From assembly GCA_018004645.1 (NCBI GenBank), contig JAGNBV010000015.1:1-46550 (forward strand): a DNA stretch of 46,550 nucleotides, written 5' to 3'. This DNA is from Bacteroidales bacterium (GTDB lineage: Bacteria; Bacteroidota; Bacteroidia; Bacteroidales; CAIWKO01). Below the pieces are notes generated by a model. It was not told the DNA's origin. It did no database searches and saw nothing but the letters and a program-made list of their open reading frames with translations. A program made the position numbers and the translations under genes. Positions 1-46,550 of this stretch are shown here, piece by piece. Numbering within the stretch: the first letter of the stretch is position 1; every line of letters begins with the position of its first letter.

Positions 1-335
1 TCTGAGGCAGGTAATTTACACTAATAGCCATCTGCTATAGCGCCAGTACTTCTGCTCTTTAAAAGTACAAATGTTCATTAAATGTTATTTTTGTGCGCAG
101 CATAATTACCTCTCAATGTGACCTGAAATTTTGTTATTATTTGTTGGTTGTATAAGCAACATAATTACCTCTCAACATAACTTGTATTTATGCATTGCCA
201 TACTTTTGTAATAAAAAATTCAAAACAGTTTCTTACTTTTGATAACTTTTTTCAACGACACAATTACGGTTGCATTGTGCAATGTATTAACGGACATAGC
301 TTTTAAAACCCAAACCCTCAATAATTGCATTGATA
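1..335. other. Intergenic region upstream of the first gene, with a direct repeat
   Basis: I found no convincing gene in this AT-rich stretch. It holds a perfect 16-bp direct repeat (listed separately) and two matches to the Bacteroidota -7 element, TACTTTTG at 201-208 and 234-241. Neither has a well-spaced upstream TTTG, so the promoter of the downstream radical SAM gene is not firmly located. The 5' end of whatever lies to the left is outside the window. Confidence 0.6.
101..175. repeat. 16-bp perfect direct repeat, 59-bp period
   Basis: CATAATTACCTCTCAA occurs at 101-116 and again at 160-175. The similarity continues weakly for about 12 more bases. A partial inverted copy (AGGTAATT) lies near position 10-17. 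Two sites upstream of a gene could be regulator-binding sites, or simply a local duplication. Confidence 0.6.
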
Positions 336-2264
336 ATGAAAATTTTACTTATAAGCCCGGGAACACCAGATGAGATTGATAATAAAATTATCCGCAGCAT
401 ACCCTATCTGAATGCGAAAGCTTTTATTGCTCCTCACGCCGTAGCCACAGTGGCGGCCCTTACACCCGAAGAACATGATGTGGTAATACATGATGAATAC
501 ATCCGCGGGCCTTCGGAGGATTATTTCAGAGGAAAAAGTTTTGATATTATCGGCATTTCCATCACCTCTAATCAGTTGAAACGCAGTCTCGAAATAGCGC
601 AGGCCTGTAAAAAGTTTTGCCCGGATTCCTTAGTGGTTGTCGGGGGTATTGGAGTGGAAATGCTTATTTATAAACAGAAAGAAAATATAGATGTCGTGTT
701 TCACGGCGAAGCGGAAGAAACATGGCCAAGGTTTTTAGAAGACTATAAAAACAGGACACATCAGAAAGTTTATAAAAGCGTCATCAAGCCCGACATGAGT
801 AAAGTGCCGCCGCCACGCTGGGAACTTATCAAAGAAGACATACTTCTGTATAACTCCGTTTCGCTGCAGACTACAAGGGGATGCCCCTTCGACTGCAGTT
901 TTTGTGATGTGATTTATACCTATGGACGCAAACCCCGGAGTAAAACCATTGAGCAGGTTATCGACGAAATAAAAAAACTTCACAGCCTGGGAGTACAGAT
1001 GGTTTTTATTGCCGACGACAACTTTGCCGGAGACAAGAAATATGTCAAAGAACTGTTGCGGCGGATGATTGCGCTGAATAATTCTTTCAAAACCCCTATA
1101 GGCTTTTTCACCCAGATAGATATCACCATAGCCAATGATGACGAACTGCTGACCTTGCTGGCCGACGCCAATTTTTACAACCTGATGATCGGCATCGAAT
1201 CGGTGAACCCGGAAGCGCTGAAGGACATGAACAAAAAGCAGAACATGGGGATTTCGGCCGTGGAGGCTATCAAAAAAATTCAGTCGTACGGGATGGTGGT
1301 TTTAGCCCATATGATTATCGGCAACGAATCGGATGATATGACCGTATTTAAGAAAACAGCGGACTTTGTAATGGATGCCGACATTATTTTTCATATCTGC
1401 CATCCTCTGGCGGCGCCCCCGGGCACCAAGATGTGGTACGACTATAAACGCCAGGGCCGCGTCATACAGAATGAACCCGACGAAACCAGCGATAAAATGG
1501 ATATCATATCCAATATCATTCCGAAGCAGATGAGCCGTCAGGAGCTGTTTCTGGGGCTTGCCGACTATTGGGACGATATTTACCAGGCCGAAAAGTTCAA
1601 AGAAAGGGCAGTGTCGTTTATCCGCAACATAAACCGCCGCGCGAATATTAAAATGCCCGGATTTTCAGCGATATGGGCTATGCGAAAGATGATGGCCGGC
1701 GTATTCCGCTATTTTTTTATCAACGCCGAAAAAATACACCGGAAGACATTTATGTATATCTTGAAGTCGGCCAGAAAAAACCTCAGCTACATGATGCCGA
1801 AAATTGTCTATATTTATACTTTTTACCTGATCGACCTGAAACGCTCACAGTACGATGCCATGGTGGCCCGCGAACATGCGCGCTGGGAAAGGGAACATCC
1901 TGAAAAAATTCAAATCGACACTTCGGAAATTCCCGTGTACGAAAAAATCCGTGAACATGCTTCGGCGCTTATCCCTGCTTCATACGAATATATTTGGAAA
2001 AAATGCAACAAAAAGGAAGTGCTCTATAAAACTGTTCATGCGGCGCTGCTTGAATTCAGCGACCGGTTTGGGAAAGATTTTGAGGCGCCGGACGAGTTTT
2101 ATCTTGAGCAGATGCGCATTGCCAGCGAAAGGGTACTGCCCTCGATTATGGAAGCGGGATTCCTTTGTGCTGACGAACTGCCCGAAAAACAGCCGGGAGG
2201 TTTTACGCGCGAGATACTGGATGCCCTCGACAATGCGGTTCGGTACCGCACTATATATGGATAA
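336..2264 (+). CDS. B12-binding domain radical SAM protein
   Basis: Predicted cobalamin-dependent radical SAM enzyme of about 642 residues; substrate unknown. The N-terminal ~150 residues have the Rossmann-like pattern of a B12-binding domain (hydrophobic strands around DIIGISITS and VVVGGIGVEML). The radical SAM cluster motif CxxxCxxC follows at C183, C187 and C190, in RGCPFDCSFC. The ~200-residue tail after the barrel resembles the extra C-terminal regions of lipid- or hopanoid-type B12 radical SAM proteins. I take the ATG at 336; a TTG two codons earlier (330) is also open. The next gene begins 16 bp after the stop, so the two may be co-transcribed. No pathway partner next door reveals the substrate. 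Confidence 0.85.
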   Translation: MKILLISPGTPDEIDNKIIRSIPYLNAKAFIAPHAVATVAALTPEEHDVVIHDEYIRGPSEDYFRGKSFDIIGISITSNQLKRSLEIAQACKKFCPDSLVVVGGIGVEMLIYKQKENIDVVFHGEAEETWPRFLEDYKNRTHQKVYKSVIKPDMSKVPPPRWELIKEDILLYNSVSLQTTRGCPFDCSFCDVIYTYGRKPRSKTIEQVIDEIKKLHSLGVQMVFIADDNFAGDKKYVKELLRRMIALNNSFKTPIGFFTQIDITIANDDELLTLLADANFYNLMIGIESVNPEALKDMNKKQNMGISAVEAIKKIQSYGMVVLAHMIIGNESDDMTVFKKTADFVMDADIIFHICHPLAAPPGTKMWYDYKRQGRVIQNEPDETSDKMDIISNIIPKQMSRQELFLGLADYWDDIYQAEKFKERAVSFIRNINRRANIKMPGFSAIWAMRKMMAGVFRYFFINAEKIHRKTFMYILKSARKNLSYMMPKIVYIYTFYLIDLKRSQYDAMVAREHARWEREHPEKIQIDTSEIPVYEKIREHASALIPASYEYIWKKCNKKEVLYKTVHAALLEFSDRFGKDFEAPDEFYLEQMRIASERVLPSIMEAGFLCADELPEKQPGGFTREILDALDNAVRYRTIYG

Positions 2265-2280
2265 ATGTTGAAAAATCATT

Positions 2281-3303
2281 ATGGCTGACAGCACCTACAA
2301 GGTTTTGAAAATAGTTAAAATTGCTAAACGGTGGGGGCTCGACTGGTTTATCCTGGCATTGGTCGCCGCGATCGTGCTGGCCTTTTTATGGCCTGAGGCA
2401 GGATACAAAGAATCGGTGATTCCTCTGTCAACCATTGCTACCTGGGGTATTTCGGTAATTTTCTTTTTTTACGGACTGAAACTAAACCCTCAAAAATTAA
2501 AGTCGGGTTTGAAAAACTGGAGGGTACACCTGGTGATTCAGTTGACCACTTTTGGATTTTTTCCCTTGCTGGTGATAATAGCTAAAAGCATTATTGGTAC
2601 GGCGGTTGATGAAAATTTGTGGCTGGGGATTTTCTTTCTGGCCTGCCTCCCCGGCACTATTTCATCCTCGGTGGTCTTGGTTTCGATTGCCAAAGGGAAC
2701 ATGCCTTCGGCCATCTTTAATTCCAGCATTTCTACCCTGTTGGGTATATTTATTACCCCTTTCTGGATTGGCTTGTACCTCGGTACGTCATCGGCTGATT
2801 TCGACTTTGGACCGGTAATAATTAAATTGTTGCTTCAGGTTTTGTTTCCGGTAATACTTGGCATGTTGCTTCATTTTAAATGGGGCGCTGCAGCCGAAAA
2901 ATACGGGAATATTCTTGCGTACTTTAACCAGATAGTAATTTTGCTGATTGTTTATACTTCCTTTTGCGACTCGTTTGCTAATAATATTTTCGCGGGGTAT
3001 TCTGCCGTCATGCTGATGCTTCTGGGCGCCTCCCTGATACTGTTGTTTTATATAGTTTATTTTGTGGTGTTTGTTGCCGGCAGATTGTTAGGGTTCAGCA
3101 GGGAAGAAAAAATCACCGCTTTGTTTTGCGGTTTCAACAAATCGTTGGTGCATGGCAGCCTTATGTCAAAAGTTTTGTTTGCAGGCAGCCCGCTGGCAGG
3201 TGTTGTATTGCTCCCCATCATGATGTATCATGCATTGCAGTTGGTGATGGGCAGCATCATTGCACAACGGTTTGCAGGGAATATTTCCGGGGCAAATTCA
3301 TGA
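2281..3303 (+). CDS. SBF-like (bile acid:sodium symporter fold) transporter
   Basis: Polytopic inner-membrane protein of 340 residues with about ten hydrophobic segments. It matches the SBF-like/YfeH-RCH1 branch of the bile acid:Na+ symporter superfamily: the N-terminal pattern GLDWFILALVAAIVLAFLWP, then a glycine/proline-rich segment LACLPGTISSSVVL that corresponds to a crossover helix, and GFNKSLVHGSLMSK near the C-terminus. Length is normal for the family (320-340 residues). The substrate is unknown; relatives are linked to cation homeostasis. It starts 16 bp after the radical SAM gene and ends just before the purB promoter, so it is probably the last gene of that transcript. Confidence 0.85.
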   Translation: MADSTYKVLKIVKIAKRWGLDWFILALVAAIVLAFLWPEAGYKESVIPLSTIATWGISVIFFFYGLKLNPQKLKSGLKNWRVHLVIQLTTFGFFPLLVIIAKSIIGTAVDENLWLGIFFLACLPGTISSSVVLVSIAKGNMPSAIFNSSISTLLGIFITPFWIGLYLGTSSADFDFGPVIIKLLLQVLFPVILGMLLHFKWGAAAEKYGNILAYFNQIVILLIVYTSFCDSFANNIFAGYSAVMLMLLGASLILLFYIVYFVVFVAGRLLGFSREEKITALFCGFNKSLVHGSLMSKVLFAGSPLAGVVLLPIMMYHALQLVMGSIIAQRFAGNISGANS

Positions 3304-3304
3304 A

Positions 3305-3338
3305 TTTGCCCGGCTGCCTGAAAAAATCATTATCTTTG
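3305..3338 (+). promoter_or_regulatory. Candidate purB promoter
   Basis: TTTG at 3305-3308 and TATCTTTG at 3331-3338 fit the Bacteroidota -33/-7 pattern (TAnnTTTG exact, spacer 22, slightly long). The predicted start of transcription lies about 12-15 bases before the ATG at 3357, which supports that ATG over longer alternatives. Confidence 0.5.
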
Positions 3339-3356
3339 TTTAATAAATCAGATCCT

Positions 3357-4694
3357 ATGGAATTAAGTCCCTTAACTGCCGTTTCGCCGATTGATGGCCG
3401 GTATCATAAAGCTACCGAAACACTTTCCGGATATTTTTCTGAGTATGCACTCATCAAAAAAAGAGTATTTATTGAAACAGAGTATTTTATTGAGTTGTGT
3501 GCCATGATACCGGCATTGAAGAAGGTCAAAGAGCGGGAATTTGAAACCATACGGGATATTCACAGAAACTTTGACGAGGACGATGCTATAAAAATCAAAG
3601 AAATCGAGAAAATCACCAATCACGATGTGAAAGCCGTGGAGTATTTTTTGCGTGAACAATTCGATGCCATGAAAATTGGGGCATACAAAGAGTTTATACA
3701 TTTCGGGCTTACCTCCCAGGATATCAATAATACGGCCATGCCGCTGCTCATCAAAGAAGCCCAGTTGAATGCGGTATTGCCTGCGCTCAACAAGCTGCTG
3801 GACCGCCTGCATACCCTGGCAGGGGAGTGGAGCGATATTCCCATGTTGGCCCACACCCATGGCCAGCCGGCCACGCCTACCCGGATAGGAAAAGAAATCA
3901 TGGTTTTTGCCGAACGCCTGCACGGTCAGCTCATGCATTTTGATGATATCACTTTCGAAGGAAAGTTTGGAGGCGCCAGCGGCAACCTCAACGCGCATTA
4001 TGTGGCATACTCCGACAAAGACTGGCACGGTTTTGCAGAAAAATTTCTGTCCCGCCTCGGCCTGAAACGCCAGCGTTATACCACTCAGATAGAGCATTAC
4101 GACAACCTGGCGGCCTATTTCGACACGCTGAAGCGGATTTGCACCCTGCTGATCGATTTGTGCCGCGATATTTGGCTGTATGTTTCGATGGATTATTTTA
4201 AGCAAAAAATTGTGAAAGGCGAGGTGGGCTCTTCGGCCATGCCGCATAAGGTAAACCCTATAGATTTTGAAAATGCCGAGGGTAACCTTGGACTGGCCAT
4301 AGCGCTGTTTGAACACTTATCAGCCAAGTTGCCCGTCTCGCGCCTGCAACGCGACCTTACGGATTCTACCGTTACCCGTAACATTGGCGTGCCGGTGGCC
4401 CACCTGATGATTGCACTGAAATCTATTGACAAAGGCCTGGGCAAACTGATAGTTAACGAAAAAAAAATCACGGCCGATCTCGACCAAAACTGGGCTGTAG
4501 TGGCCGAAGCCATACAAACCATCCTGCGCAGGGAAAATTACTCCGACCCGTACAACGCATTGAAAGACCTTACCAGAAACAATCAGGTCATCACAAAAGA
4601 AATACTCCACGATTTTATCGACACACTGACCGTGAGCAAAAAAGTAAAAGAAGAACTAAAATATATCAACCCCAGAAACTTTTCCGGTAAATAA
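3357..4694 (+). CDS. purB: Adenylosuccinate lyase
   Basis: Cytosolic enzyme of purine synthesis. It splits SAICAR to AICAR plus fumarate and adenylosuccinate to AMP plus fumarate. The protein is 445 residues, close to the E. coli PurB length. It begins MELSPLTAVSPIDGRY, the conserved start of the E. coli-type subfamily. The superfamily signature SSAMPHKVNPIDFENAEGN is intact, and the active-site HTHGQPATPTRIGKE segment is present. The open frame extends upstream to 3126, but that part overlaps the transporter gene and is not PurB-like, so I place the start at the ATG at 3357 behind a good promoter. It stands alone, not in a pur operon. Confidence 0.97.
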   Translation: MELSPLTAVSPIDGRYHKATETLSGYFSEYALIKKRVFIETEYFIELCAMIPALKKVKEREFETIRDIHRNFDEDDAIKIKEIEKITNHDVKAVEYFLREQFDAMKIGAYKEFIHFGLTSQDINNTAMPLLIKEAQLNAVLPALNKLLDRLHTLAGEWSDIPMLAHTHGQPATPTRIGKEIMVFAERLHGQLMHFDDITFEGKFGGASGNLNAHYVAYSDKDWHGFAEKFLSRLGLKRQRYTTQIEHYDNLAAYFDTLKRICTLLIDLCRDIWLYVSMDYFKQKIVKGEVGSSAMPHKVNPIDFENAEGNLGLAIALFEHLSAKLPVSRLQRDLTDSTVTRNIGVPVAHLMIALKSIDKGLGKLIVNEKKITADLDQNWAVVAEAIQTILRRENYSDPYNALKDLTRNNQVITKEILHDFIDTLTVSKKVKEELKYINPRNFSGK

Positions 4695-4787
4695 TGACCA
4701 AGGGAAGTTTGTAAAGATGAATAAATAATAATAGATGATTAATTATGTGTGTTTCTGAGATATAAATACTTAACCCAACAAAATAGC

Positions 4788-5843
4788 ATGAAAAAAATAT
4801 TATTTTCCGTTGTTTTTTTTATTACCGGTGTGTGGGCTGTTGCTCAAATTCCTCCGGGATATTATGATTCGGCTTACTACCTGTCGGGCGAATCGCTGAG
4901 GGTGGCACTGCATAATATCATCAAGAATCACACGGCCATTTCCTATACCCAATTATGGAATGCTTTTCAGAATACCGATAAGAAACCCAACAACAAGGTC
5001 TGGGATATTTATTCTGATATTCCGGGCGGAACACCACCCTATGAGTTTACTTTTGTTTCGGACCAATGCGGCTCTTATTCTTCCGAAGGCGATTGCTACA
5101 ACCGCGAACATTCATTTCCGCAAAACTGGTTTGATGATTCATCGCCCGTTTATTCCGATCTGTTTCACATGTATCCTACCGATGGTTATGTCAACAACAA
5201 ACGGGGGAATTTGCCTTTTGGCGATGTGGGCTCTGCGAGTTGGACATCGCAAAATGGAAGTAAAATCGGAAATTGTTCCAATGCAGGGTATTCAAACACA
5301 GTTTTTGAGCCTATTGATGCTTTTAAAGGCGACCTGGCCCGTTCCTATTTTTATATTGCCGTGAGGTATTATGGCGAGGCGGGAAGCTGGCCGGGCAGCG
5401 ACATGACTATTAACGCCGAACCCAAACCCTGGGCCATCAATATGCTGCTCGCCTGGCATGCCAATGATACTGTGAGCCAGAAAGAGATCGACCGGAACAA
5501 TGCCATTTATAACATACAGCACAACCGTAACCCCTTTATCGACCATCCAGACTGGGTATGGAATATCTGGGGCCCCAATGTGGGGGTACAGGAATATGCT
5601 GATGTCTTCGAGGTGTCTGTGTATCCTAATCCCGCCACGGATTATGTTTATGTCAGCAGTATCAGTGGACAAATTGTTGACCGGATAGAAATATATTCAC
5701 TCACATCTGCGCTGGTCGGAAGTTTTCAATATCCCGGTGAGGGGCAATCAATAAATGTCAGTAATCTTCCCGAAGGGTTTTACACTATGGCGATACACAG
5801 CAATGGCAGGGTATCGTATAATAAAATTTCTATAATACATTAA
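4788..5843 (+). CDS. Secreted endonuclease I family protein with T9SS sorting domain
   Basis: Probable extracellular nuclease of 351 residues. A signal peptide (MKKILFSVVFFITGVWAVAQ) precedes the mature chain. The endonuclease I (EndA/Vibrio Dns-type) core shows the conserved CYNREHSFPQNWF histidine block and the FHMYPTDGYVNNKRGNLPFG block that supplies metal ligands. The last ~75 residues (VSVYPNPATDYVYV ... FYTMAIHS) form a type IX secretion type-A sorting domain, so the enzyme is probably exported across the outer membrane and anchored or released for nutrient DNA/RNA breakdown. I chose the ATG at 4788 because it opens directly into the signal peptide; the frame also runs up to a GTG at 4749. 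It converges with the MCE gene, with a gap of only 19 bp. Confidence 0.9.
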   Translation: MKKILFSVVFFITGVWAVAQIPPGYYDSAYYLSGESLRVALHNIIKNHTAISYTQLWNAFQNTDKKPNNKVWDIYSDIPGGTPPYEFTFVSDQCGSYSSEGDCYNREHSFPQNWFDDSSPVYSDLFHMYPTDGYVNNKRGNLPFGDVGSASWTSQNGSKIGNCSNAGYSNTVFEPIDAFKGDLARSYFYIAVRYYGEAGSWPGSDMTINAEPKPWAINMLLAWHANDTVSQKEIDRNNAIYNIQHNRNPFIDHPDWVWNIWGPNVGVQEYADVFEVSVYPNPATDYVYVSSISGQIVDRIEIYSLTSALVGSFQYPGEGQSINVSNLPEGFYTMAIHSNGRVSYNKISIIH

Positions 5844-5862
5844 ACACCAGCCTGAAAAACTG

Positions 5863-6855
5863 TTATTCTTTGGGGGGGGTGTATTCGTTTTTCTTTTTAC
5901 TTGGCCCGAAAACCGAGAAATTCAGGTAACGATGCGGGTTAAGTTTGATGTCTTCGACGAGTTCGTTAAGTTCTTTGGAAGATTTTTCGAGGTTATTGTA
6001 CAACGAGTCGTTGTAGATTAACATCCCTAAGGTGCCTTCGCCCCGGTTTACCTTGTCCACAATTTCCGAAAATGATTTCAGCGACTTGTCAGCATTATTA
6101 ATTGTGCTGGCGATATTGGATTGTGCAATGGTATCGCTGATGTCAGAGAAGTTTTTAATGATATTCTGAATCTTGTCGTTATTGTTTTTGATATTTTCGG
6201 AGATTGATTCCACATTGGCAATAATGCCGGCCAGATTGCTGCGCTGGTTGGTTACCAGCGTGTCGATATTATAAGTGGTATGTTCAAGGTTACGGATAGT
6301 GAAGCGTACGCTTTCAAAACTTTGTTCCAGGTTTTGCCGGGTGTTTTCATTGAACACACTTTTGATGATGACGAGCACCGAATCCAGCGAAAGCATTACA
6401 TTTTCGAACTTTTGCTTTACCGGCTGAAATTGCACATTCACTTCCTGCGTGAGGGTGGCTTGAAGCGAACTGCTCAGGGTGTCCCCGTCTTTTGCTTCGG
6501 TGGTGGCATTGCCCCGTTTCAGCTCGACGGCCCGGGAACCAAGTATGTCGGAACTGATGATCCGTGCTTCGGTATTGGCCGGTATCATCAGGTCGTTGTT
6601 GGTAACTTTGATTTTAACAATAATGCGGCCGGAATTATCCGGATGAAAACGGATATCATCCACCTGTCCCACGCGGTACCCGTTAACCAGCACCGGGTTG
6701 GCCTTAACCAGCCCGTCCACCTGGTTGTACACGGCATAAAAAGTACGTTCTTTTTTGAAGAGGTCCCTGCCTTTCAAAAAATTTATGCCCCAATACAGCA
6801 GTGCTAAGCCAACAATAAAGACAACAGCGATTTTTACTTCTTTCGAGATTTTCAA
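5863..6855 (-). CDS. MCE (MlaD-like) family lipid-transport protein
   Basis: Inner-membrane-anchored periplasmic protein of 330 residues. One N-terminal TM helix (VKIAVVFIVGLALLYWGINFL) is followed by a single MCE domain (about residues 36-120: FYAVYNQVDGLVKANPVLVNGYRVGQV) and a long helical C-terminal region rich in Ile/Asn/Asp. This is the MlaD/PqiB layout for phospholipid trafficking between membranes. No MlaE permease or MlaF ATPase gene is in the window, so partners are encoded elsewhere. It lies 30 bp downstream of the amidase gene on the same strand. The second-last codons contain a run of eight C on the coding strand (8 G at about 5872-5879 on +), which is slippage-prone but affects only the last few residues. 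Confidence 0.88.
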   Translation of the reverse strand: MKISKEVKIAVVFIVGLALLYWGINFLKGRDLFKKERTFYAVYNQVDGLVKANPVLVNGYRVGQVDDIRFHPDNSGRIIVKIKVTNNDLMIPANTEARIISSDILGSRAVELKRGNATTEAKDGDTLSSSLQATLTQEVNVQFQPVKQKFENVMLSLDSVLVIIKSVFNENTRQNLEQSFESVRFTIRNLEHTTYNIDTLVTNQRSNLAGIIANVESISENIKNNNDKIQNIIKNFSDISDTIAQSNIASTINNADKSLKSFSEIVDKVNRGEGTLGMLIYNDSLYNNLEKSSKELNELVEDIKLNPHRYLNFSVFGPSKKKNEYTPPKE

Positions 6856-6869
6856 AACGTATTTTTTTG

Positions 6870-6877
6870 CAAATATA
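6870..6877 (-). promoter_or_regulatory. Possible -7 element before the MCE gene
   Basis: On the minus strand this reads TATATTTG, an exact TAnnTTTG match 15 bp upstream of the MCE start codon. No TTTG stands at the expected -33 position, so this is only a weak candidate for an internal promoter in the amidase-MCE unit. Confidence 0.3.
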
Positions 6878-6885
6878 GTTATTTT

Positions 6886-8049
6886 TTAATTTCCGGAATA
6901 TTTCAGCGCCTCGGTGGGCGAAATGCGTTCTTCGTTGAGAAAGGCCACCACAAAGGCGTCTTTAAATCCCTTATTTTGAACTACATGCTGATAGGTAATG
7001 GCTTCCTTCAGGGTGTTGAAATTTCCACAGGTATATTTATATATCCCGTTTTGAACATAATATCTTACATTGTCGAGGCCTTTGAATTCGGGCACATCCA
7101 GTGATTTTTTCCTGCTGCTCGAAAGAAATTGCACCCTGAAATAAGGGCTGTTATCCTTTGTTTCATTGATTCGGCTGAGGGTATCGGTATTATTTACCAC
7201 AGGGCTGGTGTCGCTGACGGTAATTTTCTGAAAAATGGTATCGGGTTCTGTTTTTACCTCCTGTTTACCGGCCACGCCTTCTACGTTTGCCTTATATTCT
7301 TTGAATGCCCTGTAAATAGCCGAGGCAATGATGTTTTGGCCGCTTTCGGACATGAGGTAGAGTTCCTCGGTGGGGTTGCTGATAAAGCCAATTTCGATCA
7401 GGGCGCCGGGCATGGTGGTTTTGTACAAAACCAAAAAACCGGCCTGTTTAACTCCCCTGCTGAATCTGCCGGCCTTGCTGGTAAACTGATTCTGGACAAA
7501 ACTCGTAAAGGTAAGGCTTTGGTCGAGGTAGGCATTCTGGTACAGCGAAAAAATAATGTTGGCTTCGGGCGAGTTGGGATCAAAGCCATCGTAACGTACA
7601 CTGTAATCATTTTCATACAAAATGGCGGCATTTTCCTTTTTTGCCACTTCGAGGTTGGCCTGGCTTTTGTGAAGCCCCATCACCCAGGATTCCGTTCCCA
7701 CGGGCTCTGGACTTTTGCTGGCATTACAATGTATCGAAATAAAAAGGTCCGCTTTATGGTCGTTGGCAATTTTGGCTCTTTTATACAACTCGACAAAAAC
7801 ATCGGTCTTGCGGGTGTATACAATCTCGATGTCGGGGAAAGCCGTTTTGATATAATTGCCAATTTTCAGGGCTACCGACAAGGTAATATCTTTTTCCCTG
7901 GCCTTTTTGCCCACAGCTCCGGGGTCGTCACCACCGTGCCCGGCATCGATAACAACCTTCCTGATTTTTATGGCCTGAGCCGTTACGTAGCCCGGTATCC
8001 CTAAAATCATAAGGGCCAACAAAACAAAAATTAAATTATTCCGTTTCAT
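6886..8049 (-). CDS. N-acetylmuramoyl-L-alanine amidase with SPOR-like tail
   Basis: Periplasmic cell-wall hydrolase that cuts the bond between N-acetylmuramic acid and the stem peptide, used in daughter-cell separation. The 387-residue protein has a signal peptide (NLIFVLLALMILGIPGYVTAQA) and an Amidase_3 domain (about residues 28-235) with zinc-site and catalytic motifs VVIDAGHGGDDPGAVG, SIHCNAS and ALIEIGFISNP. A linker leads to a C-terminal region (about 300-385: YFRVQFLSSSRKK ... YKYTCGNFNTLKEA) that resembles a SPOR peptidoglycan-binding domain. The MCE gene follows on the same strand, and lptD diverges 60 bp upstream, so this is an envelope-biogenesis cluster. Confidence 0.93.
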   Translation of the reverse strand: MKRNNLIFVLLALMILGIPGYVTAQAIKIRKVVIDAGHGGDDPGAVGKKAREKDITLSVALKIGNYIKTAFPDIEIVYTRKTDVFVELYKRAKIANDHKADLFISIHCNASKSPEPVGTESWVMGLHKSQANLEVAKKENAAILYENDYSVRYDGFDPNSPEANIIFSLYQNAYLDQSLTFTSFVQNQFTSKAGRFSRGVKQAGFLVLYKTTMPGALIEIGFISNPTEELYLMSESGQNIIASAIYRAFKEYKANVEGVAGKQEVKTEPDTIFQKITVSDTSPVVNNTDTLSRINETKDNSPYFRVQFLSSSRKKSLDVPEFKGLDNVRYYVQNGIYKYTCGNFNTLKEAITYQHVVQNKGFKDAFVVAFLNEERISPTEALKYSGN

Positions 8050-8109
8050 CAGGATGATTTATTTTAATTAGTTTTGTCAATAATTTCAGGTTTTTTGTGA
8101 CGCAAAATT

Positions 8110-10710
8110 ATGCGCTTTTTAATTAACAGAATCAGCACTTTGTTCAATTTGTCAACGAAATTATTAACCATATTTTTATTTTCCCGTTTTTTTGCTGTTA
8201 CAGCAATGATGTTTTTGTTTTTTACCGTCCAGGCGCAGGATCCTGTAAGTAACATAACGACGGACAGCGCCAGGATAGTATCTGATACAATCAAGAATGA
8301 TTCCATTATTGATTTGCGCAAACAGGAATCGCCCGATGCCATAAAAACAAAAATTGATTACAAGGCCAAAGACTCTATCATCATGAATCTTGACGAAAGG
8401 AAATCCTATCTGTACAGGGAGGTTAAGATTGATTATGAGGATATTACGCTTAAATCGGGCTATGTGGAAATAGATTTTCAGAAAAACCAGCTTTTTGCAG
8501 AAGGCCTTAAAGACAGTGCCGGGAATGAAATAGAAAGGCCCGAATATGAGCAGGGCGAAAATGCGTTTACCTCGCGGAGTATGTATTATAATTTTGATAC
8601 CCGCAAGGGGCTGGTCAAGGATATTTTTACCAACGAGGGCGAAAGCTACCTGCATGGCAGCGTTGTAAAACGTTTTCCTGACGGCAAGGCAAATTTCAAA
8701 AAAGGCGCTTTCACCACGTGCAGTCTCGAAAATCCGCATTATCAGATACGCTTCAGCAAGGCCAGGATGATACCCAACGACAAATTTGTTTCGGGGCCGG
8801 CCTATATGGAAATTGAACATGTGCCCACGCCGCTCCTGCTGCCGTTTGGATTTTTTCCTAACAAAAGGGGGCAAATATCGGGAATTATCATCCCTACCTG
8901 GGGCGAATCGACCAACAGGGGCTTTTATTTTGAACGCGGCGGCTACTATTGGGGTATTAATGACTACCTGGATATGATTTTTCAGGGAGACATCTATACC
9001 CGTGGAAGTTGGGCGCTGTACCTGACAACAAATTACAAGAAAAGGTACAAATACGATGGCAGCATCAAACTTTCCTACGCCGTAAATATAATCAGCCAGA
9101 AGTTTTTGCCTGATTATAACAAATTCAAGGATTTTTCGGTGGAATGGTCGCACAAGCAGGACGCCAAGGCCAGGCCCAACAGCAGCTTTTCGGCTCAGGT
9201 AAAAATGGCCAGCAGCAGCTTTTACAAGTTCAACCCGTCGTCAACCAACGATTATTTGTCGAACACCTTTGAGTCGAGTATTGCCTATCAGACTTCGCTC
9301 TTTGGAGGCAAAAGCAACCTCTCGCTGAACCTGGGGAGCCGGCAGAACGTGAACACCAAGGAACTTCAGTTGTGGCTGCCGCAGGTAAATTTCTCGGTCA
9401 ATACGTTTTATCCTTTCCGGAAAAAAAATAAAGCCGGCGCCATGAAATGGTGGGACAATATCAACGTGAACTATTCGCTCAACGCGCAAAACTATATTAA
9501 CACTTACGACAGCCTGGTGCTGACTCCCAGAATCTGGGATATGATGCAAAACGGCATACAGCATTCCATACAGGTGCGCAACCCCATTAAATTGCTGAAG
9601 TACATCAGCTGGAATAACTCGGTGAATTTTACCGAACGCTGGTATTTTCAGTCGGTCAACCAGCAGTGGTTCAACGATGTGGACACATCCTATATCAAAA
9701 AAGACACCATCAGGCGTTTTCAGATGGCCCACGAAATCAATATTGCGTCGCAGCTTTCCACCAAGATTTACGGAATCTTCCGCTTTAAAAAAGGCGCTTT
9801 GCAGGCCATACGCCATGTGCTGACCCCTTCGGTTACTTTCGGCTATCATCCTGATTATGGCTCTAAAACCTGGGGTTACTATAAATATGCACAGGTTGAT
9901 TCCACCGGCCGCACCATGAGGTATTCCATCTTCCAGAATGGCATTTACGGCACCCCGCCCGATGGCCTGTCGGGAAAAGTGAGTTTTAACCTGAACAACA
10001 ACCTGGAGATGAAAGTGCGTTCCAAAAAAGATTCCGTCACCGGTTCGAAGAAGATTGTGCTGCTTGATTACCTGAATATTGGTTCGGGTTACGACTTTGC
10101 CAAAGATTCGCTGCGCTGGGATTACCTCTCGCTCAACATCCGTACGCGGCTGTTCAACCGGCTGGACGTGAGTTTCAACGGTGCCTGGGACCCATATGTG
10201 ATAGATACGAACGGCAACCGCATGAACCGGTTTGAATGGAACGAAAACCACCGCTTGTTCCGCCGGCAGAATACCTCGTGGATCATGGGTATCTCGTATT
10301 CGATCAGCGATAACGACTTCAAGAAAAAAGACAAAAAAACCAACGAGAAAAAAAGTGTCTTCCTGAACAAATGGAACATCAGCATGAATCTGAACTTCAG
10401 CTATTCCAGCCGGTTCGATTACCGGACGATCAGCTATATCCCCGACACGGTTTTAACGGTGATGGTCAACGGAGAGTTTTATATTACTCCCAAGTGGCGG
10501 GTGAATTTCACGACAGGTTATGATTTTAAATCAAAAGACTTTTCCTATACTTCCTTAAGCATCCACCGTGATTTGCATTGCTGGGAGATGTTCATGGAGT
10601 GGGTACCATACGGTTTCCGAAAAAGTTATAATTTTACCATCCGAATTAAATCTTCCATGCTGAAAGATCTTAAACTCAGCAGGAAGAGCGATTGGAGAGA
10701 TAATTTTTAA
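8110..10710 (+). CDS. lptD: LPS-assembly protein LptD (Bacteroidota type)
   Basis: Outer-membrane beta-barrel that inserts lipopolysaccharide into the outer leaflet. The protein is 866 residues. An N-terminal hydrophobic export segment ends in AVTAMMFLFFTVQAQD; an internal methionine at codon 33 could also start it. The OstA-like beta-jellyroll follows (about 80-230: DIYLKSGYVEIDF-type strands, ITLKSGYVEID, and TCSLENPHYQIRFSKARMIPNDK with its single cysteine). The C-terminal half is made of alternating aromatic beta-strands typical of the LptD barrel. It diverges from the amidase gene and is followed 8 bp later by the DUF3822 gene. The cysteine pairs of the proteobacterial protein are not evident, as is common in Bacteroidota homologues. 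Confidence 0.9.
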   Translation: MRFLINRISTLFNLSTKLLTIFLFSRFFAVTAMMFLFFTVQAQDPVSNITTDSARIVSDTIKNDSIIDLRKQESPDAIKTKIDYKAKDSIIMNLDERKSYLYREVKIDYEDITLKSGYVEIDFQKNQLFAEGLKDSAGNEIERPEYEQGENAFTSRSMYYNFDTRKGLVKDIFTNEGESYLHGSVVKRFPDGKANFKKGAFTTCSLENPHYQIRFSKARMIPNDKFVSGPAYMEIEHVPTPLLLPFGFFPNKRGQISGIIIPTWGESTNRGFYFERGGYYWGINDYLDMIFQGDIYTRGSWALYLTTNYKKRYKYDGSIKLSYAVNIISQKFLPDYNKFKDFSVEWSHKQDAKARPNSSFSAQVKMASSSFYKFNPSSTNDYLSNTFESSIAYQTSLFGGKSNLSLNLGSRQNVNTKELQLWLPQVNFSVNTFYPFRKKNKAGAMKWWDNINVNYSLNAQNYINTYDSLVLTPRIWDMMQNGIQHSIQVRNPIKLLKYISWNNSVNFTERWYFQSVNQQWFNDVDTSYIKKDTIRRFQMAHEINIASQLSTKIYGIFRFKKGALQAIRHVLTPSVTFGYHPDYGSKTWGYYKYAQVDSTGRTMRYSIFQNGIYGTPPDGLSGKVSFNLNNNLEMKVRSKKDSVTGSKKIVLLDYLNIGSGYDFAKDSLRWDYLSLNIRTRLFNRLDVSFNGAWDPYVIDTNGNRMNRFEWNENHRLFRRQNTSWIMGISYSISDNDFKKKDKKTNEKKSVFLNKWNISMNLNFSYSSRFDYRTISYIPDTVLTVMVNGEFYITPKWRVNFTTGYDFKSKDFSYTSLSIHRDLHCWEMFMEWVPYGFRKSYNFTIRIKSSMLKDLKLSRKSDWRDNF

Positions 10711-10718
10711 ATACCACT

Positions 10719-11585
10719 ATGGATAACGACTCCGGCACCCATGTATGTAAAACAGACGCCTGCTTTGATACGGCGCCGGCTTCGGGCTATCAGATGATAA
10801 CTGCACTCAACAGCCATAAGCTGCAGATGCTGGTTTTCGATCCCGAAAAAAACAAGTTCATTGCTTTTGCACAAAAAAGTATTCATTATAAGAACAATTA
10901 TCAGGATTATTATAAACAGTTGCATCATTTTTTTGAGGAAAGCAATCTTGCCCACCATACGTACAAAGATGCCGTGGTGCTTTGGGAGACACAGCGCTCC
11001 ACGCTGGTGCCCGATGCCTTGTTCGATCCTGCCGGCCAGGAATTATATTTCCAGTTCAACCAGGGGGCGCCTGCCGATGAAAAAATTTATTCCGATAAGC
11101 TAAAAACCGCCGAAGCGTTTAATGTATATGCCATCCCCAGCGATCTCGAAAAAAATATTTCGTTCAAACCCTTCCGTATAAGGCATCATGCCTCCGTATT
11201 TATCGAATCACTGATGATTTACAGCAAACACTCCCTGCAGCCGAAACAGGTTTTTATCAATGTACATCACGGATTTTTTGATTTGGCGGTGACCGCGAAC
11301 GGCAGGCTGATGTTTTACAATACCTTTGGCTATAAAACGGCCGGGGATTTCATCTATTTTGTGCTTTTTGTTTTTGGGCAGCTAAAACTTAGTCCCGAGA
11401 GCGACGGGGTGATTGTATCGGGGGAAATAGTAAAAAATTCCGCCTTATACGATGTGCTTTATAAATATGTCAGGATGGTTGAGTTTGCAGCCCCCGGAGT
11501 GCAATATGCCAACAGCCATATTTTGAATGATGTCCCTTCTCATACTATTCATAATCTTGTAAACGCGGTGTTATGCGAATTGTAA
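10719..11585 (+). CDS. DUF3822 family protein
   Basis: A 288-residue cytosolic protein that I recognise as the Bacteroidota family DUF3822, of unknown function. It has no signal peptide or TM segment. The sequence alternates short strands and helices (HKLQMLVFDPEKNKFIAFAQKS; VFINVHHGFFDLAVTANGRLMFYNTFGYKT), which suggests an actin/Hsp70-like fold with two half-domains; that structural reading is inference. The stop overlaps the start of rsmD by 13 bases, so the two are translationally coupled. This DUF3822-rsmD pairing recurs in Bacteroidota and hints at a role near rRNA or ribosome maturation, though nothing here proves it. Confidence 0.85.
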   Translation: MDNDSGTHVCKTDACFDTAPASGYQMITALNSHKLQMLVFDPEKNKFIAFAQKSIHYKNNYQDYYKQLHHFFEESNLAHHTYKDAVVLWETQRSTLVPDALFDPAGQELYFQFNQGAPADEKIYSDKLKTAEAFNVYAIPSDLEKNISFKPFRIRHHASVFIESLMIYSKHSLQPKQVFINVHHGFFDLAVTANGRLMFYNTFGYKTAGDFIYFVLFVFGQLKLSPESDGVIVSGEIVKNSALYDVLYKYVRMVEFAAPGVQYANSHILNDVPSHTIHNLVNAVLCEL

Positions 11586-12103
11586 GCGGCATCTATGGCG
11601 GCAGGCGTTTACATCCGCCGGCCAACCTTCCGGTAAGGCCTACCACCGACCTCGCCAAAGAAAGCCTTTTTAATATTTTAAATAATATCTTTGACTTTGA
11701 AGGGGCAAGTGTCCTGGATCTTTTTGCAGGTACGGGAAGTATTTCCTTCGAGTTTGTTTCGCGCGGTAGTGCTGATGTAACCTCCATAGATCAGGATAAC
11801 CGGTGTGTCTCTTTTATCATCAAAACCTGTGAGGAATTTAAAATTGATAACCTGAAAGCGTATCGCTCAGATGTATTTTCTTACATCAAACATACGTTGA
11901 AAAAGTATGATCTTATTTTCGCCGATCCCCCTTACGATTTAGCCACATTAGCGGAAATCCCCGATAAAATATTCGAGCGAAACCTGCTAAAACCCGATGG
12001 ATGGCTCATTATAGAGCATCCGCGCGATCATGATTTTTCAAAGCATCCTAAGTTCAGCCAGCACCGGAAGTACGGGAAGGTGAATTTCACTTTTTTTAAA
12101 TGA
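11573..12103 (+). CDS. rsmD: 16S rRNA (guanine(966)-N(2))-methyltransferase RsmD
   Basis: SAM-dependent methyltransferase that modifies guanine 966 of 16S rRNA in assembled 30S particles. At 176 residues it has the normal length. The N-terminus MRIVSGIYGGRRLHPP is the conserved RsmD opening. The SAM-binding motif I is VLDLFAGTGSISFE, and the catalytic motif IV of N2/N6 methylases is FADPPYD. The start overlaps the end of the DUF3822 gene. It converges with the lectin-like gene, leaving only 12 bp between the stops. Confidence 0.95.
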   Translation: MRIVSGIYGGRRLHPPANLPVRPTTDLAKESLFNILNNIFDFEGASVLDLFAGTGSISFEFVSRGSADVTSIDQDNRCVSFIIKTCEEFKIDNLKAYRSDVFSYIKHTLKKYDLIFADPPYDLATLAEIPDKIFERNLLKPDGWLIIEHPRDHDFSKHPKFSQHRKYGKVNFTFFK

Positions 12104-12115
12104 TAAACAGATGGA

Positions 12116-12751
12116 TTAATGCTCCTGCCCGGGAAATTCTACAATAAAATATATACGGTTACTACTATTTATATCATTCCATTCTCCGGGCGCTCCAAGA
12201 GTTGACGTGCTATAAGGCCAGGCGGTGATCGCCAGGGCCAGGGCATCCTGATCTGAAGCATAATCATCCGGCTCATTCAGGGTGCCTGAAGATTTGCCAC
12301 CCCAATTAACATATGAATTTGTAGTTATTGATCCATCATTTTTTCCGGCGGCACCTTGTCCGTTCCAGAAATTAATCCCTTTATCATCATTATCACCATC
12401 CCAGATCCATACTCCTTCGGTTGCTTTATCAGTGCCGCCGATCCATAAATAGGATGTGCCGCCTCCATCATCAACAGGTTTGTAGTTAAGCAATATTCCC
12501 GATGAAATGATCGCATTATAGACGGCGCTTTGTTCGGCTGAATCGTTTATCTCTACCAGATACCCGCCGCGTTCCACCGCGCAGGCGGCAGCGTCAGCCC
12601 AACTTTTAAGTTCTTTTATTATTTCGTATTTCCGGCCGTCATAGGTGAAATGATAAACATTGGATTCATCAGCGCATTGCGAATGAGTTTTGCAGGAGAT
12701 AAAAAGGCCGCAAATTATCCCTGCGAAAAAAACAGAAATTATGTTTTTCAT
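12116..12751 (-). CDS. C-type lectin-like domain lipoprotein
   Basis: A predicted lipoprotein of 211 residues, with lipobox cysteine in GLFISC after a short hydrophobic segment. The rest is one C-type lectin-like domain: KSWADAAACAVERGGYLVEINDSAEQSAV (helix region), YLWIGGTD (the WIGG core motif), GVWIWDGDN, and LNEPDDYASDQD with the EPD-type loop, then GEWNDIN (the WND motif), which together form a calcium/sugar-binding site in true lectins. The ligand is unknown. It would sit on the cell envelope facing the periplasm or exterior. It is followed by rsmD in convergent orientation and preceded by the B12-radical SAM gene 53 bp away on the same strand. Confidence 0.85.
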   Translation of the reverse strand: MKNIISVFFAGIICGLFISCKTHSQCADESNVYHFTYDGRKYEIIKELKSWADAAACAVERGGYLVEINDSAEQSAVYNAIISSGILLNYKPVDDGGGTSYLWIGGTDKATEGVWIWDGDNDDKGINFWNGQGAAGKNDGSITTNSYVNWGGKSSGTLNEPDDYASDQDALALAITAWPYSTSTLGAPGEWNDINSSNRIYFIVEFPGQEH

Positions 12752-12803
12752 TTTTTCCTTTTTTAATCAATAAAATTAATAAAAATACCGGATATCTTTG
12801 AGA

Positions 12804-14237
12804 TTATATTTTCCCTTCATCCATCATCCTTTTTCTTATGCGCAACAGGGTGCGGAACATAGGTTCGGTGAGGTTGTGCTGTTTTCGGGTATATATGGCT
12901 TCCTGCATCATTTCGGCCGATGGTTTGGCTTCCGACGAAAACAGAAGGTTGTGGCTTTTGCCGATTTTTTGCTGAAGGTAGTCATGCAACTCTTCGGAAG
13001 AAAATTGTGAAGAAGAATAAAACACCGGCTTCAACAGGCTCTGCTCAGGAGTGATCAGATGTTCTTTCAGAGCTGTCTTGTATAGCTTGGTACCGGGATA
13101 AATCCGCAGGCTCGTGGTGACATATATCATGTCTTCGGGTGAGATATAATCGCGGATAAACTCAAAAGTTTCGTCGATGGTTGTCCGTGTTTCGCCCGGG
13201 CCGCCAAATACAAAAAACCACATTGTAGGCAGCCCTGAGTTTTTTATTTGCACGGCCATTTTTTGAAGTTGCTGCAGGCTGAAATTCTTTCCAAGGTTTT
13301 TCAGCATGGTAGGCGAGGCGCTGTCGGGTGTGGAATCTATCTGGGTAAAACCCGCCTGCATCATCAGGTTAAAAAGGTTTTCGCTGGTGTTGGCGGGGTT
13401 GATGCCCATGGTGCGTATCCTTACCTTCAGGTCCCTTCTTATGATCTCGGTACAAATAGCTTCAGCATGGCCCGCGGGATCATTAAAAGTGGAATCCACA
13501 AATTCAAAAAACACATCGCCAAGCTTTGCGGCCACCTGCTCTATTTCATCCACAATATCGGCTACGGAGCGTGTGCGGAATGTGCGGCCTTCAATCAGCG
13601 GATAGGTGCAATAGATACAGTGATGTGCGCAGCCTCTTTTCGACTGTATAGAATAGGCGCCGCGTTCTTTGTAAGGATTGAAATCAATGAAATTTTCAAT
13701 GCCCGAAAAAAATGTCTGGCCGGGGTGTGGGGCGTGGTTTTTGGTTTTTTTCTCGAAACCAGGGGATTTTCGGTAAATGATGCCTTTTGTGCTGCCGAAA
13801 TCGCTGTTTTTTTGGAGGCAGTCGAGCAGTCTGGCAAAAGCTGTTTCTCCTTCGCCGGCAATGCCATAATCCAAATCAAAATAATCCAGCATCTCGTAAG
13901 GATATATGCTGTACCCGCTGCCGCCGAGAATGATGGGTGCGTCGGTAATTTTTTTCAGCGGGCGGATAATTTTTTCGTTGATGGCCTCAGGAAAAAAATC
14001 AGGGGCTTCCACCGACATCGAATCCACATTTCTGATGCTGCAGCCAATGTAATCGGGCCTGAAAGAATTTACCACCTCAGGCAGCGACCGGCCTTCATCG
14101 AACATAGCGTCATAAACTTTCACATCGTAGTGTTCCCGGATACTCTGTGCCACTAAGCCAAGGCCAATAGGGGGGACGGGATATGGTTTTTTTTCGGTGT
14201 TAGTAGCTATGAGGAGGACTTTTTTCTTTGTTGCCAA
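12804..14237 (-). CDS. B12-binding domain radical SAM protein
   Basis: A 477-residue cobalamin-type radical SAM enzyme. The B12-binding Rossmann domain fills about residues 1-150 (MATKKKVLLIATNTEKKPYPVPPIGLGLVAQ; IILGGSGYSIYP). The radical SAM motif is RGCAHHCIYC (CxxxCxxC), followed by glycine-rich IDSTPDSASPTML and FFVFGGPGETR segments of the barrel. The overall look matches the subgroup named lipid-biosynthesis B12-binding/radical SAM proteins; the actual substrate is not known. It is a distinct paralogue of the enzyme at the left end of the window (644 vs 477 residues, different tail). On the minus strand TAATTTTG (14260-14267) is a plausible -7 element. Confidence 0.85.
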   Translation of the reverse strand: MATKKKVLLIATNTEKKPYPVPPIGLGLVAQSIREHYDVKVYDAMFDEGRSLPEVVNSFRPDYIGCSIRNVDSMSVEAPDFFPEAINEKIIRPLKKITDAPIILGGSGYSIYPYEMLDYFDLDYGIAGEGETAFARLLDCLQKNSDFGSTKGIIYRKSPGFEKKTKNHAPHPGQTFFSGIENFIDFNPYKERGAYSIQSKRGCAHHCIYCTYPLIEGRTFRTRSVADIVDEIEQVAAKLGDVFFEFVDSTFNDPAGHAEAICTEIIRRDLKVRIRTMGINPANTSENLFNLMMQAGFTQIDSTPDSASPTMLKNLGKNFSLQQLQKMAVQIKNSGLPTMWFFVFGGPGETRTTIDETFEFIRDYISPEDMIYVTTSLRIYPGTKLYKTALKEHLITPEQSLLKPVFYSSSQFSSEELHDYLQQKIGKSHNLLFSSEAKPSAEMMQEAIYTRKQHNLTEPMFRTLLRIRKRMMDEGKI

Positions 14238-14259
14238 CTTCTTCAGATTATTTATAGCG

Positions 14260-14267
14260 CAAAATTA
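14260..14267 (-). promoter_or_regulatory. Possible -7 element of the second B12-radical SAM gene
   Basis: The minus strand reads TAATTTTG, an exact TAnnTTTG match 22 bp upstream of the ATG. I could not find a TTTG at the -33 distance. Confidence 0.3.
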
Positions 14268-14338
14268 CAACGAAAATTATTATATCCGCAGTTTCTTTTG
14301 TTGTTGATTTTCTATGTACTATAGTGTATTATTCTGCA

Positions 14339-15730
14339 TTAAGCCAGATTTTCTTTTCGTAAAAAAGTAATAATTTTAGGAAGCAAATAATTCAGGAAAA
14401 GTACGATTGCAATAAATGGAATTATCCAAACTACTCTTGCTTGATAGCGATTTAGCACATTCGATAAATTTGCACAAACGGCAGCATTAAAAAATACACC
14501 AGAAAAACAAATAACTAAAAATAAATAGATTTTATCATCTATTTTAAATCGATATAAAACACATGCTATAAGCAGTATTGATAAAATAACAATGAAATAA
14601 ATAACATTATTTATTGTTTCGAATTTTAATCCTTCCGTCAATTGTTTGGAATTATAGAAATCCCGTTTTATTTCATTTTTTGGAAAGTTCTTATAAGTGT
14701 TGTCATAAACAGGATACCATTGTTCATTAAGAAAATTTATCATGCCGTCTCCGGTTCTGAACTGAAATGATTGTTTACAGGTAGAGAGAGAAAAATTCCA
14801 TAAGATAGGTCCATAATATTTGGGTGATGATAAAATATCTTTTACAATAAGTTTTGGTTCTTCCTGATAATTATTCCATCCGCCCATTTTTTGAAAAATT
14901 CCTTTGGTATCCCAGATGAATAACTGAGACCACTTTGGTATATCATCTTTGTATTTACATATCCTGTAATCTTTTTTATCGCAGTTTTCTTTTAAATATG
15001 TGTCCACAACTCCGGTGTCAATTAATCTTGCAAAGAAAAAAATTCCGCTTGTAGTTGAAAGGCATGGTTTTTTAAAATGGTCATAATTGTATTTTATTAT
15101 GCATGATATTGTGCCTAAATATACCAGCATGATCATTATACTTCCCAATAATGCTTTCCTTTTGAATTCAGCAAATTTTCTTTTAGAGAGGATAAAAAGC
15201 CACACGGTAATTAATAGCAGCGCCAAAACCGGAATGTTGCTCAAGTGAGAAAAAACAATAAAAAATATTAATACGGAGTAAAGAATGTAGCTTAATGCAC
15301 AGTTTTTCCCAAAAAGAATATTAAAGAGTGCTAAGAACAAAAATGAAGTTAATATGTCGGGCATTAGCATGCTGACAAACCATCCCAATGTAGAAAAAAG
15401 TGAAAGAAAACAAATAGTAATAAAGTGATATAACTTGTTGAAAGTAATTTTTATCAATACTGTTTTTAAGGCATGGTAGATTAATAAGGATGCAATCAAT
15501 CCCTGTGAAAATATTACCATCCACAATGTTGATTGCCAGGTGGTAGCTCTTATAAAATAACCATATCCTATGGGCCTGTCAACAAGAGGAGTTAATTTAA
15601 TTCCTTGTGCAACATATAAAGCACTGTCGCAATCAAACAAAAGATACCCATTGTATAATGCCGGAATGCATAATATAATTGCTGTTGCTGCAAAATAAAT
15701 GATGGAATATAGTAAAGACCTAGCTTTCAT
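14339..15730 (-). CDS. Polytopic membrane protein, possibly GT-C-like
   Basis: I do not recognise a named family. The 463-residue protein has about ten TM segments. An acidic first periplasmic loop follows TM1 (GYLLFDCDSALYVAQGIKL...DRPIGYGYF), and a ~150-residue soluble loop lies near the centre-right (DTGVVDTYLKENCDKKDYRICKYKDDIPKWSQLF...). An aspartate just after TM1 is typical of GT-C-fold glycosyltransferases, which use polyprenyl-linked sugars, so a sugar or lipid transferase role is possible but unproven. The gene is clearly more AT-rich than its neighbours, with many AAA/ATT/TTT codons, which suggests acquisition by transfer. It lies next to the group-II-intron-like sequence at 15.84 kb. 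Confidence 0.65.
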   Translation of the reverse strand: MKARSLLYSIIYFAATAIILCIPALYNGYLLFDCDSALYVAQGIKLTPLVDRPIGYGYFIRATTWQSTLWMVIFSQGLIASLLIYHALKTVLIKITFNKLYHFITICFLSLFSTLGWFVSMLMPDILTSFLFLALFNILFGKNCALSYILYSVLIFFIVFSHLSNIPVLALLLITVWLFILSKRKFAEFKRKALLGSIMIMLVYLGTISCIIKYNYDHFKKPCLSTTSGIFFFARLIDTGVVDTYLKENCDKKDYRICKYKDDIPKWSQLFIWDTKGIFQKMGGWNNYQEEPKLIVKDILSSPKYYGPILWNFSLSTCKQSFQFRTGDGMINFLNEQWYPVYDNTYKNFPKNEIKRDFYNSKQLTEGLKFETINNVIYFIVILSILLIACVLYRFKIDDKIYLFLVICFSGVFFNAAVCANLSNVLNRYQARVVWIIPFIAIVLFLNYLLPKIITFLRKENLA

Positions 15731-16066
15731 TGCTCAATGCACCAAAGTAATAGGGTGTAAATATATTAATTATTTTTTACTATTGACCTGCAAAAAAATG
15801 GGGTTACTTACCGGGAGTTGCACCCCGGGATGTTAGTTTGGTGTGCAACCCAAACTAAACAACATGGGTAAAGATAGCGAAGTAAAATTGGGCGGACAAC
15901 TTGCGAACGCAAGCGTACGGGGAACAGGGTAGTACTGTAATATTTGAAACTATTTCAGATTTTTACGATGCAAAGGGTTAACTCTTTGCCTGGCGGTATT
16001 CCAAATTTTTCAATAAAATAAAAATTTAATAATCTATATTTTTGTGTAAGTTTGTAATCGTTACCA
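15731..16066. other. Intergenic region with intron-like relic
   Basis: No convincing protein gene. The middle (15841-15940) resembles the 5' end of a group II intron and is listed separately. A 22-codon frame (MGKDSEVKLGGQLANASVRG...) inside that stretch is more likely structured RNA than protein. TATTTTTG at 16037-16044 is a reasonable -7 element for the kinase gene that starts at 16067. Confidence 0.5.
15841..15940 (+). ncRNA. Candidate 5' fragment of a group II intron (domain I relic)
   Basis: The stretch begins GTGTG, matching the GUGYG 5' boundary of group II introns. It continues with a short stem (CAACCC pairing with GGGT at about 15866-15869), a GATAGCGAAGTAA segment, and a perfect hairpin CTTGC-GAAC-GCAAG at 15900-15913, ending at GGGTAGTACTG. 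This order resembles my recollection of domain I in bacterial group II introns. A GC-rich hairpin CCGGG...CCCGG lies just upstream (15811-15828). No reverse transcriptase and no domain V/VI were found downstream, so if correct it is only a truncated remnant. Confidence 0.4.
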
Positions 16067-17506
16067 ATGAACATGAAAGAAGAATTTGTAAATAACAGTG
16101 CGGCACTTTTTGAAAGGCGCTTCGGTGAAAAGCCCATAAGCATTGATGAATTGCCGTCATCAGGATCAAACCGTTGTTATATAAGGGTGGTTTCTGAAAA
16201 TAATAAAGCGTTGGCAGCATACAACACCGACCGGAAAGAGAATATCGCCTACCTGAGCTTTGCCAAACATTTTGAAAAACACAAGCTGCCGGTAACAAAA
16301 ATATTTGCAGAAGATCTGGACAATCACCTGTATCTGCTCGAAGACCTTGGCGATGAGACGCTGTTTGCCTACCTCGAAAAGCATCGCGCCGAGGGCTTTT
16401 CGCGCACAACAGTGGGCTTATACAAAGAGGTGCTTGATAATTTGCTGCGTTTTCAGATTGACGCCGCCGCCGACCTGGATTATTCGGTTTGTTACCCTCG
16501 GGCTGCCTTCGACAGGCAGTCCATGATGTGGGATCTGAACTATTTCAAATATTATTTTTTGAAACTGGCTCAGATAAGTTTCGACGAACAAAAACTGGAA
16601 GATGATTTTAATGTTTTTGTTGATTACCTGCTGCAAGCCGATGCAGATTATTTTATGTACCGCGATTTTCAGTCGCGCAATATCATGATCAGGGATGGCA
16701 AATTGTATTTTATTGATTTTCAGGGTGGCCGTAAAGGCGCTTTGCAATACGATGTGGCTTCGTTGCTTTACGATGCCAAGGCGGCCATTCCTCAGCAGGT
16801 GCGCGATGAATTGCTGGACTATTATATAGCCAGGCTTTCGCAGAAAAAACAAATTGAGGAATCTGAATTCCGAAGGCAGTTCGCCGGCTTTGTGCTGGTA
16901 CGTATCATGCAGGCTATGGGAGCTTATGGCTTCCGCGGGTATTATGAAAAAAAGACGCATTTTTTGAAAAGTATTCCCTATGCGGTAAACAACCTGAAAT
17001 GGATTTTGAAAAATGCCGGATTGCCTGTAAAAACAAGTATTTTGCAGGATGTCTTTGAACAGATCATTGCCAGCAAAAACCTGCAGCGTTATGTTGATGA
17101 AAAAACACCGGGATTGACGGTGAGGATAAATAGTTTTTCTTTTAAAAAGGGTTATCCCGAAGATCCCGGGGGTAATGGCGGGGGCTTTGTGTTCGACTGC
17201 AGGGCTTTGCCGAACCCCGGCAGGTACGATGAATACAAGGGCTTGACCGGAATGGATAAACCCGTAATTGACTTCCTTGAACATGAACCTGAAACTGCCG
17301 TTTTTTTTGAAAATACCAGTCAGCTTGTTTCGCAATCTGTGGAAAACTATATGAAACGCGGCTTTACGCATCTTATGGTGAGCTATGGATGCACCGGCGG
17401 ACAACACCGTTCGGTATATTTTGCCGAAAAGCTGGCAGCCTATGTCAGAGAAAAGTTTGATGCAGCGATAATAGTAAATCATAAGGAACAAAACACAAAG
17501 CCATGA
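16067..17506 (+). CDS. amgK: AmgK-like amino-sugar kinase fused to RapZ C-terminal domain
   Basis: A 479-residue two-domain protein. Residues ~1-340 form an aminoglycoside-phosphotransferase fold: nucleotide-site lysine region near the start, catalytic loop YRDFQSRN (Asp and Asn intact; the usual His is Tyr), and metal motif IDFQGGRKG. This matches AmgK, the kinase that phosphorylates the anomeric carbon of MurNAc/GlcNAc in cell-wall recycling. Residues ~349-479 match the C-terminal domain of RapZ, including GCTGGQHRSV, the domain that in E. coli binds glucosamine-6-phosphate. The stop overlaps the start of the MurU-like gene by 4 bases, so kinase and uridylyltransferase are made together. 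A second ATG two codons in (16073) is an alternative start. TATTTTTG at 16037-16044 is a likely -7 element. Confidence 0.85.
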   Translation: MNMKEEFVNNSAALFERRFGEKPISIDELPSSGSNRCYIRVVSENNKALAAYNTDRKENIAYLSFAKHFEKHKLPVTKIFAEDLDNHLYLLEDLGDETLFAYLEKHRAEGFSRTTVGLYKEVLDNLLRFQIDAAADLDYSVCYPRAAFDRQSMMWDLNYFKYYFLKLAQISFDEQKLEDDFNVFVDYLLQADADYFMYRDFQSRNIMIRDGKLYFIDFQGGRKGALQYDVASLLYDAKAAIPQQVRDELLDYYIARLSQKKQIEESEFRRQFAGFVLVRIMQAMGAYGFRGYYEKKTHFLKSIPYAVNNLKWILKNAGLPVKTSILQDVFEQIIASKNLQRYVDEKTPGLTVRINSFSFKKGYPEDPGGNGGGFVFDCRALPNPGRYDEYKGLTGMDKPVIDFLEHEPETAVFFENTSQLVSQSVENYMKRGFTHLMVSYGCTGGQHRSVYFAEKLAAYVREKFDAAIIVNHKEQNTKP

Positions 17507-18216
17507 AAGCAATGATACTGGCCGCTGGCATGGGCACCCGCCTGGGAGCCCTGACCGCAGAAAAACCCAAAGCGCTCATTGAAGTAAACGGCAGGACACT
17601 GCTGGAACATGTGGTTGAAAACCTCAAGAGGTTTGGCGTAAAGGAAATCATTATCAATGTACATCATTTTGGAGGCCAGATTATTGACTTTTTGAAACAG
17701 AAAAAAAACTTCGACATACGGATTGAAATTTCCGATGAGAGCGATGCCCTGCTTGATACCGGCGGCGGCCTGATGAAAGCATCCTACTTCTTCGACGACG
17801 GCAAGCCGTTTCTGGTGCATAATGTAGATGTGCTTTCGCATATCGACCTTCATAAACTGGAAATCTATCATACGCACATGCGCTCCCTGGCTACCCTGGT
17901 GGTAAAACACCGCGAAACCTCACGGTATTTCCTGGTGGACAAATACCAGTTGCTGTGCGGATGGAAAAACAAAAAAACCGGCGAAAAAATGGTGGTACGC
18001 TATGGTGAAAAACTCACCGAAGCGGCTTTCAGCGGCATACAGATGGTCAGCCCGGAAATATTCGCGTTGTGTAACAAAAAAGGGGCCTTTTCGCTGACCG
18101 AAATGTATCTCGACCTGGCGGCCGAAAACAAAATTGTGGCCTATAACGACGGCTCCCTGTGGTTTGATTTGGGAAAACCCGAAAATATTGCTGAAGCGGC
18201 AAAACACTTCGTATAA
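17503..18216 (+). CDS. murU: MurU-like nucleotidyltransferase
   Basis: A 237-residue sugar-1-phosphate nucleotidyltransferase. The signature MKAMILAAGMGTRLGALTAEKPKALIEVNG (nucleotide-binding G-x-G-T-R-L and the P-K-A/P-L motif) is complete, and the metal aspartates appear in VHNVDVLSH and the C-terminal WFDLGKPE. Length and motifs fit MurU, which makes UDP-MurNAc from MurNAc-1-phosphate and so bypasses de novo synthesis of the MurNAc nucleotide. The identification leans on its overlap with the AmgK-like kinase. A general glucose/mannose-1-phosphate nucleotidyltransferase is the alternative. Cytosolic. Confidence 0.8.
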   Translation: MKAMILAAGMGTRLGALTAEKPKALIEVNGRTLLEHVVENLKRFGVKEIIINVHHFGGQIIDFLKQKKNFDIRIEISDESDALLDTGGGLMKASYFFDDGKPFLVHNVDVLSHIDLHKLEIYHTHMRSLATLVVKHRETSRYFLVDKYQLLCGWKNKKTGEKMVVRYGEKLTEAAFSGIQMVSPEIFALCNKKGAFSLTEMYLDLAAENKIVAYNDGSLWFDLGKPENIAEAAKHFV

Positions 18217-18257
18217 TGCCGTTAATTCTGCGAACGCGATAACATGATTTTATATTT

Positions 18258-19472
18258 ATGAAAATAGCGGTGGTGGGAGGTGGCGCGGCCGGCTTTTTTT
18301 CGGCGCTGACAGCTAAAGAGAACTTTCCGCAGGCACAGGTATATATCTTTGAAAAAGCCCGTCGGTTGCTGTCAAAAGTGAGGATCTCGGGCGGTGGCCG
18401 GTGCAATGTTACGCATGCATGCCCCACGGTGGAAGACTTGTGTGCTGCCTACCCGCGTGGCGGCAGGAAGCTGAAAAAGGCGTTTCATATTTTTAACAAT
18501 ACCCACACCTGCGCCTGGTTCGAAGCGCGTGGTGTGCCGCTGGTAGTGCAGGAAGACAATTGTGTGTTCCCGGCTTCGCAAAATTCACAAAGCATCATCG
18601 ACTGTTTTATGCGTGAGGCCGAAAGGCTGGAGATAAACATCAACTGCGGGGTGGGGGTTGCTGCCCTTACTGCCGGTAACGAGGGGCTGGAACTTTCTTT
18701 TGATGTGCCCGGCCGCCAGCCTGAGGTTTTTGATAAGGTGATTGTGGCGTCAGGGGGGTCGCCCAAGCAGGAAGGCCTGCAATGGCTCGAAGCGCTCGGG
18801 CATAAAATTGAAACGCCCGTACCGTCACTGTTTACTTTTAATATGCCCGGCGAATCGGTTACAAAGCTGATGGGCGTAGTGGTGCCGGATGTTGTGGCCG
18901 GTATCCAGGGAACCAAATTGCGGGCTGCGGGGCCTCTGCTCATAACACACTGGGGCATGAGTGGGCCGGCTATCATTAATTTATCCTCTTTAGGCGCCAG
19001 ACTATTAAACGAGAAAAACTATAGTTTTGTGGTACAGCTAAACTGGGTAAACCAACAAAATACGCTCGCTGTTGCTGAAAATCTTCAACGTATCGCCTCG
19101 GCTCATGCGGCCAGGGCAATACACAATTTCAGGCCCTACGACCTGCCTTCGCGCTTGTGGGAATACCTGTTGGCAAAATGCGGCATGGCCCACGACAAAA
19201 CCTGGGAAGAATTAGGAAAAAAAGGCCTCAATAAGATAGTCAATGTATTAACCAACGACACCTATCAGGTGCAGGGACAAACCACGTTCAGAGAGGAGTT
19301 TGTTACCTGCGGTGGTGTGAGTCTTGACAGCATTGATTTAAACACCATGCAGAGCAAGGTATGCCGAAATCTTTATTTTGCCGGCGAGGTGCTCGATATT
19401 GACGGAATTACCGGCGGCTATAATTTTCAATGCGCCTGGACCACGGGTTTTATTGCCGGTAAGTTGCAATAA
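18258..19472 (+). CDS. NAD(P)/FAD-dependent oxidoreductase, HI0933/YhiN family
   Basis: A 404-residue flavoprotein. The N-terminal dinucleotide-binding motif is VVGGGAAGFFSALTA, followed by the family hallmark ISGGGRCNVTHA. The C-terminal FAD-contact segment is LYFAGEVLDIDGITGGYNFQCAWTTG. This is the HI0933/YhiN (BaiN-like) family, whose physiological reaction is mostly unknown. It begins 41 bp after the MurU-like gene and may be in the same transcript, but no functional link to cell-wall recycling is known. Confidence 0.93.
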   Translation: MKIAVVGGGAAGFFSALTAKENFPQAQVYIFEKARRLLSKVRISGGGRCNVTHACPTVEDLCAAYPRGGRKLKKAFHIFNNTHTCAWFEARGVPLVVQEDNCVFPASQNSQSIIDCFMREAERLEININCGVGVAALTAGNEGLELSFDVPGRQPEVFDKVIVASGGSPKQEGLQWLEALGHKIETPVPSLFTFNMPGESVTKLMGVVVPDVVAGIQGTKLRAAGPLLITHWGMSGPAIINLSSLGARLLNEKNYSFVVQLNWVNQQNTLAVAENLQRIASAHAARAIHNFRPYDLPSRLWEYLLAKCGMAHDKTWEELGKKGLNKIVNVLTNDTYQVQGQTTFREEFVTCGGVSLDSIDLNTMQSKVCRNLYFAGEVLDIDGITGGYNFQCAWTTGFIAGKLQ

Positions 19473-19978
19473 AAATTTTGGGATGGTATTCCCAACTTAG
19501 TGCGCGGCTCATGGGAAACCACTTTTCATTAATATGGTTGTTTAACAGGACCAGGGTTTTGCATGATTTTTTAAAGCTACACAGATCCGGGCACTCCGGC
19601 AGGCAGAGCCTGGAATGACAGGCTGTTGGTGTCGTTAAAGGGGTGTCTGAAAAGGTTATAATGTGATTTTCATCGCCTTCTTTACCCCTCCCTATAGGGT
19701 GGAAGTCGCTGAAAATCAGCACTCCCTTTAGGGTGGGGTAATGATGATTTTCAGCAAGGGATAGTTTTGCGACAGCCCCCAGATTAAAAAGAATCAATAG
19801 TCATTCTGAATGCAGTACCGATAGCTTCGTTACGAAATGCGGAATCTATATTTTTTTGTCGGGGTTGCCTGATCTGCTTCCCGCAACGTTCACGCACATT
19901 CGCAAATTTTACATCGTTCATTTGTGTATAGGACAGGTTAAATTCGATGGAAATGATTATTTTTGATTTTTCTAAGAA
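19473..19978. other. Intergenic region with short repeats, no gene
   Basis: I see no real gene here; the only long frame (minus strand, 115 codons) reads through repeat sequence and has no family resemblance. The region contains the inverted and direct repeats at 19689-19755, and a stretch at about 19800-19850 (GTCATTCTGAATGCAG ... GGAATCTAT) that resembles a degenerate dispersed intergenic repeat. Confidence 0.6.
19689..19755. repeat. Inverted-repeat element with TCCCTwTAGGGTGG units
   Basis: GCTGAAAATCA at 19708-19718 and TGATTTTCAGC at 19745-19755 are perfect 11-bp inverted copies. Between and before them TCCCTATAGGGTGG (19689-19702) and TCCCTTTAGGGTGG (19723-19736) form a near-identical direct repeat, each itself nearly palindromic. 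It may be a REP-like dispersed repeat or a transcript-end hairpin; there is no following T-run on the plus strand. Confidence 0.5.
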
Positions 19979-21427
19979 ATGAAAATTCTGAATAACTATT
20001 ATTTTTGGATATTCTTGCTGATAGGACTGGTAGCGCCATTCTTTGTCTTGTCATTCTTTGTCTTTCCTTCAGCCGATGACTTTAGTGTGTATAATTTGTT
20101 GCAACAGTATTCATGTTGCGAATATCAGGAGTATATGTACATGAACTGGGCAGGGCGCTACATAGCCAATGTTACCGATGTGCTCAATCCTGTGCAGTGT
20201 GTAACGGCATACAGACTTATACCTTTGTTTTTACTGCTGTTGCTTTTTGGAGCTTTGTATGTGTTGTTCCGTTGCTTTTTTAAAAAATTTCTGAGCACCC
20301 CTCAGTTGTTATTATTTACGCTGGTTTTTTATGCATTATACCTCAATGCCTTTCCCTCGCCGGCGGAAGGGATATACTGGTATCCGGGAGCAAAAAACTA
20401 TCTGCTGGCCAATATCCTGACATTGTTTTTTCTTTCGGCTTTATATAAAATGATGTTTGCAGCAAAACGTACAATGGTTTTCTACTGGTGGTCTGCCGCT
20501 TTAGTGCTGGCCTTTTTGACTATAGGACTCAATGAAATAAGTTTGCTGTTGGTCTGTGGTCTTACTTTGCTGCTTTTGGCCGCCAATGGCTTTGTACACC
20601 GCAAACTGTCCCTGCCGGTTTTGCTGTTGTTAGTCTGTATGGCATTGTTTGCTGTTGTAGCTGTTGCAGCCCCCGGGAATTTTGTCCGCATGTCTTTTTT
20701 TGACGGCAGCATGGATGTGGGAAAAAGCATCATCCAGGCCTTTGTATCGTTGCTAAAGCTGCTCGGCCTCTATGTTCAGAATGCAGCTTTTATATTGTTG
20801 TCGCTGCTTGCCATACCTTTTGTGTACTCCCTGATCAGTGCGGGAGGAATACGTTACCGTTTTCTGATAAATCCTTTTTTGCTGGCATTTTTTTCGTTGC
20901 TGATGCTTTATATGCTTTTTTTGCCGGGATACCTGGGTATGAGCCTCCCGCCGCCAATGCGCGTCAATGCGCTGCTATTGCTGGTCTTTCTGTTGATGTG
21001 GCTGGTCAACATCATAAACTTATGTCATTACCTGTACCTGAAAAAAACGATGTTGCCTGTGCTACCGTCCTGGTTTGAGAAGGCCCTGTTGCTTTGCGCT
21101 GTTTTACTCGTATTGTCCGACTTTTACAGGGAACCCGCAACAGCCGTCCACTTCAGGAGCAACATACCCGGGGCGTTTTACGATTTGTTCGTAAAGGCCC
21201 CGGCTTATAAACGGGAGATGCTGGAGCGTGAAAAAGCTATAGCTGAGGCCAAAAAGCGGGGCGTAACGGATGTGGAGGTGGATGCATTGAAAACACCCGC
21301 GCCAACAATATTTTTTGTAGATTTAAAAACTGACAGTTCCTCGTGGATTAACAGGAATTATGCAGCGTATCAGGGGTTGCATTCCATCAAGTTGAAAACG
21401 TCTGGCTCTGCTGAAAAAACAAATTGA
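19979..21427 (+). CDS. Polytopic membrane protein (DUF6056-like)
   Basis: A 482-residue protein with about ten to eleven TM helices and a ~70-residue charged C-terminal tail. The first loop has FPSADDFSVYNLL, an acidic motif after TM1 that recalls GT-C glycosyltransferases, and a later loop contains GIYWYPGAKNYLLANI. I associate this with the DUF6056 type of uncharacterised membrane proteins. A transferase acting on lipid-linked sugars is a guess. The stop codon lies 2 bp before the ATG of the AddB-like gene, so they are likely co-transcribed. Confidence 0.7.
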   Translation: MKILNNYYFWIFLLIGLVAPFFVLSFFVFPSADDFSVYNLLQQYSCCEYQEYMYMNWAGRYIANVTDVLNPVQCVTAYRLIPLFLLLLLFGALYVLFRCFFKKFLSTPQLLLFTLVFYALYLNAFPSPAEGIYWYPGAKNYLLANILTLFFLSALYKMMFAAKRTMVFYWWSAALVLAFLTIGLNEISLLLVCGLTLLLLAANGFVHRKLSLPVLLLLVCMALFAVVAVAAPGNFVRMSFFDGSMDVGKSIIQAFVSLLKLLGLYVQNAAFILLSLLAIPFVYSLISAGGIRYRFLINPFLLAFFSLLMLYMLFLPGYLGMSLPPPMRVNALLLLVFLLMWLVNIINLCHYLYLKKTMLPVLPSWFEKALLLCAVLLVLSDFYREPATAVHFRSNIPGAFYDLFVKAPAYKREMLEREKAIAEAKKRGVTDVEVDALKTPAPTIFFVDLKTDSSSWINRNYAAYQGLHSIKLKTSGSAEKTN

Positions 21428-21429
21428 CT

Positions 21430-24291
21430 ATGGAATTTTTAAAAAAGACTGCTGATTATTTGTTGAAAAATCATCCGGAAGATTTCGGTAGTATCACCGT
21501 TGTTCTGCCCAACAGGAGGGCGGGTATTTTTTTAAAGAAATACTTGTCGGAGCTGATCCACAAGCCGGTATTTCTTCCAAAGATTGTTTCCATACAGGAT
21601 TTTGTTCTTGGGCTTTCAGCCATGAATATGGCCGATGAAATCACTTTGCTGGTAGAGCTCTATAAAAGTTATGCGGCGGTCAAGCCTTCCGAACCCGAGA
21701 CTTTTGATGAGTTTCTGCATTGGGGAGGCAAATTGTTGCAGGATTTTGATGAACTTGACCAGCATCTGGCCGAAACGGAATTTGTTTTTTCCTACCTGAA
21801 AGAGGATAAAAACCTTGCCTTGTGGGCGCTCGACAAAAAGCCCCTGAGCGAATTTCAAAAGAATTACCTGGAATTTTATGGTTTGTTGCACGACATCTAT
21901 CTTGATTTCACGGCCCGTCTTTACGAGCGGGGGACAGGCACTTACGGCATGGCCTGCCGCAGGGTAGCCGGCCTTCTGAAAACTTCCGACGATGTGGTCA
22001 ACAGCCACCCAGCCGTTGTGTTCGCCGGTATCAACGCACTGAGCGCTTCTGAAGAGTTTATTATTAACTGTTTTTATCAAAATGCCAAAGCCGAATTGCT
22101 GTGGGATGGTGATGAATACTATGTGAAAGATACGTTGCAGGAAGCCGGGAGTTTTATACGGCGTTACCTCAGCCAATGGGACAGGGAAGAATCAAAATGG
22201 ATTGACAATGAGCTGTTGACGCAGCCAAAGAAGATCACATTGGTTGCCGTGGCCGGAAAAGTGGGCCAGGTAAAATATGCCGCCCGCGAAATAGCTTCCC
22301 TGTTGGCACATGGGGTTAAAAGCGAGCAGATTTCGGTGGTGCTAAACGAAGAGAGCCTGCTGATACCTATGCTGAATTCGGTGCCTCAGGATATTGAGAA
22401 GTTTAACATTACGATGGGCTATCCCATGAGGTTTTCTTCGGTGTATAACTTCATAGAGTCGGTGTTTCTGTTGCATGAAAATGCCGAACGTTTCCGTAAT
22501 ATCAAAAATGCCAAAGAGCCCCTGTTTTATCATAAAGACCTGCAAAAGCTGTTTAACCACAATTTCGTAAGTAATATTGACGGCGGTGGGCATTTGCTTG
22601 TTTCGCTGCTGAAAGGCCAGGAACGCATTTTTTATACCCGTGACGAGGTAAATCATTTGTTGTCGAAATGTTTTCAAACCGTTCCCGGGCCGCTTGCCAA
22701 ACTTTTTGAACCATGGTATCAGCAGGCGTCAAAGGCAGTGGAATGTCTTACGGGTTTCATCACGTTTATCAAAGAGGAAATCTTTTCCAAACGCGGACTT
22801 GACGCTGAATTTCTTTTTGCTGCCATAAAGATCTTCTCCCGTATCACGGCGGTAAGCGAAACGGCTGGTCTCACACTCCCGGCCAATACGCTTCATCAGT
22901 TGTTTTCTCAGCACGTTTCGCAAACCAGGGTTCCTTTTGTGGGCGAGCCGCTCAATGGCCTGCAGATTATGGGAATGCTGGAAACACGCACACTCGACTT
23001 CGACACCGTGTTTTTGTTGTCGGTCAACGAGGGGGTGCTGCCTAAAGCAAAATCCGGCACTTCATTTATCCCTCATGGAATTCGCGTGGATGCCAACCTC
23101 CCCACTTACAAACAAAATGAGGAAATTTTTGCATATCACTTTTACCGTATTTTACAGCGGAGTAAAAATATCTACCTCATTTATAACACACAGCCCGACG
23201 ATATGGGCGGCGGCGAACGCAGCCGTTTTGTAAATCAGGTGGTGCACGAGCTGCCCAAAAAGAACCCTTTGGTAACTATCGAAGAACTGTTTGTTACTTT
23301 TCCGCCCGAAAAGAATAGTATCCAGCCCATGGCTATCAAAAAAGATCAGGTGGTGGCAGAACGGCTCGCGGCCTTAGCCAAAAAAGGACTTTCGCCTTCC
23401 GCACTGAATGTTTACCGAAAATGCGGTTTGCAATATTATTTCAGTTATGTTGCCGGGATATGGGAAGCGGAAGAGCTATCGGAAACCATCGACAGCAAAG
23501 AACTTGGCGATCATATTCATGAGGTTTTGGACAGCCTCTTCAAACCTTATGAAAATGGTGTATTGACAGAGGATGTTGTCAGCGGATTTCTTGACGACTA
23601 TGAGGCGATCCTGGAAAAGGTTTATTACAGCGACAAGCCGGGGACATACGACCGCAAGAGCGGCAAAAACCTGCTGATATATAATGTTATCAGGGATTAC
23701 CTGCGAAAATTTATTTTAACGCAACTGGAGATTGTCAGGGAACATCAAAAGGAAAAGATTTTGCATAAAGTCCTTTCAACGGAGAAAGACCTGCGGCACA
23801 GCCTGGAGCTGGGTGATGACAGCATGGTGAAAACGCTGCTGTTGAAAGGGGTGGCCGATAGGATAGACCTGATTGGCAAGAACCTTCAGATTATCGATTA
23901 TAAGTCGGGCAATACCGGCGGAAAGAATTTTGATATTTACAAACTGCTTGCTGATGAGCAGGATTACCGTAACGATTATTGTTTCCAGGTTTTACTGTAC
24001 CTGTGGTTGTATAACAAACAACATCCCGGGGAACGGCATGAGGGGCAGTATTGCGGGGTGTGGAGCATGCGCCGGATTGAAGAGGGGATCAGTAATGTGT
24101 GTTATGATGAATTTCCGGAGAAAAGCAGGTCGCCCAAACTCTATGCCATGCAGGCAGAGCACCTGGAAGCCTTTGAACAAATGCTCATGAATATCCTTAA
24201 AAGTCTTTTTAACAGGGACGAAGATTTTGTTCAGACCGGTAACGAAGAAAATTGTGAGTTATGCCCGTATGCGCTGATATGCGGAAGATAA
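21430..24291 (+). CDS. AddB-like PD-(D/E)XK nuclease / inactivated helicase
   Basis: A 953-residue cytosolic protein with the organisation of AddB, the partner of AddA in double-strand-break end processing. The N-terminal helicase-like region starts FGSITVVLPNRRAGIFLKKYL, where no Walker A lysine motif is present. The C-terminal nuclease domain has the catalytic block GVADRIDLIG...LQIIDYKSG and cysteines for an iron-sulfur staple: one in VYRKCGLQYYF and CELCPYALIC at the end. I start at the ATG at 21430, 2 bp after the previous stop; a TTG at 21424 is open too. No addA-like gene is in the window. Confidence 0.88.
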   Translation: MEFLKKTADYLLKNHPEDFGSITVVLPNRRAGIFLKKYLSELIHKPVFLPKIVSIQDFVLGLSAMNMADEITLLVELYKSYAAVKPSEPETFDEFLHWGGKLLQDFDELDQHLAETEFVFSYLKEDKNLALWALDKKPLSEFQKNYLEFYGLLHDIYLDFTARLYERGTGTYGMACRRVAGLLKTSDDVVNSHPAVVFAGINALSASEEFIINCFYQNAKAELLWDGDEYYVKDTLQEAGSFIRRYLSQWDREESKWIDNELLTQPKKITLVAVAGKVGQVKYAAREIASLLAHGVKSEQISVVLNEESLLIPMLNSVPQDIEKFNITMGYPMRFSSVYNFIESVFLLHENAERFRNIKNAKEPLFYHKDLQKLFNHNFVSNIDGGGHLLVSLLKGQERIFYTRDEVNHLLSKCFQTVPGPLAKLFEPWYQQASKAVECLTGFITFIKEEIFSKRGLDAEFLFAAIKIFSRITAVSETAGLTLPANTLHQLFSQHVSQTRVPFVGEPLNGLQIMGMLETRTLDFDTVFLLSVNEGVLPKAKSGTSFIPHGIRVDANLPTYKQNEEIFAYHFYRILQRSKNIYLIYNTQPDDMGGGERSRFVNQVVHELPKKNPLVTIEELFVTFPPEKNSIQPMAIKKDQVVAERLAALAKKGLSPSALNVYRKCGLQYYFSYVAGIWEAEELSETIDSKELGDHIHEVLDSLFKPYENGVLTEDVVSGFLDDYEAILEKVYYSDKPGTYDRKSGKNLLIYNVIRDYLRKFILTQLEIVREHQKEKILHKVLSTEKDLRHSLELGDDSMVKTLLLKGVADRIDLIGKNLQIIDYKSGNTGGKNFDIYKLLADEQDYRNDYCFQVLLYLWLYNKQHPGERHEGQYCGVWSMRRIEEGISNVCYDEFPEKSRSPKLYAMQAEHLEAFEQMLMNILKSLFNRDEDFVQTGNEENCELCPYALICGR

Positions 24292-24421
24292 TGGTGTTGA
24301 GGGTTACTGTGAAAAAATAAGGAGTTGTATATTGCTTTTAGCTGGTACATACTTTATTGCGGTGGGGAATATTTGTAATAAATAATCCGGAAATCCTGCC
24401 CCGTAATGTCTATAAATTTCG

Positions 24422-24429
24422 TATATTTG
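24422..24429 (+). promoter_or_regulatory. -7 element of the MEMO-AMMECR1 gene
   Basis: TATATTTG is an exact TAnnTTTG match. Transcription would begin at about 24435, i.e. at or next to the first in-frame ATG, so either the message is leaderless or the ATG at 24444 is used. No clear TTTG at -33. Confidence 0.4.
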
Positions 24430-24443
24430 TATAAATGAGCAAT

Positions 24444-25952
24444 ATGAAAAGGATACGATTATTAACCCTTTTAAGTTTAATTTTTATGACCGCAAGTTGT
24501 AATTCTCAGAACCATGAGCAGCCCAAAAACGACCGCCGGCCTGCCGTGGCGGGGCAATTCTATGCCGGTGATGCCGCAATGTTGAATAAGGACCTGAAAG
24601 CCTTGTTTGATAAGGCGTCGCCAAAGAAAGTCAATGATGTCCTGGCCATTATTTCGCCACATGCAGGTTATGTTTTTTCGGGCGAAGTGGCTGCCACCGC
24701 AATCAATCAGATAGACGAAAATAAGGAATATACCGACATTTTTGTCATCGGCTCCAGTCACAGCTCCTATTTCAGCGCGGCATCAGTGTATTGCGATGGT
24801 GATTTTATTACACCCCTCGGCACCGTGGAAGTGGATACGGACCTGGCAAAAAAACTGGTAAAAGAAAATGCAATAATAAAAAATTATAAGGATGTGCATA
24901 TTTTTGAACATAGCCTCGAGGTGCAGCTTCCTTTTCTTCAGTATAAGATGAAAAAACCATTCCGCATTGTTCCAATTGTTGTTGGCACCAGCGATGCCGC
25001 TGATTGCAAAAAAATTGCCAAAGCCCTGCAGCCTTATCTGAACAGCGACAACCTGTTTGTCATCAGCACCGACTTTTCGCATTACCCCAACTACGAAAAT
25101 GCCAAAAAAGTGGACCATTTGACGGCACAGGCCATCGAGAGCAACTCGCCGGCGCAGCTGCTGGAAGCATTAAAGTACAACGAAAAACTATATATCCCGA
25201 ACCTTGCCACCAGTTTGTGCGGATGGTCTTCTGTGCTCACCCTGTTGTATATGACGGAAAACCTGGACGACATTACCATCAGCACCCTGCAGTATAAAAA
25301 TTCAGGCGACTCGCCTGTGTATGGCGATAGCCTGCGGGTGGTAGGCTATAACGCCATGGCGGTGAGCGGCATAATCAAGAAAAAAATGAACGAAGATTTT
25401 TCGTTGAGCAGTAAGGACAAGGAAGACCTGTTGGATATAGCCCGCAACACCCTGACAGAGTTTATCAAAAATGGTAAAATTCCGGCTATTGACACAGCTG
25501 GTTTTTCAGGTGTTATCAAACAAAACTGCGGCGCTTTTGTAACACTGCACAAAAAAGGTCAGCTACGGGGCTGTATCGGAAGGTTCGAGGCTGATAAACC
25601 CTTGTATCTAGTGATTCAGGATATGGCCATCGCTGCATCAACAGAGGATTACAGGTTTAGCCGTGTGGTCGCCGACGAATTAAAACTTATCGACTTGGAG
25701 ATTTCCGTGTTGTCGCCGCTGAAGCTCATAAAATCCATCGATGAAATAGAACTTGGCAAACACGGCATCTACATAAAAAAAGGCAACCGCGGCGGCACAT
25801 TTCTGCCGCAGGTAGCCACCGAAACAGGGTGGACAAAAGAAGAATTTCTCGGCCATTGTGCCGAAGACAAAGCCGGGCTGGGATGGTACGGATGGAAAGA
25901 TGCCGATATTTACATCTATTCGGCTATCGTCTTTGGGGAGAAGGATGAGTAA
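24444..25952 (+). CDS. MEMO-AMMECR1 fusion lipoprotein (AmmeMemoRadiSam proteins B and A)
   Basis: About 502 residues with two fused domains. A signal peptide ends in lipobox MTASC, so the protein is probably lipid-anchored in the envelope. Residues ~35-290 are a MEMO1 domain (RPAVAGQFYAGDAA; ISPHAGYVFSGEVAA; VFVIGSSHSSY-type histidines; STDFSHYPNYENAKKVD), related to LigB-type dioxygenases with conserved metal-binding histidines. Residues ~325-500 are an AMMECR1 domain with its hallmark LRGCIGRFEADKPLY. Many bacteria encode these two with a radical SAM enzyme (AmmeMemoRadiSam system); I do not see that third gene nearby. The frame also opens at 24435. Function of the system is unknown. Confidence 0.88.
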   Translation: MKRIRLLTLLSLIFMTASCNSQNHEQPKNDRRPAVAGQFYAGDAAMLNKDLKALFDKASPKKVNDVLAIISPHAGYVFSGEVAATAINQIDENKEYTDIFVIGSSHSSYFSAASVYCDGDFITPLGTVEVDTDLAKKLVKENAIIKNYKDVHIFEHSLEVQLPFLQYKMKKPFRIVPIVVGTSDAADCKKIAKALQPYLNSDNLFVISTDFSHYPNYENAKKVDHLTAQAIESNSPAQLLEALKYNEKLYIPNLATSLCGWSSVLTLLYMTENLDDITISTLQYKNSGDSPVYGDSLRVVGYNAMAVSGIIKKKMNEDFSLSSKDKEDLLDIARNTLTEFIKNGKIPAIDTAGFSGVIKQNCGAFVTLHKKGQLRGCIGRFEADKPLYLVIQDMAIAASTEDYRFSRVVADELKLIDLEISVLSPLKLIKSIDEIELGKHGIYIKKGNRGGTFLPQVATETGWTKEEFLGHCAEDKAGLGWYGWKDADIYIYSAIVFGEKDE

Positions 25953-26096
25953 TAGCTTAAAAACAATCATTACCCCGGTAGCCGGAAGTTTTCAAAAATC
26001 ATGTTTATCAAACTAATCTGACTAAAAAGTAACTGAAAAAATACCTGAAGCGGCTGTCCCTGCTTATAGTTGCTGCTTCCCTGTAAAGCCGACACT

Positions 26097-26879
26097 ATGA
26101 ATACCTCCGAACTACGTGAACTGCTGGATGAAAAATACGATGAATATTGCACGCCGGCTTTTATTGATGATGACCCAATCAGTGTGCCTCATTATTTTTC
26201 AAAGAAAGAAGATATTGAAATAGCAGGGTTCTTTGCGGCCATGCTTGCCTGGGGCCAAAGACAGCAGATCATAAAAAGCGCCAGGAACCTGATGCAGATG
26301 ATGGATTATGCGCCCTTTGATTTTTTGACCGGCGCCACAAAAAAAGAACTGAACCCTTTCAAAAGCTTTGTGTACCGGACTTTCAACGGGAATGACTGTG
26401 TTTTTTTCCTGCATTCGTTAAAAAATATTTACCTGAAGCACCAGGGTTTAGAGGCTGTTTTTATCGAGGGTTACCGCCGCTATGGAGACCTGTTTGCGGC
26501 CATCGGTATGTTCAGAACTGTATTTTTTGAAACGGCACACCTGCCGCGCAGCGAGAAACATATTTCCGACCCCGCAAGAAATTCCGCGTGTAAACGCTTA
26601 CACCTGTTTCTCCGTTGGATGGTCCGAAGCAACAACAGGGGAGTGGATTTTGGCTTGTGGAAAGAAATACCGGCATCGAAACTCTATTGTCCGCTGGATT
26701 TACATACAGGTAATGTTTCCCGGGCTTTGGGCCTGCTGAACATTAAAGAGAACAACAAAAAAGCCGTCGAAGAACTTACCGGCAGCCTCCGGTGCTTTGA
26801 CCCGGAAGACCCCGTGAAATATGATTTTTCTTTGTTCGGCTTGGGTTTCTACAATAAAATTTGTAACTTTGATGTTTAA
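26097..26879 (+). CDS. TIGR02757 / DUF2400 family protein
   Basis: A 260-residue cytosolic protein that I recognise as the TIGR02757 (DUF2400) family, common in Bacteroidota and of unknown function. Conserved segments visible are IAGFFAAMLAWGQRQQIIKSARNLM near residue 45, LRWMVRSNNRGVDFGLWKEI, and LDLHTGNVSRALGLL. The arrangement is all-helical and recalls helix-hairpin-helix DNA glycosylases, but that is inference. The open frame extends to 26070; the ATG at 26097 gives the family-like start MNTSELRELLDEKYDEYC. Its 3' end contains the likely promoter of the radical SAM gene cluster. Confidence 0.85.
   Translation: MNTSELRELLDEKYDEYCTPAFIDDDPISVPHYFSKKEDIEIAGFFAAMLAWGQRQQIIKSARNLMQMMDYAPFDFLTGATKKELNPFKSFVYRTFNGNDCVFFLHSLKNIYLKHQGLEAVFIEGYRRYGDLFAAIGMFRTVFFETAHLPRSEKHISDPARNSACKRLHLFLRWMVRSNNRGVDFGLWKEIPASKLYCPLDLHTGNVSRALGLLNIKENNKKAVEELTGSLRCFDPEDPVKYDFSLFGLGFYNKICNFDV
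26840..26871 (+). promoter_or_regulatory. Candidate promoter of the YGxP-protein/radical SAM cluster
   Basis: CTTG at 26840-26843 and TAACTTTG at 26864-26871 are spaced by 20 bases. The -7 box is exact; the -33 box has three of four bases. It lies inside the end of the TIGR02757 gene and would start transcription about 18 bases before the ATG at 26896. Confidence 0.45.
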
Positions 26880-26895
26880 TATGAAATTGTGATTT

Positions 26896-27354
26896 ATGAA
26901 ACTGAAATTTAATAAGTGGCTGTTTTCGCTTGTTGCCCTGATTTTTGGATTTTCGGGGAGTGTGGCTGCACAGTATGGTGTGCCGGAAAATCATTATTTG
27001 GTCAAAGGCAAGGTGATATCCGAAAAATGTCAGGATGCTGTTCCGCAAATAAAAATAACCCTCAGGGCCACAGATGCTGATGGCGTAGATCATGATATGC
27101 CTGCCATCACCGACGAAAACGGAAATTTCAGTGTCGATAACCCATACATCAAAACATACTCCGAATACCTGTTGATAGCCGAAGATGTGGATGGTACGCA
27201 AAACAAGGGTGATTTCGAACCCCTACGGCAGCAGATTATCTTAGGCACCGGTGATTTTGAGAATTCGACAACAGAAAACTGGGACAGGTATTTTGAAAGC
27301 AAAAAACTGTACAATTTTGCGTTAAAAATGAGAAAAGATGAACCCTGCAAATAA
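26896..27354 (+). CDS. Small exported protein with N-terminal YGVP motif, candidate radical SAM substrate
   Basis: A 152-residue exported protein. The signal peptide (KWLFSLVALIFGFSGSVAA) is predicted to be cut so that the mature chain begins at or next to QYGVPE (Y27-G28-V29-P30). The next part, FLVKGKVISEKCQ-like (HYLVKGKVISEK...ITLRATDADG...ITDENGNFSV), is a carboxypeptidase-regulatory/CNA-B-type beta-sandwich pattern. It resembles, from memory, the Bacteroidota radical-SAM-associated putative lipoproteins, but it has no lipobox cysteine. First gene of the cluster with two further YG-motif proteins and a radical SAM/SPASM enzyme. Confidence 0.8.
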   Translation: MKLKFNKWLFSLVALIFGFSGSVAAQYGVPENHYLVKGKVISEKCQDAVPQIKITLRATDADGVDHDMPAITDENGNFSVDNPYIKTYSEYLLIAEDVDGTQNKGDFEPLRQQIILGTGDFENSTTENWDRYFESKKLYNFALKMRKDEPCK

Positions 27355-27443
27355 TCTTTGCAAGGTATTTGTATTATCCGGCGGTCTTTTTTTTGTGTAG
27401 TCTTATCACTTGAATGATATCAACTGATACAAAATGAATAACC

Positions 27444-27890
27444 ATGAAAAACAAAAGGATATTTTTTCTTAAAGTCCATGCCCGCTTGTTAAAGAACTTC
27501 ATCCGGCTGCTCGGTCTGGCCGGTTTTGGTTTTTTAATTTCCTGTGACAAAAATAACGGGCCTGTGGCCATGTACGGAGTAATAAGCAGTGAATTTGAGT
27601 TTAAAGGCGTCGTAACCGATGCGCTTACCCATAACGCCATACCGGGCATTGAGGTAAAAATAACGCCCGGCGCCAACGATACCACAGTGGCGCACACCAG
27701 CCCCGCGGGCACCTACGGTGCCTTCCGTTACGAAGCTTATGAAAACCAGAACTTCAAGCTTATTTTTACCGATACCGATAGTACGCTCAATGGGAAGTAC
27801 CAGCAGAAAACTGTCGATGTTACAATAAACTTCAGGGATTACAACAACCTGGAACATGAAGAAAACGTTGAGCTAAGCCCGATACCATAA
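27444..27890 (+). CDS. Lipoprotein with YGV motif after the lipid anchor, candidate radical SAM substrate
   Basis: A 148-residue predicted lipoprotein. A long hydrophobic N-terminus ends in lipobox FLISC with C34 as the lipidation site. Ten residues later the motif MYGVISSEFEFKGVVTD appears (Y44-G45-V46), the same element as in the preceding protein (QYGVPENHYLVKGKV), then a CNA-B-like beta-sandwich (IPGIEVKITPGANDTT...GTYGAFRYEAYENQNFKLIF). Here the proline of YGVP is replaced by isoleucine. It ends 2 bp before the third small protein. I infer a surface or periplasmic lipoprotein modified by the downstream radical SAM enzyme. Confidence 0.8.
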   Translation: MKNKRIFFLKVHARLLKNFIRLLGLAGFGFLISCDKNNGPVAMYGVISSEFEFKGVVTDALTHNAIPGIEVKITPGANDTTVAHTSPAGTYGAFRYEAYENQNFKLIFTDTDSTLNGKYQQKTVDVTINFRDYNNLEHEENVELSPIP

Positions 27891-27892
27891 CC

Positions 27893-28273
27893 ATGAAGAT
27901 AAGAAGAACCATTTTAATGTGCAGGTCGAAATTCTATTATTATACCCTGCTGATGATAGGCGCTACTAGTCTGTTATTCTTTTCCAGGTGCAATTCCGGC
28001 CCTTCGGAAGAAGAAAAAGCTGCCCGTATCAGCGACTCTCTTGCCAGGGTAAAGGCCTGTCAGGATTCCATTGCAACGGCAGATTCCATCGCCCGGGCGC
28101 AACGCGAACAGGCCCGCGTTGATTCCATTGCAAAAGCAGATTCCATTGCCAGGGCAAAGAAACCAAAGAAACCCAAAAATCCTTATAAGCCATCGCAGCC
28201 CATGACAAAATATGGGATACCCAAGTACAATGAACCCATTGCCGAATACGGCGTTCCGTCAAATACCTATTAG
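27893..28273 (+). CDS. Repeat-rich putative lipoprotein with two C-terminal YG(I/V)P motifs
   Basis: A 126-residue protein with three parts. First, a hydrophobic N-terminus ending LLFFSRC (C33); arginine before the cysteine makes the lipobox non-canonical. Second, residues ~39-88 form a charged helical region with five DS(I/L)A repeats. Third, a Lys/Pro-rich spacer (KKPKKPKNPYKPS) leads to a tail carrying YGIP (107-110) and YGVP (119-122), twelve residues apart and ending four residues before the stop. The architecture, a rigid spacer that presents a short repeated tail, looks like a precursor with a C-terminal modification target. An internal ATG at 27917 is an alternative start. The radical SAM gene follows after 32 bp. 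Confidence 0.8.
   Translation: MKIRRTILMCRSKFYYYTLLMIGATSLLFFSRCNSGPSEEEKAARISDSLARVKACQDSIATADSIARAQREQARVDSIAKADSIARAKKPKKPKNPYKPSQPMTKYGIPKYNEPIAEYGVPSNTY
28032..28160 (+). repeat. DSIA-encoding imperfect tandem repeats
   Basis: GATTCCATTGC-like units occur at 28064, 28082, 28121 and 28139, with a more diverged unit at about 28034 (GACTCTCTTGC). They encode the DS(I/L)A helical repeats in the third small protein. The near-identity of the last units at DNA level suggests recent unit duplication. Confidence 0.7.
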
Positions 28274-28305
28274 GACTGATTGAAAAACAACTGAAAAAAA
28301 TCACA

Positions 28306-29394
28306 TTGAAAAAGCACCGCCCTGGTTTCAAAAAACGCTTAGCGCTTGATGTGTTCGGCAAATATGTAAATGTTCAGTCGCAGCTCCATGAACTTACCTA
28401 TTTCTTCTGGGAATGTACCCTGAGGTGCAATATCAGCTGCATACATTGCGGTAGCGACTGCCGCAGCGAGTCCGGAGTAAAAGATATGCCGTATCAGGAT
28501 TTTCTTAAGGTTACCGCCCGTGTCAAAGAAGTTTACGATCCCCACAAAGTCATGATTGTTATTACGGGTGGAGAGCCGCTGATGCGCAAAGATCTTGAAG
28601 AATGCGGTATGGAACTGTACAAACAGGGATTTCCCTGGGGTTTTGTTACCAACGGCTATGCCCTGACGCCGGCGCGTTTTGAGAGATTATTACAATCCGG
28701 CTTGCGTTCCATGACTATCAGCCTTGATGGCTTTGAAGACAGCCACAACTGGATGCGCGGCAACAAACATAGTTTTGAAAAGGCCGTGAATGCCATTAAA
28801 CTTGCCGTAAGCGCTGGCGACAGTATTGTTTTCGATGTGGTTACCTGTGTCAATCAAAAAAATTTTGATGAATTGCCCGAACTTAAAAAATTCCTTATCG
28901 GGCTTGGCGTAAAACGTTGGCGTATTTTCAGTATCTGCCCTATCGGACGGGCCAAAGAGAATCCTTTACTAAGCATCAGCAACGAACAGTTTCGCCGTGT
29001 ACTTGATTTTATCAAAGCCAACCGGGAAGAAGGCCTGATACAGACCAGCTTTGGCTGCGAAGGTTTTCTGGGTGATTACGAAGCTGAGGTGCGCGATGGA
29101 TTTTTCTTTTGCCGGGCCGGAGTCAATATAGCTTCGGTACTGGCCGACGGTTCTGTCTGCGCCTGCCCGAACATCAACAGGGATGCATTTACGCAGGGCA
29201 ACATTTATAAAGATGATTTCATCGATGTCTGGAATAAAAAATTTCAGCCCATGCGCGACCGCCGCTGGACTCAGGAAGGTCTGTGCGCTGATTGCAAAGA
29301 ATGGAAATGGTGCAGGGGCAACGGCATACATCTGCGCGATGTGAAAAACCATGATGTGCTGCGCTGCCATTACAAGATGATCGAAGAATTGTGA
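28306..29394 (+). CDS. Radical SAM/SPASM maturase of the YGxP lipoprotein cluster
   Basis: A 362-residue radical SAM enzyme. The [4Fe-4S]-SAM motif CxxxCxxC is C41, C45, C48 (RCNISCIHC), followed by the ITGGEPLMRKDL motif that binds SAM and MTISLDGFEDSHNWMRG. The C-terminal SPASM region has cysteines C269, C285, C287, C327, C330, C336 and C354 for auxiliary clusters. SPASM enzymes of this kind modify ribosomally made peptides or proteins. The context of three small exported proteins with a shared YG(V/I)P element just upstream makes them the likely substrates. From memory it fits the Bacteroidota family that is paired with putative lipoproteins (TIGR04133-like). The start is taken as TTG at 28306; no ATG precedes C41 in frame. 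Confidence 0.88.
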   Translation: MKKHRPGFKKRLALDVFGKYVNVQSQLHELTYFFWECTLRCNISCIHCGSDCRSESGVKDMPYQDFLKVTARVKEVYDPHKVMIVITGGEPLMRKDLEECGMELYKQGFPWGFVTNGYALTPARFERLLQSGLRSMTISLDGFEDSHNWMRGNKHSFEKAVNAIKLAVSAGDSIVFDVVTCVNQKNFDELPELKKFLIGLGVKRWRIFSICPIGRAKENPLLSISNEQFRRVLDFIKANREEGLIQTSFGCEGFLGDYEAEVRDGFFFCRAGVNIASVLADGSVCACPNINRDAFTQGNIYKDDFIDVWNKKFQPMRDRRWTQEGLCADCKEWKWCRGNGIHLRDVKNHDVLRCHYKMIEEL

Positions 29395-29472
29395 ATGCAG
29401 CAACTACAGCATGTTAAAATCAAAAAAATGTAAAGGCCGAAAAAATGTTGTAACGGTTTCAGTCACTGCCCC

Positions 29473-29498
29473 TGCTGATAAACATTAAATCATCAGCA
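29473..29498. terminator. Hairpin between convergent genes
   Basis: TGCTGAT (29473-29479) and ATCAGCA (29492-29498) are perfect inverted copies with a 12-base loop, in the gap between the radical SAM gene and the minus-strand discoidin-like gene. An A/T-rich tract (AAAAATTATTTT) follows on the plus strand. It is plausible as a shared transcript end but is not a classical T-run terminator. Confidence 0.35.
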
Positions 29499-29502
29499 AA
29501 AA

Positions 29503-30183
29503 TTATTTTCTGATGCCTAAAGGACCAATCAGACATTCAGGCCTGTCGCCCTTTGCATCGTTGTAAGCCTCAAACTCATTGATCCAGCCGTGAGCTCCAT
29601 TGCAATTATTGAACAGGTACTGAATTTTACGGGAAACCACCGTTGAAAAGGTATCCTCTACAGGAATGCTCAGCCAATGATCCTTTTGGTATTCAGTAGC
29701 CCTTGACGCCATATCCCTTTTACAAATAAGAGTGTCCCAGCTTTCTTTACTATCATTCCAGCAACGAAGATAATAAACAGGGATATCCACATTATTGCCG
29801 CCATGCCAGATCACCACGCGGTTGAATTGTTTGGACTCGCCAAAATCAATGGTAGCCTGACGCCAGCCACAGGAATCTTCATAATTTTCCCGCCCTCCTG
29901 TAAAAGCGAGGCCATAAGCCCAGAAACTGCCTCGCACCCTGATGCCATCCACTATATGCCATGGAAACATGGCTTCACCCCAGCCCGGGTCTGACTCCAT
30001 CGGGCAGGGATATTTAAACGTGCCGTCGTTCTTTGCAATATCTTCATCCGGACTATTGATTTCTCTGTTCGCGGAATTACTGTTTCCTATAAATATCAGG
30101 TACAACAAGCCGGAGATGAATAGCACAACAATCGCTACGATCAGGATCAAATAAACTTTTTTTCTGCTTTCCGCAACAGGCAT
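29503..30183 (-). CDS. Membrane-anchored F5/8-type (discoidin-like) domain protein
   Basis: A 226-residue protein with one N-terminal TM helix (VYLILIVAIVVLFISGLLYLIFI) and a periplasmic domain. The domain pattern GWRQATIDFGESKQFNRVVIWHGG...YYLRCWNDSKESWDTL...ARKIQYLFNN-like strands (VSRKIQYLFNNCNGAHGWINEFEAYN) is that of the galactose-binding-like jelly roll found in coagulation factor 5/8 and discoidin domains, which usually bind sugars or lipids. Ligand unknown. Adjacent to and convergent with the radical SAM gene and divergent from the histidine kinase gene; no known link to either. Confidence 0.75.
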   Translation of the reverse strand: MPVAESRKKVYLILIVAIVVLFISGLLYLIFIGNSNSANREINSPDEDIAKNDGTFKYPCPMESDPGWGEAMFPWHIVDGIRVRGSFWAYGLAFTGGRENYEDSCGWRQATIDFGESKQFNRVVIWHGGNNVDIPVYYLRCWNDSKESWDTLICKRDMASRATEYQKDHWLSIPVEDTFSTVVSRKIQYLFNNCNGAHGWINEFEAYNDAKGDRPECLIGPLGIRK

Positions 30184-30264
30184 AATCTTAAGTCTTTATA
30201 AACAGCTGTAAATGTTTCTCTCTTAAAGTATTTTTTAAAAAGAATATTCTGGTTCAAAAATAAT

Positions 30265-30272
30265 TATATTTG
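30265..30272 (+). promoter_or_regulatory. -7 element of the histidine kinase gene
   Basis: TATATTTG matches TAnnTTTG exactly. Transcription would start near 30277, on top of the first in-frame ATG, which favours the ATG at 30289 or a leaderless message. The -33 TTTG is not evident. Confidence 0.4.
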
Positions 30273-30288
30273 CCTTATGTTTGAACAT

Positions 30289-32268
30289 ATGCGTGCATTT
30301 ATATTTTCAATTACCTGCTTTATCATTTTGCTATGTGTCTGCGGTTATTCCCGCAGCCAGTCCAAATCAAAGGCGGACCAACTTGCAGAGGAGCTGTTCC
30401 ACCATCCGGACGACTTAAAAGATGATACAGCCACCGTCTGGAAATTCTATGAATATGCCATATTATGTTCTGAGAAAGAAGGTGCCTGGAATTCAGATAA
30501 AGAGCCTAATGTATGCATGTATGGATTTCATATGAGCGAGAGGCTTGGTTATACAAGAGGTATCAGGGAATTTACTACTGTATTACAAAAATGCTTCAAA
30601 CAGACAGAAGGACTGCCGGAGATCATTGTTCACACATATCCTGATGCTGTTTGCCGCGACACGCTGCGTTTGCTTTATCAGGCGCGAAAACAACGTCACG
30701 GGGGAAGTATCGACTGGTACAAGAACCCCTTTGAAACATACAAAGAAATGCGGATGTACAGGGAAGCTGGTATGGTTAGATTTTGGAACGCTCTGGCGTT
30801 CTATGATTCGGATAGCTTCCGGGAAGCAATGCGCTTATTTGAACAGGCAGGGATCTGTTTTTATTTGGCGGACGACCACCCTTATCTTCTAAAGCTGGCG
30901 CTTTACAAGGGCTGTACTTACTATTATCTGAAAAATTACAGTTCAGCACTGAAAGAATTTAACAGGGCAGAAAATGAATGTTCGCGGCTGAAAGATTCTT
31001 CTACGCTGGTATTGACGCTTTATAACCGTGGTGAAGCATTTTATTCCATGCAGGATCAGAAACAAGCTCTCTGCAATTTTGCAAAGGCGTTTTCCCTGGA
31101 ATGCATGCACGGCGATACTTGCCGCGATATCTCAGGCCGTATTAAAATTGCCCGTGCGTTTTATAATTTGAATCAATTTACTGCCTGTATTCAGGAATTG
31201 AAAACAGCCCTTGCAGGAGCCGGGATGAAAGGTGATAAAAATGGCGAAGCAGACGCCCTGTACCTGTTATCCAATGCACTTATGCAATCAGGAGATAAGG
31301 CCTCTGCAGCCGTTTACCTCCACGAATTTGTCAGCTTGCGCGATTCATTATTTACTGCAGAACTGAACGATTTTATGAAAAGCCGGGAATATTTCTGGAT
31401 TAACAAACTGGGGAGGCAAATAACCTATCAGGCCCAGGTTGACCATGAACGGGATGCGTATTACATACAGTTGCGAAAAAACAAATTTTTACTATTTGGC
31501 ATATTAATCCTGGCTCTATTTTTAAGTCTGATAGGAATTTTGCTTTTCCGGTCAAACCGCAGTAATAAAAAAGCCAATGAATACCTGCGGCAGCTCGACC
31601 AAACGCGAAACCTGTTTGTGTCTATCATTGCACACGACCTTAGAGGCCCGTTGTTTGCCACCGACCTGTTGCTGAAGCCTGCCATTCAGAAAGCTGAACA
31701 AGCAGGCCAGGAAGAATTGACTGCATCATTGAAAGAAATCAGTTTACAAAACAGCCGCCGGAGGTTATTGCTTGACAACCTGCTTTCCTGGGCCAGCATT
31801 CAAAGGGGAACACTGAAATGTAACCTGCAGAAGGTCAGTATTTCCGAAGTTTTCAGCAATGCCATCAGTATTTATTTACCTGAAGCACTAGCAACAGGCT
31901 CTATGATCAAAACCGGAATCATTGAACATGAAGCTGTTTCTGCAGACCATAACATGATGAATCTGATCGTCAGGAACCTTATAGACAACGCTCTCAAGCA
32001 CGGAGGCTGCGAACTTGAAATATCTGCTGACGCACGCGTAGAAGGCCCAAATTTGAGGATCAGCATTTCTGATAACGGCCCCGGAATTGACCGGGAAGTT
32101 GCTGACAGAATCATGCATGGTTCCGTCAGGAATCTAACAGGCAATGATAATAGGCTCGGGCTTTCACTGATACGCTTTTTTGTCGAACTGCAGGGTGGTA
32201 AGCTCTGTATTGACCAACTGAAGAAAGGAACCTGCATCAGTTTTACGATGCCATTATATAAAGATTAA
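30289..32268 (+). CDS. TPR-containing sensor histidine kinase
   Basis: A 659-residue membrane-bound sensor kinase. A signal-anchor or signal peptide at the N-terminus (IFSITCFIILLCVCGY) is followed by a periplasmic region with TPR-type helices (about residues 145-345, e.g. LALYKGCTYYYLKNYSSALKEF). One TM helix follows (FLLFGILILALFLSLIGILLF, about 395-415), then a dimerisation/phosphoacceptor helix with SIIAHDLRGPL (His about 449) and an ATPase domain with N-box NLIDNALKHGG and G-box DNGPGID and RLGLSLI. This TPR-HK design is frequent in Bacteroidota. The frame opens at an ATG at 30277, but the -7 box suggests 30289. The response regulator gene begins 11 bp after the stop, so they form a pair. 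Confidence 0.9.
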   Translation: MRAFIFSITCFIILLCVCGYSRSQSKSKADQLAEELFHHPDDLKDDTATVWKFYEYAILCSEKEGAWNSDKEPNVCMYGFHMSERLGYTRGIREFTTVLQKCFKQTEGLPEIIVHTYPDAVCRDTLRLLYQARKQRHGGSIDWYKNPFETYKEMRMYREAGMVRFWNALAFYDSDSFREAMRLFEQAGICFYLADDHPYLLKLALYKGCTYYYLKNYSSALKEFNRAENECSRLKDSSTLVLTLYNRGEAFYSMQDQKQALCNFAKAFSLECMHGDTCRDISGRIKIARAFYNLNQFTACIQELKTALAGAGMKGDKNGEADALYLLSNALMQSGDKASAAVYLHEFVSLRDSLFTAELNDFMKSREYFWINKLGRQITYQAQVDHERDAYYIQLRKNKFLLFGILILALFLSLIGILLFRSNRSNKKANEYLRQLDQTRNLFVSIIAHDLRGPLFATDLLLKPAIQKAEQAGQEELTASLKEISLQNSRRRLLLDNLLSWASIQRGTLKCNLQKVSISEVFSNAISIYLPEALATGSMIKTGIIEHEAVSADHNMMNLIVRNLIDNALKHGGCELEISADARVEGPNLRISISDNGPGIDREVADRIMHGSVRNLTGNDNRLGLSLIRFFVELQGGKLCIDQLKKGTCISFTMPLYKD

Positions 32269-32279
32269 AAAAAAGGCCA

Positions 32280-32996
32280 ATGAAGATAAATATTCTGATA
32301 GTAGATGACCATAAAATTTTTAGAGACGGGCTGAGCCTGAATTTTGCATCGGTTTTCCCGGGCTATAAGATTTGCGGCGAAGCCTCCTCCAGAGAAGAAT
32401 TAATGAATTTGTTGATGAGCGGCCCGCTGCCCGACCTCATTCTCCTTGACAATCTGCTAACAGACAGCACGGGGATTGATATAACTGCATTTCTGAAAAA
32501 AAATGACCCGTTTAAAAACATAAAAATAATTATTTTATCCGCCATGAAAGCGCCTCAGATGGGTACGCTTGATTATGAATATGTCATTGCCGCCATTGAA
32601 GCCGGCGCCGACGGCTACCTGCTGAAGGACTCCTCCATAGACCAGATTGGACAGGCCGTTGAAGAAGTCATGCAGGGAGGAGGATTTTTCCTTGGAGAGA
32701 CATTCAATTTTAAAGAAGCTACAAGGGTTATCATCAGCAATCAGAACAAAATGATCCGCTTCCTGAAAAAGGAACGGAATTTTGGACTGACACCACGCGA
32801 AGTGGAAGTCATCAAATATTTGTCGGAAGGCATGAGCGCAAAAGAAATCGCATCAAAAATGTGTATAACTGAGGATGTGGTCACATCTTTTAAAGATAAT
32901 ATAAAAAGAAAGCTTTCTGAAAATCACAATGTTGAGTTGAAAAATATGGTCGAAATGGTTGTTTGGGCCATAAAAAACCAGGTAATCAGCATCTGA
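32280..32996 (+). CDS. NarL/LuxR-type response regulator
   Basis: A 238-residue DNA-binding response regulator, the cognate partner of the upstream kinase. The receiver domain has the acidic pocket VDDHKIFRDGL (Asp 9/10), phospho-acceptor D57 in LILLDNLLTD, and the GADGYLLKD lysine. The C-terminal helix-turn-helix is GLTPREVEVIKYLSEGMSAKEIASKMCITEDVV. The receiver has an insertion after the fourth strand (MKAPQMGTLDYEYV), somewhat longer than usual. The stop codon lies within a palindrome (ATCAG-N3-CTGAT) that begins a conserved regulatory module, a likely binding region for this protein. Confidence 0.92.
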   Translation: MKINILIVDDHKIFRDGLSLNFASVFPGYKICGEASSREELMNLLMSGPLPDLILLDNLLTDSTGIDITAFLKKNDPFKNIKIIILSAMKAPQMGTLDYEYVIAAIEAGADGYLLKDSSIDQIGQAVEEVMQGGGFFLGETFNFKEATRVIISNQNKMIRFLKKERNFGLTPREVEVIKYLSEGMSAKEIASKMCITEDVVTSFKDNIKRKLSENHNVELKNMVEMVVWAIKNQVISI

Positions 32997-33093
32997 TTTT
33001 TTTTGTACACACTACACCCTGTAAATGCCGGAATATTTCGGATAAATGCCCCCTTTTTTGCCTTTGCTTATTGCATGCAAACTCATATTTTTG
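32985..33093 (+). promoter_or_regulatory. Promoter module, copy 1, with putative operators
   Basis: In order: palindrome ATCAG-CAT-CTGAT (32985-32997, overlapping the regulator stop codon); AAATGCC at 33023-33029 and 33044-33050, exactly 21 bp apart (two helical turns), flanking CCG-N8-CGG; TTTG at 33063-33066; a 19-base spacer; TATTTTTG at 33086-33093. The same elements with the same spacing recur at 34028-34133. The geometry suggests activator sites just upstream of the -33 box, most simply for the response regulator encoded next door. Confidence 0.65.
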
Positions 33094-33152
33094 TCAGTAT
33101 TGATTTACAGACATTTTTTATGATAAAATGTGTTTTAACAAAGACAAACGAA

Positions 33153-33380
33153 ATGAAGATATATCCAAATCCGGCAAATGACAGGATAACTATTGAAAAC
33201 CCTTACAGCCAAACATTTACCTTAAAGATATTCGACCTTATGGGAAAAGTGGTTAAATATGATATTATACCCTCGGACAAAAAGCAAATTGATGTGCAAG
33301 ATTTATGTAACGGGGTTTATATACTTGAATTTTCTTCAGCAGAAAAAAATATGCAGGATAAATTAATTATCAGAAGGTAG
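33153..33380 (+). CDS. Bare T9SS type-A sorting domain (probable deletion remnant)
   Basis: A 75-residue product that consists only of a type IX secretion sorting domain: MKIYPNPANDRITIEN...TLKIFDLMGKVVKY...QIDVQDLCNGVYILEF...KLIIRR. It lacks a signal peptide and any passenger domain, so it cannot be exported as it stands. The leader up to the ATG at 33153 aligns with the leader of the intact T9SS protein gene at 34205, so the ATG is probably the original start and the sequence between codon 2 and the sorting domain has been lost. The frame is open upstream to 33003, with another ATG at 33120, but that part corresponds to promoter and leader sequence. Confidence 0.6.
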   Translation: MKIYPNPANDRITIENPYSQTFTLKIFDLMGKVVKYDIIPSDKKQIDVQDLCNGVYILEFSSAEKNMQDKLIIRR

Positions 33381-33486
33381 TTTGGTAAAATTCACATCAA
33401 TTATATTATGAACTTCAGCACCACAAAAATAAAAGCTGAAAATATTAAAATTAAAAACACTATAGCACCGGCAGTTTAATTGTCAT

Positions 33487-33510
33487 TGCAATTGAAATCT
33501 CAATTATGCA
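33487..33510. promoter_or_regulatory. Imperfect inverted repeat upstream of the ArsR-family gene
   Basis: TGCAATTGA and TCAATTATGCA face each other around a 4-base centre (one arm has two extra bases), 25 bp before the ArsR-family start. ArsR-type repressors often bind such sites in their own promoter; this is inference from position only. Confidence 0.3.
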
Positions 33511-33534
33511 TGATACAGGTATGGAAAAGAATAT

Positions 33535-33849
33535 TTGAACGATTATTCGAAAAATCACAAACTTGATTTTAAGAAAATACAACAGCAAATTGATAAACTA
33601 AAAGCTTTAATGCATCCGGTCAGGTATGCGATCGTGGTGCTGCTTGTAGAACATAAAAAAATGACAGTTACCGATATTTATGATAAACTTTCAATGAAGC
33701 AGGCCGCTGTGTCCAACCACCTTAGATTAATGAAGGATAGCAGAATTCTGCTTGCAAAAAGAGATGGTAAAAAAATTTATTATTCTGTTAATGATAAAGT
33801 GGTAAAAGCATTATTTGAATGCTTGAAACTTAGCTTTAACGATGAATAA
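33535..33849 (+). CDS. ArsR-family winged-helix transcriptional regulator
   Basis: A 104-residue DNA-binding protein. The winged helix is recognisable from ALMHPVRYAIVVLLVEHKKMTVTDIYDKLSMKQAAVSNHLRLMKDSRILLAKRDGKKIYYSV-type segments: helix 2 HPVRYAIV, recognition helix SMKQAAVSNHLRLM, and wing KRDGKKIYYSV. It lacks the CxC metal site of ArsR/SmtB sensors (only one cysteine, near the C-terminus), so it is probably not a metal sensor. The start is a TTG (33535) that overlaps the stop of a five-codon frame beginning at the ATG at 33521. It lies alone in an AT-rich region between the two copies of the promoter module. Confidence 0.8.
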   Translation: MNDYSKNHKLDFKKIQQQIDKLKALMHPVRYAIVVLLVEHKKMTVTDIYDKLSMKQAAVSNHLRLMKDSRILLAKRDGKKIYYSVNDKVVKALFECLKLSFNDE

Positions 33850-33976
33850 CATAAAAGTAATTTCATCTTATCTATAGTTATTTGTCGGTTTACTTCTAAT
33901 TCTAAGTTTTTAAAATTGAGGTAAAACAAGATTATACTGTGGCTGGTTCTCAGTATAAACCTTCTTGGTGGCCCGA

Positions 33977-34039
33977 ATGTACATGATTAAAGCTTTAGGT
34001 TTATATGGTGTGTATGTAAAGCATGTGATCAGTATCTGA
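33977..34039 (+). pseudogene. Apparent 3' remnant of a LuxR-type response regulator gene
   Basis: Read in frame to the TGA at 34037-34039 this gives MYMIKALGLYGVYVKHVISI, which matches the character of a NarL/LuxR response-regulator C-terminal helix and ends in the same VISI-stop as the intact regulator (VVWAIKNQVISI). In both places the stop codon sits in the ATCAG-N3-CTGAT palindrome of the promoter module. I infer that a regulator-promoter-T9SS gene unit was duplicated and this copy of the regulator has decayed. Only about 20 codons remain, so chance similarity is possible. Confidence 0.4.
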
Positions 34040-34133
34040 TCTTTTCGCAAAAGTACCCCCTATAAATGCCGGAATTATACGGCAAAATGCCCCATTACTG
34101 CTTTGTTTATTTGAAAGGCACTTTCTATTTTTG
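34028..34133 (+). promoter_or_regulatory. Promoter module, copy 2, with putative operators
   Basis: Palindrome ATCAG-TAT-CTGAT (34028-34040); AAATGCC at 34064-34070 and 34085-34091, 21 bp apart around CCG-N8-CGG; TTTG at 34102-34105; a 20-base spacer; TATTTTTG at 34126-34133. Element order and spacing match copy 1. It drives the T9SS protein gene that starts at 34205. Confidence 0.65.
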
Positions 34134-34204
34134 TAATAATTTACATAATTAACATTTTATTAATAAAGTGCGGCGCCAGCACGATAAACACTGACGAAAA
34201 TAAC

Positions 34205-35074
34205 ATGAAAAAAATTACAATCATACTAACGGTTTTAATTGCATTGACAATTAAGGCAAATGCGCAAATCCCCAATAACGGATTTGAAAATTGGACTACA
34301 ATAGGCAGCTATGAAGATCCAACAGGTTGGGCAACTATGAATGCGGCTTGTGCAGGCCCTTTTTATTCCTGTACAAAATCAACAGATCATTACCCCGCAT
34401 CTGTCGGCAACTATTCTATCAGATTAGAAAACAATACTTCATTAACCCAAATGACCGGTGGTTACGGAATGGCAGTAACAGATACAGCGGCTTTTCCATT
34501 CGAACCTGCATTTCCTATTGTTGGTAACCCGACCAGTCTATGCGGGTATTATAAGTACAATTCAATGAATGGTGATTCAATGTTTATCCGAATAGTCTTA
34601 TTTGCAAATAGCGTTATGCTCGGATACGATACATTTATTACTGGTGTCACTGCATCGACCTGGACTCCTTTCATTCTACCTATTACTTATACTTCTGCTG
34701 ATAGTGCTACAATAATGTTTTCTGCTTTTTATCCTTCATGTTATACTTGCGGGCCTAAAGGAAATTCAGTGCTATATGTTGACAACCTCAGTTTTGACAA
34801 TTTGATAGCTTCTGTTCCTGAAGAAAATTCACAGAATAATTTATTCAATTTATCTCCAAATCCTACTTCTGATTTTATAACAATTAATATTGAGAAGAAA
34901 TGTAACACAGACATTACCTTGAATATTTATAATACCATTGGAGAATTAGTCAAGACCGAACTATTTAAAGAAAATCAACAAATTAATGTTAGTGATTTAA
35001 GCAATGGTGCTTATGTGATTGAAGCCAAATCTAAAGAATGGACAGAAAAACAAAAACTATTAATTCAAAGATAA
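34205..35074 (+). CDS. T9SS-exported protein with jelly-roll-like domain
   Basis: A 289-residue secreted protein. The signal peptide is MKKITIILTVLIALTIKANA. The mature part (QIPNNGFENWT...EDPTGWATMNA...VLYVDNLSFD) is a beta-sandwich like the carbohydrate-binding or PCMD-type domains of Bacteroidota; the NGFENW...GW opening and the DNLSF ending are typical. The last ~75 residues (FNLSPNPTSDFITINIEKK...NGAYVIEAKS...KLLIQR) are a type IX sorting domain, so it is sent to the cell surface. The protein has no recognised enzymatic motif. Controlled by promoter module copy 2, and so perhaps by the kinase-regulator pair 1.2 kb upstream. Confidence 0.8.
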   Translation: MKKITIILTVLIALTIKANAQIPNNGFENWTTIGSYEDPTGWATMNAACAGPFYSCTKSTDHYPASVGNYSIRLENNTSLTQMTGGYGMAVTDTAAFPFEPAFPIVGNPTSLCGYYKYNSMNGDSMFIRIVLFANSVMLGYDTFITGVTASTWTPFILPITYTSADSATIMFSAFYPSCYTCGPKGNSVLYVDNLSFDNLIASVPEENSQNNLFNLSPNPTSDFITINIEKKCNTDITLNIYNTIGELVKTELFKENQQINVSDLSNGAYVIEAKSKEWTEKQKLLIQR

Positions 35075-35093
35075 GATTGGGCTGCAAATAACA

Positions 35094-35227
35094 GGCGGTA
35101 TATTTTAATGCCGGGATAGTGTGTCTTTCTGATTTTCTGCTCCCGATAGATATTGTGATAAAATACTTGCGTATAACTTGACAGCAGAGCTTCATCCTCT
35201 CCGGCTTACACAATAAAATATACCGCC
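35094..35227. repeat. 134-bp element with perfect 14-bp terminal inverted repeats
   Basis: GGCGGTATATTTTA at 35094-35107 is the exact reverse complement of TAAAATATACCGCC at 35214-35227. Inside the ends a second, shorter complementarity (GCCGG / CCGGC) is present. The element has no coding capacity and lies between two genes. I see no clear target-site duplication. It resembles a MITE or a large attC-like/palindromic element; which of these it is cannot be decided from one copy. Confidence 0.55.
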
Positions 35228-35284
35228 AATCCTTTTGGAATTTTCACTTCAGGTATCTTTTTAATCCTTAACATAAATAAAGCT

Positions 35285-38200
35285 ATGAAGAGAACTTTTA
35301 ACTCTGAAAGCACTGCTAAACAACAATTGCTCAGTGCGCTTATACTCGGTTTTTTTCTTTTATTGTCCGCCTACGGATACTCACAGCAAGGTGTATCGAT
35401 AAATACTTCAGGCACATCAGCCGATCCGTCAGCCATGCTGGATGTCAGCAGCGATTCAAAGGGTTTGTTGATTCCCAGGGTTTCGCTGACCTCCGTATCG
35501 GATGTTACCACCATCCCTAACCCTGCCATTTCATTATTGGTTTATAATACCAATGCTTCGATGACAGGAGGTGCTGCCGGATTTTTTTATTTTAACGGTA
35601 CCATTTGGGTTCAGGCAATAGGGCCACAGGGCGTGCAGGGACCAACCGGTCCGACAGGCGCTCAGGGAATACCTGGTGAAATCGGTCCATCGGGGATACA
35701 AGGAATACAAGGACCCACAGGCGAAACCGGCCCGCAAGGCATACCGGGAATTCAAGGCGATCCGGGTGCGACTGGCGCTACTGGAGCTCAAGGGTTACAA
35801 GGTCTTCAGGGAGTTACTGGCCCTACAGGTGCTGATGGAGCACAGAATGCCTGGGGATTAATTGGGAATGCAGGAACTGTTGCGGGAACAAATTTTATTG
35901 GGACTACTGATGCGAATGGCCTGGCTTTTAAAACAAGTAATACTGAAAGGATGAGAATCACAAACGATGGTAAAGTCGGCATAGGAGTAACTGCGACAAC
36001 TTTTCCACTTGAAGTCAGGGTGCCTGCTACTGCCGGCTCTCAATTTAATTTGAAAATTACCAATATGTTAGGAAATCCATATAATTCCGGTGGCCATGGG
36101 GTGGGGATTCTTTTTGCACCTGATGATGCAGCCATAGCAAAAATGGGAATTTTTGTTGAAAGACGCGCTGGCTTTGGATTAAGCACCATGCACTTTTTAA
36201 GCAGGACAACATTAGATTATGCCTCGGCTGATTTAAGTAATTCGGTAATGGCGATAACACAAAATGGTAATGTCGGTATAGGGACAACGAATCCTGCGGA
36301 GAAACTGCAAGTCATGGGCGTTATCAGCGCCAACGGGGGAAATTCAACCAACTGGAACTCGGCGTACGGATGGGGAAATCACGCTGCCGCGGGCTATCTG
36401 ACTTCTGAAGTTGACGCTTCGGTCACTAATGAGATTCAAGTTTTAAGCATAAGTAATGATACGATTTTTTTGAGTAACGGCGGTTATGTGAAAATGCCCC
36501 CGTCAAACGCATGGTCGCTGACCGGAAATTCGGGAACTGTCGCAACAAACAATTTTATTGGGACCACTGATAATGTTAATGTTGTCATAAAACGAAATAA
36601 TGCTCAATCAGGGCTTCTTGACAGTGTTATGTCAAATACATCATGGGGCGTGAGAGCATTAAATCCGGCCACTACAGGGAATGGAAATTCAGCATACGGA
36701 TATATGGCCCTTTTTTCAGTTACAACAGGAAGCGATAATTCAGCTTTTGGAAAAAACGCACTGTACAGTAGCGGTCTAGGAAACAGAAATACGGGGTTAG
36801 GAAGCAATTCGCTCTATTCATGTACCACATGTGGGAATAATACAGCCGTTGGATATAACGCCATTTATTCAAATATCAATGGCAGGGAAAATACGGCAGT
36901 TGGAGCAAACGCTCTTTACTATGTTACCGGTGGAATTGAAAATACGGCTGTCGGTTCATTGGCTCTCAATAAAGCCACAGGATCTAACAATACTGCTGTT
37001 GGAAGGGGCGCATTGTGCAATACGGTAAACGCAGGTGGCAATACTTCCGTTGGACATGAGGCTCTTTTTAATAATGTTTCTGGATCTGGTTCAACGGCTG
37101 TTGGTTATCATGCAATGCGAAATGCTAACAATACAACTTCTTATTTTACCAGCAATAATGTGGCAATTGGCTATTATGCATTGTGTGGCGGGTCAAATCC
37201 GGCTGATAATACTGGGATAAACAATACCACTCTTGGTGCCATGTCGCTCTTTAACAACACGTCAGGTAGTAACAACATTGCTGGTGGTACACAAACATTG
37301 TTTTTTAACACTTCAGGAAATAACAATACTGTTTATGGATACATGGCAGGTTATTATAACTTTGCGGGTTCAGGCAATGTTCTGATCGGCTACCAGGCAG
37401 GATATAATGAAACGGGATCAGACAAACTATATATTGACAACAGTAATACATCGACACCTTTGATTTACGGCGATTTCAGCACCAATACCGTAAAAATATA
37501 CAGTAATCTTAATGTAAACAATGCCTATACATTCCCGACGACAAACGGCAATGAAAACTATGTTCTTACTTCCCACGCTTCAGGTTTGGCAACCTGGGAA
37601 GCCGCGCCGGCAGGAACTCCCGGCCCAACAGGTCCAACAGGCCCTACAGGCGCCACAGGCCCTGCAGGAATTGATGGTGCCACAGGCCCCGTAGGCGCCA
37701 CAGGACCAACCGGTGATACAGGTGCTGCTGGAACACCCGGAGCCACGGGCCCGACCGGCCCCACAGGCCCCGCCGGGGCAGATTTGGGCACACATTGGAC
37801 CATCACCGGAAATTCAGGCACCGTGGCAGGCACTAATTTTATTGGTACTACTGATAATGTACCTTTGCAGTTTCGCGTGAATAATGTGCAGGCAGGCCAG
37901 GTAAACAATATCAGGCAGACCACTTTCCTCGGTTATCAGGCAGGATTAAATAATAGCAGCAGTACAACTACCTTCAGTACTGCAGTTGGCGCAGATGCTT
38001 TGAAGACCAATACAACCTCAACTCATAACAGCGCTTTTGGATGGTATGCACTCCGGTTGAATACAGGGGGTTTCAACACAGCTGTCGGCGCCTATGCGCT
38101 GGCGACTAATAGTAATGGAGCCGACAATGTGGCAACCGGCGCTTATGCTATGGCCTATAATACAACCGGCAGGGCAAATACCGCATTTGGAAGGAGTGCC

Positions 38201-39304
38201 CTGGTACAAAATATTTCAGGACATTTTAACACCGCTATGGGGGCATCTGCCTTGCTGTCAAATACCACAGGTGGAAACAACACGGTTTTGGGAGCATGGG
38301 CTTTATATAACAGTGTCAACGGTAATAATGCTACTGCTGTCGGCTCCAAGGCTATGTATTATACCACTATTTTAGACACTAACTATAATGTTGCTGTGGG
38401 CTATGAGACGATGTACGGTTCTGAGACCTTAAGTACGGGAAACTATAATACGGCACTTGGATATCAGACACTATGGAGCGCAACCACCGGTGAGAAGAAT
38501 ACCGCTACGGGTTATCACGCACTTTATAGCAACACTACAGGTGTGCATAATACAGCAAACGGAATGAATGCCCTTTCGGCAAATAACGGAGGATCCAGCA
38601 ATACGGCGTACGGATCTTATTCATTAGGCCACAACAGCACAGGAAACTACAATACGGCCTCGGGATCGCAGGCCTTGGTGGCACTGACAACAGGCACCGG
38701 CAATTCAGCTTTTGGAATGCTGAGCGGATATACCCTGACGGACGGAACTTACAATACCCTGATCGGATACTCCGCAGATGTGGATAATGCTTCGCGCAGC
38801 AACTGTATCGTACTGGCAGGAAACGGGAACCTGCCCACCTATGACAATAATCAGGTCAGGATTGGAAACGCAGCCATGACTTCCATAGGAGGACAAGTGG
38901 GATGGACCACTCTTTCGGATGCACGCATTAAAGATAACGTGCAGGAAAATGTTCCGGGACTTGAATTTATTAACCTGCTGAGGCCGGTAACCTATAACTA
39001 TAATATCAGCAAAGAAAATGAACTGCTGGGTGTCAAAAACAAGGATACATGGCCCGGTATGAATGATATACAACAAATACAGTTCTCGGGTTTCCTTGCA
39101 CAGGAAGTCAACACGGCTGCAGAAAAGGTTGGTTATCAATTCAGCGGGGTGGACAAAAGCACTAAACTGATGGGATTACGTTATGCCGAGTTTGTGGTGC
39201 CATTGGTAAAAGCTGTTCAGGAGTTGAGCGCCGAAAATGACAATCTGCGTAAAACTGTGGAAATATTAAGCAAAAAAGTAGAAGCTCTTGAAAACAGTAA
39301 ATAG
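35285..39304 (+). CDS. Large secreted fibre protein: collagen-like repeats, head/tail-fibre repeats and peptidase S74 chaperone domain
   Basis: A 1339-residue exported protein. After a signal peptide ([19 protein letters not shown]) and a short N-terminal domain ([12 protein letters not shown]...[16 protein letters not shown]) come Gly-x-y collagen-like blocks at about residues 112-182 and 775-836. Each of two long regions (about 460-705 and 880-1170) is built from short NTAVGxxAL-type repeats, as in trimeric adhesins and phage fibres. A module AW[18 protein letters not shown] occurs three times. The C-terminal ~130 residues ([31 protein letters not shown]...) are a peptidase S74 intramolecular chaperone with the SDxRxK self-cleavage motif, ending in a coiled coil. 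A homotrimeric surface fibre is expected. It lacks a T9SS sorting domain. Confidence 0.88.
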
Positions 39305-39336
39305 GTCAAAAAACCTATAAAACAACCGGGTTTTAT
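39301..39336. terminator. Double hairpin between convergent genes
   Basis: ATAGGT/ACCTAT (39301-39306 and 39313-39318, 6-base loop), overlapping the stop of the fibre gene, and ATAAAAC/GTTTTAT (39317-39323 and 39330-39336, loop AACCGG) overlap slightly. The second has A-runs on one side and T-runs on the other, fitting a bidirectional terminator between the fibre gene and the minus-strand TPR gene. Confidence 0.5.
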
Positions 39337-41501
39337 TGGTCAGAATTGTTGTCCGAAGGTTGGTATTTCTTTGCTTTTTCCAGGTAGGCTGTGGCAGAGG
39401 CCATGTCGCCCATAATGCGGTAAGTTTCTGCAAGATTCAGATAGATCTGGTATTTTTCGGGTTTCAGTTCCAGGGCTTTTTCCAGGTAATCGATGGATTT
39501 TTTATAGTCATGTTTTATGCCGTAAACTATCCCGAGATTTTCCAGCGATGATGCGTCTTTTGGATTTACCGCAATAGCTTGAAGAAAACTGCTTTCGGCC
39601 AGGTCTATCCTGTTGAGGTCTTGCCCGTAAATCTCGCCGGTTTTGCTTATCGCTTCAGCATAATCAGACTTTAATTCCACGGCTTTGCCAAGACTAATCA
39701 GTGCGGAATCAAACTTGTTGAGCCCGCGGTAGGCCACACCCAGACCAAAATAGTGCTCAGCCTCAGCAGGCTGGTATTTCAAAAGCATCCGGTAGTCTTT
39801 TAATGCCTCCACGTACGCCTTGTCTCTGTTCGAAAGAATAGCCACATTTTTCAGGTTGTTCAACGCCAGCTTATTCTTTGGGTTTATCAGCAAACATCTG
39901 TGATAACAGTCGCGGCTTTTGGCGTATTCCTTTTGTTTAAAGTAGGCGTTGCCCAGCAACAATAGTGCATTGTTGTTGGCAGGATATATGTCAATGGCCT
40001 TATTAAGATATTTTACCGCCTGTACGAGGTATTTTTGTTTTTGTGCTTCGTTGTCCGTGGAGTCGGCTTTTTCAATCAATTTGCCTCCCGCTGAAGTGTT
40101 GCATTTGGTGCTGTTTGACGAAACTTTTACATCGGTGGTGAAGAGCGTCAGGTCATCCATCCATACCCGGTTGCGGCTGACCGTTTTGGCTGAATAGGCT
40201 GACAATATCACCGCGAGCAGCACCAGGGCTGTGGTGCGGTAAGTCTTTGCATTGCGTATTTTTTTTTGCAACGGTCCGGCGATGAGGTAGGCGAGGATCA
40301 TGGTATATCCAAGGAGTGACGTAAACATAAAACGTTCATTCATAAAAGTACCAATAACAAAAAAGAAATTGGACACAATAGAGAAACTGAAAATGAAGAA
40401 CAGTATTCCAAAGGCGACAATATTTTTGCTTTTGATTTTTAACAGGGCGTAAACCAATAGCGTTCCGTAAATCAGGATGGACAAGATAACCCTTATGTCC
40501 GAAAAATTCACTATCGGGATTTGTTTGGGGTAATAATCATGGGTGAGCGGATGCGGGAAAATCAGCAACCAGATGTATTTTAGCCAGGTTAGGAAGATGG
40601 TGGCATATTTTTGAATCAGGGTAGATCCCACGAATGGGTCGTTAAGCAGTTCGCGCACGGGGCTTGTCTGCTGCACGCCGATGATTCCGATTCGCAGGGC
40701 AAAATACGCTGCAATGCCACCGAGCAGGGGGGCCGAAACTATAAGGTAATCTTTGAGCCTCGGCTGAAAAAATACAAAAAGAATCAAGGGTATAATGGCT
40801 GCAAAGGTGAGCGCATTTTCTTTGGATAACAGTGCCAGCAGAAACAGGAACAGGTTGGCTATCAACAGGTATATTTTCTTTTTCTCCAGGTATTGCAATG
40901 TGAACAACACCACCAGTAAACAGAAAAATAAACAAAGTATTTCGTCGCGGCCTTTTATGTTGGCTACCGCCTCAGTATGCAAGGGGTGCGCCGTGAACAG
41001 CATAGTTGCTGTGAAAGGAATGCCAAGGTACCAGTTTGTGGTCTTATAATTAATAAAAAGTCTGTTGAGGATGATAAACAGCAGCATGCAGGTGAAAGCA
41101 TACAGCAGGATATTTATCAGATGCCCTACAAAAGGGTTGAACCCGAAGAACTCTTTTTCGATGGCGAACATCACCTGCGGCAGCGGCCGGTAGCGCCCGC
41201 CGGGCAATAGGTTGTTTTTGCCCAGGAAGCCCACGAAAGCGTCATTGGTAAGAATATCTTTTATGCCGGAGGCTCCTTTTTTGGTAAAGTTGTTATCGGT
41301 TATCATCAGGGAGTCGTCCAGGGCATACTTCAGGTCGAGCGTGTTGGCATAAAGCAACAGGGCGAAAGCAAAGACTATCCATTTGATATATTTGTCAGGC
41401 ATGGCGGCTTCAGCAATGCTAACCCTGCCTGTTGGCTTCGCTGTATCCTGTTTCCTGCCGGCAGGAATTTTCTGGTGTTTTTTCGGAGTGGCAGCAGCCA
41501 T
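39333..41501 (-). CDS. TMTC-like polytopic membrane protein with C-terminal TPR repeats
   Basis: A 722-residue protein. The N-terminal ~430 residues have about ten TM helices, with the first loop YANTLDLKYALDDSLMITDN (tandem aspartates after TM1) and GGRYRPL, HPLHTEAVANIKGRDE and NERFMFTS motifs; these are shared with eukaryotic TMTC proteins and related bacterial GT-C mannosyltransferase-like proteins. The C-terminal ~280 residues are TPR repeats (LLLGNAYFKQKEYAKSRDCYHRCLLINPKN; YAEAISKTGEIYG; YQIYLNLAETYRIMGDMASA). A role in protein glycosylation is likely by analogy, but not shown. The gene follows the PP2C-LysM gene by 7 bp in one operon. Confidence 0.85.
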   Translation of the reverse strand: MAAATPKKHQKIPAGRKQDTAKPTGRVSIAEAAMPDKYIKWIVFAFALLLYANTLDLKYALDDSLMITDNNFTKKGASGIKDILTNDAFVGFLGKNNLLPGGRYRPLPQVMFAIEKEFFGFNPFVGHLINILLYAFTCMLLFIILNRLFINYKTTNWYLGIPFTATMLFTAHPLHTEAVANIKGRDEILCLFFCLLVVLFTLQYLEKKKIYLLIANLFLFLLALLSKENALTFAAIIPLILFVFFQPRLKDYLIVSAPLLGGIAAYFALRIGIIGVQQTSPVRELLNDPFVGSTLIQKYATIFLTWLKYIWLLIFPHPLTHDYYPKQIPIVNFSDIRVILSILIYGTLLVYALLKIKSKNIVAFGILFFIFSFSIVSNFFFVIGTFMNERFMFTSLLGYTMILAYLIAGPLQKKIRNAKTYRTTALVLLAVILSAYSAKTVSRNRVWMDDLTLFTTDVKVSSNSTKCNTSAGGKLIEKADSTDNEAQKQKYLVQAVKYLNKAIDIYPANNNALLLLGNAYFKQKEYAKSRDCYHRCLLINPKNKLALNNLKNVAILSNRDKAYVEALKDYRMLLKYQPAEAEHYFGLGVAYRGLNKFDSALISLGKAVELKSDYAEAISKTGEIYGQDLNRIDLAESSFLQAIAVNPKDASSLENLGIVYGIKHDYKKSIDYLEKALELKPEKYQIYLNLAETYRIMGDMASATAYLEKAKKYQPSDNNSDQ

Positions 41502-41508
41502 CGGGCTT

Positions 41509-43275
41509 TTATTTAAAAGGGATAATAAGGCTCTTATCCGTTTTGATGCTTTTTTCGTCTTTGATATCGTTGGCTCTCATCACTGATTTTGCCTGAAGGT
41601 TATATTTTTTGGCAATGCTTGCAAATGATTCTCCGGCTTTTACGGTGTGGTTGGCCCTGGTAGGTATCTCCAGCTTTTGTTTTTCGCGGATATTGTCGTT
41701 AGGAAGCTTGTTTTTCTTTTTGATAAAATCTACCGTAACACCGAATTTGGAAGCGATGGTGCCAAGGAATTCTCCTTTTTTCACCGAATAGCTTATCCAG
41801 ATGGTGTCGGGTTGGGCTACTGTCTGGCTTGTAGCCGGGACGCTGTCTTTGGGCTCTTCTTCTGTAACTGCCGCGGGTTTCTTTTTTTCTTCGGTAACCT
41901 GCGTGGGTGCGCTTTGTTTGATAAAGATATCCCAAAAAACATAGGCCACAAATAAGACCCCGAGAATAATGGCTCCTATCCTTATTTTGCGCATCAAATC
42001 CGGTTTTTCTTTCAGCTTTCTGTAAAACCCGAACCGGTTCAGAAACGTGGTGATAGTAACATTTTCTGTGCGCTCAGTTCGTTCAGCCGATGCTTCTTCA
42101 GGATAGATTTCTTTGGCAGGTTCCTGGGTTTTTGTTTCTTCATGATAAGCAGGCTGTTCTTCTTTCGGAATGCTTTTCTTCACAAAATCATCTTCTGTTT
42201 TTTCAGTGATGCCCGTTGTTTCAAAAGGTGTCGTTTCCTGCAGGGGCTGCTCATCAACCGTTTCTTCATCAAGATATTCTTCTTCAACGGGTGCTTCACC
42301 AACCGGCTCTTCTTCTTCCGGTTCTTCGTCAATTATTTCGTTTTGCATGAACACGGTATCCAAAGGTTTGCCGGAAGTATATTCTTCCTGTTCTGCAGGC
42401 TCTTTAGGGGTTATTTCGCTTGTGGCGGTGTCGAAATTTTCTTGTGGCGCTTCTTTTTTGATTAGCGGTTTCATTTCCTTTGGTACATAAAATACCGGGG
42501 AAAACACTGCTTTTTTGTTAGCGATGCCAACAAAATAAATGAGCAGAGCCGTGATATTATCTGGTCCTCCTTTGGCGTTGGTGAGCTCAATAAGTTTTTC
42601 TGCTTTTTCCTGAACCGGGTCCGTGTTGCTGAGCACTTGTGATATTTCAATGTCATCAAGCATAAAAAACAGTCCATCAGTACACATCAGAATAAAATCA
42701 TTCAGCGCCGGCAGGGCAGGGGCTGTGCAAAATTCGATTTCAATGTTGAGGCCGGAACCCAGCGCACGGGTAATTTTTTTTCGATCGGGATGCGAGCGGG
42801 CTTCCCCGTCGGACAGCAATCCGTTATCGACCATGTCCTGCACCTGCGAGTGGTCGCGTGTGAGCCGGTGCAGTTTGCCGTCCGAAAAGATATATACCCG
42901 GCTGTCGCCCACATGTGCATAATGAAATTTGTTGTTGCGCAGCATGGCCATCACGATAGTGGTCCCCATACCATGATATGCGGGTTTGAGTTTCGATCGT
43001 TTATACACCACGGAATTGGCAAATTCGATGGCGGCTTTTAAGGCGTCTTCCGGCATATCGAAATAGTGGTTTTCCAGGTATGCGCGGATACTTTCCACGG
43101 CAAGCTGCGAAGCTACCGCACCGGCTTCATGAACACCCATGCCGTCGCACACTATAAAAACATGACCATTGATACATTCAAAATCTGTATAACAATCCTG
43201 GTTTTCCTGCATTACCTGGCCGGCATGGCTGGAAACACCCAAATCATAAACCTTATTTTCATTTGCCTTTGACAT
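41509..43275 (-). CDS. PP2C-type Ser/Thr phosphatase with TM helix and two periplasmic LysM domains
   Basis: A 588-residue fusion. Residues ~1-255 are a PPM/PP2C phosphatase with metal-binding motifs QENQDCY, VCDGMGVHEAG, CTDGLFFML and GGPDNITALLI. A long acidic linker rich in Glu/Pro/Thr (~280-420) leads to one TM helix (RIGAIILGVLFVAYVFWDIFI, about 428-448). Two LysM domains follow (about 485-530 YSVKKGEFLGTIASKFGV, and 540-585 HTVKAGESFASIAKKYNL). With the phosphatase in the cytosol and LysM in the periplasm, the protein spans the membrane and may couple phosphatase activity to peptidoglycan contact. Substrate kinases are not in the window. It is co-transcribed with the TMTC-like gene; a TATATTTG -7 box lies upstream. 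Confidence 0.9.
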   Translation of the reverse strand: MSKANENKVYDLGVSSHAGQVMQENQDCYTDFECINGHVFIVCDGMGVHEAGAVASQLAVESIRAYLENHYFDMPEDALKAAIEFANSVVYKRSKLKPAYHGMGTTIVMAMLRNNKFHYAHVGDSRVYIFSDGKLHRLTRDHSQVQDMVDNGLLSDGEARSHPDRKKITRALGSGLNIEIEFCTAPALPALNDFILMCTDGLFFMLDDIEISQVLSNTDPVQEKAEKLIELTNAKGGPDNITALLIYFVGIANKKAVFSPVFYVPKEMKPLIKKEAPQENFDTATSEITPKEPAEQEEYTSGKPLDTVFMQNEIIDEEPEEEEPVGEAPVEEEYLDEETVDEQPLQETTPFETTGITEKTEDDFVKKSIPKEEQPAYHEETKTQEPAKEIYPEEASAERTERTENVTITTFLNRFGFYRKLKEKPDLMRKIRIGAIILGVLFVAYVFWDIFIKQSAPTQVTEEKKKPAAVTEEEPKDSVPATSQTVAQPDTIWISYSVKKGEFLGTIASKFGVTVDFIKKKNKLPNDNIREKQKLEIPTRANHTVKAGESFASIAKKYNLQAKSVMRANDIKDEKSIKTDKSLIIPFK

Positions 43276-43301
43276 ACTTTTTTTGCTTAAAAGTTCGCGG
43301 A

Positions 43302-43309
43302 CAAATATA
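43302..43309 (-). promoter_or_regulatory. -7 element of the PP2C-LysM operon
   Basis: The minus strand reads TATATTTG 26 bp upstream of the start codon, an exact TAnnTTTG match that gives a leader of about 22 bases. No TTTG at the -33 distance was found. Confidence 0.4.
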
Positions 43310-43399
43310 CTAAAGAAAAAATGGTTAGCAGCAGAAGTATAAACTGAATTTCAACAACATGATTGTTAGTAAAACAGCAGGGCCAACAACAGAAAAATA

Positions 43400-44959
43400 T
43401 CAAAAACTGTATTTCAGTTTCAGGTAGATGTCATCGTTTTTGGTAACCTTGCCAAAGCTTGTGGTGGGGCTGCCGTCCAGCAGGTGAGCTCCTAATATGA
43501 GTTCGGCATTATCCACGGGTTTGTACGAAATTTCAGGCATATATATCCAGGCAAGGTTGTTTTTCAGGCCTTTGTATTGGTTTATTTGTATGCCGCCATT
43601 TAATATGCTGATTTTTATCCGGCCATTACCCGAGGTCCATTCAAAGGCAAGCATATAATAATCGTTTAGTTCTTTATGCCCGCGTTCGTGAACAAAACCA
43701 TGCAGGTATTGAAAATTGAGGTAAAACCCGTGTTTAAATGTATAATCCAGCCCTACAACAAATTTCACGTACGGCTTGCTGTCGAGTACCAGAGAATCAC
43801 TAAGCACCGAATCTTTGCTTATCCCATAATCCGGAAAATCGTAATGCAGGTAACGTTTCATGTAGTTTTTTCCCGGCAGGAAACAGGCTGCCTCGCCCCA
43901 GATACCAACATCTTTGATGGACCCGGCAAAGTCAAGTCCCACAACCTGCATCACGGGAAACTCTACTTTCGACCTGATATCCACCGTAGCGTCGGCGCGT
44001 ACTTCAGGAAAAACGGCGAAAGTGTCGATGGTAATATTGGTGTATAGTTCGGTGGGCAAGGGCAGCGCATCGCGGCCATACACATAGCTCAGCGAGATGT
44101 CGAAATTTCTCAGCGTTTTCTTTGCTTTCAGCCCGAAAGACGGATAATGCCTGATATCTTTTTGCGGCATTACAAGCGTATCCGAGATGCTACGTGGTGT
44201 TAGATAGATGGGGATTTTGAGGCCGGGCATAAACGAAGTGTCGGTAATCATGGAAGGAATCTTTACTTCGGGCATAAAGGCTTGTGTCCACTCGCTGCCG
44301 GGCAATACCGAAGGTGTAAACCATGGGATTGCCACCCCCGTAAAGGTAAATGTTCCCGCATAATAAATAAGTTTTATTGCGTTGGAACCCAGGTGCCGGC
44401 CAAAGTCCCAGATGTCTTCCATGTCATAGGGGTTCAGGTTGTCCGTGGGATTCAGCCGGTCGGCTGTGCCCCATGCAATGCGCTGCCTGCCTATCCTGAT
44501 ATCGAGATTTTTTGTAAACAATCCGTAAATGTCAAAATAGGCCTCACGTACATCGGCATCAAAATTTAAAATCTTTCTTTTATCCGATAAGTCGCCAACG
44601 TTATAAATTTCAGGGTGCTTATACGTCCGCAGCCACACTTCGGCAAATAATTTTCCGCGGTCAAAAGGTTTGTAATCTAATTTTACATCCAGGCGGTATT
44701 CCTGTCGGTAGAGCTTGCCTCCATCGAATTTCAGCCTGTCATCAGCCTGTATGTATCCGTTAATAGACAGTTTGGGCTCTTCGGGTAATAGTCCGTCATC
44801 AGGTGCCATAACACCGGCTTCGGGAAACACTGCCGAGGTGTCAGCAAACAGATTTCCTGACGTGTCAGGCTGCACGATAAACGATGTGTCCTGTTGGGCA
44901 ATGGCCTTAAGACCTATAGACAGCAATATACAAAAACCGAAAAAAAACTTTTTTTTCAT
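43400..44959 (-). CDS. Outer-membrane beta-barrel of an RND/LolA-like exporter operon (DUF1302-like)
   Basis: A 519-residue exported protein with a signal peptide (FFFGFCILLSIGLKAIAQ) and a barrel made of alternating amphipathic strands (SINGYIQADDRLKFDGGKLYRQEYRLDVKLDYKPF, DIRIGRQRIAWGTADRLNPTDNLNPYD). It ends in an aromatic residue (KLKYSF), the usual outer-membrane barrel end. The RIGRQRIAWG...DRLNP segment is a hallmark of DUF1302-type barrels that accompany MMPL/RND exporters. It is the last gene of a three-gene operon (RND permease, LolA-like protein, barrel), so it probably forms the outer-membrane part of lipid or lipoprotein export. Confidence 0.8.
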   Translation of the reverse strand: MKKKFFFGFCILLSIGLKAIAQQDTSFIVQPDTSGNLFADTSAVFPEAGVMAPDDGLLPEEPKLSINGYIQADDRLKFDGGKLYRQEYRLDVKLDYKPFDRGKLFAEVWLRTYKHPEIYNVGDLSDKRKILNFDADVREAYFDIYGLFTKNLDIRIGRQRIAWGTADRLNPTDNLNPYDMEDIWDFGRHLGSNAIKLIYYAGTFTFTGVAIPWFTPSVLPGSEWTQAFMPEVKIPSMITDTSFMPGLKIPIYLTPRSISDTLVMPQKDIRHYPSFGLKAKKTLRNFDISLSYVYGRDALPLPTELYTNITIDTFAVFPEVRADATVDIRSKVEFPVMQVVGLDFAGSIKDVGIWGEAACFLPGKNYMKRYLHYDFPDYGISKDSVLSDSLVLDSKPYVKFVVGLDYTFKHGFYLNFQYLHGFVHERGHKELNDYYMLAFEWTSGNGRIKISILNGGIQINQYKGLKNNLAWIYMPEISYKPVDNAELILGAHLLDGSPTTSFGKVTKNDDIYLKLKYSF

Positions 44960-44977
44960 AATGGGTAATCCGGTGTT

Positions 44978-45718
44978 TTATTTTATCAGTTCGCGTTCTG
45001 AAAAATAATCATCTTTCAACCCGTTGTCGAAAGTCACCGAAGTAACCGTCATTTTGGTTTTGGTGCCTGATTTTTTATCTTCCATTACCAGTTCTTTGGC
45101 GATCTGGTATCCATCGGTTTTCACTACATTATTATCGGTTAGCACCTTGTAGAGTTTACCGCTTTTGTCGAAATGTTCCACCTTTATGGGGTAATTGTCC
45201 GATTTTCTTACATACATGATGAGTTTTGAGTAGTCGCTGATAACGCCGTCTCTCGGATTAAGCTGAAGGACAAAGTGTTCGCCGGTAGTGTTGATAAGCT
45301 TGGGTGTCCATTTTTGTGAGTATTTTTTTGCTTCCATATCCTCATAGGTAAAATCGGTACCGGCAAATTTTGAGTTTTTCACCGAGGAGGAAATTTTGCG
45401 GGTTTTGCCATAGGCCGGCAGATACACCGTGAGGTTGTCGTTGGGTAACGACAAAAATCCTATGCCTTTCTGGTCGGCAGGCGAGAGTATCTTTACCAGT
45501 CTTTTATCGCTGCCTTTCTGTACCATGCTCATCGTTCGCAGGCTCTGTCGCGATTGCTTGTCGTAGAGGGTGATGGTAGTCATTATCTTCTGGTCTTTTG
45601 GCGCATTGAGGATTTGGTCAACTTTTTGCAGAATACCGGCAGCATCCTGTGCGGATACTTTCCCGTGCAACAGCAGTAATGCTGCTGAAAGGACGGGAAT
45701 TAAAAACATTTTTTTCAT
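44978..45718 (-). CDS. LolA-like outer-membrane lipoprotein-sorting protein
   Basis: A 246-residue periplasmic protein: signal peptide FLIPVLSAALLLLHGKVSAQ, then a LolA/LolB-like half-barrel (MTTITLYDKQSRQSLRTMSMVQKGSDKRLVKILSPADQKGIGFLSL...YLPAYGKTRKIS). This is the outer membrane lipoprotein-sorting protein family that is encoded with RND/MMPL transporters and is thought to carry a lipid-type substrate between membranes. It starts 12 bp after the RND gene and ends 18 bp before the barrel gene. Confidence 0.85.
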   Translation of the reverse strand: MKKMFLIPVLSAALLLLHGKVSAQDAAGILQKVDQILNAPKDQKIMTTITLYDKQSRQSLRTMSMVQKGSDKRLVKILSPADQKGIGFLSLPNDNLTVYLPAYGKTRKISSSVKNSKFAGTDFTYEDMEAKKYSQKWTPKLINTTGEHFVLQLNPRDGVISDYSKLIMYVRKSDNYPIKVEHFDKSGKLYKVLTDNNVVKTDGYQIAKELVMEDKKSGTKTKMTVTSVTFDNGLKDDYFSERELIK

Positions 45719-45730
45719 GGTCGTAAAAGT

Positions 45731-46550
45731 TTAAAATTTTTCAATTCGTGTAATCTTTATATCGCTATCTTTCACCAGTTTCAAATTAAACAAACTGATT
45801 ACCGCGGGCAGAATGGTTATGGCGCCCAGGCCGCTGAAGAACATGGTGATGGCAATCAGTATTCCGAAATTCAGCAGGGGAATCAGGTTGGCGAAAATCA
45901 GTACGAGAAATCCCAGCATCACCGTTATCACGTTGATACATATAGGTTTGCCGGAGATTCTCACCGCAAAGGCTATGGCATCTTCAACACTTTTTCCCTG
46001 GATGATATGGTGTTTGTATTCCGTTATAAAATGAATGGCATAATCGATGCCCGCACCAACCGTAATGCTGGCTATGAGTATGGTGCAAATGTCAAGCGCA
46101 ATGCCCGAAATACCCATGAATCCGAAAATAATGATGATAGTAAATAATAGCGGAATCATCCCTACAAAAGAACTGCGCACTGAACGCAGCAAAAACACCA
46201 TGCAGATGAAAATAAGAGCCAGTGCCAGGATAAGGCTTTGCAGGAGGTTTTTCATCAGGCTGTCATCAAAATTTGAATAGACACCTGGCATGCCGGTTTG
46301 GGCGAGATTTACTTCCGGTGAATTTAATTCCGAAAGCAACGTGTTGACCGATGAGAACAACTCTTTATATCTTTTTGTTTCCACATTACGCATATATGCC
46401 TGTATGATGGCCTCGGTTTTATCCGCATTAATCATTTGTTTCAGCATCTCGTCGCCTTCGATAAGAAACAACAGGTTGGCAACTTTTTCGCGGGTGTCGG
46501 GCAGGCATTTGCCTTCGCCCATACAGTCGTTCATTTCTTCAAGAAAATCA
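45731..46550 (-). CDS. RND/MMPL-family exporter, C-terminal part (cut by window edge)
   Basis: The last ~273 codons of an RND superfamily permease; the frame is open to the edge of the window, so the 5' part is missing. The ATG at 46534 is internal. A periplasmic segment (EVNLAQTGMPGVYSNFDDSLMKNLL) is followed by five to six TM helices with the family features SITVGAGIDYAIHFITEYKHHIIQGKSVEDAI (MMPL/SSD-type TM motif) and RISGKPICINVITVMLGFLVLIFA. Alone it resembles Bacteroidota and Proteobacteria exporters paired with LolA-like and DUF1302 proteins. Confidence 0.85.
   Translation of the reverse strand, partial: DFLEEMNDCMGEGKCLPDTREKVANLLFLIEGDEMLKQMINADKTEAIIQAYMRNVETKRYKELFSSVNTLLSELNSPEVNLAQTGMPGVYSNFDDSLMKNLLQSLILALALIFICMVFLLRSVRSSFVGMIPLLFTIIIIFGFMGISGIALDICTILIASITVGAGIDYAIHFITEYKHHIIQGKSVEDAIAFAVRISGKPICINVITVMLGFLVLIFANLIPLLNFGILIAITMFFSGLGAITILPAVISLFNLKLVKDSDIKITRIEKF

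Follow-up and report, generated by a model that had tools for sequence, protein, structure and literature searches.

What does a radical SAM enzyme do to the small exported proteins that are encoded beside it? This question is raised by four genes in a single orientation (+ strand) at positions 26896-29394 of a 46,550 nt stretch of DNA from a Bacteroidales bacterium (CAIWKO01; GCA_018004645.1, JAGNBV010000015.1), the whole of which is referred to here as the window. The enzyme gene is the last of the four. A reading made earlier from the letters alone (the sequence-only reading) had placed four open reading frames here, and their positions and strand were confirmed (Table 1). It had proposed that three dissimilar small proteins share a YG(V/I)P element, which one maturase recognises or modifies, perhaps before export. 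No Rfam families or tRNAs were found in the window.

Table 1. Coordinates of the candidate substrates, their motifs and the enzyme within the window
Feature	Position	Strand	Description
Candidate substrate 1	26896..27354	+	152 aa, TIGR04134 (lipo_with_rSAM) beta-sandwich, 61.6 bits against a cut-off of 39.8
XYG motif Q-Y-G-V-P, substrate 1	26971..26985	+	From sequence; QYGVPENHY, aa 26-34
Candidate substrate 2	27444..27890	+	148 aa, TIGR04134 lipoprotein, lipobox LISC, 66.5 bits against a cut-off of 39.8
XYG motif M-Y-G-V, substrate 2	27570..27581	+	From sequence; MYGVISSEF, aa 43-51, no Pro after YGV
Candidate substrate 3	27893..28273	+	126 aa lipoprotein, lipobox FSRC, ADSIA-type helical repeats
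XYG motif K-Y-G-I-P, substrate 3	28208..28222	+	From sequence; aa 106-110
XYG motif E-Y-G-V-P, substrate 3	28244..28258	+	From sequence; EYGVPSNTY at the C-terminus
Radical SAM/SPASM enzyme	28306..29394	+	362 aa, TTG start; TIGR04133, 541.3 bits, cut-off 425

The enzyme exceeds the curated cut-off of the NCBIfam family TIGR04133 (rSAM_w_lipo), and is therefore a member. It is the only one in its genome, which encodes two TIGR04134 proteins, both inside the window. The cysteines are as the sequence-only reading had described them: the CxxxCxxC motif is present (C41, C45 and C48), and the seven cysteines of the downstream SPASM region (C251, C269, C287, C327, C330, C336 and C354) are invariant in 42 family members. 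An AlphaFold2 model of the enzyme (pLDDT 91.7) has only about 27 residues ahead of the core fold and contains no RRE domain, and across 81 loci no PlpY/RRE-like or other small partner gene recurs beyond close relatives, substrates aside. The enzyme itself has no signal peptide. It was present in 3 of 395 Bacteroidota genomes drawn evenly, and 227 stretches match it in a collection of 84,980 species genomes; members of the family come from the gut, the rumen and the environment, and are also found on a plasmid record of Parabacteroides distasonis.

The association of such enzymes with lipoproteins in Bacteroidota, which had also been pointed out, is already catalogued in NCBIfam as TIGR04133/TIGR04134, with no function given. 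The locus resembles this pair in its gene order, and in that the respective cut-offs are exceeded by the enzyme and by two of its three small neighbours. It differs in that the model names convey neither function nor motif, in that the third protein and most of the motif-bearing proteins (carriers) of Fibrobacter fall outside TIGR04134, and in that carriers include non-lipoproteins and type IX secretion system (T9SS) proteins.

The small proteins represent two architectures at this locus rather than three, because candidate substrates 1 and 2 both exceed the TIGR04134 cut-off and are relatives; only the third is unrelated, as had been claimed of all of them. Substrate 1 has a type I-like signal peptide without a lipobox, immediately followed by the tag VAAQYGVPENHY. 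In its AlphaFold2 model (mean pLDDT 88) the fold begins at around residue 32, with transthyretin-like proteins as the nearest solved folds, and the motif (residues 27-30) precedes the beta-sandwich, in a less confident segment. Both substrate 1 and its relatives in L012 and L013, none of which has a lipobox, carry an AQYG tag at the very end of a type I-like signal peptide. The tag of substrate 2 is AMYGVISSEF, with Met43 as residue X of the X-Tyr-Gly (XYG) motif, and GPVAMYGVISSEF is a short tag-bearing stretch named alongside this protein. No convincing match to substrate 3 was found in NCBIfam or Pfam, including to TIGR04134, and its homologues (in L009, L010 and L012) have only L8, L19, the lipobox cysteine C33, Y107 and G108 as invariant residues. 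A distant paralogue of substrate 3 elsewhere in the genome (G000:C22:24033-24308, in L127) matches residues 17-107 of the query only.

The association between motif and enzyme is genuine and exceeds what chance would give. From species-representative genomes, 80 loci encoding relatives at 52-86% identity to the enzyme were gathered and submitted to simple gene calling; most are from Bacteroidales and Fibrobacter, while some contigs had been binned as Neomarinimicrobiota and one as Bacillota. YGxP was present in the gene immediately upstream of the enzyme at 61 of 71 loci, compared with 7 of 198 distant genes in the same loci (Fisher p=1.6e-41, although the loci are not independent), and at 67 loci the pattern occurred in at least one of up to four upstream genes. 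The linkage remained when enzymes were collapsed into clusters, in 22/24 at 80% identity and 11/13 at 70%. The sequence-only reading had stated beforehand that it would be refuted were the motif not conserved beside other members of the enzyme family, and it passes this test strongly. It had also called for a profile of the motif: in an unbiased scan of gapped three-residue patterns, YGxP was the most enriched, being present in 61 of 135 non-redundant neighbours where 2.05 were expected from shuffling and 2.9 from the background. Three further loci from plasmid records agree, with CEYGSPHANF in Parabacteroides distasonis, CEYGTPSADY in Phocaeicola massiliensis and SCYGMPENYY in Treponema saccharophilum. 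There are exceptions: at L050 the enzyme adjoins a TIGR04134-like protein without YG, and no carrier was seen upstream of the enzyme in L014 or L079. Related folds encoded away from the enzyme lack the tag: in L092, a TIGR04134 homologue has CSEESTTEYSEGG where the tag would be, and its genome has no TIGR04133 match at E<=1e-60. Of the 12 other matches to the family alignment in the window's genome, ten begin at or beyond model position 37, past the motif (nine of them at 44-48), and the two that begin earlier have E of 0.03 or worse.

As judged from the alignments, the invariant core is XYG, with proline frequent but dispensable; hence the shared YG(V/I)P element that had been described stands insofar as YGxP is enriched beyond chance, but not in its full extent. 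In 26 aligned TIGR04134 proteins, with a mean identity of 20%, the invariant positions are one glycine of the signal peptide, the tyrosine and glycine of the motif (Y27 and G28 of substrate 1) and two glycines of the fold, with the motif proline in at least 90%. At the closest locus, L009, some sites read YGIV, YGVLP or YGIQ. The Fibrobacter neighbours of the enzyme contain 209 YG pairs against 50 in shuffles (4.2-fold, compared with 1.3-fold in distant genes), with up to eight copies per protein; the residue before the pair is mainly Leu or Lys, and the one after it Val, Ile, Cys, Pro, Ala or Thr. One Fibrobacter lipoprotein (L067:1353-2048) has eight YG sites, several of them in tandem AKYGVSSS units.

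The proposal that a single maturase serves several architectures holds across the family, as the 118 strict carriers form 14 sequence clusters when motif and N-terminus are masked; it had overstated the number at this locus. Two or more carriers occur at 27 loci, with six in tandem in L012. A lipobox-like cysteine is found in 101 of the 118, and in Bacteroidota carriers the tag mostly lies 2-16 residues past it. In all six rumen loci of this type that were checked, from Bacteroidales MAGs (L020, L033, L044, L046, L051 and L062), the protein next to the radical SAM enzyme joins a TIGR04134-like domain to a T9SS sorting domain. Lipoproteins, Sec forms with type I-like signal peptides and T9SS fusions therefore represent three export routes in use. 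In the Treponema saccharophilum protein the lipobox cysteine is residue X; C-Y-G sites of this form lie in L109:5613-6002 and L012:1175-1627, where the lipidated residue would thus be the modified one. A second TIGR04133-like enzyme lies directly downstream in L044 (from 7415, in a locus region from 7116) with its own small candidate substrate, CLYGVPSSEF, and the same small gene is carried by L020 and L062.

Carriers with unrelated mature parts have similar signal peptides when they are encoded at the same locus. Over 83 such pairs the median local score was 49, compared with 18 between carriers and other exported genes (p about 1e-18), and over the 36 pairs from outside Fibrobacter it was 26 against 18 (p=4e-6). 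The signal peptides hence meet the criterion of RiPP-type systems, a conserved leader with a diversified remainder within one locus. Part of this likeness could come from recent duplications after which low-complexity parts diverged fast. The similarity appears within loci only, and a leader common to all phyla was rejected, as the signal-peptide profiles of Bacteroidota and Fibrobacter fail to recognise one another (AUC 0.44 and 0.31).

The reading that we favour, with somewhat more confidence than doubt, is that TIGR04133 works in the manner of a splicease on the XYG of exported proteins, ahead of their export. The motif-enzyme linkage, the invariance of the motif, the export signals and the leader-like signal peptides are observed; the modification, its chemistry, its timing and its function are inferred. 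The locus would be a cytosolic post-translational modification system, in which the enzyme acts on X-Tyr-Gly, usually followed by Val, Ile, Cys, Ala or Thr, and often by Pro, in flexible segments of newly made proteins. In the two beta-sandwich proteins these sites would directly follow the signal peptide, and in the helical-repeat lipoprotein they would lie at the C-terminus. Tyramine would be excised at XYG without an RRE partner, with the signal peptide probably doubling as the recognition leader, and the modified proteins would then leave by the lipoprotein, Sec or T9SS route and expose an electrophilic ketoamide to the exterior, which could plausibly inhibit proteases or form a covalent trap. 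Since the enzyme lacks a signal peptide and depends on SAM from the cytosol, it is likely to act before export, and the earlier suggestion of such timing fits an enzyme of this kind with exported carriers, although by inference. As no modification has been observed, the interpretation of the YG element as a site of recognition or modification is supported at the genome level only.

The IPR026482 family of PlpX is presumably equivalent to TIGR04103. The splicease PlpXY and its spliceotide precursors were reportedly described by Morinaka in 2018, and Scott et al. 2022 (Chem 8:2659) are said to have predicted 939 splicease systems. PlpX has been assigned to IPR026482 (PMC11002830), and PlpXY acts on XYG, with MYG and LYG as natural sites and PIRPLYGLPI as the published tag (Richter 2023, PMC10533398; PMC11002830). 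The AMYGV of the window, and PLYGVP, ALYGPP and AKYGVV in relatives, are sites of the same kind, and the criterion of an enzyme encoded beside X-Tyr-Gly substrates (motif definition, PMC10533398) is met. Tyramine excision is preferred because of this match and because ketoamide products are described as protease inhibitors (PMC11117315). The TIGR04133 loci share with PlpXY a SPASM radical SAM enzyme adjoining proteins with X-Tyr-Gly, often as XYGxP, and with spliceotide clusters the multiple sites and substrates per cluster and a leader-like conserved N-terminus. Nevertheless, there are several differences. Firstly, they have neither an RRE partner nor a Nif11 or NHLP leader, with export signals in the leader's place. 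Secondly, the carriers are folded surface proteins. Thirdly, X is often Glu or Lys, rather than the Met or Leu of PlpA. Fourthly, relative to PlpX, C251 is gained and the last cysteine of Cx2Cx5Cx3C is missing. Finally, spliceases are defined by excision of C8H9NO (-135.0757 Da) at XYG, whereas the activity of TIGR04133 is only inferred. Hence the system is splicease-like at the level of its substrate motif, and membership is not shown.

Phylogeny leaves this position unchanged. The enzyme scores 111.8 bits against the TIGR04103 model, below the cut-off of 725; TIGR04133 is about 25% identical to PlpX, and profile scores bring it no nearer to PlpX than to a number of further SPASM families. 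A grouping of TIGR04133 with PlpX was neither favoured nor excluded (AU p of 0.62), with support for the alternative of 59/15 and long outgroup branches, in a tree that lacked full sampling of TIGR04103, TIGR03913, AhbD and NirJ; long branches spoilt a first tree, which included five further radical SAM enzymes from the genome. At a Nostoc plasmid locus, where the enzyme is a TIGR04103 member (853 bits) for which TIGR04133 is the fourth-best NCBIfam model (152 bits), the Nif11 precursor ends SIALYGLPPELF. No small XYG gene was noticed beside the TIGR04103-like enzymes of other Bacteroidota (L102-L106, short loci). Members of the nearest family, TIGR03913, lie beside DUF1843 peptides, some with PYG; in L112 and L113 such peptides, beside PlpX-like TIGR03913 enzymes, carry PYG or LYAAG close to the N-terminus, which may be a substrate motif for that family as well.

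Two other SPASM systems bear comparison. The anaerobic sulfatase-maturating enzyme anSME is an RRE-free SPASM protein that recognises a short linear motif in its exported substrates. Its fold is close to that of TIGR04133 (Z 25.8), but it reads CxPxR, produces formylglycine and serves one substrate family, rather than Tyr-Gly in diverse substrates; it is a useful precedent for an RRE-free enzyme of this type. The mycofactocin maturase MftC, which oxidatively decarboxylates a peptide tyrosine (PMC8326336), is a related SPASM enzyme working on the same residue, but its site is a C-terminal Val-Tyr, it has the partner MftB, and its product is a small redox cofactor.

It remains possible, though on our assessment unlikely, that XYG is modified by some other reaction, such as oxidation, epimerisation, a crosslink of the tyrosine side chain, or bonding to a neighbour through an ether or C-C link. 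The solved structures closest to the enzyme model, among the matches listed, are SuiB (Lys-Trp crosslink), anSME (formylglycine), CteB (thioether) and ChlB, with no PlpX structure among them, and remoteness from PlpX and the different cysteine pattern point the same way. However, only Y, G and mostly P are conserved, and the absence of a conserved partner residue beside YG argues against a crosslink, while the invariant glycine after tyrosine and the XYG(x)P context match spliceases. Less plausible still is that XYGxP is merely a docking handle for modification elsewhere, for instance at the lipobox cysteine or the C-terminus. The usual spacing of the tag from that cysteine in Bacteroidota would suit such a role, but across carriers the tag ranges from N- to C-terminus, the mature parts share nothing else, and its repetition within single proteins favours a site of modification over a handle. 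That the motif has no relation to the enzyme, and instead sorts lipoproteins or surface proteins or plays a structural part, can be almost wholly discounted, since although it sits where the export signals of Bacteroidota lipoproteins lie, it also occurs in proteins secreted by the Sec and T9SS routes, as well as in Fibrobacterota and a Treponema, is nearly absent from distant genes and missing from the L092 homologue, and falls outside the fold in the AlphaFold2 model.

The proposal of splicease-like action on XYG before export offers a chemistry that can be tested, and a rule for substrates (X-Tyr-Gly close to an export signal), to an enzyme family that lacks a function in NCBIfam. The literature searched contained no XYG rule spanning architectures, no parallel with spliceases, and neither the range of export routes nor the signal peptide as leader, although Scott et al. 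2022 may overlap. If the proposal is correct, bacteria of several phyla may be equipping their surface proteins with a reactive backbone group ahead of export; backbone-edited beta-amino acids would extend beyond small peptides to folded proteins that are exported and displayed on the surface; the signal peptide would act as the enzyme's recognition leader; and RRE-free enzymes would become available for TyrEx labelling chemistry, already in use for protein conjugation. The fullest version is speculative, and we consider it improbable in its entirety: that the signal peptide is a RiPP leader for an RRE-free splicease acting on surface lipoproteins and T9SS proteins, that the displayed products are alpha-ketoamides in which X (Glu, Leu, Lys, Ala or Met), with the Pro or Ala before it, sets the extracellular protease trapped, and that the whole forms a genetically encoded panel of surface protease inhibitors across multiple phyla.

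Elsewhere in the window, a fusion of MEMO1 and AMMECR1 (AmmeMemoRadiSam proteins B and A; 24435-25952) lies two genes upstream of the cluster, and such a fusion is likewise found upstream in L009. A short open reading frame at 33147-33380, lying downstream of paired genes for a histidine kinase and a response regulator, encodes little beyond a T9SS type A sorting domain (55.8 bits).
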